The notes beneath the pieces were generated by a model, which was given only the letters and a program-made list of their open reading frames with translations, was not told where the DNA came from and searched no databases. Below, piece after piece: positions 1 through 64,000 of a DNA stretch of 64,000 bases (position 1 is the first letter of the stretch; the number at the start of each line of letters is the position of its first letter). The DNA is taken from positions 124,001 through 188,000 of the forward strand of contig NZ_CP082249.1 of assembly GCF_019879105.1 (NCBI RefSeq), read 5' to 3'. Origin of the DNA: Natrinema sp. SYSU A 869 (GTDB lineage: Archaea; Halobacteriota; Halobacteria; Halobacteriales; Natrialbaceae). The position numbers and the translations under genes are program-made.

Positions 1-870
1 GAGGCCGACCTCGGCCAGCCCTGCGCCGAGGGCCCACAGCTCCGGGCTGGCGGGGACGACCGCCGTCAGATCGTACCGGTCCACGACCGCGAGCGCGATG
101 CCGGGTCGCAGGAGTTTCTGGCCGAGGCCGAGGGAGATGAACGTACAGCCGAGGCCGATGCGAACGATCGTCGGCATGAGCGAGCGGTACCTGCGAATCC
201 ATCCCTGGAACGCGCGGGCACGGTCGTACACCGGATCGAACCGGCCGTAGACCGTCCCCGATGTCCCGGCGACGTACTGGAGGACGTGGTCCGCGCTCGG
301 ACGCCCGCTGCCGAGTAACGCGAGTGCGAGCAGCCCGCCGACGAACTCGAGTTGCAACACGAGAATCGGCCGAAATGCGAGGCCGACGAGGTAGGCAGCG
401 AGCGTGAACATCGCGACGACTCGCGTCGCCAGACCGAAGAGGAGGAAGAAGCCGAGCGTGACCTGCAGGAGCCGGAGTTCGACGTGGAGTGCGGGGCTGA
501 TGAAGTAGCCGCTGAACCCGGCACCGATCAACGGAATGCCAAAGGAGATTCGGAGCAGCCAGGGGACGTACTCGGTGTACTCCTGCATGGCAGCCCGGAA
601 CGACGCGATGTCCCGGGGCAGCGGACGAACGACGAGATAGATCGCGATCACGACGACGACAGCGACCCCGCCCGCTAGCAGCGGGCCGACGACGAACGGA
701 TCGGTCAGCGACTCGGCGAAGAACTCGCCGACAGTGACGTCACGCTCCTCGTCGACAACGTATTCCTCGTGTGCACGGGCCGTTCCGACTGTTCGGAGCA
801 GGAACGCGAGACCGAGCACAACCGTTCCGATGAGTCGCCGGTCTCGAATCCGCTGCGATCTGTCCCCCAT
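1..870 (-). CDS. DoxX-like integral membrane protein (partial, 3' end outside window)
   Basis: The reading frame starts at ATG (complement of 868-870) and stays open to the left edge, so the C-terminus is missing. The visible 290 residues have several hydrophobic spans: one near the N-terminus that looks like a signal or anchor, a strong one around residues 60-80, and three or four more after residue 105. Glycine-rich segments such as LLRISFGIPLIGAGFSGYF and a second similar block around residue 240 suggest two DoxX-like repeats. DoxX-family proteins are small membrane proteins linked to quinone or thiol redox, but the substrate here cannot be read from the sequence. Family assignment is moderate. 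Confidence 0.6.
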   Translation of the reverse strand, partial: MGDRSQRIRDRRLIGTVVLGLAFLLRTVGTARAHEEYVVDEERDVTVGEFFAESLTDPFVVGPLLAGGVAVVVVIAIYLVVRPLPRDIASFRAAMQEYTEYVPWLLRISFGIPLIGAGFSGYFISPALHVELRLLQVTLGFFLLFGLATRVVAMFTLAAYLVGLAFRPILVLQLEFVGGLLALALLGSGRPSADHVLQYVAGTSGTVYGRFDPVYDRARAFQGWIRRYRSLMPTIVRIGLGCTFISLGLGQKLLRPGIALAVVDRYDLTAVVPASPELWALGAGLAEVGL

Positions 871-978
871 CACTGCGACGTACGACCGGCGCAGTGAAAA
901 TACGACTGTCCGATAGGGCGAGTACCGTCGTGTTTGCCCCTCGAACGCGTGTCTGGACGACTGCAGTTCGATTCGACT

Positions 979-1446
979 TTAAACGTCGAAGACGACATAT
1001 GCTTCCCAGTCCTCGTTGCCACCGCCGTCCCCGCCGACGCGCTCGAGACGCATTTCCGAGTACGTCACCGCCTTCACCTCGCGGGCGTCGATCTCGGGAA
1101 GCGGGACGCCGCGGGCGCTGGCCTCGAGGGTCCATTCGTCCGATTCGTCGGTCGCGTCCGGTCTCTGGTCCGACGCGGGCGTCTCGATCGACTCCACGAG
1201 ATGATCGACTGGCAACTCCGCCCGAACGTCTCGCAGGTAGATCAGTTCGTCGAGGTAGTCGAACAACAGTGCTTCGCGGCTCTCGGCCGTCACGGAAAGC
1301 GGAAAGCGCTCGCCGGTATCGGCCGGGATTTCGTCGCAGGACGCGGCTGCGAGGCCATCGGCCACCGCCGCGAAGGTCGCCTCGAGCGAGTCACCGGTCG
1401 CTGCCACCGCGACGTCGGCAGTGTGGTCGCGCAGTTCGAACCCCAT
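979..1446 (-). CDS. Archease (RtcB tRNA ligase cofactor)
   Basis: The 155-residue product has the archease signature DHTADV at residues 7-12. It also has an acidic mid region with a YLDELIYL-type helix and a C-terminal beta strand ending in AYVVFDV, which closely matches family length and ends. Archease activates the RNA ligase RtcB, which joins tRNA exons after intron removal and repairs RNA in the cytoplasm, by promoting guanylylation and turnover. RtcB itself is not in the window. The gene is single and faces left. Confidence 0.93.
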   Translation of the reverse strand: MGFELRDHTADVAVAATGDSLEATFAAVADGLAAASCDEIPADTGERFPLSVTAESREALLFDYLDELIYLRDVRAELPVDHLVESIETPASDQRPDATDESDEWTLEASARGVPLPEIDAREVKAVTYSEMRLERVGGDGGGNEDWEAYVVFDV

Positions 1447-1615
1447 CTGGGAACCCCTTCTCCGGCCGGGGTCCTATGCCCGTCGTTTCGATCGAGTGGG
1501 CCCAGAATTTTGTCCGAACAGAATACAAATCAGTCCGGACATGTCGACTACGTCTGACGTTCCCGAGGATCGACTGCCGGTGGAATTATATTGACGACGC
1601 TGGTAGGTTGTGGTA

Positions 1616-2092
1616 GTGAGCGTCAATATCGACAGTCGCGTCGTCGCACCGGGGAGCGACGATTTCGTCGACGACGCCTGGCAGCTCAAGGAGACGATCA
1701 ATCGTCAGGAGGATGTACTCAAGCAGCGGTACGACTTCTTTACTGACGCGTATCGACGGTCGAAAGTCCACTGTTACGTCCAAGACGACCAACTCATCGG
1801 ATTCGCCGCCGTTCGACGCGACGGATACATTCTCTTTCTGGCCGTCGATCCCGAGTACCGCAGTGAGGGCATCGGCAAACGACTCGTCGCGCACGTGGCG
1901 GACGACCACGACACGATCACGTGTCATGCCCGAACGAGCAACGAGAACGCCCTACAGTTCTACGAACACCTCGGATTCGAGATCAAGCGCCGGATCGACG
2001 ACTACTACGAGGACGGCGGCGACGCATATTATCTGAAACTCGGTGCCGATGTCGGCATCGCCGACCGGATTTCGGACCTGATTCGACGGTAA
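1616..2092 (+). CDS. GNAT-family N-acetyltransferase
   Basis: The 158-residue product has the GNAT core: a YILFLAVDPEYRSEGIGKRLV segment, where the R-x2-G-I-G-K loop binds the acetyl-CoA pyrophosphate, followed by the ARTSNENALQFYEHLGFE motif that resembles RimI-type protein acetyltransferases. The substrate is unknown. A TATA-like TTATAT lies about 27 bases before the GTG at 1616, so a leaderless transcript starting there is likely. Another GTG six bases upstream is equally possible. Confidence 0.85.
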   Translation: MSVNIDSRVVAPGSDDFVDDAWQLKETINRQEDVLKQRYDFFTDAYRRSKVHCYVQDDQLIGFAAVRRDGYILFLAVDPEYRSEGIGKRLVAHVADDHDTITCHARTSNENALQFYEHLGFEIKRRIDDYYEDGGDAYYLKLGADVGIADRISDLIRR

Positions 2093-2274
2093 CAGATGGT
2101 TCTGTGGTCTCGGGTCAACGCTCTCACAAGCCCCGGCTACCCGTCGGTATCGTCCCGGACAGTACCGTCGACGAGCACTACGTGACCGTCGATTCGCGTG
2201 AATCCGGGTCATCCGCGGACTCGCGTTGATCCGAATTTCCTTCGTCCGTCGACGCTCGAACTGCGCGGAACGTG

Positions 2275-2649
2275 TTACTCGAAGACGGGAATCCGCCTCA
2301 CGAGTCCTGCGCGTTCCGCGCCTTCAACCAGTCCTGCACCGATCCCGAATCCGATCAGGTAGACGATTCCGACGATGATGTGGGCTGGACTGTCAAACGG
2401 TCCGGCCGTGACCTCACGATAAACGAGCCAGAGCGCGTAGACGAGAAATCCACCACCGACGAAGCGCGTGACTCGAGCCCCGGTCAGTGCTGAGAACGCG
2501 CCACCGAAAATCGTACACGTGGCCAGTGAACTGGCGAAGAAAGCCGATTCGCTCCGGTCTACGAGCACGGCCCACAGCCCGCGTCCGGGTATTAGGAGGA
2601 GATACGTCACCGCGAACACAAAGAGACCACTGGCCAGGATCTCCCCCAC
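2275..2649 (-). CDS. Small integral membrane protein, haloarchaeal, unknown function
   Basis: The 124-residue product is almost entirely hydrophobic with about four predicted membrane spans: LFVFAVTYLLLIPG, a span near residues 35-55, VYALWLVY, and IIVGIVYLIGFGIGAGLV. The start is GTG. A TATA box lies upstream in the shared gap with priS. I recognise no catalytic motif or named family. High GC at third positions and a regular membrane topology support it as a real gene. Confidence 0.6.
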   Translation of the reverse strand: MGEILASGLFVFAVTYLLLIPGRGLWAVLVDRSESAFFASSLATCTIFGGAFSALTGARVTRFVGGGFLVYALWLVYREVTAGPFDSPAHIIVGIVYLIGFGIGAGLVEGAERAGLVRRIPVFE

Positions 2650-2690
2650 CCCACGCCACGTGGTTTCATACTGATACCTTTCGGGGCATC

Positions 2691-2700
2691 ATATATAATT
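2691..2700 (-). promoter_or_regulatory. TATA box for the membrane protein gene
   Basis: An AT-only run (atatataatt) in otherwise GC-rich DNA lies about 40 bases before the GTG start of the leftward membrane-protein gene, a usual archaeal TATA position allowing a short leader. It could equally serve the rightward side, although priS has its own TATA-like attatac near 2777. Confidence 0.5.
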
Positions 2701-2810
2701 GGTGGCAATTCTACACGAATCAACCGCACGCGCCACATCTCGAGACCCCTTCCAGCCGGGTCGATCATTCGGCAAGATTATACGCCCCCATCCACGACTA
2801 CTCGAGTCGT

Positions 2811-3986
2811 ATGGAGGAGCGAACGAGGGCCTATTTGCGGGGGCGATTTCGCGACCATTATCGACGCACAGAGATCACGCCGCCGCCCGCGGCCAACGAA
2901 CGCGAGTGGGGCTTCATCCCGTGGACGGAGGGCCCCGATACGACGATGGTTCGCCACCGTTCGCTGCTCGAGCTGGGCGATCTCTCGGAGTTTCTCGTCC
3001 GAAAGCGCCCGCGACACGTCTACTTCTCCGCCGGCCGGTTTCGCGACCCCGGCGCGAGTTCGATGTCCGAGAAGGAGTGGCAGTCCGCTGATCTCGTCTT
3101 CGACCTCGACGCCGACCACCTTCCCAGCGTCACGCTGGGCGAGGACAGCTATGGCGAGATGCTCGCGAAGTGTAAGGATGCCCTGCTCCGGCTGCTCGAG
3201 TTTCTCGAGGACGATTTCGCCTTCGAGATTCTCGAGATCGTCTTCTCGGGCGGCCGGGGGTATCACGTCCACGTCCGCGACGAGAACGTCTTACACTTAG
3301 AGCGGGAGCACCGCCGCGAGATCGTCGACTACGTCCGCGGCATCGGTCTCGAGTTCGAGGACCTGATCGAGACTGAGACGGTGTCCGGATTGGGACGGAA
3401 GACCCCGACAGAGCGCCGTACGCTCCGGATCGAGGGCGGGTGGGGCGCTCGAATTCACGACCACTTCATGGCCTTCGTCGACGAGTTGCTCGAACTCGAG
3501 GAGGATGCCGCCCTTGAGCGGCTCCAGTCCTTCGACGGCATCGGCGAGGGGAAGGCCCAGGCCACGCTGAACGCCGCCCGTAATAATCACGAGCAACTCG
3601 AGGCGGGCAACGTCACCGTCCACACTGCGATCGCGCAGTTAGCCGAACGGTTCGCAAGTACGGCCGTCGAGCGGGACAACGCGCCCATCGACGAACCTGT
3701 CACGACGGACACGAACCGACTGATCCGACTCCCGGGCAGTCTCCACGGCGGGAGCGGGCTGAAAACGGTACGACTCGAGCGCGACGAAATCGCGGACTTC
3801 GACCCGCTGGTCGACGCCGTTCCGGAGACGTTCGAGGGCCACGAGATCACGGTCGACGTCAGTGACGGCGGTGAGGTCGAACTTGGAGGAGATACCTTTA
3901 CGGTCTCGGAGGGAGACCAGTCACTACCAGAGTACGTTGCCGTGTTCCTGATGGCACGCGGCCGCGCCGAGAAGGAGAAAGAATGA
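2811..3986 (+). CDS. priS: DNA primase small (catalytic) subunit PriS
   Basis: The 391-residue protein is the catalytic subunit of the archaeal/eukaryotic primase, which makes RNA or DNA primers with PriL. The metal-binding acidic triad is visible as DLVFDLDADH near residue 100, and the SGGRGYHVHV motif near residue 150 is the nucleotide-binding SGxGxHxH signature. A TRRLRLPGSLHG-type segment (here TNRLIRLPGSLHGG) near residue 305 is the conserved late motif. The ATG at 2811 gives the standard N-terminus MEERTRAYLRGRF, and a longer in-frame extension looks noncoding. It overlaps the GINS gene by four bases (ATGA), so the two are co-translated. Confidence 0.96.
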   Translation: MEERTRAYLRGRFRDHYRRTEITPPPAANEREWGFIPWTEGPDTTMVRHRSLLELGDLSEFLVRKRPRHVYFSAGRFRDPGASSMSEKEWQSADLVFDLDADHLPSVTLGEDSYGEMLAKCKDALLRLLEFLEDDFAFEILEIVFSGGRGYHVHVRDENVLHLEREHRREIVDYVRGIGLEFEDLIETETVSGLGRKTPTERRTLRIEGGWGARIHDHFMAFVDELLELEEDAALERLQSFDGIGEGKAQATLNAARNNHEQLEAGNVTVHTAIAQLAERFASTAVERDNAPIDEPVTTDTNRLIRLPGSLHGGSGLKTVRLERDEIADFDPLVDAVPETFEGHEITVDVSDGGEVELGGDTFTVSEGDQSLPEYVAVFLMARGRAEKEKE

Positions 3987-5002
3987 ATTTAGATGAGCTG
4001 CGTTCAGTCCAGAGCAAGGAGCGCCAGAAGGACAGCCTCCAGAATCTGCGCCCCTCGTTCTATCAGGAGGTCGGCGAGTATATCGCCGATCTCGAGGACG
4101 AACGCGACCGCGTCGCCGATCAGGCTGACGATCCCTTTTCCTCGCCCGAAGTCGGCCGCCTGACCGACGAAATCGAGACCGCCAAGGACGTCGTCGAAGC
4201 GATCTACGAGCGCCGGATGGGCAAACTCGTCAAACAGGCCAGCCTCGCCGCGGCCGGGATGCCGGCCGACGACGAGGGCCTGACCGCCGAGGAAGCCGAT
4301 CTGTTCGACGATCTCGTCGAGCGGATCGGATCGAACAAGAGCCGCGTCCTCGACGTCCTCGAGGGCGTCGAGGACTCGGTCACCGGTTCGGACGCAGGCG
4401 CTGGCGCTGGCTCAACGGCTGCATCCGATACCCCGCCGACCGGTGCGCCCGGTGATATCGAGCCGCGAGCCGAGAATCCGCCGGCCGGCGATGCGACCGC
4501 GGATGACACGCCATCGGCACCGTCCGACGCACCCTCGTCGAACGTCGATCCCGTTGCGGAGGATGATGCGCGAGCGAACGACTCGAGTGGCGTCTCCCCT
4601 GCCGACGTCATGGGCGGGGACGATCCGTCGGTCGGGGCGACTGATGGGAGCACGGCGGATCGAACCGAGAGTATCGACCCGGCGGACGGACCGCCGGGCC
4701 AGCCACCGAGCGAGGGTCCCGGCAATCACGAGGGGAACGCGACTCCCCCGGAGTCCGACACCGGTACCGACCGCCCTGTCGACTCGCCGGCCGCGGAAGG
4801 CGACGCCGCTCCAGCGGCCGGCGACGCTCAGGACACGACCGCCGAGATCGATCGCACAACCGTTCGAATCACCAGCGATATCGGCTCCATTCTCGGCGTC
4901 GATGACCGGGAGTATACCCTGACGAGCGACGACGTCGTCACGCTGCCAGAACAAAACGCCGCCCCACTCGTCGAGCGAGAGGCCGCCGAACGGCTCGAGT
5001 AA
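3983..5002 (+). CDS. GINS complex protein (Gins51-like)
   Basis: The 339-residue protein begins with MNLDELRSVQSKERQKDSLQ and an alpha-helical A domain of about 135 residues typical of archaeal GINS. A long acidic Ser/Thr/Pro/Asp-rich linker covers about residues 135-280. The C-terminal beta domain is IGSILGVDDREYTLTSDDVVTLP. GINS binds MCM helicase and Cdc45/GAN at the fork and stimulates unwinding. The ATGA overlap with priS is the arrangement known from haloarchaea and links GINS to priming. The very long disordered linker fits a halophilic protein. Assignment rests on the domain ends and the priS partnership. Confidence 0.9.
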   Translation: MNLDELRSVQSKERQKDSLQNLRPSFYQEVGEYIADLEDERDRVADQADDPFSSPEVGRLTDEIETAKDVVEAIYERRMGKLVKQASLAAAGMPADDEGLTAEEADLFDDLVERIGSNKSRVLDVLEGVEDSVTGSDAGAGAGSTAASDTPPTGAPGDIEPRAENPPAGDATADDTPSAPSDAPSSNVDPVAEDDARANDSSGVSPADVMGGDDPSVGATDGSTADRTESIDPADGPPGQPPSEGPGNHEGNATPPESDTGTDRPVDSPAAEGDAAPAAGDAQDTTAEIDRTTVRITSDIGSILGVDDREYTLTSDDVVTLPEQNAAPLVEREAAERLE

Positions 5003-5016
5003 GCCGTCTCTCGGCG

Positions 5017-5037
5017 CTTTATCTCGTTTTCGTCTCC
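5017..5037 (+). terminator. T-rich terminator after the priS-GINS operon
   Basis: Directly after the GINS stop, the sequence ctttatctcgttttcgtctcc carries T-rich runs in a GC-rich background. In archaea such tracts signal termination without needing a hairpin, probably aided by FttA, which is encoded in this window. Confidence 0.45.
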
Positions 5038-5093
5038 AGTCCGTTGCCGTGTGAAACCGTAACGTATACAGTACCGGTCGCTAACTCGCATGC

Positions 5094-5567
5094 ATGCTCG
5101 ACGTCGGCGATGAGGCACCCGAGTTCGAACTGCAAAACCAACACGGCGAAACGGTCACCCGCTCCGATTTCGAGGGGCAGCGGCTCGTTATTTATTTCTA
5201 TCCGCGCGCTAACACGGAGGGCTGTACGACCGAAGCCTGCGGGTTCAACGACACGCTCCCGCGGCTCGAGGACTGCGATGCCACAGTCGTCGGCATTAGC
5301 GACGACTCTGTCGACGACATTGCCGACTTCGCCGCAGACTACGACCTCAAGTTCGATCTGCTATCGGACGAGTTCGGCGAGGTCGCGACACTGTACGACT
5401 CCTACGGCGAGAAACAGATGTTCGGAAATACCTTCGACGGCGTCTTTCGGAACACCTACGTCGTTGACCCGGACGGGCAGATTGAGGCGGTCTATGAGAG
5501 CGTCTCGCCGGACGGCCACGCTGATGAGGTGCTCGCGGCTCTCGAGCCGGCGGACATCACACACTGA
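5094..5567 (+). CDS. bcp: Peroxiredoxin, Bcp/PrxQ type
   Basis: The 157-residue thiol peroxidase reduces hydrogen peroxide and organic peroxides in the cytoplasm. The peroxidatic cysteine C44 and resolving cysteine C49 sit in EGCTTEACGF, the Bcp signature with five-residue spacing that forms an intramolecular disulfide. The YFYPRANTEGC strand-loop and late arginine of a thioredoxin fold are present. Length is standard for the family. It lies 91 bases after the GINS gene and is probably separately transcribed. Confidence 0.95.
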   Translation: MLDVGDEAPEFELQNQHGETVTRSDFEGQRLVIYFYPRANTEGCTTEACGFNDTLPRLEDCDATVVGISDDSVDDIADFAADYDLKFDLLSDEFGEVATLYDSYGEKQMFGNTFDGVFRNTYVVDPDGQIEAVYESVSPDGHADEVLAALEPADITH

Positions 5568-5613
5568 CGCGGACGCATTCTCTCAGTACGCGGTTTTGCT
5601 CGTCCGCGTCCGC

Positions 5614-5928
5614 TCACGAGTCGGACCCGGATGGGCCGAGCACGCGGACGCGACCGCTATCCGTGACTCGGAGCAGATGATCGTTCAGCGAGAGTTCGAC
5701 GGTGACGGAACCGTTCCGTCGATCGTCGGTCACAAGCGCGTTGAGGGCTTCCGGGTCGAGATGGTCGTACAGCGTGAATCCGTGTTCGGTCGAACAGTCG
5801 ATCGGATCGGTATCGAGTGCGGCCGAAATCGCGTACACAACGGCGATGCTGGCCGGCGTCGTGTCGTCGTACGTCCGTTCGGCGAGGAGGGGCCGTTCGC
5901 CCGGGGGATCGCGATCGGACCCGGGCAT
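5614..5928 (-). CDS. HalOD1 output domain protein
   Basis: The 104-residue product matches the haloarchaeal HalOD1 domain. It has an SIAVVYAISAALDTDPIDC helix, an LYDHLDPEALNALV segment, and a final pair of strands VTVELSLNDHLLRVTDSGRVRV. HalOD1 domains are thought to be outputs of haloarchaeal signalling proteins, but this one stands alone without a sensor or receiver domain. Its stop faces that of bcp. The ligand and partner are unknown. Confidence 0.85.
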   Translation of the reverse strand: MPGSDRDPPGERPLLAERTYDDTTPASIAVVYAISAALDTDPIDCSTEHGFTLYDHLDPEALNALVTDDRRNGSVTVELSLNDHLLRVTDSGRVRVLGPSGSDS

Positions 5929-6232
5929 TAGTCGCTCGTCCTCCTGTCTCTCGATCGTCGATCGTCGATCGCCTCGCCACAGTCGATCGGTGGTCCGACC
6001 ATTACCGATGGTTCCCGATCATTCACTACGAAGCTTTGCCTTGAATAGGAGAGTTCGATCGACGTACCAGCTCTGTCACGATGATCGTCGCACTGGTGTG
6101 TCCCGCCCTGTGACTCGAGTATGCACCGATTACTGTCGGATTTTACCGGACTGAAGAAGTGGAATAGCTTTTCCGCGTTTCGTGTCCATCTCTCTTCCAC
6201 TATGTCTCCCGCAACGAAGGGTCGAATCGATC
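5929..6232. other. Divergent intergenic region between HalOD1 and TrmB-like genes
   Basis: The gap holds the promoters of two divergent genes and no convincing reading frame. A short tandem run of the tcgatcg unit lies at about 5949-5970. T-rich blocks near 6140-6180 (ggattttacc, gaatagctttt) lie on the TrmB side and may include its promoter. Confidence 0.4.
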
Positions 6233-7069
6233 ATGTCTGAAGCCGATGCCGTCGACGCACTGGTGGAGCTAGGGCTTCGAACGTACGAGGCGCAGTGTTT
6301 CGTCGCACTCACACAACTCTCGGAGGGGACGGCAAAGGAGATCAGTCAAGTCGCCGATGTCCCCCAATCACGCGTCTACGATGTCGTCGAACAGTTACAC
6401 CGGATCGGCCTCGTCGATGTCCAGGAGTCGGAGCCGCGCAGATACAGCGTCGTCCCCGTTGCGGTTGCCGGGAAACGACTGCAACAGGAGTATCGCGGCC
6501 ACCTCGAGACCGCGACCACACATCTACAGGAACTCGAGCAACGGACGACCGACGAAGACGGTGTCTGGAAGGTTGCCAGCGATCAAGACGTACATAACCG
6601 GACGGCAGCGGCCATCGAGAACGCCACGAACGAGATCTATCTCCTCGTCGCGGACGAAGAGCTGCTCGAGCCGGCCCTGTTCGAGCGACTCGATGCCGCG
6701 CGCAAGCGGTGCGTTGCAGTCTTCGTCGAAGTTCCGTCGGTATCGGCTCGACAGGCCATCCACAATGTCGTCTCGACAGCGAACGTTGCTGTCACCGGTT
6801 TCGACTTCGATTCGTACAGCGAAACGGATCGGGAACTCGGTCGACTGCTGTTGGTCGACCGGGAGACGATCGTGTTGAGTGCGCTGACGGAGGGACTCGT
6901 CCCGAGCGAAACGACCGAAACGGGGGTCTGGTCCAGCGAGCGAGGTCACGGGCTCGTCGTCTGGCTCCGATATACCCTCGAGGAACGACTGGCAGCGCTC
7001 GAGTTCGAAACCGGTGACCCGGTCGGGCCGTACGACCCGAACGCGGAGTGTACGACGTGCGAAGAATGA
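6233..7069 (+). CDS. TrmB-family transcriptional regulator
   Basis: The 278-residue protein starts with MSEADAVDALVELGLRTYEA and a winged helix (TAKEISQVADVPQSRVYDVVEQL, about residues 30-55), the TrmB signature. A coiled segment near residues 85-110 and a phospholipase-D-like effector fold follow. TrmB proteins bind sugars or other ligands and regulate transport or central metabolism. Three Cys-containing C-terminal residues form a tail ending in ECTTCEE, a possible metal or redox site. An in-frame ATG 17 codons upstream is less likely because family members begin at MSE. The regulated genes cannot be deduced. Confidence 0.85.
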   Translation: MSEADAVDALVELGLRTYEAQCFVALTQLSEGTAKEISQVADVPQSRVYDVVEQLHRIGLVDVQESEPRRYSVVPVAVAGKRLQQEYRGHLETATTHLQELEQRTTDEDGVWKVASDQDVHNRTAAAIENATNEIYLLVADEELLEPALFERLDAARKRCVAVFVEVPSVSARQAIHNVVSTANVAVTGFDFDSYSETDRELGRLLLVDRETIVLSALTEGLVPSETTETGVWSSERGHGLVVWLRYTLEERLAALEFETGDPVGPYDPNAECTTCEE

Positions 7070-7125
7070 GTGGCGCAGTTGCAATCGACGAGCCAGCGGT
7101 CAGCGCGTGACCGCGGTCGTCGACC

Positions 7126-9384
7126 TTACTGGAAGGTGCGGCCGAGCTGTTCGTCCTGCCCGGGTTCGGCCTGCTGGAGCTCGCCTTCGAGTTCCTCGTA
7201 CTGCTCGCGGGTGTCGGGAGAGACGCTCGGGTTGACCTCGTCGAGCGCGTGCTCGAAGTGTTCCTTGCTGATGCGGACGTTGCCGATGGTGTCGCCCATC
7301 TCCTCGGAGTCGACCGAGTTGATGAACTCGCGGCTGGCGGCCATCGAAGCCTCGCGACAGACCGCTTCGATGTCGGCACCGACGTAGCCCTCTGTCTTGC
7401 CCGCGAGCCACTCAAGGTCGACCGATTCGGCTAGCGGCTTGTCGCGGGTGTGAACATCGAAGATCTTCTTGCGACCGTCCTCGTCGGGAACCGGCACGTG
7501 AACGTGACGGTCGAGGCGTCCGGGACGGAGCAGGGCGCTGTCGATCAGGTCCGGCCGGTTGGTCGTGGCGATCACGACGACGTCCTCGAGTTCCTCGAGG
7601 CCGTCGAGTTCGGTCAGGAGCTGGGAGACGACGCGTTCACCGACGCCGGAGTCACCCTGGTGCTGGCCGCGTTTGCCTGCGATCGAGTCTATCTCGTCGA
7701 AGAAGATCACGGTCGGTGCGTTCGACCGTGCCTTCTCGAAGACCTCTCGGACGCCCTTCTCGGACTCGCCGACGTACTTGTTCAGCAGTTCGGGGCCCTT
7801 GATCGAGATGAAGTTCGACTGGGCCTCGTTGGCGACGGCCTTGGCGAGCAGCGTCTTCCCCGTGCCCGGTGGACCGTACATGAGGACGCCCTTGGCGGCC
7901 TGCATGTCCATCTGATCGAACACCTCGGGGTAGTCCAGCGGCCACTGGATCGTCTCGCGGAGTTGCTCTTTGGTATTGTCTAGTCCACCGACGTCGTTCC
8001 AGGTGACGTCGGGGACCTCGACGAAGACCTCGCGCATCGCGGAGGGCTGGATGCCCTTGAGCGCCTCCTTGAAGTCTCGCTCGCTCACTTCCAGGGAGTC
8101 GAGCACGTCGGCGTCGATTTCCTCGGACTCGAGGTCGAGTTCGGGGCGGATGCGACGGAGCGCGTTCATCGCGCTCTCGCGGGCCAGCGACTCGAGGTCG
8201 GCACCGACGAAGCCGTGCGTGCTCTCGGCGTACTGATCGAGGTCGATCCCCTCGTCTAAGGGCATCCCGCGGGTGTGGACCTGCAGGATCTCCTTGCGGC
8301 CCTCCTTGTCGGGCACGCCGATCTCGATCTCGCGGTCGAAGCGACCGCCGCGGCGGAGCGCTGGATCGATCGCGTCGACACGGTTGGTCGCAGCGATGAC
8401 TGTCACGCGACCCCGTTCCTCGAGGCCGTCCATCAGGCTGAGAAGTTGGGCGACGACGCGTCGTTCGACGTCACCGCCGGCCTCCTCGCGCTTGGCCGCG
8501 ATGGAGTCGAGTTCGTCGATGAAGATAATCGAGGGGGCGTTCTCCTCAGCCTCCTCGAAGACCTCGCGGAGCTGTTCCTCGGACTCACCGTAGTACTTCG
8601 ACATGATCTCCGGGCCGGAGATCGTCTCGAAGTGAGCGTCGATCTCGTTGGCGACGGCCTTGGCCATCAGGGTCTTCCCCGTTCCCGGCGGGCCGTGCAG
8701 GAGGACGCCCTTCGGCGGTTCGATCCCCAGCTGCTGGAACAGCTCGGGGTGGCGCATCGGCAGTTCGATCATCTCGCGGACCTGGTCGAGCTCGTCGTCT
8801 AAGCCACCGATGTCCTCGTAAGCGACATCCGGGACGCCCTCTGCGGACCCGCTACCGGACTGGACTTGTTCGGCAGGGGTCTCGGAGATTTCGATGCTCG
8901 TCGAATCCGTGATGACAACGGTGCCCGACGGCGAGGTGCTCGCAATCTTCAGCGGGACCGACTGGCCGGAACCGGCCATGGGCCCGAACGAGAGCGAGAA
9001 CGGTACCGTCTGACCCTCGGTGACGGCCTGACCGGAAAGCTTGTCGCGGACGAGCGGACCGATGTCACCGCGGATCCGCAGATTCTGGGGCAAGGCGACG
9101 GTGACCGATTTGGCCGGTTTGACATCGGCGGGTTCGATGGTGACACTGTCGTCGATACCGACGTCGGCCTCCTGGCGCAGGCGGCCGTCGATTCGGACGA
9201 TGCCGCGTCCCTCGTCTTCGGGGTAGCCGGGCCAAACGCGAGCGACGGCCTGACTCTCGCTTTTGCCCTTGATGACGATGTAGTCCCCGTTCTCGAGGTC
9301 GAGTTCGTTCATGGAGACACGATCGATCGCGGCCAGTCCGCGACCGGCGTCCTTTTGTTTAAGTGGTTTGACAGTAAGTTTCAT
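7126..9384 (-). CDS. cdc48: CDC48/VAT AAA+ ATPase
   Basis: The 752-residue protein has the N-terminal substrate- and cofactor-binding double-psi barrel (about residues 1-185) followed by two AAA+ modules. Walker A GPPGTGKT lies near residues 231 and 504, with Walker [10 protein letters not shown] and VIFFDEIDS. Arginine-finger-bearing [11 protein letters not shown] and [11 protein letters not shown] follow. CDC48 hexamers unfold proteins and pull apart complexes, feeding the proteasome. The start overlaps the stop of the upstream Hsp20-like gene (ATGA), so the two form one operon. The C-terminal tail ends QLGRTFQ rather than the hydrophobic-tyrosine-X motif of proteasome ATPases. Confidence 0.97.
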
Positions 9385-9629
9385 AGTTCCTCCTCCAGTT
9401 CGATAGTGAGAACGCCGTTTTTGATAAACGTGTGCGGGTTCTCGGTATCTGCAGGGAGTTCGATCTCGTACTGGTCATCGGCGATGACGACGATAACAGT
9501 ACCGTCGACGATGTCGACCGATGCGTCGGCCTCCTCGGTACCGAAGTCGACAGCCATCACTGTGCTGTCGTCGTATTCGTATCGACGAGCCACCTGTCCC
9601 TCTTCGGGGGTGAATTGTTCGGGAGTCAT
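9381..9629 (-). CDS. Small Hsp20-like protein translationally coupled to cdc48 (DUF7127-type)
   Basis: The 82-residue acidic protein consists of one beta-rich domain. It starts with [19 protein letters not shown], contains [25 protein letters not shown], and ends [17 protein letters not shown]. The last block (IKNGVLTI) matches the alpha-crystallin/Hsp20 and GvpH core. I call it an Hsp20-like protein of the haloarchaeal DUF7127 type; the DUF number is from memory. Its stop overlaps the cdc48 start by four bases, which suggests a co-chaperone or substrate-delivery role for CDC48. That role is inference. Confidence 0.75.
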
Positions 9630-9654
9630 GCTGTAACTAACCCAAGGTAAGCGC

Positions 9655-9670
9655 CGAAAATATATAAGCC
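9655..9670 (-). promoter_or_regulatory. TATA box for the Hsp20-like/cdc48 operon
   Basis: On the minus strand the run ggcttatatattttcgg contains a strong TATA core about 35 bases before the ATG at 9629. It implies a transcript start about nine bases before the ATG. Confidence 0.65.
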
Positions 9671-9867
9671 TTTCGGCGGCTAATCGCATGAAGGCAGCGT
9701 ACTAGATGAGAAGATGATTGTTCGTAGTTCACGGTTTCGATCACCGCGGACGCTCGTCCGGGAACGGTACCGCGGAGTTCGGTCGGACAGATCATAGCCC
9801 CGCTGCTGGCGTTCTCCGGTTGCTGTCGAATCGAGTCTTTATGCCCGTCCCCGGTGTGGCGTTCCGT

Positions 9868-10665
9868 ATGGAAATGGTACCACACCACGGCCGGGAGACG
9901 GCATACGATGTCGTCGACCGAGGCGGGGACGGACCGCCGATCTGTTGCGTCCACGGGAGCGGGGGATCGCGCGACGTCTGGGCAGGCCAGCGGCCGCTCG
10001 CGGACGCTCATCCAATCGTCACGATCGATCTCAGCGGCCACGGTGACTCGGACAATATCGATGCGAGCGCCGGCTACTCGACGCTGTCGGCCTACGCCGA
10101 CGACGTGCTGGCCGTCGTCGAAGCGACGGATTCGGAGGTCCTCGTCGGCAACTCGCTGGGCGGTGCCGTCGTCCTCCAGATCCTAATCGAGCGCGAGTTT
10201 AACCCCGAAGCGGCCGTGCTGACGGGAACCGGTGCGCGACTCGGCGTGCTCGAGGACCTGCTGGCATGGCTCAAGTCCGACTTCGAGCGGGCGGTCGAGT
10301 TCCTCCATGGCCCGGATCGGCTCTTTCACGACCCCAATCCGGAGCTCCGAGAGCGATCGATGGAACGGATGTACGACACCGGACAGGCGGTCACGCGCCG
10401 GGATTTCCTGACCTGCCACGAGTTCGACGTCCGCGATCGCATCGATTCGATCGACATCCCTACCCTCGCGGTGTACGGAGAGTACGACCAACTGACGCCG
10501 CCGTGGTTCCACGAGTATCTCGCCGACGAAATCGACGGAGCCGGCATCGCCGAAATCGAGGATGCTGCCCATCTGGCGATGGTCGAGCAACCGGCCGCGT
10601 TCAACGGCGTCGTCGAGGAATTCCTGGCGGGAATCGCCAGGGATCGAAACCGAGACTGGTACTGA
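9868..10665 (+). CDS. Alpha/beta hydrolase
   Basis: The 265-residue enzyme has the alpha/beta-hydrolase fold. The oxyanion-hole HGSGGSRDVW lies near residue 30, the nucleophile elbow GNSLGG (Ser) near residue 95, the acid in YGEYDQLTPP, and the catalytic His in EDAAHLAMVEQP. The closest well-known types are epoxide-hydrolase/esterase-like enzymes; the substrate is unknown. The ATG at 9868 lies about 28 bases after a TATA-like ctttatg, which fits a leaderless mRNA. In-frame starts upstream are less likely. Confidence 0.88.
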   Translation: MEMVPHHGRETAYDVVDRGGDGPPICCVHGSGGSRDVWAGQRPLADAHPIVTIDLSGHGDSDNIDASAGYSTLSAYADDVLAVVEATDSEVLVGNSLGGAVVLQILIEREFNPEAAVLTGTGARLGVLEDLLAWLKSDFERAVEFLHGPDRLFHDPNPELRERSMERMYDTGQAVTRRDFLTCHEFDVRDRIDSIDIPTLAVYGEYDQLTPPWFHEYLADEIDGAGIAEIEDAAHLAMVEQPAAFNGVVEEFLAGIARDRNRDWY

Positions 10666-10718
10666 GAGCTGGCGAAAAACGGCTGCCGCAACGAGGTGGC
10701 GATTCGAACGCCGCGGGA

Positions 10719-10919
10719 CTACCTGCGCTGCTCGAGGGAGACAAACGAATCCGTGGTCGCAGTGATCCACTGTGCCGACACTATCTCCTCGCTGATTTCC
10801 TCCGGGAACATCGTACAGACCGCCACGTCCGCCTGTTCGACGGTGACGTGCTGTAGCCGCGATGGACGATCGGTAGGCGACCCGAACTCAGGAGACGTCT
10901 CGGTCGACGGTTCTGACAT
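10719..10919 (-). CDS. Small haloarchaeal DUF7511-type protein
   Basis: The 66-residue product ends with a conserved pattern: VCTMFPEEISEEIVSAQWITATTDSFVSLEQRR. This C-terminal 'CT-hydrophobic-PE ... WITA ... SFVSL-x2-R' layout is the haloarchaeal DUF7511 family, recalled rather than searched. Function is unknown. The ATG at 10919 begins MSEPSTETSP; earlier in-frame codons run through noncoding DNA. A strong TATA box lies 45 bases upstream. Confidence 0.75.
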   Translation of the reverse strand: MSEPSTETSPEFGSPTDRPSRLQHVTVEQADVAVCTMFPEEISEEIVSAQWITATTDSFVSLEQRR

Positions 10920-10960
10920 GATATCGGTCCTCCGCGTTGTCTTCGAGGTACTCCAGCACG

Positions 10961-10969
10961 ATATATAAA
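10961..10969 (-). promoter_or_regulatory. TATA box of the DUF7511-type gene
   Basis: The AT-only run atatataaa reads tttatatat on the minus strand. It is placed about 45 bases before the ATG and implies a leader of about 19 nt. Confidence 0.6.
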
Positions 10970-11166
10970 CTCCCCCGCTAAATCCGGCGGATGCCGATAT
11001 CGTATAGTCGGTTGCTATAGTAGCCTCTGGCTCGAGTCGACATCCCTTTTGGACGACCGCCGGTCGAAGATCCGCCTCGAATGCTCCCGACTGAAAGACG
11101 GGACCACGCTCGAGGGGACGATTCGCAACGACGCTCGAGATACTCTCTGCCGCGACCGTCAGCCGA

Positions 11167-11979
11167 TCAATAGATGTCGTCGAGGTCGCTCTCCTCGTGG
11201 CTGTGTTCCTCGGCGGGGAACTCACCGGACTCGACTGCCGACACGTACTCCCCAACCGCGGACTCCATCTCGGCGCGGACGTTCCCGAACTGCGTCGAGA
11301 ACGAGGGCGACCACTCGCTCAACCCGATCGCGTCGTCGACCACGAGTACCTGCCCGTCACAGTCCGGTCCGGCACCGATTCCGATCGTCGGGATGTCCAG
11401 TGCCGCGGTCACGTCGGCCGCGAGATTCGACGGGACGTGCTCCAAGACTAGCGAGAACGCACCGGCGTCCTCGTGGGCCTCGGCTAACTCGAGGATACGT
11501 TCCGCGGCCGCCTGATCCGTCCCCTGTCGGGGATAGCCGCCGTACTGATTAACGTGCTGGGGAGTCAGCCCGAGGTGGGCCATCACCGGAATCCCGAGTT
11601 GGACCAGTTTCTCGGTTAGGTCGACGGTGTGAGGACCACACTCGAGTTTGACCGCGTGGGCGTCTTCCTCCTTGAGCATCCGGCCCGCGTTCTCGAGGCT
11701 GGCTGCTTCGTCGATCCCGACCGAGAGGAAGGGCATATCGGCGACGATGAGGGCGTCGTCGGTCGCTCGCGCGACCGCGCCGGTGTGACGAGCCATGTCG
11801 TCGACTGTCACTGGAAGGGTGTTTTCGTAGCCCAGGCTGGCGTTGCCGAGGCTGTCCCCGACGAGAATGACGTCGACGCCGGCTTCGTCGACGATCGACG
11901 CTGTGGGCGCGTCGTAGGCCGTCAACATCGTGATCGGTTCCTCGCCCGCGTTCGCCCGGAGATCCCGCACGGTAGGCAT
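11167..11979 (-). CDS. panB: 3-methyl-2-oxobutanoate hydroxymethyltransferase (PanB)
   Basis: The 270-residue enzyme transfers a hydroxymethyl group from methylene-tetrahydrofolate (or the archaeal tetrahydropterin) to alpha-ketoisovalerate, giving ketopantoate for CoA synthesis. Family motifs are TMLTAYD, the metal-binding VDVILVGDSLGN, AVKLECG, VMAHLGLTPQ and TIGIGAGPDCDGQVLV. Length matches the family apart from a short acidic, His-containing tail. The ATG at 11979 gives MPTVRDLRA; a GTG two codons upstream is an alternative. The gene is isolated, with no other pan gene in view. Confidence 0.96.
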   Translation of the reverse strand: MPTVRDLRANAGEEPITMLTAYDAPTASIVDEAGVDVILVGDSLGNASLGYENTLPVTVDDMARHTGAVARATDDALIVADMPFLSVGIDEAASLENAGRMLKEEDAHAVKLECGPHTVDLTEKLVQLGIPVMAHLGLTPQHVNQYGGYPRQGTDQAAAERILELAEAHEDAGAFSLVLEHVPSNLAADVTAALDIPTIGIGAGPDCDGQVLVVDDAIGLSEWSPSFSTQFGNVRAEMESAVGEYVSAVESGEFPAEEHSHEESDLDDIY

Positions 11980-12112
11980 ACACACAGGTTAGTACCCCAT
12001 GATTAAACCTCGTTGTGCTTCGGCAACCGTTCCCGCGTCTCGACGCCCCTCGCGTTCGTGTCTCTCGCGCGGACCCGGCGCGCTTAAGAGGGATCGGTCG
12101 CCATACTCACGC

Positions 12113-12346
12113 GTGCCTGAACGCGTCGGAACGACCTCGCCCGACGGGGTCGACTATGGCTGGGTAATGCAGACGACCTTCGTCGCCACCATCCTCGTTG
12201 GAGCGCCGCTGGTCGCCGCCCTGTCGACGACCGCGACCCTCCCCACGTGGGCCGACCGCGTCGAGTTCGCGATCCGGGTCGGCGCTCCCATCTGGTTGGT
12301 CACGTCGATCGTCGTCTTTGCGTACGCCAAACGAAAACAGACGTAG
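12113..12346 (+). CDS. Small two-helix membrane protein (DUF5822-like)
   Basis: The 77-residue product begins MPERVGTTSPDGVDYGWVMQ and has two membrane spans, TTFVATILVGAPLVAALS and IWLVTSIVVFAYA, with a basic cytoplasmic end. The pattern matches a haloarchaeal family I recall as DUF5822; function is unknown. The GTG start follows a TATA-like gcttaag by about 27 bases, so a leaderless message is likely. Longer in-frame starts upstream would include noncoding sequence. Confidence 0.65.
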   Translation: MPERVGTTSPDGVDYGWVMQTTFVATILVGAPLVAALSTTATLPTWADRVEFAIRVGAPIWLVTSIVVFAYAKRKQT

Positions 12347-12377
12347 TCGACTCAGTCACTCGAGCAGGAGTTCGGAC

Positions 12378-12917
12378 TCAGACACCGGACGGTCCCTCGC
12401 CGACGTACTCGAAATCGATTCCCGCACGTTCTGCAGCCTGCTGATCCCGCGCGGAGTCACCGATGAACAGCGCCCGTTCGGGCTCGGCCCCGAGTTCGCG
12501 GACGGTCGCGAGCAGCGGTTCCGGATCCGGCTTCCGCGTCGCGACCGTATCGCGACCGACGATGGCGTCGACCACCGTCGCCAGCGCGTGTTCCTCGAGC
12601 GCGATCCGACACGCCTGCTCGCAGTTCAGCGAGCAGACGCCTGCCGGCAGCGACTGCTCGAGCAATTCGTCGGCGTGGGCAAGTCGGCTCGAGGTTCGCG
12701 CACCGTCGTATTCGTGGGCCGCGATGGCCGACTCCACCTCGGCGGCCAGTCCGACGTCGTCCGCGGCCTCAAGCATGTCCCAGAGGCCGTCACTTGGCGG
12801 TTCGACGTTCGCGCTGTCGTACACCTCGCGGACGTCGACGGCGACGGCGTTCCAGTCGACGTCGAGGTCGACGAGGGTTCCGTCCAGATCGTAGACGACG
12901 GCGTCGTACTCGGTCAT
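12378..12917 (-). CDS. HAD-superfamily phosphatase
   Basis: The 179-residue protein has HAD motif I DLDGTLVDLD (nucleophile and acid aspartates), a motif III-like lysine in ATRKPDPEPLL, and motif IV LFIGDSARDQQAAERAG. The helical cap is inserted after motif I (subfamily IA, phosphoglycolate-phosphatase-like). Motif II Ser/Thr is weak, so substrate and efficiency are uncertain. It faces the preceding small membrane protein gene tail to tail. Confidence 0.88.
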   Translation of the reverse strand: MTEYDAVVYDLDGTLVDLDVDWNAVAVDVREVYDSANVEPPSDGLWDMLEAADDVGLAAEVESAIAAHEYDGARTSSRLAHADELLEQSLPAGVCSLNCEQACRIALEEHALATVVDAIVGRDTVATRKPDPEPLLATVRELGAEPERALFIGDSARDQQAAERAGIDFEYVGEGPSGV

Positions 12918-12983
12918 ACGGCTCGATAGGGAGAGGACGGATTAGTGACTTCGGTCTCCGGCAGCGTCCGGCCCGTGGCTCGT

Positions 12984-13403
12984 TCACTCCGTCGACTCCG
13001 ACGAACTGAGCGACGGCCAGACGACGTGGCGAGCCGCCGATGCGAGTGCTGTCCCCCACAGAAACGCGATCGCGAAATGCAGAAACGTCGAGATGTGGTC
13101 TCTCGGGAGCAACAGCCAGAGGAGGACAGTCACACCGCCGACTGTCGCGATTCCCACGACCGTCGCGAGCGCGTCGTCCTGCGGGCCGAGTTGAGCGCCG
13201 GACAGCGTGAGACTGACTACGGCCCCGACGATCAATCCGAGCCCGACGGCCGCCACTGTCGCTTCGATCGAGGCGATTTCCCGGCTGGGTTCCGTCAGCA
13301 ACAGAATCGGCGTCAGAGCGGTCGCATAGAGGAGTTGCCAGAGAGCACGCGACCGGTCGTTCGAGCCGGGGACAGATGAGTTATAAACGGGTATGTCGAC
13401 CAT
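12984..13403 (-). CDS. Integral membrane protein, unknown function
   Basis: The 139-residue protein has four hydrophobic spans: LLYATALTPILLL, VAAVGLGLIVGAVVSLTL, ALATVVGIATVGGVTVLLWLLL and FLHFAIAFLWGTALASAA. There is a short polar N-terminus and a Ser/Glu tail. The ATG at 13403 lies 25 bases after a TATA-like ctatttac on the minus strand, consistent with a leaderless transcript. I recognise no named family. Confidence 0.6.
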   Translation of the reverse strand: MVDIPVYNSSVPGSNDRSRALWQLLYATALTPILLLTEPSREIASIEATVAAVGLGLIVGAVVSLTLSGAQLGPQDDALATVVGIATVGGVTVLLWLLLPRDHISTFLHFAIAFLWGTALASAARHVVWPSLSSSESTE

Positions 13404-13452
13404 AGAAACATCCCTCAGCCGGAGCGTAAATAGGTTCCTGCGACGATACCGA

Positions 13453-14592
13453 TTACCGTTCCCCGAGCAACTCCCGCGCGATCACCGTCTTCTGGATCTG
13501 GGTCGTCCCCTCGTAGATCTCGGTAATCTTGGCGTCGCGGTAGAGGCGCTCGACCTCGCCCTCAGTGACGTAGCCGTAGCCGCCGTGGATCTGGACTGCT
13601 TCGTTGGTCACGAACATCGCCGCCTCGCTCGCGAAGTACTTCGCCATGCTCGCCTCGAGCGCTGCACCACCCGCCGCTCGCTTCTGGGCGGCATCCCGGG
13701 TCAGCAGTCGTGCGGCTCGGATACGAGTCGCCATCTCGGCGAGTTTGTGCCGAATCGTCTGAATGTCCGAAATTGGGTCGCCGAACTGCTCGCGCTCCTG
13801 GCTGTAGGCCATCGCCTCGTCGAGCGCACACTGTGCGAGGCCGACAGACTGAGCCGCGATGGCTATCCGGCCGCCAGTGAGGATGTGAAACGCGGCCGAG
13901 AGCCCCTTCCCTTCCTCGGTAAGCCGATTCTCGGCGGGGATCCGGACGCCGTCGAAGGTCAGGCTCGTCGTGTCGCTCGCGCGCAGGCCGAGTTTGTCCT
14001 CTTTCTCGCCGACGGTCAGCCCGTCGACGTCGTCCGGGACGAGAAACTGCGTGACTGTCGAGGGATCGTTGCGATCGGTCTTCGCGAAGAGAACGTAGAC
14101 GCCCGCCCGCTCGCCGTTCGTGATCCACTGCTTCTCGCCGGTAATGACGTACTCATCGCCGTCCTTTCTCGCCTCTGTCGACATCTCCGCTGGATTCGAT
14201 CCCGCGTGGGGCTCCGAAAGCGCGAAGGCACCAACCGGGCGGCCCTCGGCCATCTCGGGCAGCCAGCATTCCCGCAGGTCCTCGCTCCCGAACTCCGCGA
14301 TACAGGAGGTCGCGAGCGAGTGGACCGACAGCGCCGTCGCGACGGCCAACATCCCGTACGCGACTTCCTCGTTGACCACGGCGGCCGTGACCGGGTCCGC
14401 GTCGTAGCCGCCGTACTCCTCGGGGACCGTCATCCCCGTCAGATCGAGGTCGGCGAGTCCGTCCCAGACGGCTTCGGGGAACGTCTGGTCCCTGTCGGCC
14501 TCGAGTGCGGTTGGCCTGATCTCCTCGCTGGCGAACTCCCGGACGACGTCGCGGACCGCTTCCTGTTCCGCGGTGAGTTCCATGGCGGCCAT
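13453..14592 (-). CDS. Acyl-CoA dehydrogenase
   Basis: The 379-residue flavoenzyme oxidises acyl-CoA to enoyl-CoA and passes electrons to an electron-transfer flavoprotein. Visible family motifs are GAFALSEPHAGSNPAEMST (FAD-contacting), KQWITNGERAGVYVLFAK, and the C-terminal signature QIHGGYGYVTEGEVERLYRDAKITEIYEGTT, where the Glu of the YEG triplet is the catalytic base in most short- and medium-chain members. Length is standard. A second ATG nine bases downstream gives MELTAEQEAV and may be the true start. It stands next to a DapA-family gene but without an obvious beta-oxidation cluster. Confidence 0.94.
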   Translation of the reverse strand: MAAMELTAEQEAVRDVVREFASEEIRPTALEADRDQTFPEAVWDGLADLDLTGMTVPEEYGGYDADPVTAAVVNEEVAYGMLAVATALSVHSLATSCIAEFGSEDLRECWLPEMAEGRPVGAFALSEPHAGSNPAEMSTEARKDGDEYVITGEKQWITNGERAGVYVLFAKTDRNDPSTVTQFLVPDDVDGLTVGEKEDKLGLRASDTTSLTFDGVRIPAENRLTEEGKGLSAAFHILTGGRIAIAAQSVGLAQCALDEAMAYSQEREQFGDPISDIQTIRHKLAEMATRIRAARLLTRDAAQKRAAGGAALEASMAKYFASEAAMFVTNEAVQIHGGYGYVTEGEVERLYRDAKITEIYEGTTQIQKTVIARELLGER

Positions 14593-14645
14593 TCGACGGC
14601 CGTAGCAAAAGTCCCCGTGTCGGAATCGGCCGCGACCGGTGGGGA

Positions 14646-15563
14646 TTAAACCCCGTCGAGTTCGAGTGCTCGAAGCTCCTCGCGCATCTCTCCCGCCGAT
14701 TCGTCGTCTTTCAGTCGGAGCGGGCTCCGCAGCGGGCCGGCGTCGAAGTCGCGCATTCGGAGCGCCGTCTTGACGCCGGACATGTACGCACCGCCGCTCT
14801 TGAACGCGTTTCGGACCTGGAAGACCTCACTCTGAAGCTCGCGTGCGCGGTCCTCGTCGCCCGCGTCGTAGGCGTCATAACAGTCGACGACAAGTTCCGG
14901 GAACGCGTTCGCGACCGCGCTGACCAGCCCTGAACAGCCGATCTCGAGCCCAGTGAAGAGCAGCGAGTCCGAGCCCGCGAGGAAGGTCAGGTCGGGATGG
15001 GCGTCGATCGCCTGTGCGAGCCAGGGAACGTCCTTGCTCGAGTCCTTGACACCCGCGATATTGTCGATTGCTGCGAGACCGGCGAGGGTCTCGAGGGACA
15101 GTTCGTTCCCGGTCTTGCTCGGAATGTGGTAGATATAGACCGGGCGGTCGACGGCCTCGGCAACCCGACGGTAGTGCTCGAGGGCTCCCTCGTGATCCAG
15201 AGGGTAGTAGTAGGGTGTGACGACGACGATTCCGTCCGCACCGACCGACTCGGCGTGTTCGGCGTGGGCGACGGTCTGGTACGTACTGGGCGCGCCGACG
15301 CCGGCGATGACCGGGACCTCGTCGCCGACTTCGTCGACGACAGTCTCGACGACCCGATCGCGCTCTGTGCCTGAGAGTAGCGGGAACTCGCCGTTGGTCC
15401 CCAGCGGAAAGACGCCGTGGACTCCGCGATCGACGACGAACCGAGCGTGGTCAGCCGTCGTCTCGTAGTCGACGGATTCGTCCTCGTGAAACGCGGTGAT
15501 AGTCGGTGGGACAACGCCATGCAGCGACAACGGATCGGCACTACCGGGATCGTGATTCGCCAT
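14646..15563 (-). CDS. DapA-family aldolase/lyase
   Basis: The 305-residue TIM-barrel enzyme belongs to the dihydrodipicolinate synthase/N-acetylneuraminate lyase family. The Schiff-base lysine is in NIAGVKDSS near residue 170, the tyrosine in RPVYIYHIPSKTGNEL near residue 143, and the GTNGEFPLLS motif near residue 54 binds the keto-acid carboxylate. Lysine-pathway neighbours are absent, so a 2-keto-3-deoxy sugar acid aldolase or related lyase is as likely as DapA. It ends about 50 bases before the acyl-CoA dehydrogenase start. Confidence 0.88.
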   Translation of the reverse strand: MANHDPGSADPLSLHGVVPPTITAFHEDESVDYETTADHARFVVDRGVHGVFPLGTNGEFPLLSGTERDRVVETVVDEVGDEVPVIAGVGAPSTYQTVAHAEHAESVGADGIVVVTPYYYPLDHEGALEHYRRVAEAVDRPVYIYHIPSKTGNELSLETLAGLAAIDNIAGVKDSSKDVPWLAQAIDAHPDLTFLAGSDSLLFTGLEIGCSGLVSAVANAFPELVVDCYDAYDAGDEDRARELQSEVFQVRNAFKSGGAYMSGVKTALRMRDFDAGPLRSPLRLKDDESAGEMREELRALELDGV

Positions 15564-15637
15564 GGTCGTCTTCCGCCGGGCACAGTCAAAAAACGCCTGT
15601 TGTCAGTGTCACAGCGCCTGCCGTTCGAGCGGAGACG

Positions 15638-15735
15638 TTCTCGGACTCGCGTTAGTCCGAGGCCGCCGTCTCGCCCGTCGGTTCGTTTCTCGGACTCGCG
15701 TTAGTCCGGGGCCGCCATCTCGCCCGCCGGTTCGT
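15638..15735. repeat. Tandem duplication of 49 bp covering the 3' end of the Bat-type gene
   Basis: Two adjacent 49-bp copies begin at 15638 and 15687 and differ at only three positions. The right copy holds the last codons and stop of the Bat-type regulator gene. The left copy is its noncoding duplicate with the same stop triplet. Confidence 0.9.
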
Positions 15736-16381
15736 TTAACTGTTCGCCCGCGAGCACGCGATTCGCCCGGCGGAGCCGCTCGGAGAGCGCCTGGTGGGAG
15801 ATATTGAGTTCGTTCGCGAGTTCCTCGAGCGAGATTTCGCGGGGGACGTCGTAGTAGCCCTGCCGGTAGGCCTCAGCGATGGCTTCCTGCTGGGGCTCGG
15901 TCAGCGCCGCCGTCGTCTCGAGGTCCTCGTCCTGGCCGGCCTCGACCATGCGCTTGACGTCGATCCGGACGTCCCGCTCCTCGATGTCGGAGACGGCACT
16001 CGAGAGTTCCTCGCGATGGGGGAAGAGCAGGCGGAGCGTCCATTGACCGTCCGAAACCTGTGCGTCGAGCACCGTGCCGCCGTGGCTGTACACACAGCAA
16101 CAGACCGACCCGACCTCTTCGGTGTACTCGAGCCGGTAGAACAGTTCGTCATCCTCGGTGTTCTCGAGCAACTGGCGGTACTCGTGGACGGTCGAGTCCA
16201 CATCGAGAACCGCCTCGAGGTCACCGCGGTCGGTGTTTGAGAACCAGACGAGCGGCACCGTTCGGACCGGTCCCTCCGCGACGACGCTTTCGACGCGGAC
16301 CTCGAGGGCCGGTAGTTGCTGGAAGGTCTCTGCGAGTGCGAACTCGTCCGTCGAAAGCGAAAGTTCTGCGATCGTCGTCAT
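15701..16381 (-). CDS. Bat-type HTH_10 transcriptional regulator
   Basis: The 226-residue protein has the haloarchaeal bacterio-opsin-activator layout. A beta-rich N-terminal ligand domain covers about residues 1-150. A C-terminal HTH_10 (about 155-210) carries LTEPQQEAIAEAYRQGYYDVPREISLEELANELNIS and HQALSERLRRA. It contains CCC near residue 94, which could sense redox or metal. The regulon cannot be seen. The stop lies in the right-hand copy of a tandem duplication, so the protein end is unchanged. Confidence 0.9.
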   Translation of the reverse strand: MTTIAELSLSTDEFALAETFQQLPALEVRVESVVAEGPVRTVPLVWFSNTDRGDLEAVLDVDSTVHEYRQLLENTEDDELFYRLEYTEEVGSVCCCVYSHGGTVLDAQVSDGQWTLRLLFPHREELSSAVSDIEERDVRIDVKRMVEAGQDEDLETTAALTEPQQEAIAEAYRQGYYDVPREISLEELANELNISHQALSERLRRANRVLAGEQLNEPAGEMAAPD

Positions 16382-16698
16382 TGGGAGGTCACCTCGGAAC
16401 GCTGACCCGAGTCCGGTTGGCGAACAACACCGCTGTCGTAGTGGCCTGTGGACCCGATTTGTTTCATAAGTATCCAGCCGATCCGCTCGGTATCGTTATG
16501 AACGCGTCTGCCACAGCGGCTATGAAACCACTGTTGCCGACCACGCTCGCTCGGATCGTGCTGATAGAAAGGTGGACTCGAACACGCTTGATGAGCGGGC
16601 TTTTGTATTCCGGCCGTTTAAGGAAGTGCGTCACCCCTCGCGACGGTCAAAATCCCATGATGGAACGGCGACCGTGAACGGGTCTGGGTCGCGGCGTC
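16382..16698. other. Intergenic region upstream of the Bat-type gene
   Basis: This stretch lies between the start of the Bat-type gene and the end of the HAD hydrolase gene. It must hold the promoter of the former. I see AT-richer patches (gtttcataagtatc near 16470, gcttttgtattcc near 16603) but no coding frame with haloarchaeal codon bias and no RNA gene. Confidence 0.4.
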
Positions 16699-18015
16699 TC
16701 ACCCGAGGCGGGCCAGCCGATTGAGCGCGTACACCGTCCGAAGGACGTCGACGCTCTTCCCGCGATCGAAGACGAGTTCGTCCGTCTCGAGGACGTGTTC
16801 CAGCGTATCCTGCGAGGCGTGTTCCGGGGCTGCCGCGATCCCCGTCTCGTTTGCGGCGACCCACTCCATCACGCGCAGGTCACTCTTGGAGTCGCCCATC
16901 ACGAGCGCGAACGGATCGTCGACTCCGAGTACGTCAAGCGCGCGCTCGACGCCGACTACCTTGTTCAGTTCGAGGCTGCCGATCTCGGCCGCGTCGGCCT
17001 CGTAATAGGCGACGTCGATGCGCTCGAGAACCGCCGCGAGCCGCTCGGGAACTGCGTCGTCGAGATCGGGATAGGCCCCTTCGCCCTCGAGGACGGCCCT
17101 GATTTCCGGGTCCTGCGTGGCATAGAAGGCGCGGGTCCAGTCAACGATCGACTCGTCGGCCAGTTTCGTCTCGCCATCGCCCTCCGCACCGACGTCCGCC
17201 GCTGTACTGTCCGAACCGTCCGGTTCGCTCTCCGCACCCGCGAGCATCGTGCCGACGGCGTCCGCGAGCAGATCAATGAGATAGACCAGTGCCTCGTCGA
17301 TGATCTCGCGAGCGTCCCCGGAGCCGGTCTCGTAGTTGGGCTTCATCGTGACGTTGAACTCGTTGCCCTGCAGGTGACAGCCCCGACGGAGCTCTTCAGG
17401 AGCGTTGGGCAACACGCGCGAGCGCACGTCGTCGAAGACGGTCCGGATCGACTCGTCCAGGTCTTCATAGAGCAACTGCTTCGTCTCCGCGCCGTGGCCC
17501 GGTGTGAACACACCCGTCCCCGCCTCGTAGACGATCGAGAGATCCCCCGAGTGGACGATCTCGCTTCCCAGCCCCTGAATCGCGAACCCCTTGACGTTCT
17601 CCAGGGTCTGGCCCGTACAGATGACGATCGGGACGCCGGCCTCGTGGAACTCCGTCAGCACGTGCAGCGTTTCCCGCGGGATCTCGTTGTCGGTCCCGCC
17701 CGCAGAGCGTAGCGTCTCGTCGACGTCAAGCACAAGGACGTTGACTGCGCGGCCGTACTTTGCCTCGAGATCGAGCGCGGTAAAGGCCTGATCGCGGGTC
17801 GCTCGCGCGGCGACCTCCGCGAACGTCTCGCCGGCCGCGAATGACGACCGGATTTCGTCCTTCCGCTCCTCGAGTTCCTCGGTCGCTTCCTGCCAGTGCT
17901 CGAGCGCGACCCGGGAATCGACGGCGGGGAAGACGTCGACGAACTCCTGGTACTCTTGCAACGCCTTCGTGTCGTACTCGTCGTAGAGCTGATAGACGAG
18001 ATCGTATCGCTCCAT
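16699..18015 (-). CDS. HAD-superfamily hydrolase with N-terminal helical extension
   Basis: The 438-residue protein carries HAD motif I LVLDVDETLRS near residue 95, motif II VICTGQT, and late motifs LELNKVVGVERAL and VMGDSKSDLRVMEW. The conserved lysine and GDS-D arrangement resembles Cof/SPP-type phosphatases. The first about 90 residues form an alpha-helical domain (AVDSRVALEHWQEATEELEERKDEIRSS) seen in haloarchaeal homologues. An acidic insertion near residues 255-285 is low complexity. Substrate is unknown; a sugar phosphate is plausible from the fold and from the adjacent sugar genes. Confidence 0.8.
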   Translation of the reverse strand: MERYDLVYQLYDEYDTKALQEYQEFVDVFPAVDSRVALEHWQEATEELEERKDEIRSSFAAGETFAEVAARATRDQAFTALDLEAKYGRAVNVLVLDVDETLRSAGGTDNEIPRETLHVLTEFHEAGVPIVICTGQTLENVKGFAIQGLGSEIVHSGDLSIVYEAGTGVFTPGHGAETKQLLYEDLDESIRTVFDDVRSRVLPNAPEELRRGCHLQGNEFNVTMKPNYETGSGDAREIIDEALVYLIDLLADAVGTMLAGAESEPDGSDSTAADVGAEGDGETKLADESIVDWTRAFYATQDPEIRAVLEGEGAYPDLDDAVPERLAAVLERIDVAYYEADAAEIGSLELNKVVGVERALDVLGVDDPFALVMGDSKSDLRVMEWVAANETGIAAAPEHASQDTLEHVLETDELVFDRGKSVDVLRTVYALNRLARLG

Positions 18016-18187
18016 GTGAACTACAGGCGTGGGCAGGCGGATAATCGTTTCTGGTTAGCTATTCACGCTGAAGCCGTGGGCGTCCGCGCTATACTGCTGT
18101 TACGCCCGCCTCGACCGTCGAGCGCGACTCTCTCGCGCGAAGTCGACGGATTCGACAGCCGCAGCACAGCGATTTACTCGAATAGGA

Positions 18188-18199
18188 ATAAATATTTAT
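18188..18199 (+). promoter_or_regulatory. Palindromic TATA region of the gdh-gfcR operon
   Basis: The perfect 12-bp palindrome ataaatatttat is bordered by agga and cct. It lies about 29 bases (centre) before the ATG at 18223. It is both the likely TATA box and a possible operator. A second imperfect repeat, ttcctactaggga, lies between it and the start codon. Confidence 0.6.
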
Positions 18200-18222
18200 C
18201 CTCATGGTTCCTACTAGGGAGC

Positions 18223-19347
18223 ATGAAAGCCATTGCAGTTACGCCCGGGGCGGGTGTTCCCGAGGTCGTCGAGCGGCCCGTTCCCGAACCGGAATCAGGC
18301 GAAGCGCTCGTGCGGATTTGTCGCGTGGGCGTCGACGGCACTGATTACGAGGTCATCCGCGGAACGCACGGCGGCGTCCCGGACGGAGACGATCGATTGG
18401 TTCTCGGTCACGAAGCCGTGGGTGTCGTCGAAGAGGCGAACGGAACGGCCCTCGAGGAGGGCCAGTACGTCGTCCCAACGGTTCGACGACCGCCCGCCGA
18501 CGTCGAGACCAACGAGTACTTCGAGCGCGGTGAGCCCGACATGGCCCCTGACGGCGAGTACGTCGAACGCGGTATCGTCGGGGCGCACGGATTCATGGCC
18601 GAGTACATCACGAGTCCGGCTGACGACCTCGTCCCGATTCCGGCCGAACTAGCGCAGTGGGGCTTTCTCGTCGAGCCGATCAGTATCACTGAGAAAGCGA
18701 TCGAGCACGCCCGCGCGACTCGCTCGGCGTTCGACTGGCGGCCCGAGTCCGCACTCGTCCTCGGCACCGGCTCGCTGGGGCTGTTGACCACCGCGATGTT
18801 CACACAAACGCTTGACTACGACCGGGTCTACTGTCTCGGTCGGTCCGACCGACCGGATCCGACGATCGACATCGTCGAGCGACTCGGCGCGACCTACATC
18901 GACTCGCGGGAGACACCGGTCCCCGAGATCCCGGACGTCCACGAGCCGATGGACATCGTTTACGAAGCGACCGGCCACGCGAAACACGCGTTCGAGTCGA
19001 TCGAGGCGCTCGCTCCCAACGGCGTTGCTGCGCTGCTCGGTGTCCCTGACGACTGGTCGTTCGAGGTCGAGGGTGGCCGTCTCCACCGCGAACTGGTCCT
19101 CCACAACAAGTCCCTCGTTGGCAGCGTCAACTCCAATTACGGCCACTTCGAGGCGGCCATCGACACCCTCTCAGGACTTCCCAACTGGGTGCTCGAGGAG
19201 ACCGTCTCCGGCGTTTACGGCCTCGAATCAGTCGATCGGGCGTTCCCAGAAGCGACTGCACCCGTCGCGGCGGCCGGGCACGGGTCGGCAGCAAGTTCGG
19301 ATGACGACACGACTATAAAAACGGCGGTCGAATTCGAAGACATATGA
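18223..19347 (+). CDS. gdh: Glucose 1-dehydrogenase (medium-chain, zinc)
   Basis: The 374-residue enzyme oxidises glucose to gluconolactone with NAD(P)+, the first step of the semiphosphorylated Entner-Doudoroff pathway in haloarchaea. Catalytic-zinc residues match the halophilic enzyme: D38 (in GVDGTD) in place of the usual Cys, H63 and E64 in LGHEA, and E151 in LVEPISIT. The structural-zinc lobe has no cysteines. The Rossmann motif VLGTGSLGLL is near residue 188. Its stop overlaps the gfcR start by four bases (ATGA), so they form an operon. The ATG is placed for a leaderless transcript. Confidence 0.95.
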   Translation: MKAIAVTPGAGVPEVVERPVPEPESGEALVRICRVGVDGTDYEVIRGTHGGVPDGDDRLVLGHEAVGVVEEANGTALEEGQYVVPTVRRPPADVETNEYFERGEPDMAPDGEYVERGIVGAHGFMAEYITSPADDLVPIPAELAQWGFLVEPISITEKAIEHARATRSAFDWRPESALVLGTGSLGLLTTAMFTQTLDYDRVYCLGRSDRPDPTIDIVERLGATYIDSRETPVPEIPDVHEPMDIVYEATGHAKHAFESIEALAPNGVAALLGVPDDWSFEVEGGRLHRELVLHNKSLVGSVNSNYGHFEAAIDTLSGLPNWVLEETVSGVYGLESVDRAFPEATAPVAAAGHGSAASSDDDTTIKTAVEFEDI

Positions 19348-19997
19348 AAAACGTCGACGACCTCATCGAGAGCGCGGCCGAACTCGCGGCCCGCGGACTC
19401 TCGAAGGGCGAAATCGCGGACGAGCTGAACGTTTCCCGGGAGACCGCGAGCTGGCTCGTCGAGCGCAGCAGTACGACACCGCAGCCAACCGATCAGGCAG
19501 CTGAACCACCGGAAAACGGCGGGGGTGGCCCACAGGACATCCACGTCGACTGGTCCGCAATCGGCCGGGACAGCAAGCGAATGAGTGCCATCGCCTCAGC
19601 GATGGCCGACATGCTCGCCAAACACGGCGACGACATCGATCTGACGATCGGGATCGAGAAGGCCGGCGGCCCCATCGCCACCCTCGTCGCGCGCGAACTC
19701 GAGACCGATCTCGGGACCTACACCCCCGCGAAACACCAGTGGGAAGAGGGCGATATCGAGGAACTCGGCGGCACGTTCAGCCGGAACTTCGCCGGTATCC
19801 GCGATCGGGAGTGTTACATTGTCGACGACACCATCACCAGCGGCACCACCATGCGCGAGACCATCGAGGCCATCCGCTCCGAGGGCGGGAAACCCCTCGC
19901 CTGTGTCGTCCTCGCCGATAAACAGGGACTCGAGGAACTCGAGGGCGTCCCCATCTACTCGCTGTTGCAGGTCATCAGCGTCGGTAAGGACGACTGA
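19344..19997 (+). CDS. gfcR: GfcR-type sugar metabolism regulator (HTH-phosphoribosyltransferase fold)
   Basis: The 217-residue protein joins an N-terminal helix-turn-helix (residues 1-45, with LSKGEIADELNVSRETASWLV) to a type I phosphoribosyltransferase domain. The PRPP loop IVDDTITSGTTM is near residues 159-170. Such PyrE-like fusions were renamed GfcR after work in Haloferax volcanii showed they activate glycolytic and gluconeogenic genes. Overlap with gdh supports a role in glucose catabolism and probable autoregulation. Confidence 0.9.
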   Translation: MKNVDDLIESAAELAARGLSKGEIADELNVSRETASWLVERSSTTPQPTDQAAEPPENGGGGPQDIHVDWSAIGRDSKRMSAIASAMADMLAKHGDDIDLTIGIEKAGGPIATLVARELETDLGTYTPAKHQWEEGDIEELGGTFSRNFAGIRDRECYIVDDTITSGTTMRETIEAIRSEGGKPLACVVLADKQGLEELEGVPIYSLLQVISVGKDD

Positions 19998-20141
19998 TCG
20001 CTCGCGCGGACATCGCCATGCCGCCGTGTCGGCACCCGGCGCGAGTCCCATCTCTATTATCGACAGGGCATTCTCCGCCCCAGCGCACCGTTCCACCAAC
20101 GATATACCCCCTACGCAAAAAATTGTATCCAGCCCTCTACC

Positions 20142-21296
20142 ATGAGCGATACAGACCATGCGGCGGTGTTGCGACGGCAATTCCTGAGAACGTCCGGAAC
20201 GATCGGAACGGTCGCAGTCGCGGGTTGTTCGCGCCTGGACCTGCGCGATGAGTCGAACGCGAATCAGTCGAACGAGCAGGACGGCGAGGAGACGGACGAC
20301 GACCGGGCGGCATCCGTTTCGGTTCACGAAGACGTCACGTATGCAGCGCGCGACGCGGGCGAGATGAAACTCGATCTATACGTCCCGGAGACTGACGAAA
20401 ACCCGCCGCTCGTCGTCTATATCCACGGCGGTGGATGGGTCTTCGAAACTCGAAAGAACGCACCAGATCTGGCGCGGTACGCCGCAGAGTGGGGGTGTGC
20501 GATAACCAGCGTGAGTTACCGATTAGCGGCGATTCCGGACGACGCCGATTTCCCGACCGAAAGCATCGAGAACAATCCGACGCCGAGGGGCGTCTTCCCG
20601 GACCAGATTATCGACGTGAAGGCCGCGATCAGGTGGCTCCGAGCGAACGCCGACGAGTACGGCTTCGACGCGGCCCGCGTCGCGACGTGGGGCGCGTCGG
20701 CCGGTGGTCACTTGGCAGCCCTCGCTGGCACCCTCGATGACATCGAGACCCTCCCCGGAGACGCCTATCCGGACGACGCCATCGCGAAAGTCGTCGCCCC
20801 CGACCAGTCGGGCACCGTGCAGGCGGTCGTTGACTGGTATGGCATCAGTGACCTCCTCGAACTTCCGAGTCAACCGGACGGATTCGAATCGTTCCTCCTC
20901 GGTGGGGACGTCTCGGAGAATCGGGACAAAGCCAAGCGGGCGAGTCCGACGACCTACGTCGGTCCGGAGACGCCGCCGTTCCTCATCACGCACGGCCGCG
21001 AGGACCAGGTCGTCTCCATCCGGCAGAGCCGACTACTGTTCGAGGCGCTGCAAGCGTCCGCCGTCGGCGCGACGATGTACGAACTCCACGACTTGGGTCA
21101 CGTTTTCGGGGCAGAGTCGGAACGAACGGCGATGGAGCAACTCATTGTGGACCCGCGGCCCGCGCAAACGGTCACCGCGACCGCCCACCTCGAGGCCGGA
21201 GCCGAAACCGGAGCGTCAACGGACGGGTTGCTCGAGCGCGCCCCGCCCGCGGGACCGGACGCGATCGAGCAATTCCTCGATCGGACGATCGCGTGA
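20142..21296 (+). CDS. Secreted lipoprotein alpha/beta hydrolase (esterase)
   Basis: The 384-residue protein begins with a Tat-type signal (LRRQFLRTSGTIGTVAVAGC) ending at a lipobox cysteine near residue 27, so it is probably anchored outside the membrane. An acidic low-complexity linker follows. The hydrolase domain shows the oxyanion motif YIHGGGWVFE, the nucleophile GASAGGHLAALAG, an Asp in HGREDQVVSI, and His in LHDLGHVFG. This is the hormone-sensitive-lipase/carboxylesterase type (HGGG). The C-terminal 60 residues after the catalytic His are an unusual acidic/Ala-rich extension. Confidence 0.88.
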   Translation: MSDTDHAAVLRRQFLRTSGTIGTVAVAGCSRLDLRDESNANQSNEQDGEETDDDRAASVSVHEDVTYAARDAGEMKLDLYVPETDENPPLVVYIHGGGWVFETRKNAPDLARYAAEWGCAITSVSYRLAAIPDDADFPTESIENNPTPRGVFPDQIIDVKAAIRWLRANADEYGFDAARVATWGASAGGHLAALAGTLDDIETLPGDAYPDDAIAKVVAPDQSGTVQAVVDWYGISDLLELPSQPDGFESFLLGGDVSENRDKAKRASPTTYVGPETPPFLITHGREDQVVSIRQSRLLFEALQASAVGATMYELHDLGHVFGAESERTAMEQLIVDPRPAQTVTATAHLEAGAETGASTDGLLERAPPAGPDAIEQFLDRTIA

Positions 21297-21368
21297 CAGC
21301 GGTCGGCCAAGAACCGTCGCCCAGTCATGACTGGCTGCGGGAGCTGTGAGACGGATGAGACCTGTGAT

Positions 21369-21374
21369 AAAAAA
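21369..21374 (-). terminator. T-run terminator downstream of tfb
   Basis: A run of six A (six T on the minus strand) lies about 28 bases after the tfb stop, in the gap between convergent genes. It may act on both. Confidence 0.4.
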
Positions 21375-21401
21375 GTCGATCAGCGTCGGTGAGCGGACGG
21401 C

Positions 21402-22364
21402 TTAGCCGTGAATTCCCATCGCTTCGATCTGTTCCTGATACCGGTTCCGGATCGTCACCTCGGTCACCTGTGCGACATCGGCAACCTCGCGTTGGGTCTT
21501 CTTCTCGTTGCAGAGCAGGGACGCAGCGTAGATTGCGGCCGCGGCGTAGCCCGTTGGTGACTTCCCGGAGAGCAGTCCTTCCTCGGCCGTCTTCTCGATG
21601 ATCTCGTTGGCCTTGGTCTGGACCTCTTCGGACAGTTCGAGTTCAGAACAGAAGCGCGGGACGTACTTTTTCGGGTCGACGGGACGCATCTCGAGGCCGA
21701 GTTCCTGCGAGATGTATCGATACGTGCGACCGATCTCTTTGCGTTCGACGCGGGAGACTTCCGAGATTTCCTCGAGCGAGCGGGGAATCCCTTCCTTTCG
21801 ACAGGCGGCGTACAGTGCGGACGTCGCGACACCTTCGATCGAACGCCCGCGGATGAGGTCTTCCTTGAGCGCACGTCGGTAGATGACGGACGCGACCTCG
21901 CGGACCGAGCGCGGGACGCCCAGTGCGGAGGCCATCCGATCGATCTCACTGAGTGCGAACTGCAGGTTGCGCTCGCCGGCGTCTTTGGTGCGGATGCGTT
22001 CCTGCCACTTCCGCAGTCGGTGCATCTGGCTGCGCTTTTTCGAGGAAATAGAGCGCCCGTAGGCGTCCTTGTCCTTCCAGTCGATGGTCGTCGTCAGTCC
22101 CTTGTCGTGCATCGTCTGTGTCGTCGGCGCGCCGACGCGGGACTTCTCCTGTCGTTCCTGGTGGTTGAACGCCCGCCACTCCGGGCCAGGATCGATTTGT
22201 TCTTCCTCCACGACGAGCCCACAGTCTTCACAGATGAGCTCACCCCGGTCGGAGTCCTTAACGAGATTATCCGATTCACACTCGGGGCAGGCACGTACCC
22301 CCTCTTGATCCTCGGTCTCGTCCGTCTCGCGCGTTCGCTCCCGCTGGCGGGTGGACCGTGTCAT
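21402..22364 (-). CDS. tfb: Transcription initiation factor IIB (TFB)
   Basis: The 320-residue general factor bridges TBP-TATA complexes and RNA polymerase. The zinc ribbon has C26/C29 and C45/C48. The B-finger region is [30 protein letters not shown]. Two cyclin repeats contain [16 protein letters not shown] and [19 protein letters not shown], with the TFB hallmark [17 protein letters not shown] in the second. Haloarchaea carry several TFBs; which paralogue this is cannot be told. The TATA box spacing suggests a near-leaderless start. Confidence 0.97.
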
Positions 22365-22390
22365 CGCACTTTATAGTAGTATCACCATAC

Positions 22391-22400
22391 TATATAAATA
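22391..22400 (-). promoter_or_regulatory. TATA box of tfb
   Basis: The minus strand reads tatttatata about 30 bases before the ATG at 22364, in an AT-rich promoter patch spanning about 22372-22405. Confidence 0.6.
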
Positions 22401-22526
22401 TTTGGTGGGGGTGTTTCGGTTACTGCACCGAATCCGCCGAAAACAGCCAGTAGGGAGGTTAAAAGTCGAAGTTTACGATTCGGAACCGGAACACCTTTAT
22501 CCGGGACCAGCCGATCAGACGGACGA

Positions 22527-23120
22527 ATGCCGGTCATCGAGTGCGACGTCGAGGCGGCTCGCGAACGACTCGAGGCGGCGGGTGTCGCCGTCGACTCGGG
22601 AAACACTGACCACGAACGTTGGCGGGCGAGCCGCGGCGGCGCGACCGCCATCGCCTACGACGATAAGGTCGTCATCCAGGGATCGGACCCGCGCGACATC
22701 GAAGCACTGCTCCGCGAAGGCGGCGGCCGCGCCCACGTCTATTTCGACGGCGGCTCCCGAGGCAATCCCGGCCCGGCCGCGATCGGCTGGGTGATTGTCA
22801 CCGGCGACGGCATCGTCGCCGAGGGCGGCGAGACGATTGGAACGGCGACGAACAATCAGGCCGAGTACGAGGCGCTGATCGCGGCGCTCGAGGCCGCGCG
22901 CGACTACGGCTACGACGAGGTTCATATCCGCGGTGACTCTGAACTCATCGTCAAGCAGGTCCGCGGCGAGTACGACACCAACAACCCCGAACTCCGCGAG
23001 AAGCGCGTGACCGTCCACGAACTACTGCGGCCGTTCGATGAGTGGACGCTGGAATACGTTCCTCGAGAGGTCAACGATCGTGCGGACGGTCTCGTGAACG
23101 AGGCGCTCGACCAGGCCTAG
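22527..23120 (+). CDS. rnhA: Ribonuclease HI
   Basis: The 197-residue enzyme degrades RNA in RNA-DNA hybrids. The catalytic core starts near residue 70: D74 in VYFDGGSRGNPGP, E114 in NNQAEYEAL, and D137 in IRGDSELIVKQV, with a late Asp in REVNDRADGLVNEALDQA. The N-terminal about 65 residues form a small alpha/beta domain found in haloarchaeal homologues. In related genomes a 'rnhA operon protein' gene follows directly; here that gene is displaced about 1.4 kb. Confidence 0.95.
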   Translation: MPVIECDVEAARERLEAAGVAVDSGNTDHERWRASRGGATAIAYDDKVVIQGSDPRDIEALLREGGGRAHVYFDGGSRGNPGPAAIGWVIVTGDGIVAEGGETIGTATNNQAEYEALIAALEAARDYGYDEVHIRGDSELIVKQVRGEYDTNNPELREKRVTVHELLRPFDEWTLEYVPREVNDRADGLVNEALDQA

Positions 23121-23519
23121 ATTTGCTCAGTATAGGCGAGCGACGTCTCACTTCGGACTGATTAGCCGGCGTGTGCGGCGCGCGCTGGCGGCTGGCCGAA
23201 CGCCAGTGAGGGCGGCCGATGATACTATGCGAGGTCCTCGCGAGCGTGTGAGCGAAGTCGTTTGAGACGGCAAAGCCGCCTCGTGAGCGAAAAATCGAAG
23301 ATTTTTCAGAGCTTGTCAGAGCGTGCTCTGACAGTGGATGAGCGAATAGCGAGGGACCCGCGGTCCCTCGGACCATTCGCGCGGTAACGCCGGGCGAAGA
23401 CGCCGGAGGCGTGAGCGTTAGCAGTAGTTGGTAATACGGTTTCTTTATTTAAAGTTGGTCATGAAACTCGCGGTAAGTTCAGGAAGTAGATCTATCACCG
23501 AGCTCGGAGTTTCGTAGCG
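23121..23519. repeat. Cluster of short inverted repeats between rnhA and the acetyltransferase gene
   Basis: At least six hairpins are packed in 23185-23412: arms of six bases at 23229-23241, aaaaatc/gattttt with loop gaa at 23290-23306, a perfect 9-bp stem at 23314-23333, and a perfect 9-bp stem at 23350-23370 nested inside gcgaat/attcgc. The word tgagcgaa recurs between stems. No open reading frame has coding character here. Confidence 0.75.
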
Positions 23520-24083
23520 TCAGTTATCGCTCAGATCTTTTACTACGGTCGCGGGGTTGCCTTGTACGACGGCCTCGTCGGGAACATCCTCGGTCACGAC
23601 TGCTCCGGAGGCGATGACGCTGTCGTCTCCGACAGTCACACCGGGATTAATAACAGCCTTCCCACCGATCCAGACGTTGTCACCGATTGTAACCGGTTTA
23701 GCGTACTCTGACCCTTTGATTCGCTCGGTGGCGTCGAGCGGATGGGTCGCCGTGTAGATGTGGACGCCAGGTGCGATCATGCAGTTCCGACCGATCTCTA
23801 CTCGGCCCGCATCCAAAATGACACAGTCGAAGTTTGCGTAGAAGTTCTCACCGACGTGGATATTGTATCCATAGTCACAGCGAAATGGAGGCTCGATCTG
23901 ACAGTCCTCGCCTACCGACCCAAAGAGGTCTTCTATCAGATCTCGCCGTTCAGTTTGGTTGTCAGGTGCCGTGTTATTGTATTGACTTGTTAGGTCTCGC
24001 ACACGGTTCCGGTCGGCCACAAGCTCGGGGTCGGTCGGGTCGTACAGCTCCCCGTCCAGCATCTTTTCTTTTTCCCTACTCAT
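23520..24083 (-). CDS. maa: Maltose/galactoside O-acetyltransferase family protein
   Basis: The 187-residue protein starts [22 protein letters not shown], the Mac N-terminal domain (about residues 1-55). A left-handed beta-helix of hexapeptide repeats follows, with the catalytic His in [14 protein letters not shown] and the trimer end [30 protein letters not shown]. It transfers acetyl groups from acetyl-CoA to sugars. The ATG at 24083 matches the family start. The gene is flanked on both sides by hairpin clusters and faces the opposite way from its neighbours, which suggests later insertion. Confidence 0.93.
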
Positions 24084-24489
24084 GGCTGCCACCGGGCACT
24101 CCCATCCCAATAGGTGTTTCTGATGACACCTCGTATCGTTCAGTTCGCATCTGTAGTTACCAAATCGTCCGATTCGGTTTCAGAATACTTTCTGAATAAA
24201 GAAATCGTGTTACTATCTACTGTTAGCGCGGAACCGGAGTTCCGCGAGCAGTCGAACGGGTGCGAAGCACCCGTGAGACGACGGTGAAACCGTCCCACAG
24301 CGCCCGTGCGGAGAAATCGGCTGGGGAGGGCGTGGCGATTCCCTGTTCCCATGGTGGAAGGACACTTCTTCTCACCCCCAGAATCCACTGCTCCATTCAC
24401 ACTCTCACCCGATCAGCAGAAAACTCGAGAGGGCACACCACAGAAGCGGATCGGCAAGCGGAAAACCGGTCGAGTACATACGTTCTCCT
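24084..24489. repeat. Second hairpin cluster, upstream of the acetyltransferase gene
   Basis: Three perfect hairpins follow each other: cgcggaac/gttccgcg at 24227-24246 (loop cgga), acgggtgc/gcacccgt at 24255-24273 (loop gaa) and gacggt/accgtc at 24280-24294 (loop gaa). The rest of the gap (24084-24220) is AT-richer than its surroundings and should hold the acetyltransferase promoter. 24300-24489 leads to the next gene and shows nothing recognisable. Confidence 0.75.
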
Positions 24490-25128
24490 ATGGCCGATCC
24501 GAACGCAGTCGACGCCGACGGTGTGGACGACGAGCCGGACGCAGACCCCGCCGACGATCGTGAGAATCGAAGCGAGGAACTCCCCAGAGAGGTCGTCGAC
24601 GAAGCCGAACGGCTGACGCGACTCGAGCGAACTGCGGTCGACGAAAACGAGATCGAGGCCTACGAGGACCGGCGCGACGAGTTGCTCGATGACCACGACT
24701 TCACCGCCCGCATCCGTGACGACGGCGACGACGTGCTCGTACTCCATCCCGAGGAGTGGCACGAGGACGGGGTTATCCGGACCGACCGAATCGAAGACAT
24801 CGACCGCGCGCTCGAGATTCCACTCGAGGGATCCGAGAATCCGGACGACTGGGAGTCAGTCGACGAATACAATCGAGAGCTCGTCGCGGCGGTCAGGGAG
24901 GGTCACGGCGACGTTCACGGCGACAACGCAGCGTTGCTCGCCGATTTCGCTGGCAACCACTACGCGAAGCCGATGGACACGCTGACCAGCGAGGAGCTCA
25001 CGGAGTTTCGCACGGACTACGTGGTTCGGAACGCTTGGCCGTCGGAAAAACAACAGAAAGTGATCGCGGAATCGATAAGTCTGGTCTTCGAGACGGCAGA
25101 GGAGCCGGTCTCGGAGGGCCAGTTCTAG
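24490..25128 (+). CDS. Haloarchaeal 'rnhA operon protein' (DUF7108-like)
   Basis: The 212-residue, very acidic protein starts with a disordered stretch (MADPNAVDADGVDDEPDADP). A conserved domain follows with LPREVVDEAERLTRLERTAVDENEIEAYEDRRDELL, a DDVLVLHPEEWHEDGVI strand and a final helical part with LADFAGNHYAKPMDTLTSEELTEFRTDYVVRNAWPSEKQQ. Haloarchaeal genome annotations call this the rnhA operon protein; function is unknown. Its stop overlaps that of the convergent padR gene. Confidence 0.75.
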   Translation: MADPNAVDADGVDDEPDADPADDRENRSEELPREVVDEAERLTRLERTAVDENEIEAYEDRRDELLDDHDFTARIRDDGDDVLVLHPEEWHEDGVIRTDRIEDIDRALEIPLEGSENPDDWESVDEYNRELVAAVREGHGDVHGDNAALLADFAGNHYAKPMDTLTSEELTEFRTDYVVRNAWPSEKQQKVIAESISLVFETAEEPVSEGQF

Positions 25129-25484
25129 TAGCTGTTTTCGACGATTTCGCGGATCTCGTCGGCACGGTCGTCGCCCGTGACGACCTTCGAGAGGGACCAC
25201 TGGATGCCGTCGAGGACGGCGTCGTAGCCGTCGTCAGTCAGCGAATACTGGTTGGTTCGCTTGTCGAGTTCACTCTTCTCGACCAGTCCCAGATCGACGA
25301 GTTCGTCGAGGTTGGGGTAGAGTCGGCCGTGGTTGACTTCCGTGCCGTAGTAGTCCTCGAGTTCGCGTTTGATCGCTAGGCCGTACATCGGCTCCTTAGC
25401 GAGGATGACGAGGATGTTGTTCTGGAAGGCTGTGAGTTCGCGTGCAATACTCTGTTCGCCGGTGATTGATTGAGCCTCTGACAT
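25125..25484 (-). CDS. PadR-family transcriptional regulator
   Basis: The 119-residue protein has a winged helix of the PadR type: ELTAFQNNILVILAKEPMYGLAIKRELEDYYGTEVNHGRLYPNLDELVDLGLVEK, then a wing (RTNQYSLTDDGYDAV) and a short C-terminal dimerisation helix. PadR proteins often repress phenolic-acid or drug-response genes, but haloarchaeal targets are unknown. A cttaaatag TATA box 26 bases before the ATG indicates a leaderless message. Confidence 0.9.
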   Translation of the reverse strand: MSEAQSITGEQSIARELTAFQNNILVILAKEPMYGLAIKRELEDYYGTEVNHGRLYPNLDELVDLGLVEKSELDKRTNQYSLTDDGYDAVLDGIQWSLSKVVTGDDRADEIREIVENSY

Positions 25485-25505
25485 ACGTGTGTTAATGTCA
25501 CCAGA

Positions 25506-25514
25506 CTATTTAAG
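25506..25514 (-). promoter_or_regulatory. TATA box of the padR-type gene
   Basis: The minus-strand sequence cttaaatag is centred about 26 bases before the ATG at 25484. Confidence 0.55.
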
Positions 25515-25689
25515 ACTTGTCAACTAATCCTTCGTATCAGTCGGTTGGACAGGCCGCTACCGACCACTACACCGCCGGACACTGGTGTATGTGCCCGATT
25601 CATGTCTATTTGGTATCTGGCAACCGTCACGTAGTTAGTGACACTCGATTACGAAAGTACTTTTTGATCGACCGTGGATTCTCAGGTAC

Positions 25690-26220
25690 ATGGTCAACCT
25701 CTGGGAAGACCTCGAGACTGGACCGAATCCGCCAGAAGAGATCTACGCCGTCGTGGAGTGTCTCAAGGGCGAGCGCAACAAGTACGAGTACGACAAGGAC
25801 GTGCCTGGCGTCGTCTTAGACCGCGTGCTTCACAGCAACGTGCACTATCCGAGCGACTACGGCTTCATTCCGCAGTCGTACTACGACGACGAGGACCCCT
25901 TCGACGTGCTCGTGCTCGTCGAGGATCAGACGTTCCCCGGCTGCATCATCGAGGCCCGTCCCGTCGCGCTGATGAAGATGGACGACGACGGCGAACAGGA
26001 CGACAAGGTCATCGCCGTCCCAAGCGAGGATCCGCGCTACGATCACATCGACGATCTCGACGATATCACCCAGCAGCAACTCGACGAGATCGACGAGTTC
26101 TTCGCGACCTACAAGAATCTCGAAGAAGGCAAGGAAGTCGAGACGCAGGGGTGGGAGGACAAGCAGGCAGCCTACGATGCGATCGAGCACGCCCAGGATC
26201 TCTACGACGAGAACTTCTAG
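25690..26220 (+). CDS. ppa: Inorganic pyrophosphatase (family I)
   Basis: The 176-residue soluble enzyme hydrolyses pyrophosphate, pulling biosynthetic reactions forward. Family I residues are in ERNKYEYDKD, YPSDYGFIPQSYYDDEDPFDVLVLV (metal-binding Asp cluster), and GEQDDKVIAVPSEDPRYDHI. Length matches hexameric archaeal enzymes. A TATA-like region lies about 30 bases before the ATG. Confidence 0.97.
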   Translation: MVNLWEDLETGPNPPEEIYAVVECLKGERNKYEYDKDVPGVVLDRVLHSNVHYPSDYGFIPQSYYDDEDPFDVLVLVEDQTFPGCIIEARPVALMKMDDDGEQDDKVIAVPSEDPRYDHIDDLDDITQQQLDEIDEFFATYKNLEEGKEVETQGWEDKQAAYDAIEHAQDLYDENF

Positions 26221-26381
26221 AGTCGAACTCGACGAGAGCGTTTCGGCACCGCGTCTGCGGTATATCCTTTCTTCTGTCGTCGCCGTCGCAAGCGGATACC
26301 CGAGAGTTATCCGTACCCGACCGGGACATGCGTTATGAGCATGGGTAATTTTATCCCCGCTCCCGCCGTAGTCATTCCTGT

Positions 26382-26516
26382 ATGGCAGCATCCGATTCCA
26401 GTCCGGAAACGGCATCATCGGCCGACGACACGGCCGAATCCGCCGTCGGCATGGCCCACCCCACGGTCGTTCCGACCAACTTCAATCCCGAGGACTCGAG
26501 CGACCACGACTCGTAG
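26382..26516 (+). CDS. Very small acidic protein (44 aa), unknown
   Basis: The frame ATG...TAG encodes 44 residues rich in Ser, Asp and Ala, with a more ordered core GMAHPTVVPTNFNPEDSS. Most third positions are G or C, as in neighbouring genes. A TATA-like ttttatc lies about 33 bases before the ATG. It could be a genuine haloarchaeal small protein; no family is recognised. Confidence 0.4.
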   Translation: MAASDSSPETASSADDTAESAVGMAHPTVVPTNFNPEDSSDHDS

Positions 26517-26713
26517 CCGCCCATCGCCCTCGAGCCCGCTCGACGGTCCTCGAATGGCTTCCGGGAACCTGCCCGCCGCCACCCTCGTCGGTTGATCGCT
26601 CGTCGCCGCGATTCATCATTGGTGACTGTCAAACCGACACACGGAGTGTCAGCCATTCGCAAAACACTGTCTCGAAACGAACCTTCTTGTATGCGGTCGA
26701 ACTACGTCCGTCC

Positions 26714-28057
26714 ATGGGTCTGTTCGACCGATTACGGGGCGACGACGATCCCCGGGTCGCATTTATCGGGGTCGACGGCGTGCCGTATAGTCTCCTATCG
26801 GAGAACGAGGAACTGTTCCCGAACTTTGCTGCAATCGCTAACGACGGGACCGCCGAGGAGATCTCGAGCATCGTCCCGCCGGAATCCAGCGCCTGCTGGC
26901 CGTCCCTGACAACCGGGATGAATCCCGGCGAGACGGGTGTCTACGGCTTTCAGGACCGAGAAGTCGGCACCTACGACACTTACGTCCCAATGGGTCGGGA
27001 CGTCCAGGCTGACCGCGTCTGGGATCGCGTTCAGGAGAACGGCCGCAAGGCCACCGTGATGAACGTCCCCGTCACGTTCCCACCCCAGCGCGACGTCCAG
27101 CGGATGGTTTCGGGCTTTCTCTCGCCCGGCCTCGACAAGGCGGCCTACCCCGACGACGTTCGGGACTACCTCGAGACGCTCGATTACCGGATCGACGTCA
27201 ACCCAAAACTCGGCCATCAGGACGATAAATCGGAGTTCATCGAGGACGCCCACGCGACGATCGACGCCCAATACGAAGCCTTCCAGCACTACATCGAGGA
27301 AGACGACTGGGACCTGTTCTTCGGCGTCTTCATGACTACCGACCGGGTCAATCACTTCCTGTTCAAAGACTACGAACGCGGCGGCGAGAACAAGGAGGCG
27401 TTCATCGAGTTCTACAAGAAGGTCGACGACTACATCGGCCGCCTCCGGGAGTCGCTGCCCGACGACGTCACCATGATCGTTGCCTCCGATCACGGCTTCA
27501 CCAGCCTCGACTACGAGGTCCACTTCAACGAGTGGCTCCGAGAGGAGGGCTGGCTCTCCTTCCGGGCCGACGATCCCGAGGAACTGAACGACATTTCCGA
27601 CGACACGAAGGCCTACTCGTTCATCCCCGGCCGCTTCTACATCAACCTCGAGGGCCGCGAACCCCGCGGTTCCGTCCCCGAGGATGAGTACGATGCGGTC
27701 CGCGACAAACTCAAGGCCGACCTCGAGGCGCTCGAGGGGCCGGATGGCAACAAGGTTGTCGAGCGTGTCGTCGAGAAGGAAGAAGCCTTCCGCGGCGATC
27801 ACGACGACATCGCGCCGGATCTAGTCGCAATCCCGAACAAGGGCTTCGATCTGAAGTCCGGCTTCAAGGGCGACGCGGAAATCTTCGACACCGGGCCGCG
27901 CAATGGGATGCACAGCTTCGACAACACGTCGCTGTACATCGACCATCCCGACGCGACCATCGATGACGCCGACCTCTTCGACATCACGCCGACGATCCTC
28001 GATCTGATGGATGTCGAGTACAGCCGCGGCGACTTCGACGGCGCGAGCCTCATTTAA
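26714..28057 (+). CDS. Alkaline-phosphatase/nucleotide pyrophosphatase superfamily enzyme
   Basis: The 447-residue protein belongs to the AlkP/NPP metal-hydrolase superfamily. It has AFIGVDGVPYSLL (first metal Asp), the nucleophile segment PPESSACWPSLTTGMNPGETGVYGF, the metal-binding VNHFLF, SDHGFTSLDYEVH and a late HSFDNTSLYI. Homologues act as phosphodiesterases or phosphatases on nucleotides or phospholipid headgroups; the substrate here is not known. There is no signal peptide, so it is cytoplasmic. The ATG at 26714 (MGLFDRL) is preferred over a start nine codons upstream. Confidence 0.9.
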   Translation: MGLFDRLRGDDDPRVAFIGVDGVPYSLLSENEELFPNFAAIANDGTAEEISSIVPPESSACWPSLTTGMNPGETGVYGFQDREVGTYDTYVPMGRDVQADRVWDRVQENGRKATVMNVPVTFPPQRDVQRMVSGFLSPGLDKAAYPDDVRDYLETLDYRIDVNPKLGHQDDKSEFIEDAHATIDAQYEAFQHYIEEDDWDLFFGVFMTTDRVNHFLFKDYERGGENKEAFIEFYKKVDDYIGRLRESLPDDVTMIVASDHGFTSLDYEVHFNEWLREEGWLSFRADDPEELNDISDDTKAYSFIPGRFYINLEGREPRGSVPEDEYDAVRDKLKADLEALEGPDGNKVVERVVEKEEAFRGDHDDIAPDLVAIPNKGFDLKSGFKGDAEIFDTGPRNGMHSFDNTSLYIDHPDATIDDADLFDITPTILDLMDVEYSRGDFDGASLI

Positions 28058-28124
28058 CGACCGCCTCGGCGGCGTCGGCCGAATCGTCGGAAGCTATATT
28101 TTCGCCGGAGTTCAACCGATTGAT

Positions 28125-28499
28125 ATGAGAGGTGCCCTCCTCGTCGGGAGCAGCTTGGTCGTCGCGTTCCTGCTCGCCGGCGTCGCTACTGTCGTCACCG
28201 AGAGCCCGGCAGTGCTCGGTGTCACGCCGATCGGTATCGCGATCTACCTGGCCGCCGGCGTCGCGCTGCCACAGTACCTCCTGGCGCGCCGGCGCGGCTC
28301 GGCGCTTCGACTCGGCCTGGCCAGTCTCGCAGCTGCCGGCGCGGCGTTCGTCGTGATCGCGGGCGTCGCGACAGGGTCCCTGAACGCCGAACGGAGCGTC
28401 GGGCTCGTTGCGATCTTGTCTGTCATCGTTCTCGGAACCGCCCTCGGTGCCGGTGTTCGCGAGTTCCGTTCGGGGTACCGGTCAGCGTCACAGCCGTAG
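28125..28499 (+). CDS. Four-span membrane protein, unknown
   Basis: The 124-residue protein is nearly all membrane: ALLVGSSLVVAFLLAGVATVV, GIAIYLAAGVALPQYLL, LASLAAAGAAFVVIAGVA and LVAILSVIVLGTALGAGV. A TATA-like ctatatttt lies about 27 bases before the ATG, which favours this start over longer frames that overlap the previous gene. No family recognised. Confidence 0.6.
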   Translation: MRGALLVGSSLVVAFLLAGVATVVTESPAVLGVTPIGIAIYLAAGVALPQYLLARRRGSALRLGLASLAAAGAAFVVIAGVATGSLNAERSVGLVAILSVIVLGTALGAGVREFRSGYRSASQP

Positions 28500-28560
28500 T
28501 CCGACCGCTACGACCGATCCGATTCGATCCCGTTTTCCGCCCGGCAACGAACCGCCGAGC

Positions 28561-28974
28561 ATGGACGAAGTCATTCACGCTCGCGGCCACGAGCATGTCA
28601 GCGCCGAGCACGCGAGCACTTTCGAGGTGACAACCGACGACTACCTCACTCCCGCAGGGGACTGCATCCTCGCGATCGAGGCCGACCGCGCTCCGGCGGA
28701 CTTCGATCCCGAATTCGTCGACGCCTGCCGGGACGCCGACGCAACGATCACGGTCACCATCGACGCAGACGGCCACAGCGAGTCGGTGACGGGACGGGGC
28801 GATCCCGACCTCGAGTTCACCAACGAGCGAAGTGTGGTCGGCCGGACGAGCGACTACGTCGATGACCGGACGGTTGTGGTGGGTGCAGCGTTCGCAGCCG
28901 AAGGGTTCGACCGCGATCTCGTCGACGCGCTCGCCGGCGGGGCCGAGGTGACGGTGACGATTAGCGTCGAGTAA
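28561..28974 (+). CDS. DUF371 family protein
   Basis: The 137-residue protein starts MDEVIHARGHEHVSAEHASTFEVTTDDYLTPAGDCILAIEAD, the archaeal DUF371 hallmark (GH-x2-V-x-A-x-H-x-STFE). It continues with a VTGRGDPDLEFTNERSVVGRTS block and DRTVVVGA. Function is unknown across archaea. It lies 60 bases after the membrane-protein stop and 83 before the endonuclease III start, so co-transcription with either is possible. Confidence 0.85.
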   Translation: MDEVIHARGHEHVSAEHASTFEVTTDDYLTPAGDCILAIEADRAPADFDPEFVDACRDADATITVTIDADGHSESVTGRGDPDLEFTNERSVVGRTSDYVDDRTVVVGAAFAAEGFDRDLVDALAGGAEVTVTISVE

Positions 28975-29057
28975 TCTCCGGCGATATCAGGAGGCTCCGG
29001 TCTCGAGTCGCCGGTAATTCCGTCGCGGTTTTGATCCCATGGCCCCAACGCAGCGAT

Positions 29058-29870
29058 ATGAGCGACGATCCGGAGCCTGCAGTCAACATCAGCGGTGGTG
29101 CGACGGGCGGCGGGGCAGCGGCCGAGTTCGACCCGGCGACCGCAGCGACCCGCGCAGAAGAGGTCGTCGATCGACTGGGTGAACTGTTCTGGCAGAAGGA
29201 GTACGGCGGCCGGGACGCCTTCACCTGTCTCGTTCGGACGATCCTGAGCCAGAACACCAGCGACAAGGCGAGTCAGCCGGCCCATGATGCGCTGATCGAG
29301 CGATACGGTAGGGAAGCTGTCGACCTCGCGGAATCCCTCGCGAACGCCGAGCAGTCGACGCTCGCGGAAACGATCAGCGGCGCTGGGTTGTACAACCAGA
29401 AGTCTGAGACCATCATCGACACCGCAGAGTGGGTCCTCGAGGAGTTCGGCTCCGCCGTAGCGTTCGCCACCTTCGTCAAGGACGAGGAGCCGTCGATGGT
29501 CCGCAAGACCCTCCTCGAGGTCCGCGGCGTCGGCCCGAAGACCGCCGATTGCGTCCTGCTGTTCGCGGGTGGCCGCGGCGGCGTCTTCCCCGTCGATACG
29601 CACGTCCACCGCATCTACCGGCGCATGGGGATCGCAGAAGCGGACGCGGACCACGAAGCGGTTCGGGCCGTCCTCGAACAGGATGTCCCCGCGGCGAAGT
29701 GCGGGTTCGGCCACACGGCGACGATCCAGTTCGGTCGCGAGTACTGTACGGCGCGCAAGCCCGCCTGTCTCGAGGATCCCGACGCCTGCCCGATGGCTGA
29801 CCTGTGTGACCAGGTCGGCGTCTACCCCGCGACGGGCGAGGTCGTCGATCCAGCCGAGACGCTCGACTGA
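29058..29870 (+). CDS. nth: Endonuclease III (DNA glycosylase/AP lyase)
   Basis: The 270-residue base-excision repair enzyme removes oxidised pyrimidines. The helix-hairpin-helix LLEVRGVGPKTADCVLLF contains the catalytic Lys, and FPVDTHVHRIYRRMGI holds the catalytic Asp. The [4Fe-4S] cysteines are in EYCTARKPACLEDPDACPMADLC. A Gly/Ala-rich N-terminal tail of about 30 residues is longer than in E. coli Nth. The family also contains MutY-like enzymes, but the spacing fits Nth. Confidence 0.95.
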   Translation: MSDDPEPAVNISGGATGGGAAAEFDPATAATRAEEVVDRLGELFWQKEYGGRDAFTCLVRTILSQNTSDKASQPAHDALIERYGREAVDLAESLANAEQSTLAETISGAGLYNQKSETIIDTAEWVLEEFGSAVAFATFVKDEEPSMVRKTLLEVRGVGPKTADCVLLFAGGRGGVFPVDTHVHRIYRRMGIAEADADHEAVRAVLEQDVPAAKCGFGHTATIQFGREYCTARKPACLEDPDACPMADLCDQVGVYPATGEVVDPAETLD

Positions 29871-30088
29871 TTGTGCCGGCGGTCCCCAGTTTCGGCTGCA
29901 GGTAGAACCCCGCCGGCTCGAATCCCCGTACGGGCCACAGTACGGGAGTATCGGGAAGCGTCTCCAACCGAGTGGGTGGCCGAGAACGAGCGCTTCGTTC
30001 TCTCCCTGTTGTCGTTCCTGATTGTAGCGCTTGCGAAGGCGATACTGTACTGGTTGGAATGCGGACGTTGAAGGGACCGACCCCATCG

Positions 30089-30394
30089 ATGGGGAACTCG
30101 TTCAGCGGTATCGTCCGATCGTTGATAACGACCGGCTATGATCAGGACGTGCACCGATCCGACCATCCCCGAGATGATCGAGAACGTCGGGAACCACGCG
30201 TCGTACTCTGTGGCTACTCCTCGCTGTGTACGAGCCTGGTCGACGACCTCGAGGCACGCGACCAGCCGACGGTATCGTCGAGCGAGACGATCACACTCGT
30301 TTCGACGACCGTTCGAGCGACGCCGCTATCCGAAACGAGACAGGATCGAGAGAGGTTCCCACTGGCACTCGAGTTCGGCCGAACCCGCGGGTAG
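30089..30394 (+). CDS. Small protein of unknown function (101 aa)
   Basis: The frame has G/C-rich third positions and an ordered core, REPRVVLCGYSSLCTSLVDDLEARDQP, that reads like a beta-alpha unit. A Thr-rich stretch and basic tail follow. No family is recognised and the start is uncertain. It is more convincing than the overlapping Arg/Ser-rich frame, which has the look of a shadow. Confidence 0.4.
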   Translation: MGNSFSGIVRSLITTGYDQDVHRSDHPRDDRERREPRVVLCGYSSLCTSLVDDLEARDQPTVSSSETITLVSTTVRATPLSETRQDRERFPLALEFGRTRG

Positions 30395-30440
30395 CCGAGC
30401 CATCAGTCGAGACGGGAATCGGATAGATTCGGCCTCGACG

Positions 30441-30518
30441 ATGCCGATACGGCATGTTTGTTCATGCCATAATATTCATCGAATTGAATCGGCCGAGTCA
30501 TCGACCCCACTCAATTCG
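30441..30518. promoter_or_regulatory. Nested inverted repeats upstream of the ABC importer operon
   Basis: atgccg-ata-cggcat (30441-30455) and ggcatg-tttgtt-catgcc (30451-30468) share one arm, so only one hairpin can form at a time. Downstream, cgaattga (30480-30487) and tcaattcg (30511-30518) form a further inverted repeat around a 23-bp spacer. An ataatatt TATA-like run lies at about 30469-30477. The block sits 90-170 bases before the binding-protein gene and looks like an operator or attenuator region. Confidence 0.45.
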
Positions 30519-30608
30519 GAGAGTTAGATCCATTATGAACGTCTCGTGATACGTTTCGAAGACTCCACAACGGTTTTATGTCGGTATCGGGGTAGACCCG
30601 GGGTACCA

Positions 30609-31757
30609 ATGCCTGCAGGCCCAGATCGGGTTGCAGAGACGAGCGAGTGCGAGTCGGAGTCACCATCGACGAGCGAGCGAGGGGAGACGTCCGCCTCGCG
30701 CCGACGGGTGTTGTCGGTGACGGCGGCGGGATCGGTAACCGCTCTTGCCGGCTGTACGGAACTGCTTTCCAGCGGCGGCGGCGATCCGCTGCGCGTCAGC
30801 GTCTGGAGTGGAAACTACGCGGATCGGTTCGAGGAGTCAGTCGTCTCCAGATACGAAGACGAGTTCGACGCGGAGGTCACGGTCCAGCCCGGCTGGAACG
30901 ACATCCTCACCGACATTCAGACGGCACCGGACGACGATCCGCCGTACGACGTCACCATCACGGAGGGGAACTTCTACTACCTCGGCCGACAGGACGATCT
31001 CTTCCACGAGATCCGGACGGAGAACGTCCCGAACGCCGACGAACTCATCGATTACTACGCAGACTTCCGGACCACGGAGTACGGGATGCCGGTCGACGGT
31101 GCCCCCTGTACCATCGTCCACCGCGAGGACCTGGACTTCGAGCCGAACTCCTGGGCCGACCTCTCCTCGACTGCCGTTCAAGAGAGCAACGGCGTCGGCG
31201 TTGACACCGGCTTCTGGTGGTATCCGATGTACGCCGCTGCCGTTGGGATGGACGATGCGGAACTCGGCGAGGAGATGCACGACGCCGCCCTCCACGACGA
31301 TATCCTCGAGACGGTCCGCAACTGGCCAATCGAGAGCTGGGCGAGCTCCGGCGAGGACATCTGGCAGGCCTTCCAAAACGATGTCATCGATATCGCACAG
31401 TGGTACTACGAGCAGACGGCGTACGACATCGACAGCTACGACGGCCTGACCCACACGATGCCGGAGGAGACGACCGGCTACCTGAACCACTGGTGTGTCG
31501 TCAAGGGGACCGACAAGCGCGACCAAGCCGAGGAGTTCATCAACTTCCTCATGGACGCCGAAGTCCAGACGGCCTGGTCCGAGAAGATGCCCACGCTGTT
31601 CTGTAACGAGAACACCGAATACGCCGGCGAACTGGCCGACGATCTGCCGAGCAACAGCGAGGAAGCGGAAAAGATCGCCTTCCCAGACTGGGAGTTCCTC
31701 GCAGATCACAGCAGCGAACTCTCCGACGAGTTCACCGAGATACAGCGAAGTTCCTAA
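30609..31757 (+). CDS. potD: ABC transporter substrate-binding lipoprotein (PotD/spermidine-putrescine type)
   Basis: The 382-residue protein has a Tat/lipoprotein signal (SRRRVLSVTAAGSVTALAGC, lipobox Cys near residue 50) after a Ser/Glu-rich leader. A periplasmic-binding-protein fold follows with LRVSVWSGNYADRFEESVV and PYDVTITEGNFYYL. It is the first gene of a four-gene importer operon (31778 ATPase; 32929 and 33842 permeases). The type fits polyamine-like cations, but ligand specificity is inferred only from the family. The conserved Trp/Tyr/Asp pocket could also fit related organic cations. Confidence 0.88.
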   Translation: MPAGPDRVAETSECESESPSTSERGETSASRRRVLSVTAAGSVTALAGCTELLSSGGGDPLRVSVWSGNYADRFEESVVSRYEDEFDAEVTVQPGWNDILTDIQTAPDDDPPYDVTITEGNFYYLGRQDDLFHEIRTENVPNADELIDYYADFRTTEYGMPVDGAPCTIVHREDLDFEPNSWADLSSTAVQESNGVGVDTGFWWYPMYAAAVGMDDAELGEEMHDAALHDDILETVRNWPIESWASSGEDIWQAFQNDVIDIAQWYYEQTAYDIDSYDGLTHTMPEETTGYLNHWCVVKGTDKRDQAEEFINFLMDAEVQTAWSEKMPTLFCNENTEYAGELADDLPSNSEEAEKIAFPDWEFLADHSSELSDEFTEIQRSS

Positions 31758-31777
31758 CGGGTCGCGACACCACATTC

Positions 31778-32926
31778 ATGTCAGAAATTACGCTTTCCGG
31801 ACTCGAGAAACGGTACGGAGATGAACTCGCCGTCGAGGACGTCTCGGTGACGATCGACGATGGCGAACTGCTCTGTCTGCTCGGGCCCAGCGGGAGCGGC
31901 AAGTCCACGACGCTGCGGATGCTCGCCGGCCTCGAGACGCCGACCGACGGCGAAATACGCATCGGCGACGAGAACGTGACCGATCGGCCGGCCTACGAAC
32001 GCACCACCGCGACGGTGTTCCAAGACTGGGCGCTGTTCCCCCACAAGACGGTCCTCGAGAACGTCGCCTTCGGGCTGAAGATGCAAGGAATCGGGAAAGA
32101 CGAACGCCGCGAGCAGGCCCACGAGATGCTCGAGCGCGTCCGAATGGCGGAGTACGCCGACGACAATCCGATGAATCTGAGCGGCGGCCAGAAACAGCGG
32201 GTCGCGCTCGCGCGGTCGCTCGCCGTCAACCCCGACGTGTTGTTGCTCGACGAGCCGCTGTCGAACCTCGACAAGCGACTCAGCGAGGACATGCAGATCG
32301 AACTCCGCGAGATCCACGCGGAACTCGAGGAGACGTTCGTCCACGTGACCCACGATCAGGACGAGGCCTTTACCCTCGCCGATCGGATCGGCATCATGGC
32401 CGACGGGAACCTCGTGCAGGTCGGCGAGCCGAACGAGGTCTACCAGAACCCGAAGAACCAGTTTATCGAGGGCTTCCTCGGCGATACGAACTTCGTCGAG
32501 GGGACGGTCGAGCGGACGACGCTGGATTCCATCCGCGTCGAGACTGAACTAGGTCGTGAAGTCATCCTTCCGACGGCGAGCGGCGAGGCGGATGCGCTCG
32601 CGGAAGGTGACTCGGTGACCCTGTCACTTCGTCCCGAAGTCCTCTCGATCGAACCGGCGGAGTCGGCGGGGTCCGAAGACGGGGAGACAGCCCACGCCGT
32701 TCGCACCGACGGGAGCACGACGAACTCTGTCGTCGGGACGATCGAAAACGTTCTCTACCGGGGTTCGACGGTTCGCTACTCTGTCGTCGTCAACGGGACC
32801 ACAGTCTTCGTCGAACGCACCGTCGGTGACGCCGGCGCGTTCGACGCCGGTGACGAGATCCGGATCAACTGGGACGGCGCGGACCTCCTCGCGTTCCGCG
32901 ACAACGGCTCGAGGGTCGATCTGTAA
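31778..32926 (+). CDS. potA: ABC transporter ATP-binding protein (PotA type)
   Basis: The 382-residue ATPase has Walker A GPSGSGKST, the Q-loop in VFQDWALFPH, signature LSGGQKQRVALARSL, Walker B VLLLDEPLSNLDKRL and the H-loop HVTHDQDEA. A C-terminal TOBE domain (about residues 290-375) contains an acidic, Ser/Thr-rich insertion near residues 295-315. It powers the importer encoded by the adjacent genes. Spacing is 20 bases from the binding-protein stop and two from the first permease. Confidence 0.95.
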   Translation: MSEITLSGLEKRYGDELAVEDVSVTIDDGELLCLLGPSGSGKSTTLRMLAGLETPTDGEIRIGDENVTDRPAYERTTATVFQDWALFPHKTVLENVAFGLKMQGIGKDERREQAHEMLERVRMAEYADDNPMNLSGGQKQRVALARSLAVNPDVLLLDEPLSNLDKRLSEDMQIELREIHAELEETFVHVTHDQDEAFTLADRIGIMADGNLVQVGEPNEVYQNPKNQFIEGFLGDTNFVEGTVERTTLDSIRVETELGREVILPTASGEADALAEGDSVTLSLRPEVLSIEPAESAGSEDGETAHAVRTDGSTTNSVVGTIENVLYRGSTVRYSVVVNGTTVFVERTVGDAGAFDAGDEIRINWDGADLLAFRDNGSRVDL

Positions 32927-32928
32927 CG

Positions 32929-33849
32929 ATGTCCGGCACGCAATCGTCACTGCCGGCACCGGTCGCTCGGCTCTGGGAACCGCTTCGGAAGCGGTCGCGC
33001 TCGAAACGGGCGCTGTTGTTGATGGCCCCACTGCTGGTATTCGAGTTATTACTCTTCGTCGCCCCGTTCCTGATCCTGCTCCGGATCAGCCTCATGGAGG
33101 GGTCGCCGGATCTCCGGTATGTCGACGGGACGTGGTCGCTGGACGGGTACGTCGAGGTATTCACCAACGGCGTGTTGCTCGATCCCATCATCTATTCGTT
33201 CAAACTGGGGCTGGCCGCCACGGCGATCACGGTCGTGATCGCGCTGTTTTACGCCTATGTGATCTGGCGAGCTGAAGGGCTGATCAAATCCCTCCTGCTG
33301 TTCTCGGTGATCTTGCCCCTCCTGACGACGCTCGTCATCAAGACGTACGCGTTCCGGCCACTCCTCTCACCAAACGGGACGCTCAACGACATCCTCCTGT
33401 CGTTGAATCTCGTCTCGGAGCCGATCCAGTTCGCACCCGGGACGGTCGGCGTGATCGTCGGCCAGATCTACATCGTCCTCCCCTACGCCGTGCTGGCGAT
33501 CTACAGCGTCCTATCGACGATGGACTGGGGACTCGTCGAAGCCGCCCGCGACCTCGGAGCGAGCCGTCCGCGATCGTTCCTCGAGGTCGTCGTCCCGCAG
33601 GCGATGCCCGGGATCATCGTCGCGACGGTGATCTCCTTCGCCTGGAGCGTCGGCGCGTACGCCGCGCCAGGGCTACTCGGCGCTCGGGATCAGGCGTTCG
33701 CGATTGAAGTCGAGAAACGGTTGCTGTCGAACCTCCAGTGGGAAATTGCGACCGCGTACTCGATCATCATGCTGGTGCTGATGCTCGTGAGTGTCGCCGT
33801 TCTCACTGTCACGCTCGGCCGCTTCGGAGGTGAGTTCGAGTATGCATAG
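32929..33849 (+). CDS. potB: ABC transporter permease (PotB type)
   Basis: The 306-residue membrane protein has six spans and the inner-membrane coupling motif EAARDLGASRPRSFLEVVVPQAMPG (EAA loop). The N-terminus is polar for about 30 residues and then enters the first span (LLLMAPLLVFELLLFVAPFLILLRISL). It pairs with the next permease. Its stop overlaps the start of that gene by eight bases. Confidence 0.94.
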   Translation: MSGTQSSLPAPVARLWEPLRKRSRSKRALLLMAPLLVFELLLFVAPFLILLRISLMEGSPDLRYVDGTWSLDGYVEVFTNGVLLDPIIYSFKLGLAATAITVVIALFYAYVIWRAEGLIKSLLLFSVILPLLTTLVIKTYAFRPLLSPNGTLNDILLSLNLVSEPIQFAPGTVGVIVGQIYIVLPYAVLAIYSVLSTMDWGLVEAARDLGASRPRSFLEVVVPQAMPGIIVATVISFAWSVGAYAAPGLLGARDQAFAIEVEKRLLSNLQWEIATAYSIIMLVLMLVSVAVLTVTLGRFGGEFEYA

Positions 33850-34645
33850 AGAGACCCTCGAGAACGCCCTGTTCCGAGCGGGCTATCTGGCGATCCTGAC
33901 GTTCATGCTGTTACCGCTCGTCGTGGTCGTCGTGACCTCCTTTGCAGAGTCGGGGCAGTTGCTCTTCCCGCCCGAGAACTACTCGCTGGTCCACTACCGC
34001 GCGTTCCTCGAGGAAACGAGCTGGCTCTCGGCGTTTGACAACAGTCTCCTCGTCGGTGTCGGGACGACGGTCGTTGCGACGACGCTCGGCGTCACGGCCG
34101 CCTTCGGGCACGAACTCGACGACGGCTGGGCTGGACAGCTGCTCGCGCCGCTCGTCCTCGTGCCGCTGTTGATCCCGCCGATCATCCTCGGGATCTCGAT
34201 GCGCGTCTACTTCGTCAGGGTCGGGATGGACGCCTCGTACCTGAGCATCATCCTCGCACACACGCTGTGGGCGACACCGCTCGTCTACTTCGTGATGCGG
34301 TCGGTGTTCAGCCGATTCGACTGGCAACTGCTCGACGCCGCGCGCGACCTTGGCGCGGGGCCGATCCAGTCGTTCGTCTACGCCGTCCTCCCGAACGTCA
34401 AACACGGAATCTTCGTCGGCGCGCTGCTCGCGTTCATCGTCAGCCTTCAGGAGTTCGTGATGGCCCTGTTCCTCTCGAGTCACAGCACAGAAACCATTCC
34501 GGTCGTCGCCTGGAAAGCGCTGCGACAGTCGCTGGACCCGATGGTGAGCGTCGTCTCGACGTTCCTCATCCTGATCTCGGTGGTCGCCATCGTGATCGCG
34601 ACGATCGCGACGAACTTGGACTGGCTCTCGAAACAGCTCTCCTGA
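33842..34645 (+). CDS. potC: ABC transporter permease (PotC type)
   Basis: The 267-residue permease has six membrane spans and the EAA loop DAARDLGAGPIQSFVYAVLPNVKHG. The start at 33842 (MHRETLENALFRAGYL) overlaps the previous gene. It completes the importer with the binding protein, ATPase and first permease. A T-rich patch (ttcgttgcttctttcgattttcgg) after the stop may end the transcript. Confidence 0.94.
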   Translation: MHRETLENALFRAGYLAILTFMLLPLVVVVVTSFAESGQLLFPPENYSLVHYRAFLEETSWLSAFDNSLLVGVGTTVVATTLGVTAAFGHELDDGWAGQLLAPLVLVPLLIPPIILGISMRVYFVRVGMDASYLSIILAHTLWATPLVYFVMRSVFSRFDWQLLDAARDLGAGPIQSFVYAVLPNVKHGIFVGALLAFIVSLQEFVMALFLSSHSTETIPVVAWKALRQSLDPMVSVVSTFLILISVVAIVIATIATNLDWLSKQLS

Positions 34646-34697
34646 TTCGTTGCTTCTTTCGATTTTCGGTCCAATAGATAACTATTAGAACAATCAA

Positions 34698-35138
34698 ATG
34701 AATGAAAACGATACCAATATGTCTATTGTTGAACGTACGTCTGTAGAAATTCGCCAATACGGCTTGTGGCTTATCGCTGTGCTAATAGCAATGGTCTGGG
34801 CATCAGTTACAGGAGTCTTGGATTTAATTGGTTCTGGAAGCTATGTGGAGGTTCATTCTACTCCGACCTTGGTCAGGTATCTCAATGCAATTAGTGTTAT
34901 TGGGATTTCTGCATTGGCATGGCGCGGCTCGCTATTCCTTGAAGGAGGTGAATACATTGATCCTAAAGACGGTATTTTCTATACCCTGATTCTATTCGTT
35001 CTGGCACATTCCTTTTTCACTGCTGTAGGCTATGTTCATCTACCGGGCTACGATTATCCAAGAAGTCCCTATTTTGCGCTTACACTGCTGCTAACACCTC
35101 TCATATATTTCACTTCTCATCTAATGAGAAAAGAGTAA
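34698..35138 (+). CDS. AT-rich membrane protein of foreign composition
   Basis: The 146-residue product has about four hydrophobic segments: YGLWLIAVLIAMVWASVTGVLDLIG, AISVIGISALAWR, FYTLILFVLAHSFFTAVGYV and FALTLLLTPLIYFTSHL. Codon use is AT-rich (aat, gat, tta), unlike the flanking genes, so recent acquisition is likely. It resembles the small membrane proteins often carried on haloarchaeal mobile regions; I recognise no family. It is followed by a GC-rich palindrome. Confidence 0.6.
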   Translation: MNENDTNMSIVERTSVEIRQYGLWLIAVLIAMVWASVTGVLDLIGSGSYVEVHSTPTLVRYLNAISVIGISALAWRGSLFLEGGEYIDPKDGIFYTLILFVLAHSFFTAVGYVHLPGYDYPRSPYFALTLLLTPLIYFTSHLMRKE

Positions 35139-35280
35139 TTCAGAGCAACTTGGTCAGGAAGTATTGACCGAGATCCAGAAATGAATGGATACCAAAGAAT
35201 ACCACTAGCAGCACGCAGAGTCCCTCCTAGTCTATCCATCATCGAGCCCCCACTCAAGTAACGGGGGAGGGCAGGCCGCC

Positions 35281-35308
35281 GCGCGGCGCGCGGATCCGCG
35301 CGCCGCGC
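35281..35308. repeat. Perfect 28-bp GC-rich palindrome
   Basis: The sequence gcgcggcgcgcg-gatc-cgcgcgccgcgc is identical to its reverse complement. It lies 20 bases after a ccccc...ggggg stem (35245-35270). Together they look like a terminal hairpin of an IS200/IS605-type element or a related palindromic mobile element. A diverged counterpart is at about 45911-45961. Confidence 0.7.
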
Positions 35309-35328
35309 CTCGGTTCGGTCCTGGCGGA

Positions 35329-35363
35329 CTAAAAGGGCGAGGCGAGCCCGCCAGGGCTCGCCG
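35329..35363 (-). terminator. Hairpin plus T-run terminator of fttA
   Basis: On the minus strand, just after the fttA stop, ggcgagcc/ggctcgcc forms an 8-bp perfect stem with loop ctggcg (35342-35363). It is followed by tcgcccttttag, a short T run at 35331-35334. Confidence 0.5.
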
Positions 35364-35371
35364 AGGGCTTT

Positions 35372-37306
35372 CTATAGGAAGCGGAAGGTCTCGAGGTTCT
35401 TCGGTGCGAACGTTCGCATGTCGAAGTCGTGGTAGAGTGCGCTCGAGAGGTCCTGCGTGGACCGCTCGTCGCCGTGGACACAGAGGACCTTCTCGGGGCG
35501 GGGATTCATCGTCTTGACGAAGTTCTCGAGGCCGGCGCGGTCGGCGTGGCCGGAGAAGCCGTCGACGGTTTCGACGTTCATGTTCAGCGAGAGGGTGCCG
35601 CGGCCGCCGCCGTTGCCCATGGCGCCGACTTCGCTGGTCGGGATCTCGTCCCAGCCGTTCTGGATGCGTCGGCCGAGGGTTCCTTGAGCCTGGTAGCCGA
35701 CGAAGACGAGCGACGAGTCTGGATCGGGACCGAGATGGCCGAGCCAGGACATGATCGGACCGCCGGTGACCATCCCGGAGGTCGAAAGAATGATACAGGG
35801 TTCGCCGTCGGCGACGTCCTGTCGTTCCTCCTCGCCGCCGTCGATGTGGTTGAACTGCTCGGCGAGGAACGGGTTCTCGTCGTCGTGGAAGATGCGGTCC
35901 CGCAGGTCGTCCCGGAGGTACTCGGGGTAGGTGGTGTGGATCGCCGTCGCCTCCCAGATCATGCCGTCCAAGTGGACCGGCATCTCAGGGATGTCGCCGT
36001 TGCGCATCGCCTCCTCCAGGACGAGCATGATCTCCTGAGAGCGACCGACCGCGAAGGCGGGAATAACGACCTTCCCGTCCTTCTCGTAGGTCTCTTGAAT
36101 GACTTCCTTGAGGTTTTTCTCGGAGTCGGCCTGATCGGTCTGGTAATCGTTGCGACCGCCGTAGGTCGACTCGAGGACGAGTGTTTCGACTCGCGGGAAG
36201 TCGTTGACCGCGCCGTTGAACAGGCGGGTGTCGTCGTAGTGAATGTCACCGGAGAAGGCGACGTTGTAGAGGCCATCGCCGATGTGGAAGTGGGAGACGG
36301 CCGAGCCGAGGATGTGACCGGCGTTGTGGAAGGTGAGTTTGACGTCCGGCGCGATGTCGGTGACGTCGCCGTACTCGAGCGGGATGCAGTGTTTGATCGC
36401 TTCGCGGACCTGCTCGCTTTCGTAGGGTGGGCTCCGTCCTTCCTTGGCTGCGACGTCGAGGTAGTCGAGCGTCAGCAGCCCCATCAGATCTCGTGTGGGT
36501 TCGGTACAGTAGATCGGGCCGTCGTAGCCGTACTTGAACAGCAGCGGGATCAGCGCGGAGTGGTCGAGGTGGGCGTGGGTGAGGACGACCGCGTCGATGG
36601 TCTGTGGCCCTGCACCGAGCGCCTCGGGCGCGTGGAGGTACGGTACTTCGCCCTCCGCGCCGGGTTTGTCGCCGCAGTCGATGAGGATTCGCGTTTCGGG
36701 CGTCGAGAGGATGAACGACGCTCGCCCAACCTCGCGACAGCAGCCCAGCGTGGTGATGCGGACGTACTCGTCGTCGGACATCTCCTCGCGGTGGATCTGT
36801 CGGCCGACTTTCTCCAAGATGTCCCGACGTTCGTCACGTTCCTGCTTGAGGAAGCTCCGAACGTTCGAGACGGTCGAGGATTCGATCGGCGGTGTGCGGA
36901 CGACTTCGGGCGTCCAGCCGACGCTCTTCGTTATTTCGCGGAGCGTGGACCCGTGACGACCGATGACCATGCCGGGCTTTTCGGCCTCGATAACGACCTC
37001 GCCGGTGTCGGCATGGAAGTCGAGGTCAGTAACGCCCGCGTCCTCGGGGAGGACGTTCATGATCTCTTCGCGAGCCTGTTCGGGCCGCGAGAGGACGCTA
37101 GGGTCGGGCCGGACGGTGATCCGCTTGCGAAGCTTACTCGCGAGTTGCCGAATGAGATCGCCCTGCTGGGCGAACTTTTTCGGGTCGCGCGTATAGACCA
37201 CCAGTTCGGGGCCTTCGTATTTCACCGAGGAGACCGAGATATCGCTCGGTAACTCGCTCGTGATCTGTGCTTTGAGATCGTCGAGTTGCTGCTCTACAGT
37301 GCTCAT
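35372..37306 (-). CDS. fttA: FttA/aCPSF1 transcription terminator and beta-CASP ribonuclease
   Basis: The 644-residue enzyme has two N-terminal KH domains (about residues 1-150), a metallo-beta-lactamase core with VLTHAHLDHSALIP, a beta-CASP insertion, and late motifs HFHIGDG, SGDIHYDD and VHGDERST. It is the archaeal homologue of CPSF73, which cleaves nascent RNA and ends transcription genome-wide. The ATG at 37306 (MSTVEQQLDDLKAQ) gives the standard family length; longer in-frame starts run into noncoding sequence. Confidence 0.96.
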   Translation of the reverse strand: MSTVEQQLDDLKAQITSELPSDISVSSVKYEGPELVVYTRDPKKFAQQGDLIRQLASKLRKRITVRPDPSVLSRPEQAREEIMNVLPEDAGVTDLDFHADTGEVVIEAEKPGMVIGRHGSTLREITKSVGWTPEVVRTPPIESSTVSNVRSFLKQERDERRDILEKVGRQIHREEMSDDEYVRITTLGCCREVGRASFILSTPETRILIDCGDKPGAEGEVPYLHAPEALGAGPQTIDAVVLTHAHLDHSALIPLLFKYGYDGPIYCTEPTRDLMGLLTLDYLDVAAKEGRSPPYESEQVREAIKHCIPLEYGDVTDIAPDVKLTFHNAGHILGSAVSHFHIGDGLYNVAFSGDIHYDDTRLFNGAVNDFPRVETLVLESTYGGRNDYQTDQADSEKNLKEVIQETYEKDGKVVIPAFAVGRSQEIMLVLEEAMRNGDIPEMPVHLDGMIWEATAIHTTYPEYLRDDLRDRIFHDDENPFLAEQFNHIDGGEEERQDVADGEPCIILSTSGMVTGGPIMSWLGHLGPDPDSSLVFVGYQAQGTLGRRIQNGWDEIPTSEVGAMGNGGGRGTLSLNMNVETVDGFSGHADRAGLENFVKTMNPRPEKVLCVHGDERSTQDLSSALYHDFDMRTFAPKNLETFRFL

Positions 37307-37666
37307 AAGTCGCCAATGTGGCTTGCGTGAACTCGTCGTCCGGGGTCGAACGTGGTATCGGGCCGGGGAGAGAGGATCGGGTCTGGAGAACGAATCTCGG
37401 TTCCACGAGGGTTGCCAAGCGGCGTCCGTCGCGTCGGAACCGACTGCGAGCGTCGCCGCCCACGTGGGACAACATCGCTCGTACTCCGTCTCATCTCCCG
37501 ATTCATCGTATCCTACTCCGTACCTGACGAACACGCTCCCGGATCGGTTATCCTGGTCCGTGCGGGACAATTCCAGGGAGAACCCGCTTACTCGAGGCTA
37601 TTCTTTGCGTGGTATAAAAGCCTTCGCAAAAATCAGGGCCATGGGGGTGATACCAGTCAGTATCGC
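37307..37666. other. Divergent gap between fttA and the next gene
   Basis: The gap holds a good TATA (gtataaaag at 37612-37619) about 50 bases before the rightward gene's ATG, giving it a short leader. An upstream ATG at 37641 is out of frame with it. No gene or RNA is recognised in the rest. Confidence 0.45.
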
Positions 37667-38152
37667 ATGTACGTTACCCCGACTCGAGTCCGCGAGGAGC
37701 GGGAGTGGATCGCGAATCGAGCCGACACGGTCGTTCCCCTCATCAACGACGTTCGGGATGATCTCGGCGAGGCCTTCGGAACCGATGTCGACGCGGTCAC
37801 CGAACCACAGTACCGCGAGGAAGTCGATGCCGTCTTCGCGGACGGCGATCTGGCGGTCAACGTCGCAGCGATGGTCATGATCCTCAGAGAACTCGACGTC
37901 GAGGGCGATTATCCGGGGTTTGTCGTCGACGAACTCCTCGGGCGCGAACTGGCTGCGACGATCGCTGGCCCGCAACCGTTACGGACGCTCGGCGAAGCGA
38001 CCTTTCACTACGCCGATATTCAGGTCCACGGCGACGAAGACGAAAACGCCGGCATTGACGACTGCGAGGCAGCCCTCGCCGCCGGCTTTCAAGAGCGGTT
38101 GCCGGGCTGGAACTGGACCGAACGAGAGAGCCCGTTCGCCCTCGAGCGGTAA
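37667..38152 (+). CDS. Conserved haloarchaeal protein, unknown function
   Basis: The 161-residue acidic soluble protein begins MYVTPTRVREEREWIANRADTVVPLINDVRDDLGEAFG. It contains LAVNVAAMVMILRELDVEGDYPGFVVDELLGRELAATIAGPQPL and ends in an aromatic segment, GWNWTERESPFALER. It looks like an alpha-helical haloarchaeal single-domain protein. I do not recognise a function. It is convergent with the lipoprotein gene. Confidence 0.7.
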   Translation: MYVTPTRVREEREWIANRADTVVPLINDVRDDLGEAFGTDVDAVTEPQYREEVDAVFADGDLAVNVAAMVMILRELDVEGDYPGFVVDELLGRELAATIAGPQPLRTLGEATFHYADIQVHGDEDENAGIDDCEAALAAGFQERLPGWNWTERESPFALER

Positions 38153-38195
38153 ATCTTGGGAGAGGGGAGTAGCCGACTATTGGCCGATGTTCGAG

Positions 38196-38798
38196 TTACT
38201 CGGCCGTCTCGTTGCTGGAGTCGGATTCGGTAGTCTCGTTGCCGGAGCCGGATCCATTGGTCACGTTGTCGGAGCCCGATTCGGTAGTCTCGTTGCCCGC
38301 GTTCTGTGCTTGCTGCTGTTCTTCGAGCATCGCCTGTTGTTGCTCTTGCTGTTGTTGTCGCTGGATGAACATATCGTACTGCTCACCGGGATAGATGCCA
38401 CTGACATCTCCGTTTCGAAGTGTATCCATGATCGCCTCGTCGGGCCCCGTAACACGGAGCAGTCCGTACTTCGGCTTCGATTCCTCGACCGAAAGGTCGC
38501 TCTCGCCGGCCGATTCTTCGAACGACGTCGTGGTTTCTTTCATCAACTCGAGTCGCCTGTCTTGGAACTCCTGTCCCGCCTCCTGTTCGCTAAGATTGCC
38601 GTTGTCGATATCGGCTTGGATTTCTTCCTCGAGACTGACCAATTCCTCCTGGTCCGGCGTGACCGATAGCGTGACCCCGTTCGCTCCCTCGTCGTTCGAC
38701 TGCCCAATCGAATCGAGCTGAGAACAGCCAGCGAGCGATGCAGCGGCGCCGGTACCGGACAGTGCGAGGAACCCACGACGGGTCGATAGGTTCGACAT
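38196..38798 (-). CDS. Lipoprotein with Gln-rich and Ser/Thr/Asn-rich tail
   Basis: The 200-residue protein has an N-terminal Tat/lipobox signal (STRRGFLALSGTGAAASLAGC, Cys near residue 25). A small globular part follows (residues 40-145: TLSVTPDQEELVSLEEEIQADI..., KYGLLRVTGPDEAIMDTLRNGDVSGIYPGEQYDMFIQ), and then a low-complexity tail of Gln-rich and Asn/Ser/Glu-rich repeats. It is probably anchored to the outer membrane face. Function is unknown. The start at 38798 fits the Tat motif. Confidence 0.7.
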   Translation of the reverse strand: MSNLSTRRGFLALSGTGAAASLAGCSQLDSIGQSNDEGANGVTLSVTPDQEELVSLEEEIQADIDNGNLSEQEAGQEFQDRRLELMKETTTSFEESAGESDLSVEESKPKYGLLRVTGPDEAIMDTLRNGDVSGIYPGEQYDMFIQRQQQQEQQQAMLEEQQQAQNAGNETTESGSDNVTNGSGSGNETTESDSSNETAE

Positions 38799-38893
38799 CG
38801 TGTTTTGCGCAGGGACGAACGTGGATATACCTTCTGCGTTGGTCCGGACTTGAGTCCGCCGAATCGCCGCGAATCCGCCCAACAGCGGGCACC

Positions 38894-38899
38894 TTTTAT
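38894..38899 (+). promoter_or_regulatory. TATA box of nucS
   Basis: ttttat in GC-rich DNA lies about 28 bases before the GTG start at 38924, which indicates a leaderless transcript and supports the GTG start. Confidence 0.6.
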
Positions 38900-38923
38900 C
38901 CGTTCCCCTACTACCACGGTCCA

Positions 38924-39667
38924 GTGACGGATCCAGAGGACGGTACGCGAACGGAAACCCTCCAGGAGCCGACGCCAGTGGCCGCTCGCGACGTCGTCGC
39001 CAGCGGGATCGATCGCAACGCGATCGTGACCGTTTACGGGCGGTGTACTGTCGATTACGACGGCCGGGCCTCAAGCCGCCTCGAGGCGGGCCATCGCCAC
39101 GTCATGCTCAAGCCCGACGGCGCAGCGCTGGTCCACACCGACGAGGGCCAGCAGCCGGTTAACTGGCAGCCGCCAGGCTGTGACCACGATGTGTCCTGCG
39201 AGGACGGGGCACTCATCCTCGAGAGCCTGCGATCAACGCCGGACGAACGGCTCTGTGTCAGGTTTCGGGAAGTGTTGCAGGTCTCCGCGTTCTCGGGGTC
39301 CGACGAGAACGAGCTCGCCCTCGTCGGCACTGAGGAGGACCTCCGACAGCGAATCCTCGAGGACCCCGCCCTGCTCGAGACCGGCTTCACGCCGCTGGCG
39401 ACCGAACGCGACACACCCGCGGGTGCGGTTGACATCTATGGCGAGGACTCCGCCGGCCGGGCGGTCGTGGTCGAACTGAAGCGTCGCCGAGTCGGGCCCG
39501 ACGCGGTGAGCCAGCTCCGGCGCTACGTTGACGCCCTCGAGCGCGACCTCCATGCCGACGCCGCCGTTCGCGGGATTCTGGTCTCCCCTTCAGTCACCGA
39601 CCGTGCGAGTCGGCTCCTGACTGAACACAGCCTCGAGTTCGTCTCGCTCGAGCCGCCGGCCGAGTGA
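38924..39667 (+). CDS. nucS: NucS/EndoMS mismatch-specific endonuclease
   Basis: The 247-residue protein matches NucS. The N-terminal beta domain contains VYGRCTVDYDGRASSRLEAGHRHVMLKPDGAALVH. The C-terminal RecB-like nuclease has the D...E-x-K catalytic set in GAVDIYGEDSAGRAVVVELKRRRVGPDAVSQLRRYVDAL. It cuts both strands at mismatches and binds the sliding clamp; no terminal PIP box is obvious. It sits about 1.2 kb from mutS, so two mismatch-repair systems are close together. Confidence 0.95.
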   Translation: MTDPEDGTRTETLQEPTPVAARDVVASGIDRNAIVTVYGRCTVDYDGRASSRLEAGHRHVMLKPDGAALVHTDEGQQPVNWQPPGCDHDVSCEDGALILESLRSTPDERLCVRFREVLQVSAFSGSDENELALVGTEEDLRQRILEDPALLETGFTPLATERDTPAGAVDIYGEDSAGRAVVVELKRRRVGPDAVSQLRRYVDALERDLHADAAVRGILVSPSVTDRASRLLTEHSLEFVSLEPPAE

Positions 39668-39693
39668 ACGGACTCCCGGCCGCTCGCTGGGGA

Positions 39694-39913
39694 TTAGCTA
39701 TCCGCGTCAGTCGCCGCTGTGAGCAGCGTTTCCATGGCCTTTCGCTGGGCCGTTCGAAGATGTTGGGAGAACGTTACCGGCGGGGACATCCAGCATCTCG
39801 GCGACGTCTTCGCCGCTTTGCTCTCGCGGCCAGTCGAAAAAGCCGGCGCTGTAGGCCGTCTCGAGGGTCGTACTGTCACCGATGCGATGCGGACGAGCCG
39901 GGCCCTCAGTCAT
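39694..39913 (-). pseudogene. Truncated, frameshifted Bat-type HTH_10 domain
   Basis: On the minus strand one frame reads TTLETAYSAGFFDWPREQSGEDVAEMLDVP, the canonical start of HTH_10. A second frame then continues VTFSQHLRTAQRKAMETLL, the canonical end. A shift near residue 45 of the domain breaks the gene. No N-terminal ligand domain is seen upstream. It is a decayed remnant of a bacterio-opsin-activator-like regulator. Confidence 0.8.
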
Positions 39914-39982
39914 CGTTTGTCGTCAGTTCGACGGATTCGATGACTATCAGTACGTGTTTTTTAATGGTTCCCTCACTGACTA

Positions 39983-40438
39983 TTATGCCGGATACGTTCC
40001 CTCGAGTTGCGCCCGCTCGAGGGCCTGGCCCTCCACTGCCGACTCGAGGTCGTCCGCGCTCGCGTCAGTTCCGAGGTCGAGCGTCGTATCCAGGGCGAAC
40101 AGTTCGAACCGGTAGGTGTGTTCCCTGTCCGGCGGGTTCGGGCCGCCGTAGCCGTGGTCGCCGTAGTCGTTCGTCCCCTCGATCGCGTCATCGGCATCCC
40201 AGTCTTCCGGAATCGTCGCCGTTGCCGGCGGGATATTCCAGACGACCCAGTGATCCCATACCTTGCCGGCGGGTTCCTTCGCGTCGGGATCGTCAACGAC
40301 CAGCGCGAGCGATTCGGCGTCGTCCGGAACGCCGCTGATCTCGAGCGGCGGGTTGACGTTCGTTTCCGTGTAGCCGTACTCCTCCGGGATTCGTTCCCCG
40401 TCGTCGAACTCGGGGCTCTTGAGTGTCAGGTCTCCCAT
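39983..40438 (-). CDS. YbhB/YbcL PEBP-family protein
   Basis: The 151-residue protein has the phosphatidylethanolamine-binding fold: NVNPPLEISGVPDDAESLALVVDDPDAKEPAGKVWDHWVVWNIPP, and YGGPNPPDREHTYRFELFALDTTLDL, which carries the ligand-binding loop. Haloarchaea have several such proteins; role and ligand are unknown. The ATG at 40438 begins MGDLTLKSPEFDDGERIPEEYG as in homologues. Confidence 0.92.
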   Translation of the reverse strand: MGDLTLKSPEFDDGERIPEEYGYTETNVNPPLEISGVPDDAESLALVVDDPDAKEPAGKVWDHWVVWNIPPATATIPEDWDADDAIEGTNDYGDHGYGGPNPPDREHTYRFELFALDTTLDLGTDASADDLESAVEGQALERAQLEGTYPA

Positions 40439-40527
40439 TTCGATCACCACCTCCGTGTGCGGTCCCGGGTCGGGTGTTCGCTCGCCAGATAGAATAAACT
40501 TACAGGCAGCATCCGGAGAGCGGCCGG

Positions 40528-40671
40528 CTACCGACGACCCACGAAGATGACGATTCCGAGGATCAGTAGCCCGATTCCCCACCACAGCGAATCGCCCGGG
40601 AGAAAGGCGAGCAACAGCGTGACGATACCCGACGTGATGAGCGACCAGCCGATCGTCGAACGATATGTCAT
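40528..40671 (-). CDS. 47-residue membrane protein
   Basis: Two hydrophobic spans (IGWSLITSGIVTLLLAFLPG and LWWGIGLLILGIVIFVG) end in the basic RR. It is short but fits the small-membrane-protein class common in haloarchaea. Function is unknown and start codon choice uncertain. Confidence 0.5.
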   Translation of the reverse strand: MTYRSTIGWSLITSGIVTLLLAFLPGDSLWWGIGLLILGIVIFVGRR

Positions 40672-40824
40672 AGAATCAATTTGATGCCAAGTCAGTTGTG
40701 TGTTGTGCAGGGCGTTGCAACACACAGTCTTCTCGGGGTGCTTCGCAGGGACCGGCGGTATTTCGACGAGCCGTTCGAACTCCCCATTACCGAAAAATTG
40801 CTGGTTAGCCGTCGCTGACTGTCG

Positions 40825-43686
40825 TCACTCCTCGAGCAACCGCTTCAGTCGATCGAGCTCCGTTAGCGCCTCGACGGGCGTGAGGTGGGCAAGATCGAGC
40901 GCGCGGAGTTCGGCGGCGACATCTGCTGGTACGTCACCGACGTCGGAGTCGAGCTCCGACGAGGATCGCGAACCTTCCTCGGAACGCTTTGCGTTCCGAT
41001 GTGGATCGCGATCGCTTCGCTCGCGCTCACCTGCGGTTTGCTCACCGCCGTCCGCAGTCGCCGTCGCGGGTGGCTCGCCGTCGGGATCGGAAGCCGCCCC
41101 ATCGCTCGAGTCGCTGTCGAACGCTACATCGGTCTCTCCCCCTCCCTCGATCCCCTCGTCGGCCGCGTCCGCGACCAGCTCCCGCGACCGCTCGACCACC
41201 GGCTCGGGAACGCCGGCCGCGGTCGCGACCTCGACGCCGTAGGAGCCTGTCGCCGCGCCGGCGGCGATCTCGTGGTAGAAGACCACGTCGCCGTCTTCCT
41301 GATCGACTTCAAAGTGGAGCGTGAACGCGGCCGCGAGGACGTCGGCCAGTTCGGTCAGCGGGTGGTGATGCGTCGCGAAGAGCGTTGTCGCTCCGACCCG
41401 ATCGTGGAGGTGTTCGGTGATCGCCTGTGCGATGGCCATTCCGTCGGCCGTTGAGGTGCCTCGGCCCACTTCGTCGAGCAGGACGAGCGAGTTCTCGTCG
41501 GCCTCCCGAAGGATCGTCGCGAGTTCGTCCATCTCGACCATGAACGTCGATCGACCGCCAGCGATGTCGTCGCTGGCCCCGACGCGGGTAAAGATTCGAT
41601 CGACGGGCGTGATCCGGGCAGCGCTTGCAGGAACGAAACTCCCGACCTGCGCAAGCAGGACGATCTGGGCTACCTGTCGCATGTAGGTCGACTTACCGGA
41701 CATGTTCGGTCCCGTAATCACCGCTAGCCGGCGATCGCTCGCGAAGCGGGCATCGTTCGGGACGAACGACTCTTGGGTGCGCTCGACGACCGGGTGACGA
41801 CCGCCCTCGATCTCGAGGGTCTGACTCCCGTCGCGCTCGAGGATCTCGGGCCGGCAGTAGTCGTACTGGGCGGCGGCTGTCGCCAGCGAGACGAGTGCGT
41901 CGAGCGTGGCGAGCGCCTCGGCGAGTCCCTGCACGCGCTCGACCTCGTCGGCGATCTCGCGGCGAACGTCACAGAAGAGTTCGTACTCACGCTCGTCGGC
42001 GCGCTCTTCTGCGCCGACGATCTCGTCCTCGCGTTCCTTGAGTTCTGGCGTGACGAACCGTTCCGAGTTTTTGAGGGTCTGTCGGCGCTGATAGTCCTCG
42101 GGCACCGACTCGAGGTTCGGATTCGTCACCTCGATATAGTAGCCGTGGACTGAGTTGTAGCCGACCTTTAGCGAGGTAATCCCAGTCCGCTCGCGCTCTC
42201 GTTCCTCGAGGTCGTCGATCCACTGCTTCCCGTCGCGGGCGGTCCCACGCAGAGTATCGAGGTCTTCGTCGTAGTCCTCGGCGATGATCCCGCCCTCGGT
42301 GATCTCGATCGGCGGATCCGACACGATCGCGTCGTCGATCAACTCGCGGACATCCGCCAGCGGATCGAGATCGGCGTGCAGCCGCTCGAGCCGGTCGCAG
42401 TCGGCGTCGGCGAGCCCCTCGCGGATGTCGGGCACCACGGCGAGGGTGTCCCGCAGCGACCGCAGATCCCGCGCGTTCGCTCGCTCGCGGGAGATCCGCC
42501 CGATCAGTCGCTCGAGGTCATAGACATCCCGCAGGTGCTCGTGCAGTCGTTCGCGCGTCCGGACCGCGCTCGTGAGTTCCTCGACGGCGTCCAGTCGCGC
42601 CTCGATGCGATCGGGCTCGAGCAGCGGCCGTCGGAGCCAGTCGCGAAGTTTCCGCCCGCCGAGCGCGCTGGCGGTCTCATCGAGAACGCCGACGAGCGTC
42701 GCGTCGTCCCGCCCGTTGATGGCGCGGGGTTCGAACAGCTCGAGACTCCGCAGGGCGACGGCGTCTAACAGCAGGTACTCGCGAGGATCGTACCGCGTGA
42801 GGTGGGTGAGATACTCGAGGTGAGCGTCCTCGTCCGGACTCCCGGTCGCGTCTGCATCGTCGTCGCTCGCTTCGGTGCAGTCGTCTTCGTCGCCGCATTC
42901 GCCCTCGTGTTCGCCGCCGCGGACGTACTCCGCGTAGGAAAGGAGCGCGCCGCAGGCCCGAATCTCGGCGTCGCTCGCCAGCAGGGCGTCGGGATTTCGG
43001 AAGTACGCCGAGAGTTTCTCGCCCGCTCGCTCGCGGTCGAACGCGTCCTCGTCGTACGGCGTGACCATGCAGTTCGCCGGAACGAGATCAGCGGGTGCGT
43101 CCGGACCAATGACGGCCTCCGCGGGCGCGAACCGACTCACCTCGTCAGCGATGGACTCCCTCGAGGTTGAACTCGTCGCGAGGAAATCACCCGTGGAGAC
43201 GTCGAGTAGGGCCAGTGCAAGCGCATCGTCCTCGCCGGGAGATGCATCGTCGCGAGCGACTGCCGCGACGAAGTTGTTGTCGTCGCTCGCGAGCAGTTCG
43301 TCCTCGGTGAGCGTCCCAGGCGTGATCACGCGCGTGACCGCCCGTTCGACGACCCCCGAGGTCTCGCCGGGCTCCTCGACCTGATCGGCAACCGCGACCC
43401 GATACCCCGCTTCGAGCAACTCTTCGATGTATGACTCGACGTTGTCGATCGGGATGCCGGCCATCGGATACTCGCCGGTGCTGTCCTCGCGGCTGGTCAG
43501 CGCGATCTCGAGCAGCCGCGCAGTGCGCTCGGCCGCGCCACAGAACGTCTCGTAGAAGTCCCCTACCTGAAAGAGAACGATCGCATCGTCGTAGCGCGCA
43601 CAGAGATCGTGATACTGCGCCATCATGGGCGTCAGCTCATCGCGCTTCTCGGCCATCGCCTCCGGAGGGCCAAGCGCCGGGTCCAT
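40825..43686 (-). CDS. mutS: MutS DNA mismatch repair protein
   Basis: The 953-residue protein has the mismatch-binding domain (VGDFYETF, the conserved Phe-x-Glu in the 'GDFYE' motif), connector, clamp and ATPase. Walker A is [18 protein letters not shown] and [19 protein letters not shown] follows. It starts [22 protein letters not shown]. Two low-complexity acidic linkers are visible: one at about residues 270-300 with paired cysteines, and one at about 855-915 before the C-terminal HhH-like part ([18 protein letters not shown]). The second contains inverted repeats described separately. Confidence 0.96.
40942..41057. repeat. Hairpin-rich segment within mutS
   Basis: gtcggag-tcgag-ctccgac (40942-40960), cggaacgc-ttt-gcgttccg (40980-40998), a gcgatcgc/cgctcgc block near 41005-41030 and ctgcgg...ccgcag (41031-41057) lie in tandem inside the coding frame. 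They encode the polar linker [25 protein letters not shown]. Confidence 0.7.
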
Positions 43687-43826
43687 ACCCGAATTCGGCC
43701 GCCCGACGCTCAAATACCTTGCTGGATCCGTCCCACCGGTGACTCTAGCTCCACCTATCGGGTTCACTGACTGTCACGAAACGGGAAAAACGTATTACGG
43801 TCGACCACACATAGTTGGTGACTGGT

Positions 43827-45296
43827 ATGGAACGGGATTCGTCGATCGTGATGCGTGTGCTCGCGTGTCTCGTCGTCACCGCGGTGCTCGCCAGCGTCGT
43901 TGCGGGTGGCGCGGCCGCGGTCTCCAGTGGCGACTCGACACTGACGAGTTCGGTCACGCACCCGGCCAGCGATTCCCTCCTCGAGAGCGACGAGACGACG
44001 GGAACACCCGAGAACACGACTGACAGTTCGACTGACACCAATTCGGACACTACCGATAGCACTGCAGATACCGCCGAGGATACCACCGACAATACGGCCG
44101 ATACAGACGAAAGTACCGCCGACAGTACGACTGATACGGTCGAAAACACCACCGGTAGTACGACTGACGCTGTCGAGAACGAGACGACCGAAACAGCCGG
44201 CGATACCGTCTCCGAAACGGGCGATGCCGTCGATACAGTGGTCGATGAAACCGGAGAAACGGCCGACCAACCGGGAGATACCGTGGATTCGGCAGGCAAT
44301 GAAACGGTGGACACTGTCGATACGGCGGTCGACGGAACGGCGGACACTGTCGATACAGCGATCAACAAAACCGAGGATACGGTTGGCACAGCGGTCGATG
44401 AAATGAAATCGGCCGTCGAGACGATCGCCAACGAGACAGGAGTCAACACCGCTCTCGAGGCCGAAATCGGGACCGAGGACCAGGACTCGAGCGCCGACGG
44501 CACCGGCGAGAGCGACGGTAAATCGACGGCCGACAACGCGAGTGTCGGGAGCGAGAGCGGTGACCAATTCGGCCCGTCCGCGGTGCCCGGAAACACCGAG
44601 ACAGCGACTGACGCCGTGCTGGTCGGGCTGTTAGGAGCGATCAGCGCCTCCGGTGCGGCGGCAGGCGGTGCCAGTGCGTCCGGGGCCGCCGGAGGTACGA
44701 GCACCGCGACGGCCGGCTGGCTGAGTCAGGTCCGCGGCGGAGAGCAGCTCCGACGAGCGGGGACGGACCTCTGGAAGCTCTTCCCCCTCTTCCGATACAG
44801 TCAGTACGACGATTCCGATCCGCTCGAGCACGACCGCCGCCGGGCGATCTACGAGACGATCGCGGACGAGCCTGGCTGTTACCTCTCGCAGGTCAGCGAC
44901 CGGGCCGATATCCCCCTCTCGACGGTTCGCTACCACGTCCGGATTCTGGAAGACGAGGACTTGGTGACGCCGATCAAACGCAACGGAAAACGCCGGTACT
45001 TCCTCGAGATTGAGGGAGCCGAACTGCAGGCTGCCCTCGCGGAACCCGCCAAACGCGAGGTGCTCGAGACCCTCGCTGAGCTCGGTCGGGCACCCAATAG
45101 CCGGCTCGCCGAAGCACTCGGTCGGGATCCCAGTACGGTCTCGCACCATCTTTCCGCGCTCGAGGACGACGACCTGGTCGTCCGCGAAAAGGACGGTCGC
45201 TCGATCGTCAACGAACTGCCACCCCGGGTCGAAGCGGCCCTGATCGACGACCCCGAACCCGATGCCGACCCGCGAGCGGTTCCGGCCGGCGACTGA
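43827..45296 (+). CDS. Membrane-anchored protein with extracytoplasmic Thr/Asp repeats and two C-terminal winged helices
   Basis: The 489-residue product starts with a signal-like span (MRVLACLVVTAVLASVVAGGAAAV). About 230 residues of Thr/Asp/Glu-rich tandem-like repeats follow (units such as DTVENTTGST and DTVDTAVDGTADT). A Gly/Ala/Ser-rich region of moderate hydrophobicity around residues 265-300 is the likely second membrane span. After KLFPLFRYSQYDD come two winged helices: CYLSQVSDRADIPLSTVRYHVRILEDEDLVTPI and NSRLAEALGRDPSTVSHHLSALEDDDLVVREK. The architecture suggests a membrane-tethered transcription factor; the signal is unknown. The ATG at 43827 is the preferred start. Confidence 0.75.
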   Translation: MERDSSIVMRVLACLVVTAVLASVVAGGAAAVSSGDSTLTSSVTHPASDSLLESDETTGTPENTTDSSTDTNSDTTDSTADTAEDTTDNTADTDESTADSTTDTVENTTGSTTDAVENETTETAGDTVSETGDAVDTVVDETGETADQPGDTVDSAGNETVDTVDTAVDGTADTVDTAINKTEDTVGTAVDEMKSAVETIANETGVNTALEAEIGTEDQDSSADGTGESDGKSTADNASVGSESGDQFGPSAVPGNTETATDAVLVGLLGAISASGAAAGGASASGAAGGTSTATAGWLSQVRGGEQLRRAGTDLWKLFPLFRYSQYDDSDPLEHDRRRAIYETIADEPGCYLSQVSDRADIPLSTVRYHVRILEDEDLVTPIKRNGKRRYFLEIEGAELQAALAEPAKREVLETLAELGRAPNSRLAEALGRDPSTVSHHLSALEDDDLVVREKDGRSIVNELPPRVEAALIDDPEPDADPRAVPAGD

Positions 45297-45337
45297 AGTG
45301 CTTGAGGGGAGTCTCACCACAACTCGAATCGGTTTCG

Positions 45338-45688
45338 TTATTCTGCGCCTGCGTCCGCTGTCTCGAAGTACAACTCCGCGTGGGTCGCACAGCCGGGATT
45401 GAACGGGGCGTCGCAGGCCGGACAGCTGTAGTCGGACTCGAGGTAGTCGGGGATAGTGAGTTCGGCCCCGCAGACGCCACACAGGACGGACGGCTCGTCG
45501 AACCGGGCTCGAGGCCACGGTATTGCCTCGTGGTCCGTTGTTTCCTCGTGGCAGCGAAAACAGGGGTAATAGCGCTCGCAGCAGGCGAATTTGAAGGCGA
45601 CCACGTCGCGGTCGGTGTCGTAATGGGCACACCGCGTTTCCGGACCGACATCGACGCCGTGGACTTCGTGACCCTCGATCGATTGCAC
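45338..45688 (-). CDS. CHY zinc finger protein
   Basis: The 116-residue protein has the CHY-type cysteine/histidine array: ETRCAHYDTDRDVVAFKFACCERYYPCFRCHEE, then LCGVCGAELTIPDY and SCPACDAPFNPGCATH. The domain binds several zinc ions and is found in eukaryotic ubiquitin ligases and archaeal proteins of unknown role. It stands alone. Confidence 0.88.
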   Translation of the reverse strand: MQSIEGHEVHGVDVGPETRCAHYDTDRDVVAFKFACCERYYPCFRCHEETTDHEAIPWPRARFDEPSVLCGVCGAELTIPDYLESDYSCPACDAPFNPGCATHAELYFETADAGAE

Positions 45689-46251
45689 GAGTTGATCGAC
45701 GGCTAGCAGGTGCTTCGGTTTTGTGATTGGACGGTACTGGCGCTCGGCCTTGAGACGGTCGCGGGTTGGTACTGTTAGGAGATCACGCGTCTGGGGTCGG
45801 GTTTAGAAGTCTTGGGAGATGAGAGGTCTCGAGGTTGGGTTCATCAATCGTGGTTGTGACCAATCGCTTCTAGGGTCAGTTCATATGCAGTGCGAACGTT
45901 CCACTGGCTGTGCCCCTAAGGGGGCAGGGCAATTGCGCGGCGCGCAGAGCGCGCGCCGTGCTGGTAGAAAGACGAACCTGCCGGTACCTGCCATGAGAGA
46001 CAAGAAGTAGCGGTGATAGATGATAGCGGGGCCGTAACAACCAGAACTAGCGGAAACCCTTAGGGGAATTGGGAGAGGAGCGTGTCAGATGGGATAAGGC
46101 TGTTTTGAACGTTATAGTGGAAGTATACATGCAAATATATCGTGTGGTCTATCGTCAATAGATGAATGCGTTGATGAATCACAATAAATGGTGAATCCAG
46201 TACTTTATGCCGGTTCGAGCCATATGATACCATGGCAAAAGGTGAACATTC
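45689..46251. other. Gene-poor boundary region before the GvpH-like orphan
   Basis: The first half is GC-rich. At 45911-45926 tgcccc-taag-ggggca and at 45935-45961 gcgcggcgcgc/gcgcgccgtgc (one G-T pair) form hairpins. From about 46090 the DNA becomes AT-rich and leads into the orphan gene. A TATA-like actttatgc near 46202 may be its promoter. I see no gene. Confidence 0.5.
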
Positions 46252-46803
46252 GTGAGCAATGAGGACGAAACCGAGCAGGGAACCAGTAAATCGTCGAAAT
46301 TCGACAGGCAACAAGAGGGGAACTCTCTTGGAGCCGCTCTTGAATCCTCTCTTCAAGCTGGGTTGCAATCATTGTCTGATAGATTGAGAAATGTAGTTGA
46401 AGGAGGCATAAGTGGTACAACGACCTCAAGAAAACCCCCTCAATCACGCCCTTCTGCTGGTAGAAAGCAAACAAAGCAGAATAAGCGTTCAGAGTCCGTG
46501 AAACGTAAGCGGAAGAAACGGACGTATGAATCAGAATCTGAAGAGTGTTTAATCGACACTCGTTTCACCAACGACGAGTTTATTGTAATTTCTGATATGT
46601 TTGGTACAAGTATAGACGACATCTCATTTGGTATTAACCCGAAAACAAACGAACTCGTTATTAGTAAGACTGGTACTGTTGTTGGACGAGTTGACCTTCC
46701 GTGGGCCTCACCCGAAATGAAGAAAGCTTGGTTCAAGAACGGTATCCTTGAAGTCTACATAAAATCAGAAGATTTCGAATCAGTCAGCGACTCCTCTTTA
46801 TAG
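46252..46803 (+). CDS. GvpH-like (Hsp20-type) orphan protein, AT-rich
   Basis: The 183-residue protein resembles GvpH (50244): a SLGAALESSLQAGLQSLSDRL helix, a very basic linker (KRKRKKR) and an Hsp20-like C-terminal domain. The domain reads TNDEFIVISDMFGTSIDDISFG and RVDLPWASPEMKKAWFKNGILEVYI, aligning with DDITVGFDDSMLVIAVE and RIEIPW...MIKNGVLTV of GvpH. Codon use is AT-rich, unlike the gas-vesicle genes, so it is probably an acquired paralogue. The GTG start gives MSNEDETEQ. Confidence 0.75.
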   Translation: MSNEDETEQGTSKSSKFDRQQEGNSLGAALESSLQAGLQSLSDRLRNVVEGGISGTTTSRKPPQSRPSAGRKQTKQNKRSESVKRKRKKRTYESESEECLIDTRFTNDEFIVISDMFGTSIDDISFGINPKTNELVISKTGTVVGRVDLPWASPEMKKAWFKNGILEVYIKSEDFESVSDSSL

Positions 46804-46834
46804 AAGATTGATTCGTTCCAACTCCAAACTATCG

Positions 46835-46943
46835 ATACTGTCGGATGGAAGTCACTGCAGAGTCGATCGCGAACGATCGTCCGTCGACTGTGGAGACGGA
46901 CGAATTCAGCGATCGATAGTCAACTAGTTCTATCCGACAGTAT
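46835..46943. mobile_element. Candidate 109-bp MITE-like element
   Basis: Perfect 12-bp inverted ends (atactgtcggat and atccgacagtat) enclose 85 bases that include a 7-bp stem, gtccgtc/gacggac at 46879-46901. It lies between the AT-rich GvpH-like gene and gvpO. No clear target-site duplication was seen. Confidence 0.45.
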
Positions 46944-47048
46944 GAGCGATCGGCCGGGGCACAACGCGACGAAAAGGAGACGACGGCAGTGAGCGACGGA
47001 CAGCGTTCCCACTCGAGGGCCCGCGAGCGGGCGAGGCTCGCTCGAGCG

Positions 47049-47594
47049 TTACTCGAACTCGGTGGTGTCACCGCGGCGGTAGCGGTCGAGTCGGCGGTAG
47101 CCGTGGACGGTCGCCTCGGTGTCGAGTTCGATTTCGTAGCGGCCGATGATGTCCTGAGTGTCGGGGACGGCTCGGCGTTCGACGACCTCGACGACGGCGC
47201 GCCAGCCGTCGTCGGTCGGGGAGATTTCGCTGACGCCGTCGAACTCGTGGCCGATGAGCTTGCCGGCGGTCGACCGGACGGTCTCGCGGACCGCCAGGAT
47301 CCCTTCGATTTCCTTCTGCTCGACGTCGACGTCCGCCTCGACTTCGTCGGGATCGGTCATTTCCTCCGCGGTCATGCTCGCCGTGCCGCGGGATTTCGGC
47401 TGTTCGACCTCGTCGCCTTCGGCCTGTTCGTCGGCCTGTTCTTCCTCTTGGGCTGCCTGACTGTCGCTCACTGTTGGGTTACTCTCGTCGTGTTGGTAGC
47501 AGAAGCCGTCGTCTTGGGCCGGCCGTGAGCAGCGCTCGCCGTCCGTAGTGAGGGCCTTGCACTGCTCTCGTGATTGCGCGTCGGCTTCAGCCAT
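47049..47594 (-). CDS. gvpO: Gas vesicle protein GvpO with N-terminal zinc-finger-like motif
   Basis: The 181-residue protein has the GvpO core at the C-terminus: GWRAVVEVVERRAVPDTQDIIGRYEIELDTEATVHGYRRLDRYRRGD. Haloarchaeal gvpO is needed for gas vesicle formation and may help expression or stability of vesicle proteins. The N-terminal part has CKALTTDGERCSRPAQDDGFCYQH, a C-x9-C-x9-C-x2-H metal-binding-like motif, followed by an acidic linker. It is downstream of gvpN in the leftward A-N-O unit. Confidence 0.92.
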   Translation of the reverse strand: MAEADAQSREQCKALTTDGERCSRPAQDDGFCYQHDESNPTVSDSQAAQEEEQADEQAEGDEVEQPKSRGTASMTAEEMTDPDEVEADVDVEQKEIEGILAVRETVRSTAGKLIGHEFDGVSEISPTDDGWRAVVEVVERRAVPDTQDIIGRYEIELDTEATVHGYRRLDRYRRGDTTEFE

Positions 47595-47655
47595 TGGTCT
47601 GGGTTCAGTTCGATGTGTCGTTCACGCAGGTTGATTTGATCACCGCCGGTTTGGA

Positions 47656-48684
47656 TCAGACTGTCTCGGTAATCTTCGATCGCAGTTCGTCGATGTCGCC
47701 GCCGTTTTCGCCCGCGACCTTTGGGGCGAGCACGTCCGTAAAGACGTTTGCCAGCGTCTCGTTGTCGAACTCGCCGTTCTCCTCGGAGTCTGCGTGGCCG
47801 TCGAAGACGGCCAGTCCCTTCGCGGCGGTGATCGCCGTGCGGGTTCCGACGACGATCTCGAGTTCGTCGCGGAGCGCCCGCGTCGTCTCGACGATGGACG
47901 CAATGTCGTCCGCGGAGAGGTCGACGTGCGCGCCGACGATCTCACGTTCGGTTTCCTCGTCGTAGTAGTCGACGTGGACGCCGATGAACCGGTCGAGCAG
48001 CGCGTCTTGTTGCTCGTGGACCCCGGCGTACTCCACGTCGTTCGACGTGAGGATCGCCCGAAATTCGGGGTGGACGTCGATCGTCCGATCCTCGCCGCGC
48101 TTGCCCGGTCGCTCAAGGACGCCCTCCTCGAAGACCGACAGGAGGACGTTGTGGGCGGCGGGGTCGCTACGCGAGAACTCGTTGTAGACGAGCGTCGCAC
48201 CCTCTCGGACCGCGACCGAGAGCGGGTTGTCTACCCAGCGTTCGCGGACGATCTGGGTCTTCTTGCTGACGCCGCTGACGAACTGATCGTTCTCTTCATA
48301 GCGTTCGCCGCCGGCGTGAGAACCGACGAGCGCGGCGGTGTCGACTGCCTCGTCACCGTTGAGCCAGACGACCGGTCGACCGCGCTCTGCGGCGGCCGAC
48401 AACGCGAGCGCCGTCTTGCCACATCCTGTCGGGCCGATCAGGTGGACCGGCTGGTCCGCCTCGAGCCAGCCGTTGATTCGGTCGCGCAGCGACCGGACGG
48501 CGTCGGTCTCGACGAACGGTTCGGGAACGACCGCCTCCGGATCGGTGAGGGGGCCGTTCTGGTTGCCGTCGCTCGGTGCCTTTCGCGCGAGCTCTTTCTT
48601 CGCTCTACGACCCTCCTTCTGCTCGCGATTGGCCGTGATCTTCCTGCCACGGACCTTGCGCTTGCGCGAGGCATCGTCGGCCAT
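47656..48684 (-). CDS. gvpN: Gas vesicle protein GvpN (MoxR-type AAA+ ATPase)
   Basis: The 342-residue ATPase has Walker A LIGPTGCGKTALAL near residues 82-95, a Walker B-like ATLVYNEFSRSDP, and a sensor in FRAILTSNDVEYAG. GvpN enhances vesicle growth. A basic N-terminal extension (RKRKVRGRKITANREQKEGRRAKK) of about 40 residues precedes the ATPase. It lies six bases from the gvpA stop and 61 from the gvpO start. Confidence 0.95.
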   Translation of the reverse strand: MADDASRKRKVRGRKITANREQKEGRRAKKELARKAPSDGNQNGPLTDPEAVVPEPFVETDAVRSLRDRINGWLEADQPVHLIGPTGCGKTALALSAAAERGRPVVWLNGDEAVDTAALVGSHAGGERYEENDQFVSGVSKKTQIVRERWVDNPLSVAVREGATLVYNEFSRSDPAAHNVLLSVFEEGVLERPGKRGEDRTIDVHPEFRAILTSNDVEYAGVHEQQDALLDRFIGVHVDYYDEETEREIVGAHVDLSADDIASIVETTRALRDELEIVVGTRTAITAAKGLAVFDGHADSEENGEFDNETLANVFTDVLAPKVAGENGGDIDELRSKITETV

Positions 48685-48690
48685 CGGGTG

Positions 48691-48972
48691 TTACTGCGAG
48701 GTTGACTTCGGTGACGATTCGGGCCGGGGCTCGACCTCGAGCTCCTCGAGTTCGTCGAGGTCGCCCTCCGCCGTGGCTTGCTCAATTTTTGCGATCTCCT
48801 CCGCGTAGTGCAGGAAGGTGTCGACCGAGGCGACCACGACGCGGGCCTCAACGGTCAGCAACTCGATCCCAACGACCGAGATGCGCGCCCAGACGTCGAT
48901 GACGACGCCCTTGTCGAGGACGCGGTCGAGTACTTCTGCCAGGCTAGAGGAGTTTGGTGTTCGTTGTGCCAT
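48691..48972 (-). CDS. gvpA: Major gas vesicle structural protein GvpA
   Basis: The 93-residue protein carries the highly conserved GvpA core [56 protein letters not shown], which forms the vesicle wall. The acidic tail ([28 protein letters not shown]) is about 15-20 residues longer than in Halobacterium GvpA. It is the first gene of the leftward gvpA-N-O unit. No gvpC separates it from gvpN. Confidence 0.97.
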
Positions 48973-49363
48973 AGACACTCTCGTTTGACTGCCGGCTCGT
49001 AACACGGCTCGCGCTGCTATTGCAAGCCGAGTGAGCCGAATTTGCCGCTATCGTCTCGGAGGGGAGCGTTACCGTGTGAACGTACCGCCGGGTTGCGATT
49101 GCAAGCACCATGATAACCCGCGGCGATGACCAATTATTCATGACGATACTCGGGTACCTCCGGCCACCGCGATGTCGGTCGCGAGAGTACCAGCTATCGC
49201 AGTTCCATGTCATCGACCTGTCCCACCAAAAACGGCGTATTACGCACGCGTGTATCGACGCGCAATACCCGCGGGTCTCAGCGACGGATCCGTAACGGGC
49301 GGCGACTACTGGGCTCGCGTCGGCTACGACGCGGCGTCATGACCGTTCAGCGAGTGATCCGCG
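48973..49363. promoter_or_regulatory. Divergent promoter region between gvpA and gvpF
   Basis: The 391-bp gap should hold the promoters of the two opposed gas-vesicle units. I see AT-richer runs around 49115-49145 and an accaaaaacggcgtattacgc run near 49225 but no unambiguous TATA. No gene or RNA is recognised. In Halobacterium such a region is controlled by GvpE and GvpD, which are not seen here. Confidence 0.5.
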
Positions 49364-49987
49364 ATGAGTAACCGATACGTCTACGGCATCGTGGAGTCGG
49401 ATACCGTCGAGTTCGAGACTGAGGCCGTCGCCGGTGCCGAACGCGTCTACACGATCTCGCATCGGCGACTCGGTGCTGTCGTCTCCGATATCGACACGAC
49501 CGATCCCGAAGAGACCGACGAGGACGCCCAGATTCACGATGAGGTCCTCCGGGAGATCATGGACTACGACGGCGGAACGACGATCGTCCCTATGCAGTTC
49601 GGCATGGCCTTCGAGAGCGACCGGGAACTGAAGAACGTCTTGCGCGGGGCGCGACCGGCGTTCCGACGCGCGATAAAAGATATTGAGGGCAAGATCGAAC
49701 TCGGACTCAAACTTGTCCGCGAGGCAGACGCCGATGTCGACCGCGAATCGATCGAGGCGGACGTCGCAGACGTCTTCGACCCCATCGCCGCACAGTCCGT
49801 CGAAAACGACCTGTTCAGCGACCGCCTTGTACTCAATCGGTCGTATCTCGTCGACGAGGACGAGCGCGAGACCTTCGACGACGCCGTCGCCGACTTCGAA
49901 GACGAACACGAGGACCTCATAGTCCAGTATACGGGTCAGTTCGCGCCGTACAGCTTCGTTGACGTGAAAATCGGAGCCAAACAGTAA
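49364..49987 (+). CDS. gvpF: Gas vesicle protein GvpF (GvpF/L family)
   Basis: The 207-residue protein starts RYVYGIVESDTVEFE and ends TGQFAPYSFVDVKIG, typical of the GvpF/L family. The domain has an EVLREIMDYDGGTTIVPMQFG motif. GvpF is a minor vesicle component that binds GvpA and may act in nucleation or chaperoning. It starts the rightward operon of eight genes. Confidence 0.95.
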   Translation: MSNRYVYGIVESDTVEFETEAVAGAERVYTISHRRLGAVVSDIDTTDPEETDEDAQIHDEVLREIMDYDGGTTIVPMQFGMAFESDRELKNVLRGARPAFRRAIKDIEGKIELGLKLVREADADVDRESIEADVADVFDPIAAQSVENDLFSDRLVLNRSYLVDEDERETFDDAVADFEDEHEDLIVQYTGQFAPYSFVDVKIGAKQ

Positions 49988-49989
49988 CC

Positions 49990-50244
49990 ATGTTCGTCCT
50001 CGATGACCTCCTGTTTCGACCGTTCCTCGGTATCGTCAATGCGCTCCACTCGATCGCACTCGACGAGATGTACGATATGGAGGCCCTCGAGGATGAACTC
50101 AAGGAGAACCAGTTGCTGTACGAACTCGGCGAGCGCTCCGAGGAGGAGTACCGGCGTCGCAAGGAAGAACTCGAGGCGGAACTCGAGACCGCTCGTGACG
50201 TTCACGAGCGGCTCTCGAGTGGCCGCGTGGAGGTGAAACGATAA
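49990..50244 (+). CDS. gvpG: Gas vesicle protein GvpG
   Basis: The 84-residue protein has a hydrophobic N-terminus (FVLDDLLFRPFLGIVNALHSIALDEMYD) and a highly charged coiled-coil tail (EEEYRRRKEELEAELETARDVHERL). GvpG is essential for vesicle assembly. It is followed by gvpH with a one-base stop-start overlap (TAATG). Confidence 0.95.
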   Translation: MFVLDDLLFRPFLGIVNALHSIALDEMYDMEALEDELKENQLLYELGERSEEEYRRRKEELEAELETARDVHERLSSGRVEVKR

Positions 50245-50828
50245 TGAGCGATACCCCCTCGCACGACGACCGCGACGAATCGGACGACGACCGCAGCACC
50301 GACGATCAGCTCGCCGACGAGAACGACCACTGGCTCTCGAGCCTGTTGTCCGCCCTCGAATCGCTCGAGAGCGGTCCGAAGTCGACCTCGGGACGGCGAC
50401 GGAGCGACCGGACGGTCTTCGATTACGACATCTCGATCCGATCGGCCGACGATCTCGCGGACGAGTCGCCGCTCGATCGGGATCGGTTCGGCGGCGACGG
50501 GTCGCGGGACGGGGACAGCGATCGATCGCGGAAGCGCCGCATCCGATCGTCGAGTCCCTCGAGCGACCACAACGTGGCGACCCGAACCTACGATGACGAG
50601 CTGGTCGTCACCGCAGACGTCGCCGGTGCCGATCCGGACGACATCACGGTCGGCTTCGACGACTCGATGCTCGTCATCGCCGTCGAAGGATCCGAACTGG
50701 ACCGCATCGAGATCCCCTGGCAGGAAACGGAATCGCAGGCGATGATCAAGAACGGGGTCCTTACCGTTCAGGTCATCCCTGAGCCCGCAGCGGGCGAGGA
50801 GACCGACGCGGCGGAGGACGACGAATGA
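50244..50828 (+). CDS. gvpH: Gas vesicle protein GvpH (Hsp20-like)
   Basis: The 194-residue protein has an acidic disordered N-terminus (DDRDESDDDRSTDDQLADEND). The Hsp20-like C-terminal domain has YDDELVVTADVAGADPDDITVGFDDSMLVIAVEGSELDRIEIPWQETESQAMIKNGVLTVQV. GvpH is proposed to chaperone vesicle proteins. It overlaps the next gene by four bases (ATGA). Confidence 0.95.
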   Translation: MSDTPSHDDRDESDDDRSTDDQLADENDHWLSSLLSALESLESGPKSTSGRRRSDRTVFDYDISIRSADDLADESPLDRDRFGGDGSRDGDSDRSRKRRIRSSSPSSDHNVATRTYDDELVVTADVAGADPDDITVGFDDSMLVIAVEGSELDRIEIPWQETESQAMIKNGVLTVQVIPEPAAGEETDAAEDDE

Positions 50829-51763
50829 GCGACGCCGAGTCCGCGGACACGTTCGACGCGCTGCTCGAAAACGCGACCGAGAGCCTCGACCGGCTCGAGG
50901 AGACACTCGGCGAGAGCGACGCGTTAGACGACCTTGACGACGACACTCTCGAAACGGTCGTCGGCGACCTCGATACCCTCGTGCGGGTCGCCGAAGAGGT
51001 CGTCGAACTCCTCGAGGCGATGGATCTGAGCGAGTTACCGGATGCCGTCGACGGGGACGAACTCCTCGATTCGATCGAACTCGGCGAGATCCCCGACGTG
51101 CTGGCGAACGAGGATGAGGGCGTAAGCGAACTCGTCGACTTCACGGAGCTGTTCGACGCGATCGATCTGTTGAACGCCTGGAACGCCACGGATCTGACCG
51201 ACATCTGGGAGAACAAACGTGAACTGGACGACGCCGTGGATGACCTCGAGGACGGCGACGACGCCGGGATGGTCGAAGACGCGGTGTCGGACATCGCAAA
51301 CGGTGACGAGGATGGTGACGGACTGCTCGGAGACGACGAGGATGGCGTGCTCGATACGGGGATGGACGCCGGCTCCATGGCAAAGCAGGCTCTAGGCGAC
51401 ATCGACGTCGCCGAGGATCCCGAGGCCTATCAGGTCGCCATCCAGCAGCAGGCGATGCAGGGGATCGACGCCTTCCGGACGGCGCTGCTCGAGACCCACG
51501 AGACGTTCGAGAACCTCTATGAGTTCAACCGCAAGAAGATGCGTCGGCAGGACTCGAGTACGAACTCGCGGAACCCGACGGCGGCGGCGACGATGCCCAC
51601 CGAGCGACGTGACCTCGGCAGCGGAGCCCGCTATTCGACGGTGCCACAGGAGGTCAAGCTCTCGACGGCACCTACGCGGAAGCGAATCTACGGCCGACGT
51701 TTCGAACTCGAGCGGGAACGACAACGGCGGAACAAACGACAGCAGAGCAACAACAATGACTGA
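50825..51763 (+). CDS. gvpI: GvpI-position protein with long acidic N-terminal domain
   Basis: The 312-residue protein is much longer than the about 145-residue Halobacterium GvpI. Residues 1 to about 180 are an acidic, helical region (LLENATESLDRLEETLGESDALDD..., ELVDFTELFDAIDLLNAWNATDLTDIWENKRELDDAV). About 195 to 312 is a basic, Arg/Gln/Asn-rich tail (RKRIYGRRFELERERQRRNKRQQ) like GvpI. Its position between gvpH and gvpJ supports GvpI. It may be a fusion. Function of the acidic part is unknown. Confidence 0.6.
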   Translation: MSDAESADTFDALLENATESLDRLEETLGESDALDDLDDDTLETVVGDLDTLVRVAEEVVELLEAMDLSELPDAVDGDELLDSIELGEIPDVLANEDEGVSELVDFTELFDAIDLLNAWNATDLTDIWENKRELDDAVDDLEDGDDAGMVEDAVSDIANGDEDGDGLLGDDEDGVLDTGMDAGSMAKQALGDIDVAEDPEAYQVAIQQQAMQGIDAFRTALLETHETFENLYEFNRKKMRRQDSSTNSRNPTAAATMPTERRDLGSGARYSTVPQEVKLSTAPTRKRIYGRRFELERERQRRNKRQQSNNND

Positions 51764-51849
51764 CCCACTACTCCGACAACCGACCGGCTGCGAGGTGAGT
51801 GCGACGACTGATTGTGGGCCGACCCTGCACACCACTGGGGGTGATTGCG

Positions 51850-52434
51850 ATGGCCAATGACTTCCAGCCCAGCCGGCAGAAGGCCGACCTCGCAGAGGTC
51901 GTCGAGATGCTACTGGACAAGGGGATCGTCATCAACGCCGACATCGCCGTCTCGATCGGCGACACGCAACTGCTCGGCGTGCAGGTCCGAGCGGCGATCG
52001 CCTCGTTCGAGACCGCAGCGAAGTACGGTCTCGAGTTCCCCGAGGGAACGGACATGTGCCGCGTCGCGGAAGCGGTCGACGAGCCCGAACTCGCTGAGAC
52101 CGACCGGCCGAATCCAGTGATCGACCCCACTCGCGGCGTCAACGTCACCGCGGACGAGTCGGACGCGGACGGCGAGGAGAGCGTCGACAGCAGCGGAAGC
52201 GTCGAGGAGAGCAAGAGCGATCTCGCAGTCGACGACGAGGAACTGGTGAGCGAACGCCTCGGTGCCAGACCGAACCCGAACAGACCCACCAGCGGCGGGT
52301 TCGACCTGCTCAGCGATGACTCGGACTCGAGTGACGACTCGGAGGCGGACTCGAGCGAGGACGAGACGGACTCGACCGACGAGGAGGCCGAAGCAGCGGA
52401 GGCCGCCCCGGAAGCGGAGGGTGACGGATCGTGA
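51850..52434 (+). CDS. gvpJ: Gas vesicle protein GvpJ (GvpA-related)
   Basis: The 194-residue protein starts with a GvpA-like core: [53 protein letters not shown] long acidic Ser/Asp/Glu tail follows. GvpJ is a minor, GvpA-like component thought to shape conical ends. It overlaps gvpK by four bases (GTGA). An in-frame ATG 51 bases upstream is less likely. Confidence 0.93.
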
Positions 52435-52775
52435 CGGCGATCGACGTCGGCGACGGCGAGGACGCACGTGACGGGCTGATGACGCTGGTCATCGCCGTCG
52501 TCGAGATCCTGATCGGGACTCTCGAGCGCGAGGCGGTTCGTCGCATGGAGTCGGGGAACCTCTCTGACGAAGAGATCGAACGCCTCGGGAATCAGCTCGC
52601 GACGATCGAGGCTGAAATCGAGCGGCTCAAAGACGACGAGGGGATCGAAGACGGCGTCGACGACCTCCGGAGCGATCTGGACGGGCTGGTCAACGACGCG
52701 ATCGAACAGCTCCACGGCGAGCCGACGGCTACGAACAAACCCGGCTACTCCGTGTTCGGGGGTGAGAACGAATGA
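52431..52775 (+). CDS. gvpK: Gas vesicle protein GvpK
   Basis: The 114-residue protein has the GvpK core: [62 protein letters not shown]. GvpK helps form the gas vesicle in Halobacterium. The GTG start overlaps the gvpJ stop, and its own stop overlaps gvpL (ATGA). Confidence 0.95.
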
Positions 52776-53734
52776 GTCACGACGAATCTACCGACCCCGA
52801 ACACGCCGCTGACCGCCTCGAGTCGCTCGAAGAGCAGCCCGCTGCTGCGTCGACCGACACCCCAGATATCGACGAGGGTCGGTATCTCTACTGTATCGTG
52901 CGGGCCGACGAAGATGCCGCCCTCGAGATCACCGGCGTCGACGACGAATCGGTCTCGGTCATCGCCGAAGACGGGATCGGAGCCGTCGTCCACGCCTGTG
53001 AGGGGATCTACGACTCGGGGAATCTCGCACAGATCAGGCGCTGGCTCGTCCGCCACCAGACGGTCGTCGACGAGGCCGGTCAGGTGTTCGGGACGCCGAT
53101 TCCGTTCCAGTTTGATACAATTCTTCGGGGCGACGATGCGGGCGTCCGCGAATGGCTCCGCACAGAATCGGACATCCTCGAGCGGGCGCTGTCCGGACTC
53201 GCAGGTCACTGGGAGTACCGGGTCGAAGTCGTCGAAATCGATCCCATCAGCGACGAGTCGTTGATCGAGCGCGACGATCGACTGCGTGAGCTCAACGAGC
53301 AGATCGGCGATTCCACAGAGGGAACGGCGTTCCTACTCGAGAAGCAGTTCGACCAGCGGCTCATGGAACTCCGGGCCGCCCGACGGGAGTCGCTGACCGC
53401 CGACCTCGAGGAGCGGCTGGCAGCCGAAGCGCGGGAAGTCCACGCACTCGAGCGGTCGCCGAACGCAACGCTCTCCGATGACGTGGCCGGTAGTGGTGCC
53501 GGTACAGGCGCTGACTCGGACGACGGCGAGACTCTCTGCCGGCTCACGCTGTTGGCTCACGAGGACGACGAGGGAGCGATCGGATCGATACTCGACGACG
53601 TCGCAGCGAACGAGGGGCTCGAGGTCAGGTTCACCGGACCGTGGCCACCGTACACGTTCGCACCGGAGCTCGGCGGTGGCGGCGACGGTGACGGGACCTC
53701 TGCTGCGAGCGATCACGCGAACCCACAGCCATGA
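52772..53734 (+). CDS. gvpL: Gas vesicle protein GvpL (GvpF/L family)
   Basis: The 320-residue GvpF/L protein begins with an acidic region, then [47 protein letters not shown] and [22 protein letters not shown]. It ends [20 protein letters not shown], the family C-terminal signature. Length is close to haloarchaeal GvpL. It overlaps gvpM by four bases (ATGA). Confidence 0.95.
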
Positions 53735-54060
53735 GACCGCGAAAGGACGACGATGCGTTCGTCGACGTGCTCGACGTACTGCTCAGGGACGGCGCGATCC
53801 TGCGTGCGGACGTGATCGTCTCGGTCGCAGAGATCCCGCTGGTCGGAATCAAGCTCACGGCGGCCATCGCGGGCATGGAGACGATGAACGAGTACGGGCT
53901 CTTCGAAGAGTGGGACGCCAGTCGACGGACGGCGGCCGTCGACCGCCGTCAGTACGACGAGCCGGATTCGGAGCGAGAACTCGAGGAACTGACGGAACTC
54001 GGAATCGGGAGTTCGCACGACGGTGCCGAAGATCAGGACGACCAGTCGGAAGGAGAATAA
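53731..54060 (+). CDS. gvpM: Gas vesicle protein GvpM (GvpA-related)
   Basis: The 109-residue protein has a GvpA-like core: AFVDVLDVLLRDGAILRADVIVSVAEIPLVGIKLTAAIAGMETMNEYGLFEEWD. An acidic tail follows. GvpM is a minor structural component that is essential in Halobacterium and prone to aggregation without GvpF/G/H. It closes the rightward operon. Confidence 0.93.
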   Translation: MRPRKDDDAFVDVLDVLLRDGAILRADVIVSVAEIPLVGIKLTAAIAGMETMNEYGLFEEWDASRRTAAVDRRQYDEPDSERELEELTELGIGSSHDGAEDQDDQSEGE

Positions 54061-54162
54061 CGGCGATATACGGGCATAGAGGGGGATGAGGCGCGAATTG
54101 TCGCTTCGGCCGGGACCGATCCGAACGGCGGACCGACTGCGCCCCCGGATGGGGGCTGCCAG

Positions 54163-54378
54163 TCAGGCGTACTTCGGGCGTTCCGTCGTGTGTTCGACGT
54201 CGCCGGTGACGGTCTCCTCGTCGCTGTCGTCGTCGTAGACGTACTGGCCAGTCCCGCCACAGAGGGTACACTCGTAGGTCTCGGAGATTTCGTTGATCAT
54301 CTCGCCGTCCTCGAAGTAGACGCGGCTCTGCGTGATCTGCAGGAACTGGGCGGTCTCGCAGTTAGTGCAGGTGATCAT
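54163..54378 (-). CDS. Zinc-ribbon-like small protein
   Basis: The 71-residue protein has two CxxC knuckles, CTNCETAQF and CTLCGGTGQYVY, separated by an acidic EISETYE strand. The CGGTG ribbon resembles the DnaJ-type zinc motif fragment. It is a probable zinc-binding protein of unknown role. It starts MITCTNCE and stands alone. Confidence 0.75.
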   Translation of the reverse strand: MITCTNCETAQFLQITQSRVYFEDGEMINEISETYECTLCGGTGQYVYDDDSDEETVTGDVEHTTERPKYA

Positions 54379-54721
54379 ACCCGTTCGATAGCCGTCACCG
54401 GTTGTAGTTATCCGGCTTGTAACCGAAAGGGACGACCGACTATCACGTTCTTACCCGGGTCGCAGCCGGCAACGCGGAGTCCAGCGGATGCGGCCGGTAG
54501 CCGCTGCCTCGCGAGCCGGACTGAACGCAAGTAACTACCCCATAATCACCGGGTAGAACCGGGATTGATGGCGGCAATCCGCGAACCGATTCGGCCGCCG
54601 AAAACTCGGCTTTCCCGATGAAATGAGTCAGTTACTGCGGTCCGTTCTCGGGTTCCGATAGCGTCACGATGCCCGATAGTGACCGGTGAACCGGCACCTG
54701 ATCGGTGATCAAATCCCGTGA
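54379..54721. other. Intergenic region without a recognised gene
   Basis: This stretch separates the zinc-ribbon gene and the Gfo/Idh/MocA gene, both leftward. I found no frame with coding bias and no convincing RNA motif. Weak inverted patches exist (ccggtgaaccgg near 54683) but are not clear signals. Confidence 0.4.
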
Positions 54722-55759
54722 TCAATCCTCTTCCTCGAGAGTGGCTGCCGAGAGATTGATGGCGATTCGATCACCCGTCCTCGCCGCCTCGTATGCTGCC
54801 TCGGTCAGCGCCGTTACCCGGAGCGCATCTCGAACCGTCGCTGGCGGTTCGGTTCCCTCCCTGATGCTCTCGAGGAAGGCATCGGCGCGGGATTTCTCGC
54901 CCCGGGGGTCGATATAGGGAGCGTACTCTCCGGCGTCGGAATCGATCTCGCGGACGTCTCGCGAGCCCCACTGCGTTCCCTCGAGGTAGACCGCACCCTC
55001 CGCGTCCCAGAGGTGGATGTGCTCGCGAACCGACGGCGCGTCGCCGTGGAAGGAGAACGTCCCACTCGCGCCGTTCGCAAACTCGACGTCGAGGTGGGCA
55101 CGGCGATCGACCCGTCGATCATCGTCGTGGAAGTCCATACTCGCGGCGACGGATTCGGGCTCGAGACCGGTCGTCCAGAGCACGCCGTCGAGGACGTGGC
55201 TCCCGGTATCGTACAGGAACCCGCCGCCCGACAGGTCGGGATCGAGCCGCCAAGTCCCCCGCGAATCATCGATCCATCCCTGCGTGATCGAGGCGGTCAG
55301 CCACGTCGGTTCGCGATCGGCAAACCGCTCGCGTGCGGTCCGGAACGCCGATTGGAGGTGACGCTGGTAGCCGACCATCACGGTCCGGTCGCTCCGCTCG
55401 GCCCGCTCCGCGAGGTCGCGCGCCCGCTCGAGGTCGGTCGTCAACGGCTTGTCGCAGTAGACGTGACAGCCCCGCTCGAGGGCGGCGATGACCTGCTCGT
55501 AGTGGAGGGTGTGAGGGGTTCCGATCAGGACCGCGTCGAGTGATGCGTCCGCGAGCATCGCCGAGTACTCGGCGTACTGACGGTCGTCGGGAACGTCGAA
55601 CTCTCGACCGACCTGCGAAAGTCGGTCTGCGTTGAGATCGCAGACCGCCCGGACGGTCGCGTCCGGGTGGCGGTGGAGTTGGCCGCCGACGGTCGTTCCA
55701 ATGTATCCGAGGCCGACGATACCGAACTGAACCGGGCGTTGCGAAGCGCCGTCGCTCAT
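54722..55759 (-). CDS. Gfo/Idh/MocA-family oxidoreductase
   Basis: The 345-residue enzyme has the Rossmann motif FGIVGLGYIGTTVGGQL and the EKP-like motif CDKPLTTDLERARDL (Lys in the conserved position). Its substrate domain has GGGFLYDTGSHVLDGVLW and a downstream AHLDVEFANGASGTFSFHG. The family oxidises sugars, inositols or related substrates with NAD(P). Neighbours do not reveal the substrate. The ATG at 55759 (MSDGASQ) is preferred over one nine codons upstream. Confidence 0.9.
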   Translation of the reverse strand: MSDGASQRPVQFGIVGLGYIGTTVGGQLHRHPDATVRAVCDLNADRLSQVGREFDVPDDRQYAEYSAMLADASLDAVLIGTPHTLHYEQVIAALERGCHVYCDKPLTTDLERARDLAERAERSDRTVMVGYQRHLQSAFRTARERFADREPTWLTASITQGWIDDSRGTWRLDPDLSGGGFLYDTGSHVLDGVLWTTGLEPESVAASMDFHDDDRRVDRRAHLDVEFANGASGTFSFHGDAPSVREHIHLWDAEGAVYLEGTQWGSRDVREIDSDAGEYAPYIDPRGEKSRADAFLESIREGTEPPATVRDALRVTALTEAAYEAARTGDRIAINLSAATLEEED

Positions 55760-55889
55760 ACGAGTCCGAACGGTCGCCAGCGCCATCCCTTTAGCGGTGT
55801 CGGAGACATGCTCCTGGTCGATTGTCTCGCCGTCGCAGCGTCTCCCGGAGCGCCGCTAGCGCTTTCCGTCTCCACCGGGAAGTGACTGT

Positions 55890-56135
55890 ATGGCAATCGA
55901 CATCACGATGTACGTCCTCGAGGGCTGCCCGTACTGTGAGGCCGTCACCGAGCGACTCGACGCGGAAGACATCGAGTACGAGCGCGAGGAGGTCCCCGCG
56001 CTGCACTCGGGTCGAGACGAGGTCAAGCGAGTGTCGGGACAGCGGGCCGTTCCCGTGCTCGTCGACGACGAGCGCGGCGTGACGATGGCGGAGTCCGAAA
56101 ACATTCTCGAGTACGTCGACCGGACGCTCGCCTGA
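55890..56135 (+). CDS. Glutaredoxin family protein
   Basis: The 81-residue protein has the CPYC active site (C13, C16) and the typical PALHSGRDEVKRVSGQRAVPVLVDDE segment with the cis-Pro loop (RAVPVL). A DERG...SENILEYV end follows. It reduces disulfides with small thiols; haloarchaea use gamma-glutamylcysteine rather than glutathione. Some homologues are called NrdH-like. Confidence 0.92.
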   Translation: MAIDITMYVLEGCPYCEAVTERLDAEDIEYEREEVPALHSGRDEVKRVSGQRAVPVLVDDERGVTMAESENILEYVDRTLA

Positions 56136-56569
56136 CGAACAGGATTCGAAGCGGTGGCGCGGACTCCGGACCGTAGCGGCGGTCTACGAGCGGAGTAGAC
56201 GCCACCTGCGGACGGTTCGGACCGGCTACCGGCGACCAAACGCCCGCATAACAATATCCGGGACTTGCATTAGCCGACCTGCGGGGAGGAAAGGCCCCGC
56301 CGGGTACGCGCTCGGCCCGATCGACGCGCTGACCAGCCGACTGTGTGCGTTCGTGCCCGGATCGCTCGACGTGGACTCGCCCCCGCCTCGAGTACGCTCA
56401 TGTCTCTCACGCCCAGGGCGGCTCCCGCCCCGCCCGGGTTTCGCGACACCGATACCGAACAGCGGCGGCCCAGGAATTTCGACGATTAGCTGGCCCGAAC
56501 GCGGGTCGCACCTAGTGGCTCGAGTCGGCAAAAAAAGCGCTGTCGATCGGTCGTCTCCGCAGGGCTAGT
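56136..56569. other. Gap between glutaredoxin and alcohol dehydrogenase genes
   Basis: The 434-bp gap has no gene I can support. A minus-strand frame (56226-56531) ends with LPAGRLMQVPDIVMRAFGRR but is Arg/Gly/Ser-rich and lacks haloarchaeal codon character. A gggg-aggaaagg-cccc stem occurs near 56284-56296. Confidence 0.35.
56530..56536 (-). terminator. T-run terminator after the alcohol dehydrogenase gene
   Basis: A run of seven A (seven T on the minus strand), flanked by gcaaaaaaagcgc, lies 34 bases after the stop of the leftward gene. Confidence 0.5.
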
Positions 56570-57631
56570 TCAGAACTCCGTGATGACCGGAATACCGACC
56601 GTCTCGTAGTCGTCCATCGAGGCGAGTGTCTCGGGTGCCTCCTCGAGCGAGAGGGTCTCGCCGATGATCTTGCTCGGCTCGAGCGTGCCCTGTGCGATCA
56701 GGTTGAACAGTTCCTCGTAGCGGACCAGTGGCATGCCGAAGGAGCCGTGGAAGTCGATCTCCTGCATCGTCATGACGTCGACGGGGAGCTCGATCTGGCC
56801 CGCCTCCTCGCCGGTCGTCAGCCCGACCTGGACGTGGCTTCCCTGCGTGCCGAGGCTGTTGACCGAGTTCTGGCAGGTCTCCGCGATCCCCAGCGCGTCG
56901 ATCGAGACGTCGGCACCGTCGCCGGTGATCTCCTGAACCGCTGCCGGAGCGCTATCGACCTCGGTGCTGTTGATCGTTTCGACGGCACCGAGCTCTTCGG
57001 CGCGCTCGAGTTTGCTGTCGAGGACGTCGATCGCGATCGGGTGTGCGCCGAGCGCCTGTGTGATGTGGATCGCCGAGAGTCCGACGCCGCCACAGCCGTG
57101 GACGGCGACCCAATCACCGGGTCGGAGGTTCGCGCGGTCGGCCAGTGCGTGGTAGGCCGTCATGAACCGGCAGCCCAGCCCGGCCATCTCAGCGAAGTCG
57201 ACTTCGTCGGGGAGTTTCACGCAGTTGAAATCGGCTTCCCGAACGGGAAAGGCCTCCGCGAACGCGCCCGGTGCGAACTCCGAGAGGCCGAGCGGAATGA
57301 CTGACTCGCAGTTGTTCGCTCGCCCCTCGCGGCAGTGAGAACAACTCCCGTCGCCGAGGTGGAAGGGGACCGCTACGCGGTCGCCTTCCTCGAGCGTCTC
57401 GACGTCGTCACCGACCGCCGAAACGATGCCCGCGGGCTCGTGGCCGAGGATTTGGCCTTCCGGAACCCCTGCACCGATCCAGCTCCAGTCTCCCTGCCAA
57501 GCGTGCCAATCGCTGCGACAGATGCCACACGCCTCGGTTTCGACGATGACCTGATCCGGTTTCGGCTCCGGGTAGTCGACGTCTGTGACCGAGAGCGGTT
57601 CTCCATGTTCTTCGAGTACGGCAGCTCGCAT
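56570..57631 (-). CDS. Zinc-dependent alcohol dehydrogenase
   Basis: The 353-residue medium-chain enzyme has the catalytic zinc set C38 in EACGICRSDWHAW, H64-E65 in LGHEPAG and a later Cys. A structural-zinc cluster follows (SCSHCREGRANNC), with the Rossmann motif VAVHGCGGVGLSAIHI. The active-site context is like other haloarchaeal ADHs acting on alcohols or sugars; the substrate is unknown. A TATA box lies just upstream. Confidence 0.94.
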   Translation of the reverse strand: MRAAVLEEHGEPLSVTDVDYPEPKPDQVIVETEACGICRSDWHAWQGDWSWIGAGVPEGQILGHEPAGIVSAVGDDVETLEEGDRVAVPFHLGDGSCSHCREGRANNCESVIPLGLSEFAPGAFAEAFPVREADFNCVKLPDEVDFAEMAGLGCRFMTAYHALADRANLRPGDWVAVHGCGGVGLSAIHITQALGAHPIAIDVLDSKLERAEELGAVETINSTEVDSAPAAVQEITGDGADVSIDALGIAETCQNSVNSLGTQGSHVQVGLTTGEEAGQIELPVDVMTMQEIDFHGSFGMPLVRYEELFNLIAQGTLEPSKIIGETLSLEEAPETLASMDDYETVGIPVITEF

Positions 57632-57647
57632 AATTTGATAATTAAAT

Positions 57648-57662
57648 GGAACATATAAAAAT
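57648..57662 (-). promoter_or_regulatory. TATA box of the alcohol dehydrogenase gene
   Basis: The minus strand reads ctatatttttatatg, about 25 bases (centre) before the ATG at 57631, in an AT-rich patch. It fits a leaderless transcript. Confidence 0.6.
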
Positions 57663-57733
57663 ATAGGCGGTTCGCCCCTCCTACTACCCCCTGATCGCGA
57701 GCAGCGACCGGGAGCGGTTTCGGTGCTGAGCCG

Positions 57734-58132
57734 CTATGTGATCAGTTCTGTACCGTCCGCCGAGAGCTCGACGGTCACGTCCTGACGAGTCTGATCGCTG
57801 ATCTGGTCGATATTCCGCGTCAGCACCTCGAGTACGTCCTCGGGCTCGGGGTAAACGAGCAGATTTCCGTCCCCATCTTCCATTACGAGTTGCGTATCCG
57901 CGAGGGTCACCTGCTCGTCCTCGATCCGTGCGACGATCGCGGGCAATGCTTCCGCACCGCCGACATCGCCTTCCTCGACTTTCGCAATGTACAGCGAGTC
58001 GAGCCCGATCAGGTCCTTGTACTCGCGGACGCGTTCCGCACATGCGACCATGTCCCTCGTGATCGCCGTCTTCCGTTCGTTTCCGTGCGTCCCCTCGTAG
58101 CAGTGTTTGCAGACCCTGAGTTCCATCCGCAT
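57734..58132 (-). CDS. Acidic protein with N-terminal CxxC, unknown function
   Basis: The 132-residue protein starts MRMELRVCKHCYEGTHGNERKTAITRDMVACAERVREYKDLIGLD, with a CKHC pair followed by a helix. It ends in a DVTVELSADGTELIT strand. It is probably a small metal-binding haloarchaeal protein. Start choice between ATG 58132 and 58126 is open. A TATA-like ttttataataac at 58193-58203 and an operator-like palindrome lie upstream. Confidence 0.6.
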   Translation of the reverse strand: MRMELRVCKHCYEGTHGNERKTAITRDMVACAERVREYKDLIGLDSLYIAKVEEGDVGGAEALPAIVARIEDEQVTLADTQLVMEDGDGNLLVYPEPEDVLEVLTRNIDQISDQTRQDVTVELSADGTELIT

Positions 58133-58178
58133 ATGACAAGAGTCAGCACGGGAGTGCAAGCAATTTTTGCAGGAAATT

Positions 58179-58191
58179 GAGATATTATCTC
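58179..58191 (-). promoter_or_regulatory. Operator-like palindrome gagata-t-tatctc
   Basis: A perfect 13-bp palindrome lies between the probable TATA (58193-58203) and the expected transcript start of the leftward gene. That is a common place for an archaeal repressor site. Confidence 0.4.
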
Positions 58192-58349
58192 GTTATTATA
58201 AAACCAACTGATAGTATTTGAGAGATCCATCGAACCGGTGTCGTCTTCGATCTATCCATTAGCACTATCAGTTTCGAGTCTGGAAATCCGCCGCTCGTCT
58301 CCGATTCCGGGGAACCGTTAAAGGTCGCTCGCGGCGTACATGCCAATTA

Positions 58350-60188
58350 ATGGCATGCGAGGAACCAGCGCGCCTCCTTCGGGTCGACCTCTCGACTCGG
58401 TCCGTGACCAGCGAACGGGTACCCGAGGCGTGGCTCGAGCGGTACGTCGGTGGGAAGGGACTCGGTGCGAGATACCTCTACGAGGAACTCGAGCCGGGAA
58501 CGGAGCCGCTCTCGGCCGACAACGTGCTCCTGTTCATGCTCGGCCCGGTCTCGGGGTTGATCCCCGGTGAGGCGCGGTACGCCGCGATCACCAAGTCGCC
58601 ACTGACCGGGGCCTTTCTCGACTCCTACGGCGGCGGCTCGTTCCCCCGCCGTCTCGCCGGGTCGCTCGGCAGCCACCTCGGCGTTCTCGTCACCGGAGTC
58701 GCCGACGAGCCCGTCGTTCTCGAGGTCGAGAACGGCGACGGCCGACTCGAGTCGGCCGACGATCACTGGGGAGCGGACGCGGCGACGACCTGCGAGGCGT
58801 TTTCGGATGCCGCCGTCGCCTGTATTGGCCCCGCGGGCGAACGCGGCGTGCGGTACGCGACCATCGCCTCTGATGGGGGCGACCACCACGCGGGACGGGG
58901 CGGTGCGGGAACGGTGATGGGAGCCAAGCGGCTCAAGGCGGTTGTCACTCGCGGCGAGCCACCGACCGGGCTCGACGACCTCCGCGAGCGCTATGAGACC
59001 GCCTTCGCCGAGAGCGATACCGGTCGCTGGCAGTCCGCGAGCGCCACTCTCGAGACGATCGACTTCGCAAACGCGGTCGGCGCGTTACCGACGCGGGGAT
59101 GGCAGGCAAGCCGGTTCGATGGGGCGAGCGAAATCGGTATCGAGGCGGCCCGCGAGTGCGCTCACGGACGCGAGCGTGAAGACGAACGCGTCCCTGGCGG
59201 CTTCCGCGTCGAGAGCGATGAGGGCGAGAGCGTCCCGCGCGGTGCGACGTCGATCGTCCTCGGGGCCGGGCTCGGGATCGACGATTTCGACGCCGTGGCC
59301 GCGCTCGGCGCGCTCTGCGATCGCCTCGCGATGGACGTCATCACCGCGGGCAACGCCGTCGCCTGGGCAGTCCGCGCGAGCCAGGAGGGGCTCCTCGAGC
59401 GCGACCTCTCCTTCGGCGACGACGAGGCCGCCCGAGCGCTGATCCGCGAAATCGCGGCCCGGGAGTCGCCGCTGGGCGATGCGCTCGCGGACGGGATTGA
59501 GGCGGCGGCCGCCGAGTTCGGCGGCACGGACCTGATCCCGACGGTCAAGGGGATGGACTGCTCGTCGTACGACCCTCGTGGTGCCGAGACGATGGCACTG
59601 GCCTACGCGACGAGCGACCGGGGTGCCTGCCATCGACGCGCGCGACCGGTCGAGTCCGAGGCCGTCGGCCGCGCCTGGCCCGACGATGAGGCCAGGATCG
59701 CGGCCGTCGTCGGCGAACAGAACCGTCGGGCCGTCCTCTGGAGCCTGATCGCCGACGACTTCCTCGAGGAGGTACTGACTGAGGATCTCGGTGCGGAGTG
59801 GCTCGCGGCGGTGGGCCGCGAGTACGACCGCGAAGCGCTCGCGACCGCCGGCGAGCGAATCTGGACGCTGGTTCGACTGTTCAACGTCCGCGAGGGGTTC
59901 GACCGAACCGACGACGCGCTCCCGGACGCGTTGCTCGAGTCCAGCGCAGCCGAGCCAAGCGAGTCGAACCCGGACGAGGGGCACGCGGGCGACGGTGATG
60001 CGCTCGAGGCCGAGCGGTTCCGATCGCTGCTCGAGCGCTACTACCGGTATCGAGGGTGGGACAGCGAGGGCCGACCAACGCGGGAGACGATCCAGCGACT
60101 TGATCTCGAGATCGCGGTCGACGACGCGACGCCCGTCCCCGAGTCAGATCGCGATCCAGCCCGCTCAGAGGTGAACGACGATGACTGA
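58350..60188 (+). CDS. Aldehyde:ferredoxin oxidoreductase family protein lacking Fe-S cysteines
   Basis: The 612-residue protein follows AFOR domain order: N-terminal RLLRVDLSTRSVTSERVPEAWLERYVGGKGLGARYLYEE, then AITKSPLTGAFLDSYGGGSFP, GRGGAGTVMGAKRLKAVV, and the late ATSDRGACHRRARP with DPRGAETMALAY. Normal members bind a tungsten-molybdopterin and a [4Fe-4S] cluster through CxxCxxxC plus a C-terminal Cys. Here that region reads AARECAHGREREDERVPGG, with one Cys only, and the late Cys is replaced (WSLIADDF). A non-redox or altered role is likely. Start is ATG 58350. Confidence 0.9.
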   Translation: MACEEPARLLRVDLSTRSVTSERVPEAWLERYVGGKGLGARYLYEELEPGTEPLSADNVLLFMLGPVSGLIPGEARYAAITKSPLTGAFLDSYGGGSFPRRLAGSLGSHLGVLVTGVADEPVVLEVENGDGRLESADDHWGADAATTCEAFSDAAVACIGPAGERGVRYATIASDGGDHHAGRGGAGTVMGAKRLKAVVTRGEPPTGLDDLRERYETAFAESDTGRWQSASATLETIDFANAVGALPTRGWQASRFDGASEIGIEAARECAHGREREDERVPGGFRVESDEGESVPRGATSIVLGAGLGIDDFDAVAALGALCDRLAMDVITAGNAVAWAVRASQEGLLERDLSFGDDEAARALIREIAARESPLGDALADGIEAAAAEFGGTDLIPTVKGMDCSSYDPRGAETMALAYATSDRGACHRRARPVESEAVGRAWPDDEARIAAVVGEQNRRAVLWSLIADDFLEEVLTEDLGAEWLAAVGREYDREALATAGERIWTLVRLFNVREGFDRTDDALPDALLESSAAEPSESNPDEGHAGDGDALEAERFRSLLERYYRYRGWDSEGRPTRETIQRLDLEIAVDDATPVPESDRDPARSEVNDDD

Positions 60189-60990
60189 CCGAATCGATCT
60201 GGACGACCTCGAGACCGACGTCGACGAGGGGAACGAGGGGGCCGTCGGCGATCCGGTCTGGCGCGATGATACTCACGGGGATCCGGAGACGGAACTCGAT
60301 TCGCCGCCGATGGGCTTTGGCTCTCCCAGCGACCAAGACCGAACGGGAGGAGAGGTGAACGGCGGTCACGAGACCGAGGCCGACGATTCCGACGCGGCGA
60401 GGGAGGGCTCGAGCCCCACCCGCGCTCCCACACCGCACGTTCCCAAGACGGGCGACAAAACCCCGGCAGGCATTCCAATGCGAGGCAGCGATACCGGGGG
60501 GACTGCGAGCGAAACGACCGGCGAGCCGTCCACCCGGACCGATTCACCGGAAACGCCGCGCCCGATGGGCTCTCGGACGGATTCGGGATCGCCCGCTGCG
60601 TCTGGCCCGCATGGGGGCGGGACGGACGACATGACGATGGCACTCACCTACAGGGCCGTGCGCCGCCTCGAGCACCCGCGACGGGTCTTCGGCGACGCCG
60701 GGGGCTGGGCCGACTGGATCGGTATCGTCGGCGACGTCCCCGCTCACGTCGTCCAGAAGTTCCAGCGAGAACACGGGATCGACGCCGACTTCTTTAACGG
60801 AACGGGGACGGGTCCCGGCGAGCGACTCGCCGAGATCGACCGGACATCGATGTTTCACGCGGATCGGATGGTCGTCGTGGGCATCGCGGGCGAGGACGAA
60901 CCGGTCGCCGACGCGGCCGACTGGGAGTTCGTGCCGCTCGAGACGGCGGCCGAGAAAGCAGCGTGGGAACTCGAGACGGAGCCGTCGTAA
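60181..60990 (+). CDS. DUF7124-type haloarchaeal protein
   Basis: The 269-residue protein overlaps the previous gene by eight bases. The first about 155 residues are acidic, Gly/Pro/Ser/Thr-rich and low complexity. The C-terminal domain (MTMALTYRAVRRLEHPRRVFGDAGGWADWIGIVGDVPAHVVQKFQREHGIDADFFNG and an ADWEFVPLETAAEKAAWELE end) matches the DUF7124 family as I recall it. Function is unknown; overlap implies co-translation with the AFOR-like protein. Confidence 0.7.
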   Translation: MTDRIDLDDLETDVDEGNEGAVGDPVWRDDTHGDPETELDSPPMGFGSPSDQDRTGGEVNGGHETEADDSDAAREGSSPTRAPTPHVPKTGDKTPAGIPMRGSDTGGTASETTGEPSTRTDSPETPRPMGSRTDSGSPAASGPHGGGTDDMTMALTYRAVRRLEHPRRVFGDAGGWADWIGIVGDVPAHVVQKFQREHGIDADFFNGTGTGPGERLAEIDRTSMFHADRMVVVGIAGEDEPVADAADWEFVPLETAAEKAAWELETEPS

Positions 60991-61102
60991 CCGGACCGCT
61001 GATTGCGACAGGTATCTCATTCCGTCGTCTCCGCATCCGTGATAGTCAGCGCTGGATAGTAGTTCGGGAAGCCATTTTACACTGCGTGTGGTTGTAACTC
61101 GC

Positions 61103-61360
61103 ATGGGAATCCGTACTGCGATCGAACACAACCCGCTGCTCGCGTTCGGCTTCCTGATCGCGGCCGGCTGGGTCGTTCTAGTCGGACTGCAGATCGTCAA
61201 TACGATGGGAAGCGTCACGGGCGGCAACTGGGTCGGACAGCACGGCCTCGGTGGTCTGATGGGACTCATCGTCTTGGCGATCTTCCTCGGCGTCGTAATC
61301 GCTGCCTTCGGGGCCCTCGGCGAACCCGAACCGGCACCCGACGAGTGGCCACCTGACTGA
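61103..61360 (+). CDS. Two-span membrane protein
   Basis: The 85-residue product has spans LLAFGFLIAAGWVVLVGLQIV and HGLGGLMGLIVLAIFLGVVIAAFGAL and an acidic, Pro-rich end. The ATG at 61103 is preferred over GTG at 61088. No family is recognised. Confidence 0.6.
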   Translation: MGIRTAIEHNPLLAFGFLIAAGWVVLVGLQIVNTMGSVTGGNWVGQHGLGGLMGLIVLAIFLGVVIAAFGALGEPEPAPDEWPPD

Positions 61361-61415
61361 TCGCCTGCGACCGCCGCCCGCTACTGACAACCGAGCAACC
61401 ACGACACTGACCACG

Positions 61416-61556
61416 ATGTATTACGAGTGCACTCGGTGTGGCCGCCTAGATCGATTCGGCCACCTCGAGCCCGACGAGGCGTATCGTCCCTGTGCCAGTT
61501 GCGAGAATCACACGCGCTGGGAACTGGCGTTCGACGGGGAGAGGATGTCGCCGTGA
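61416..61556 (+). CDS. Zinc-ribbon protein of 46 residues
   Basis: The short frame encodes two cysteine pairs (ECTRCGRL and PCASCENHTRW), so it probably folds around zinc. Third positions are GC-rich. Its stop overlaps the next gene's GTG (GTGA), a sign of translational coupling. Its role is unknown; it could be a rubredoxin-like or RNA-binding zinc ribbon. Confidence 0.65.
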   Translation: MYYECTRCGRLDRFGHLEPDEAYRPCASCENHTRWELAFDGERMSP

Positions 61557-61912
61557 CCCTCACGATTACCGTCAGCGACCGGTTTCACGAGGCCGCGACG
61601 GCGTGGGGTGACGACCGACTCATGGATGAGGAAGCAGCGCTGGAGACGAAAGCCGAGCAGGCCTTGCTCGAGATTGAACACCTCGTCTCTGGCGCGAACG
61701 AGGTCGAGTTCGCGGTCGACGCTGCCAGCGGCGAGATCTATCACGAGCCGACCAATGTCCTCGAGGAGTACCTCGAGCGACAGGCCGACGAGTTCGGCCT
61801 CGAGCCCGATGCAGTGCTGGCGCTGCACGTCGACCTATTCGCGCGCGCATTCCTCGACGACGAAACCGAGTCCGCGTCGGCGTCGGACCCCGACGACCCG
61901 CGGCCGTTCTGA
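61553..61912 (+). CDS. Conserved haloarchaeal protein coupled to the zinc ribbon
   Basis: The 119-residue acidic protein starts VTLTITVSDRFHEAATAWGDD (GTG start). It has an ALETKAEQALLEIEHLVSGANEVEFAVDAASGEIYHEPTN segment followed by LEEYLERQADEFGLEPDAVLALHVDLFARAFLDD. No family is recognised. Confidence 0.6.
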   Translation: MTLTITVSDRFHEAATAWGDDRLMDEEAALETKAEQALLEIEHLVSGANEVEFAVDAASGEIYHEPTNVLEEYLERQADEFGLEPDAVLALHVDLFARAFLDDETESASASDPDDPRPF

Positions 61913-62010
61913 ACCGCACGCTGTCGGTCCACCGCCACCCTCGACCGACGACGAGACGTATACGAGAATCGTAACAAAAGCCTAAGGCTGTCAATCGCAC
62001 ACATACAGAT

Positions 62011-62202
62011 ATGACGCACACGAGCTGGCGACCGGATCCGGAACTCGACAAGAAACGCGACAAGGAGGTCTGGACGCACACCGCGCCACACGACATCAAC
62101 GACGGCGAGATCGACGGCGACATTTCGTTCAGCGATGAGGTTCTCGAGCCGTTCATCGACGACAAGGAGACGGACGACGAAGAGACCGACGGCGAGGAGT
62201 AA
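62011..62202 (+). CDS. Small highly acidic protein (63 aa)
   Basis: The product starts MTHTSWRPDPELDKKRDKEVWTHTAPHDINDGEIDGDISFSDEVLE and ends in a DDKETDDEETDGEE tail. It lies about 100 bases after the previous gene. The composition is typical of disordered haloarchaeal small proteins. Function is unknown. Confidence 0.55.
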   Translation: MTHTSWRPDPELDKKRDKEVWTHTAPHDINDGEIDGDISFSDEVLEPFIDDKETDDEETDGEE

Positions 62203-62239
62203 CCGGGCCGCGGATTCGGGCCTCGAGCCGTCGCTTCGC

Positions 62240-62872
62240 TCAGGCCATCTGCATCGCGATCTCTTCCTCGAACGCGACGTCGCCCTCGAGCAGCGCGGCG
62301 ACGGCCTCGTAAAACCGCTCGTCGGTCCGCTCGCGGACGTCCGCCGCGAGGTCGTCGATCCACTCGGAGAGGTGCTCCTCGTGGAAGACTCGCTGGTAGC
62401 CGAACGTCTCCTCGTCGCCGTTTTGCTGCCGGCGAATCAGGTGTCGGAGGAAGGCCAGTTCGACAGCGACGTAGTCGTTTTCCTCGGGATATTCCTCGGG
62501 CGGTGACCAGCCCGCCGCGGCGTAACTCGCCTCGACTGCCGCTAACCCGCCACCGCGAAAGTCGGTATCCTCTCGGTAGTAGGTCTCGTGGGGGAGGACC
62601 GGCGGCCGCGGGCCGACGAACAGCCGCGTGAACTCGCTCTCCAAGTCATCCCGGACGGCGTCGGCGTCGCGATCCCGGTTCTCGTCGATGAAGGTCTCGA
62701 GTTCCGCGAATCCCCGATCGAGTCGCTCGCTGACGCTCTCGTCGGGGAGCGAAACGTTCCCCGACAGTAGGGTCTCAACGAACGCCTCGCTGGGAACGTC
62801 CGCGAACGCGTCGATCAGGAAGTTTACGAGCTCGAGTCGGGCGTCGTAGAGGGCCTGTTGATCCATACTCAT
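62240..62872 (-). CDS. TorD/DmsD-family molybdoenzyme chaperone
   Basis: The 210-residue helical protein has the TorD-type motif in EFTRLFVGPRPPVLPHETYYRED and VAVELAFLRHLIRRQQNG. This is the conserved 'hydrophobic-F-x-GP ... PYES'-like layout of redox-enzyme maturation proteins. Such chaperones bind the twin-arginine leader of a molybdenum/tungsten oxidoreductase and help insert its cofactor. It starts about two bases after the preceding gene of the leftward unit ends, so the client is probably encoded beyond the right edge. Confidence 0.85.
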   Translation of the reverse strand: MSMDQQALYDARLELVNFLIDAFADVPSEAFVETLLSGNVSLPDESVSERLDRGFAELETFIDENRDRDADAVRDDLESEFTRLFVGPRPPVLPHETYYREDTDFRGGGLAAVEASYAAAGWSPPEEYPEENDYVAVELAFLRHLIRRQQNGDEETFGYQRVFHEEHLSEWIDDLAADVRERTDERFYEAVAALLEGDVAFEEEIAMQMA

Positions 62873-62874
62873 GG

Positions 62875-64000
62875 TCAGTCACCTCGGTCGGAGAGCAATT
62901 GTGCGCGGCAGTCGCCGCAGTACTCGAAGATGTTTCCCTGCGCGCTCGGCGCGATGCCAGCGACGAGATCGCCGACTTCCGCCTGGATCTTCTGTGCCGA
63001 TCCCTCGCTGGTGAACGGCTTCCCGCAGTGGCGACACTCTCGCATCTCGCCGTCGAAGACCTCGATCCAGGCGGGATCGTCGCCGTCGCGGTTCTCCGGC
63101 AGTAACGACCGGTCGAGGCCGTCGCGCATCTCGATGACGTCCTCGACGCAGCCCTCCTCACAGAGCCCGCAGTTCACGCATTTCTCGTGGTTGAACTCGA
63201 GGACGGCGTCTTGCTCGTTCCGGCGGATCGCATCGGTGGGACAGAGGTTCGAACACGTCGGTGTGAGCGTACAGCCCTCGGCGACCTGCATACGACCGAA
63301 GTCTTTGAGCCCGCGGATCACCTCGCGGTCGGGTTCGACGTGCTCGAGGATCGCGCGGACGCTCTCGAGCGTCCAGCCGTGACTGTCGAAGGCGGGGTTA
63401 TCCCGGTCGGCGTCGATTTCCCCGGTCGCCTCGTGGTCGCCGACCGGAATCGGCGAGTCCTCGAGTTCGACGGCGAAGGTCGAGAGTTCATCAACGAACT
63501 GAGCCGGTTCGTCCGGATCGGGAGCGAAGAAGCCGATCCGCTCGCCGAGCGCGAGGTCCGTCGTGGCGCGGTTGAGCCGATCGACGAGGGCGGTTTTCGG
63601 ATCCGGGCCGGAGTGACGGCAGTCGCCGCCGCAGCCGACGATGGCGATGCCGTCCGCGCCACAGGCGAGCGCGTGCATCGCGTGGGCCTCGCCGACGGTG
63701 TCCGTACAGTTCACGCGAACGGGGAGGATCGGCGGGTACTCGACGGCCGCTTTCCCCGCGGCGGCCAGCCGGCCGTACTCGGCGAGCGCGTCGTCGGCTT
63801 CCTCCGAGCAGACGAACGCGACGATCGCGGCGTCGATGTCCGAGCCGGAGCGGTTCAGGAGCCAGCCGCCCTCGTCGTCCGTCGGCCGGAGCAGCGCCTC
63901 GACCTCGCGGGCGAGTCGCTCGTTCGAGGGTTCGCGGAGCATCGTGGCCCCCGTCGGACAGGCGCTGGTACAGGCCCCGCAGTTCTGACAGGCCTCTTTG
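62875..64000 (-). CDS. MvhD/HdrA-like Fe-S electron transfer protein (partial, 5' end outside window)
   Basis: The reading frame is open to the right edge and shows a ferredoxin motif (CQNCGACTSACPTGA) before the first internal ATG (63942). A Cys-rich, MvhD-like part contains IVAFVCSEEADDALAEYG, YPPILPVRVNCTDTVGEAHAMHALACGADGIAIVGCGGDCRH. A second 4Fe-4S-type motif CVNCGLCEEGCVEDV, with TCSNLCPTDAI before it, and a zinc-like C-terminal CRHCGKPF...CGDCRAQ end follow. It belongs to electron-carrier modules of hydrogenase, heterodisulfide reductase or formate dehydrogenase. With TorD it suggests a molybdo/tungsto-enzyme operon. Confidence 0.8.
   Translation of the reverse strand, partial: KEACQNCGACTSACPTGATMLREPSNERLAREVEALLRPTDDEGGWLLNRSGSDIDAAIVAFVCSEEADDALAEYGRLAAAGKAAVEYPPILPVRVNCTDTVGEAHAMHALACGADGIAIVGCGGDCRHSGPDPKTALVDRLNRATTDLALGERIGFFAPDPDEPAQFVDELSTFAVELEDSPIPVGDHEATGEIDADRDNPAFDSHGWTLESVRAILEHVEPDREVIRGLKDFGRMQVAEGCTLTPTCSNLCPTDAIRRNEQDAVLEFNHEKCVNCGLCEEGCVEDVIEMRDGLDRSLLPENRDGDDPAWIEVFDGEMRECRHCGKPFTSEGSAQKIQAEVGDLVAGIAPSAQGNIFEYCGDCRAQLLSDRGD

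Follow-up and report, generated by a model that had tools for sequence, protein, structure and literature searches.

The linker ahead of the C-terminal region of MutS in Natrinema sp. SYSU A 869 very probably represents one copy of a mobile, non-autonomous DNA element whose unit, 51 nt with two hairpins, usually inserts before GG; this is judged from comparisons of sequences between genes and genomes. Our best reading is that the family spans nearly the whole order and works like the RPEs, the in-frame palindromic elements of Rickettsia, with an anatomy of its own. The evidence comes from empty sites in relatives, from near-identical copies in unrelated genes and from covariation in the stems. 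Coordinates refer to the window, i.e., the whole 64,000-nt stretch of DNA that was analysed (Table 1).

A palindromic insertion in mutS

The mutS linker lies directly ahead of the conserved MutS C-terminal region and is encoded by consecutive inverted repeats. Of 200 dinucleotide shuffles of the 141-nt mutS stretch, a single one folds at least as well as the stretch itself when taken as RNA (z -2.73). A long-form covariance model was built from the alignment of 12 long copies, which had been collected by BLAST and hence with no reward for pairing; on the window, it matches 40937-41046 with 126 bits (E 6e-24). The hairpins are present at the place inside mutS where the preliminary description had put them, two of them perfect and accompanied by a third helix. 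The location it gave for the element is right as well, but its exact ends (40942-41057) have to be replaced by 40939-41046.

To compare the host gene among relatives, we recovered 28 mutS orthologs from 29 Natrinema genomes. The linker is missing in 22 of these, which read ATADGG-DVPADV or similar, and since most relatives do without it, the linker is an insertion. The extra codons at this site number 36 in the window genome, 17 in G027 and 18 in G013, and the inserts of the latter two correspond to the two outer parts of the window-genome element. Three further orthologs (G003, G005 and G006) have 17 extra codons at the same place, free of hairpins. The linkers of G003 and G005 share 35 and 34 of 53 positions with the element consensus, values reached by none of 2,000 shuffles, and are recognisable as decayed copies (51-nt remnants); that of G006 shares 27 of 53, with 43 of 2,000 shuffles as high, and the case for a decayed copy is weak. 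The expectation under the null of the preliminary description, namely the same linker in other codons and without hairpins, does not describe these orthologs, given that most have no linker and that two of the three hairpin-free ones are decayed copies.

Table 1. Features of the mutS element, its host gene and related loci (positions in the window; loci of loop inversions lie in the genomes or genes named).
Feature	Position or locus	Strand	Evidence or detail
mutS ORF (host gene)	40825..43767	-	open frame of 980 aa; Pfam MutS domains I-V
Inserted palindromic element, long form, 108 nt = 36 codons	40939..41046	-	without it in 22/28 orthologs; covariance match
Core unit, left part, GGTGAGCAAACC + 3 loop bases	41032..41046	-	long-copy and short-form alignments
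57-nt middle module in the loop of hairpin 1	40975..41031	-	missing from short form, as in mutS of G027 and G013 and most family copies
Core unit, right part, GGTTCGC-GATCCTC-hairpin 2-GTC	40939..40974	-	long and short alignments; short-form model 45 bits
Helix 1 (core hairpin 1, opened here by the middle module)	40968..41041	-	41035-41041 pairs with 40968-40974; short-form covariation
Middle-module hairpin, TCGGAACGC-AAA-GCGTTCCGA (plus-strand letters, TCGGAACGC-TTT-GCGTTCCGA)	40979..40999	-	perfect 9-bp stem; two-sided changes in 3/9 pairs, 12 copies
Hairpin 2, GTCGGAG-CTCGA-CTCCGAC	40942..40960	-	perfect 7-bp stem; covariation in 65 copies
GACGGC, left flank and preferred target (Asp-Gly ahead of the insertion)	41047..41052	-	in empty MutS orthologs
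Target GG after the insertion	40937..40938	-	empty-site comparisons of mutS, cbiL and ychF fragment
Intergenic hairpin cluster, left outside the family	23286..23337	+	long-form E 0.22; short-form E 0.004
Loop inversion, SRAP	L300/L307, two Natrinema		CCCCG/CGGGG
Loop inversion, cytochrome b-like	L294/L296		CTTCG/CGAAG
Loop inversion, GlpA	L129/L130		CGAGA/TCTCG

Short, long and tandem forms of the unit

The core unit comprises 51 nt in two hairpins, with the consensus GGTGAGCGAACC-nnn-GGTTCGC-GATCCTC-GTCGGAG-nnnnn-CTCCGAC-GNN, and the 108-nt form is this core with 57 nt added within the loop of the first hairpin. A covariance search of 125 Natrialbaceae genomes returned mostly copies of the short form, which spans 53 columns (the 51-nt unit plus the target GG); exactly this length is found in 70 of 92 copies, and the remaining matches measure 56, 59, 71, 104 (a tandem pair), 107, 110 and 120. 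Except for the 120 match, which overruns the end of the element, all lengths equal 2 modulo 3 with the target GG included, so that the insertions come in multiples of three. The unpaired parts GGTGA, GATCCTC and GNNGG are kept across genera, as is the 51-nt length. The termini GGTGAGCG and CTCCGACG are non-complementary, and the aligned termini (GGTGAGCG... and ...CTCCGACGNN) form no terminal inverted repeats. The encoded peptide is hydrophilic and probably unstructured.

At several sites (mutS, M20 peptidase, AmtB and mesaconyl-CoA hydratase), the long form is present where relatives carry the short form. For mutS, the sequences make both directions possible, from short to long by nested insertion or from long to short by deletion. 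Nested (51+57 nt) as well as tandem arrangements occur. An AmtB-GlnB fusion (L265, in G269) has two copies within a single interdomain linker, and a short-chain fatty acid transporter (L287) contains a tandem duplication of 51 nt (DGGERTAGSRDSSEPRSDGGERTAGSRDSSEPRSDGG).

Copies in unrelated genes, reading frame and target site

In the window genome, a gene for a CbiL-like methyltransferase has a copy that is 89-90% identical to the mutS element over 106-112 nt, and an M20 peptidase gene has one that matches the mutS or the CbiL copy at 82-85% identity. CbiL orthologs without the insert exist (GEPVTDGG-RLIEIEHAEG), and all but four of the M20 peptidase orthologs in the genus are empty, three of the four having the 51-nt form and the window genome the 108-nt form. 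Other genomes carry the element in MoaA, AglB, AmtB, mesaconyl-CoA hydratase, GlpA and SdhA, in the same frame as in mutS. The idea of a palindromic element inserted in frame, put forward in the preliminary description, is borne out by these relatives without the linker for mutS, M20 and CbiL and by the same DNA, in the same frame, in unrelated genes. A copy upstream of cinA (L137) is probably non-coding.

To place the copies in open reading frames, we used a codon-usage score for which four 400-kb blocks had served as training data. The 92 Natrialbaceae copies cluster into 33 unrelated host families. Hosts confirmed by Pfam include AmtB/PII, MutS, argininosuccinate lyase, a class I W/Y tRNA synthetase, an E1 dehydrogenase, mesaconyl-CoA hydratase, SRAP, iPGM, proline dehydrogenase, SdhA, MoaA, AglB and a TnpB-like protein. 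Since many host sites recur in several genera, some of the 92 copies may go back to inheritance, which could bring the count of independent insertions down to about 33. All 92 scored copies lie within the open frames of host genes, with none clearly intergenic: 88 are in sense frame 0 and four, from two families, in antisense frame 0, where they encode a different peptide (PPSERSSDEDRD). Five of the six frames of the consensus are stop-free. In the TnpB-like protein (Cas12f1-like TNB domain; L298 and L302), the unit sits near the C-terminus.

Among the best twelve loci examined outside Natrialbaceae, nine score well overall and are intragenic in sense frame 0, supported as coding on one side or both; in a tenth (L394), which has the same frame, this support is confined to the downstream side. 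The last two (L395, G314:C2:867749; L398, G192:C1:1159859) come from two genera that have, upstream of an intact ychF, a duplicate of its 5' end. The duplicated fragment contains the 51-nt unit in antisense within the P-loop codons, as a clean insertion (AAGCC^CTCTG) in one genus and at the same site in the other. Insertion is therefore possible in other strands or frames, and the frame rule in genes reflects selection at least in part; the target sequence may be a second contributor. A second two-hairpin insertion of about 54 nt, with other stems, is also present in the fragment.

Empty sites show clean insertions of 51 or 108 nt, often at GACGGC^GG. Directly 5' of the element, GA(C/T)GGN is found in 63 of 92 copies, and empty MutS and CbiL orthologs have Asp-Gly-Gly; the M20 site is without this motif, demonstrating that it is not required. 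As regards a target-site duplication, GG alone can be assigned at several empty sites, and none at M20. The only target sequence that the sites have in common is GG, which is not universal.

Stem covariation and loop inversion

The stems change on both sides far more often than expected from shuffles. The 12 long copies have 18 cells with two-sided changes, compared to 4.6 in shuffles. For 65 short copies, which are of the same length and hence get no help from gap placement, there are 101 two-sided changes compared to 25.3 +- 4.2 in shuffles, while slid structures with shifted partners have at most 21; the paired fraction of 98.4% is inflated, since these copies were found with models that reward pairing. 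Helix 1 of the short form has both-sided changes in six of its seven pairs. Between copies that share a host site, 81 two-sided paired changes stand against 27 one-sided changes that break pairing.

In three or four pairs of orthologous copies, a single hairpin loop is cleanly inverted, with stem and flanks unchanged. The SRAP, cytochrome b-like and GlpA loci are 89-94% identical (Table 1), and the E1 locus (85% identical) probably has a loop inversion as well. Such inversions are the signature expected from template switching between hairpin arms, a mechanism that we infer from them. Switching from arm to arm would account for stems that drift and yet stay perfect.

Distribution and probable mobility

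Within the order, the short-form model at E<=1e-6 detects the element in at least 215 of 392 genomes and in at least 63 of 95 genera; the 215 is a lower bound, as few candidates were scored per genome. A scan of named genomes with a strict long-form peptide pattern returned three loci only, the DNA-level models being far more sensitive. On plasmids of Halomarina, Haloterrigena turkmenica, Halorussus and partly Halomicrococcus, the element lies under annotated protein genes. Phage records and PHROGs gave no match to it, and the Rfam 15 covariance models none up to E 1. The Y1 (IS200/IS605) transposase was considered as a partner and rejected: PF01797 is present in 148 of the 215 carriers and has no match in 67, without association with the element (p 0.24). 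No autonomous partner was found, and mobility is read from the comparison of sequences, with no transposition observed.

We propose that copies are tolerated because 51 nt keeps the frame, because this frame is stop-free and because the insertions often fall in linkers or at chain ends; those in other frames or in harmful places would be lost. The hairpins could form while the DNA is single-stranded; template switching from one arm to the other would then flip loops and make stems perfect again, with the consequence that stems diversify and pairing is kept. More speculatively, it is conceivable, if rather doubtful, that we are dealing with a nearly order-wide mobile class that inserts before GG in units of exactly 51 nt, with a preference for Asp-Gly codons (GACGGC^GG), through a non-Y1 activity that recognises hairpins, and whose arms, rewritten in place by template switching, continually yield new palindromes inside working proteins.

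Alternative explanations

The nearly constant frame and strand in functional genes, and the placement in interdomain linkers such as that of AmtB-GlnB and the one ahead of the MutS C-terminus, would also suit a modular linker peptide that is spread by recombination and kept as a useful, flexible and salt-adapted linker, with the palindromes being secondary. We regard this as unlikely, because the two-sided stem compensations alter the peptide (SSSE/SSSD), because antisense copies give another peptide and because the duplicated ychF fragment has an antisense copy. It is still harder to see the unit as an intron-like element whose removal from mRNA or protein would make the insertion silent, and we hold this to be extremely improbable. 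Insertions close to conserved motifs (CopA before MVGDGVND, MoaA and SRAP) do look risky if translated; however, the lengths are all multiples of three, the used frame is stop-free and one frame is dominant, showing that selection sees coding sequence. Nor does the sole copy that splits a P-loop (L395 and L398) allow an intron-like reading, as it lies in the duplicated 5' fragment beside an intact ychF.

Two further explanations do without mobile DNA. The null of the preliminary description, in which the palindromes are a by-product of codon use in a low-complexity linker, could appeal to the GC-richness of haloarchaeal linkers and to chance, which gives stems of at least 8 bp in 1-3% of comparable windows, but in view of the empty orthologs, the near-identical copies in unrelated genes and the covariation, its probability is close to nil. 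The same follows from a survey of in-frame insertions of 10-45 residues in four Natrinema genomes (400 kb each), in which 13 of 57 insertions have a perfect stem of at least 8 bp, compared to 2.5% of random windows and about 1% of codon-order shuffles. Local fold-back template switching in GC-rich linkers is very unlikely to have made the palindromes, even though loops invert in place and other in-frame insertions of 15-19 residues, with wholly different stems, occur between Natrinema genomes: local events cannot yield GGTGA, GATCCTC, GNNGG and a 51-nt length that are conserved across genera. For the mutS family, the conserved spacers already refute local fold-back; the insertions with variable stems may still have arisen in this way. 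The insertion of a mobile unit thus remains our preferred explanation of the mutS linker.

All 13 stem-bearing insertions of the survey are 15-19 residues long, a few of them being the mutS element itself or one insertion counted in two genomes, and many consist of two tandem hairpins with stems unlike those of the mutS family. In the window genome, in-frame insertions of 15-18 residues, mostly two tandem hairpins, are located at G000 C3:8789-8836, 86420-86467, 87914-87967, 95159-95209 and 298842-298895, in genes that, judged by their sequences alone, resemble DNA polymerase IV, an FAD-linked oxidase (with two of the insertions), TmcA and Top6B. These data point to a larger set of ~50-nt two-hairpin insertions, within which the mutS family is the best conserved one that we saw.

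Relation to known elements

RPEs (Ogata et al. 2000) are described in the reviews PMC2229807 and PMC10969869 as short palindromic DNA present in many copies and in frame in unrelated protein genes. According to the same accounts, they are 105-146 bp long, form one long stem-loop with terminal inverted repeats and have an unknown mobiliser. The haloarchaeal element is likewise found in frame in unrelated genes (33 host families, one dominant frame), and the analogy drawn in the preliminary description holds at the level of how the element works. By contrast, its core measures 51 nt, with only the 108-nt form within the RPE range, and the unit has two tandem hairpins and non-complementary ends in place of a single long stem-loop with terminal inverted repeats. 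The one dominant frame, the preferred GACGGC^GG and the archaeal host also set it apart from RPEs as these reviews present them. The palindromic repeats with coding potential of Methanocaldococcus jannaschii (Suyama et al. 2005, as cited in PMC2229807) are also archaeal and fused into protein genes and, going by that citation, come from another class of archaea.

The GTAG/CGTC-tagged REPs, REPINs and RAYTs (PMC3733652, PMC3116915) involve short stem-loops that are often paired and mainly intergenic; some REPs are intragenic, many of these in genes for DNA synthesis or repair, and GTAG-REPs accompany a Y1 transposase. The haloarchaeal copies differ in being almost all intragenic and in having no association with Y1 (HUH). 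With prokaryotic MITEs (PMC10969869), the element shares that it is small, non-autonomous and dispersed, but it has neither terminal inverted repeats nor a clear target duplication. Our search of the freely accessible literature found no published description of the element or its peptide for haloarchaea. As far as we found, the family is apparently undescribed, with the Rickettsia RPEs, REPs in bacterial genes and the M. jannaschii repeats as precedents.

In-frame palindromic elements are thus not confined to Rickettsia, being present in at least half of the sampled haloarchaeal genomes, within proteins that serve DNA repair, translation or central metabolism. Since several haloarchaea are culturable and genetically tractable, the questions raised by RPEs (what moves them, what the peptide does and why the stems are perfect) become testable. 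For annotation, such inserts of 17 or 36 residues in haloarchaeal proteins should be taken as element copies, not domains.

Intergenic hairpins

The preliminary description had related the mutS element to intergenic hairpin clusters in the window (23264-23395 and 24200-24320), each of which holds several perfect hairpins with variable stems. This kinship is not supported, being significant with neither of two covariance models. The long-form model gives E 0.22 at 23.3 kb and E 2.0 at 24.2 kb, on par with dozens of chance matches. The short-form model ranks 23286-23337 below another stretch of the window, and for the 24.2 kb cluster it finds nothing at E<=1. Intergenic DNA is strongly enriched in hairpins, with 11-22 compared to 0-2 in shuffles for four 400-kb blocks; a general excess in coding DNA was discarded, as 30-38 per block, compared to 17-35 in codon shuffles, is roughly chance.

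Weak non-coding relatives of the coding unit do exist in the window genome, so that a distant kinship of the mutS element with the clusters in the window is possible. These are four intergenic, weaker matches of the short-form model (L379, L384, L386 and L387, at G000 C3:3382140, 1288412, 1428942 and 1549500), which are repeats that consist of ACTGAGCGAATC-nnn-GATTCGCGAGGTC and then another hairpin, in the layout of the coding unit, and two of these copies are nearly identical.
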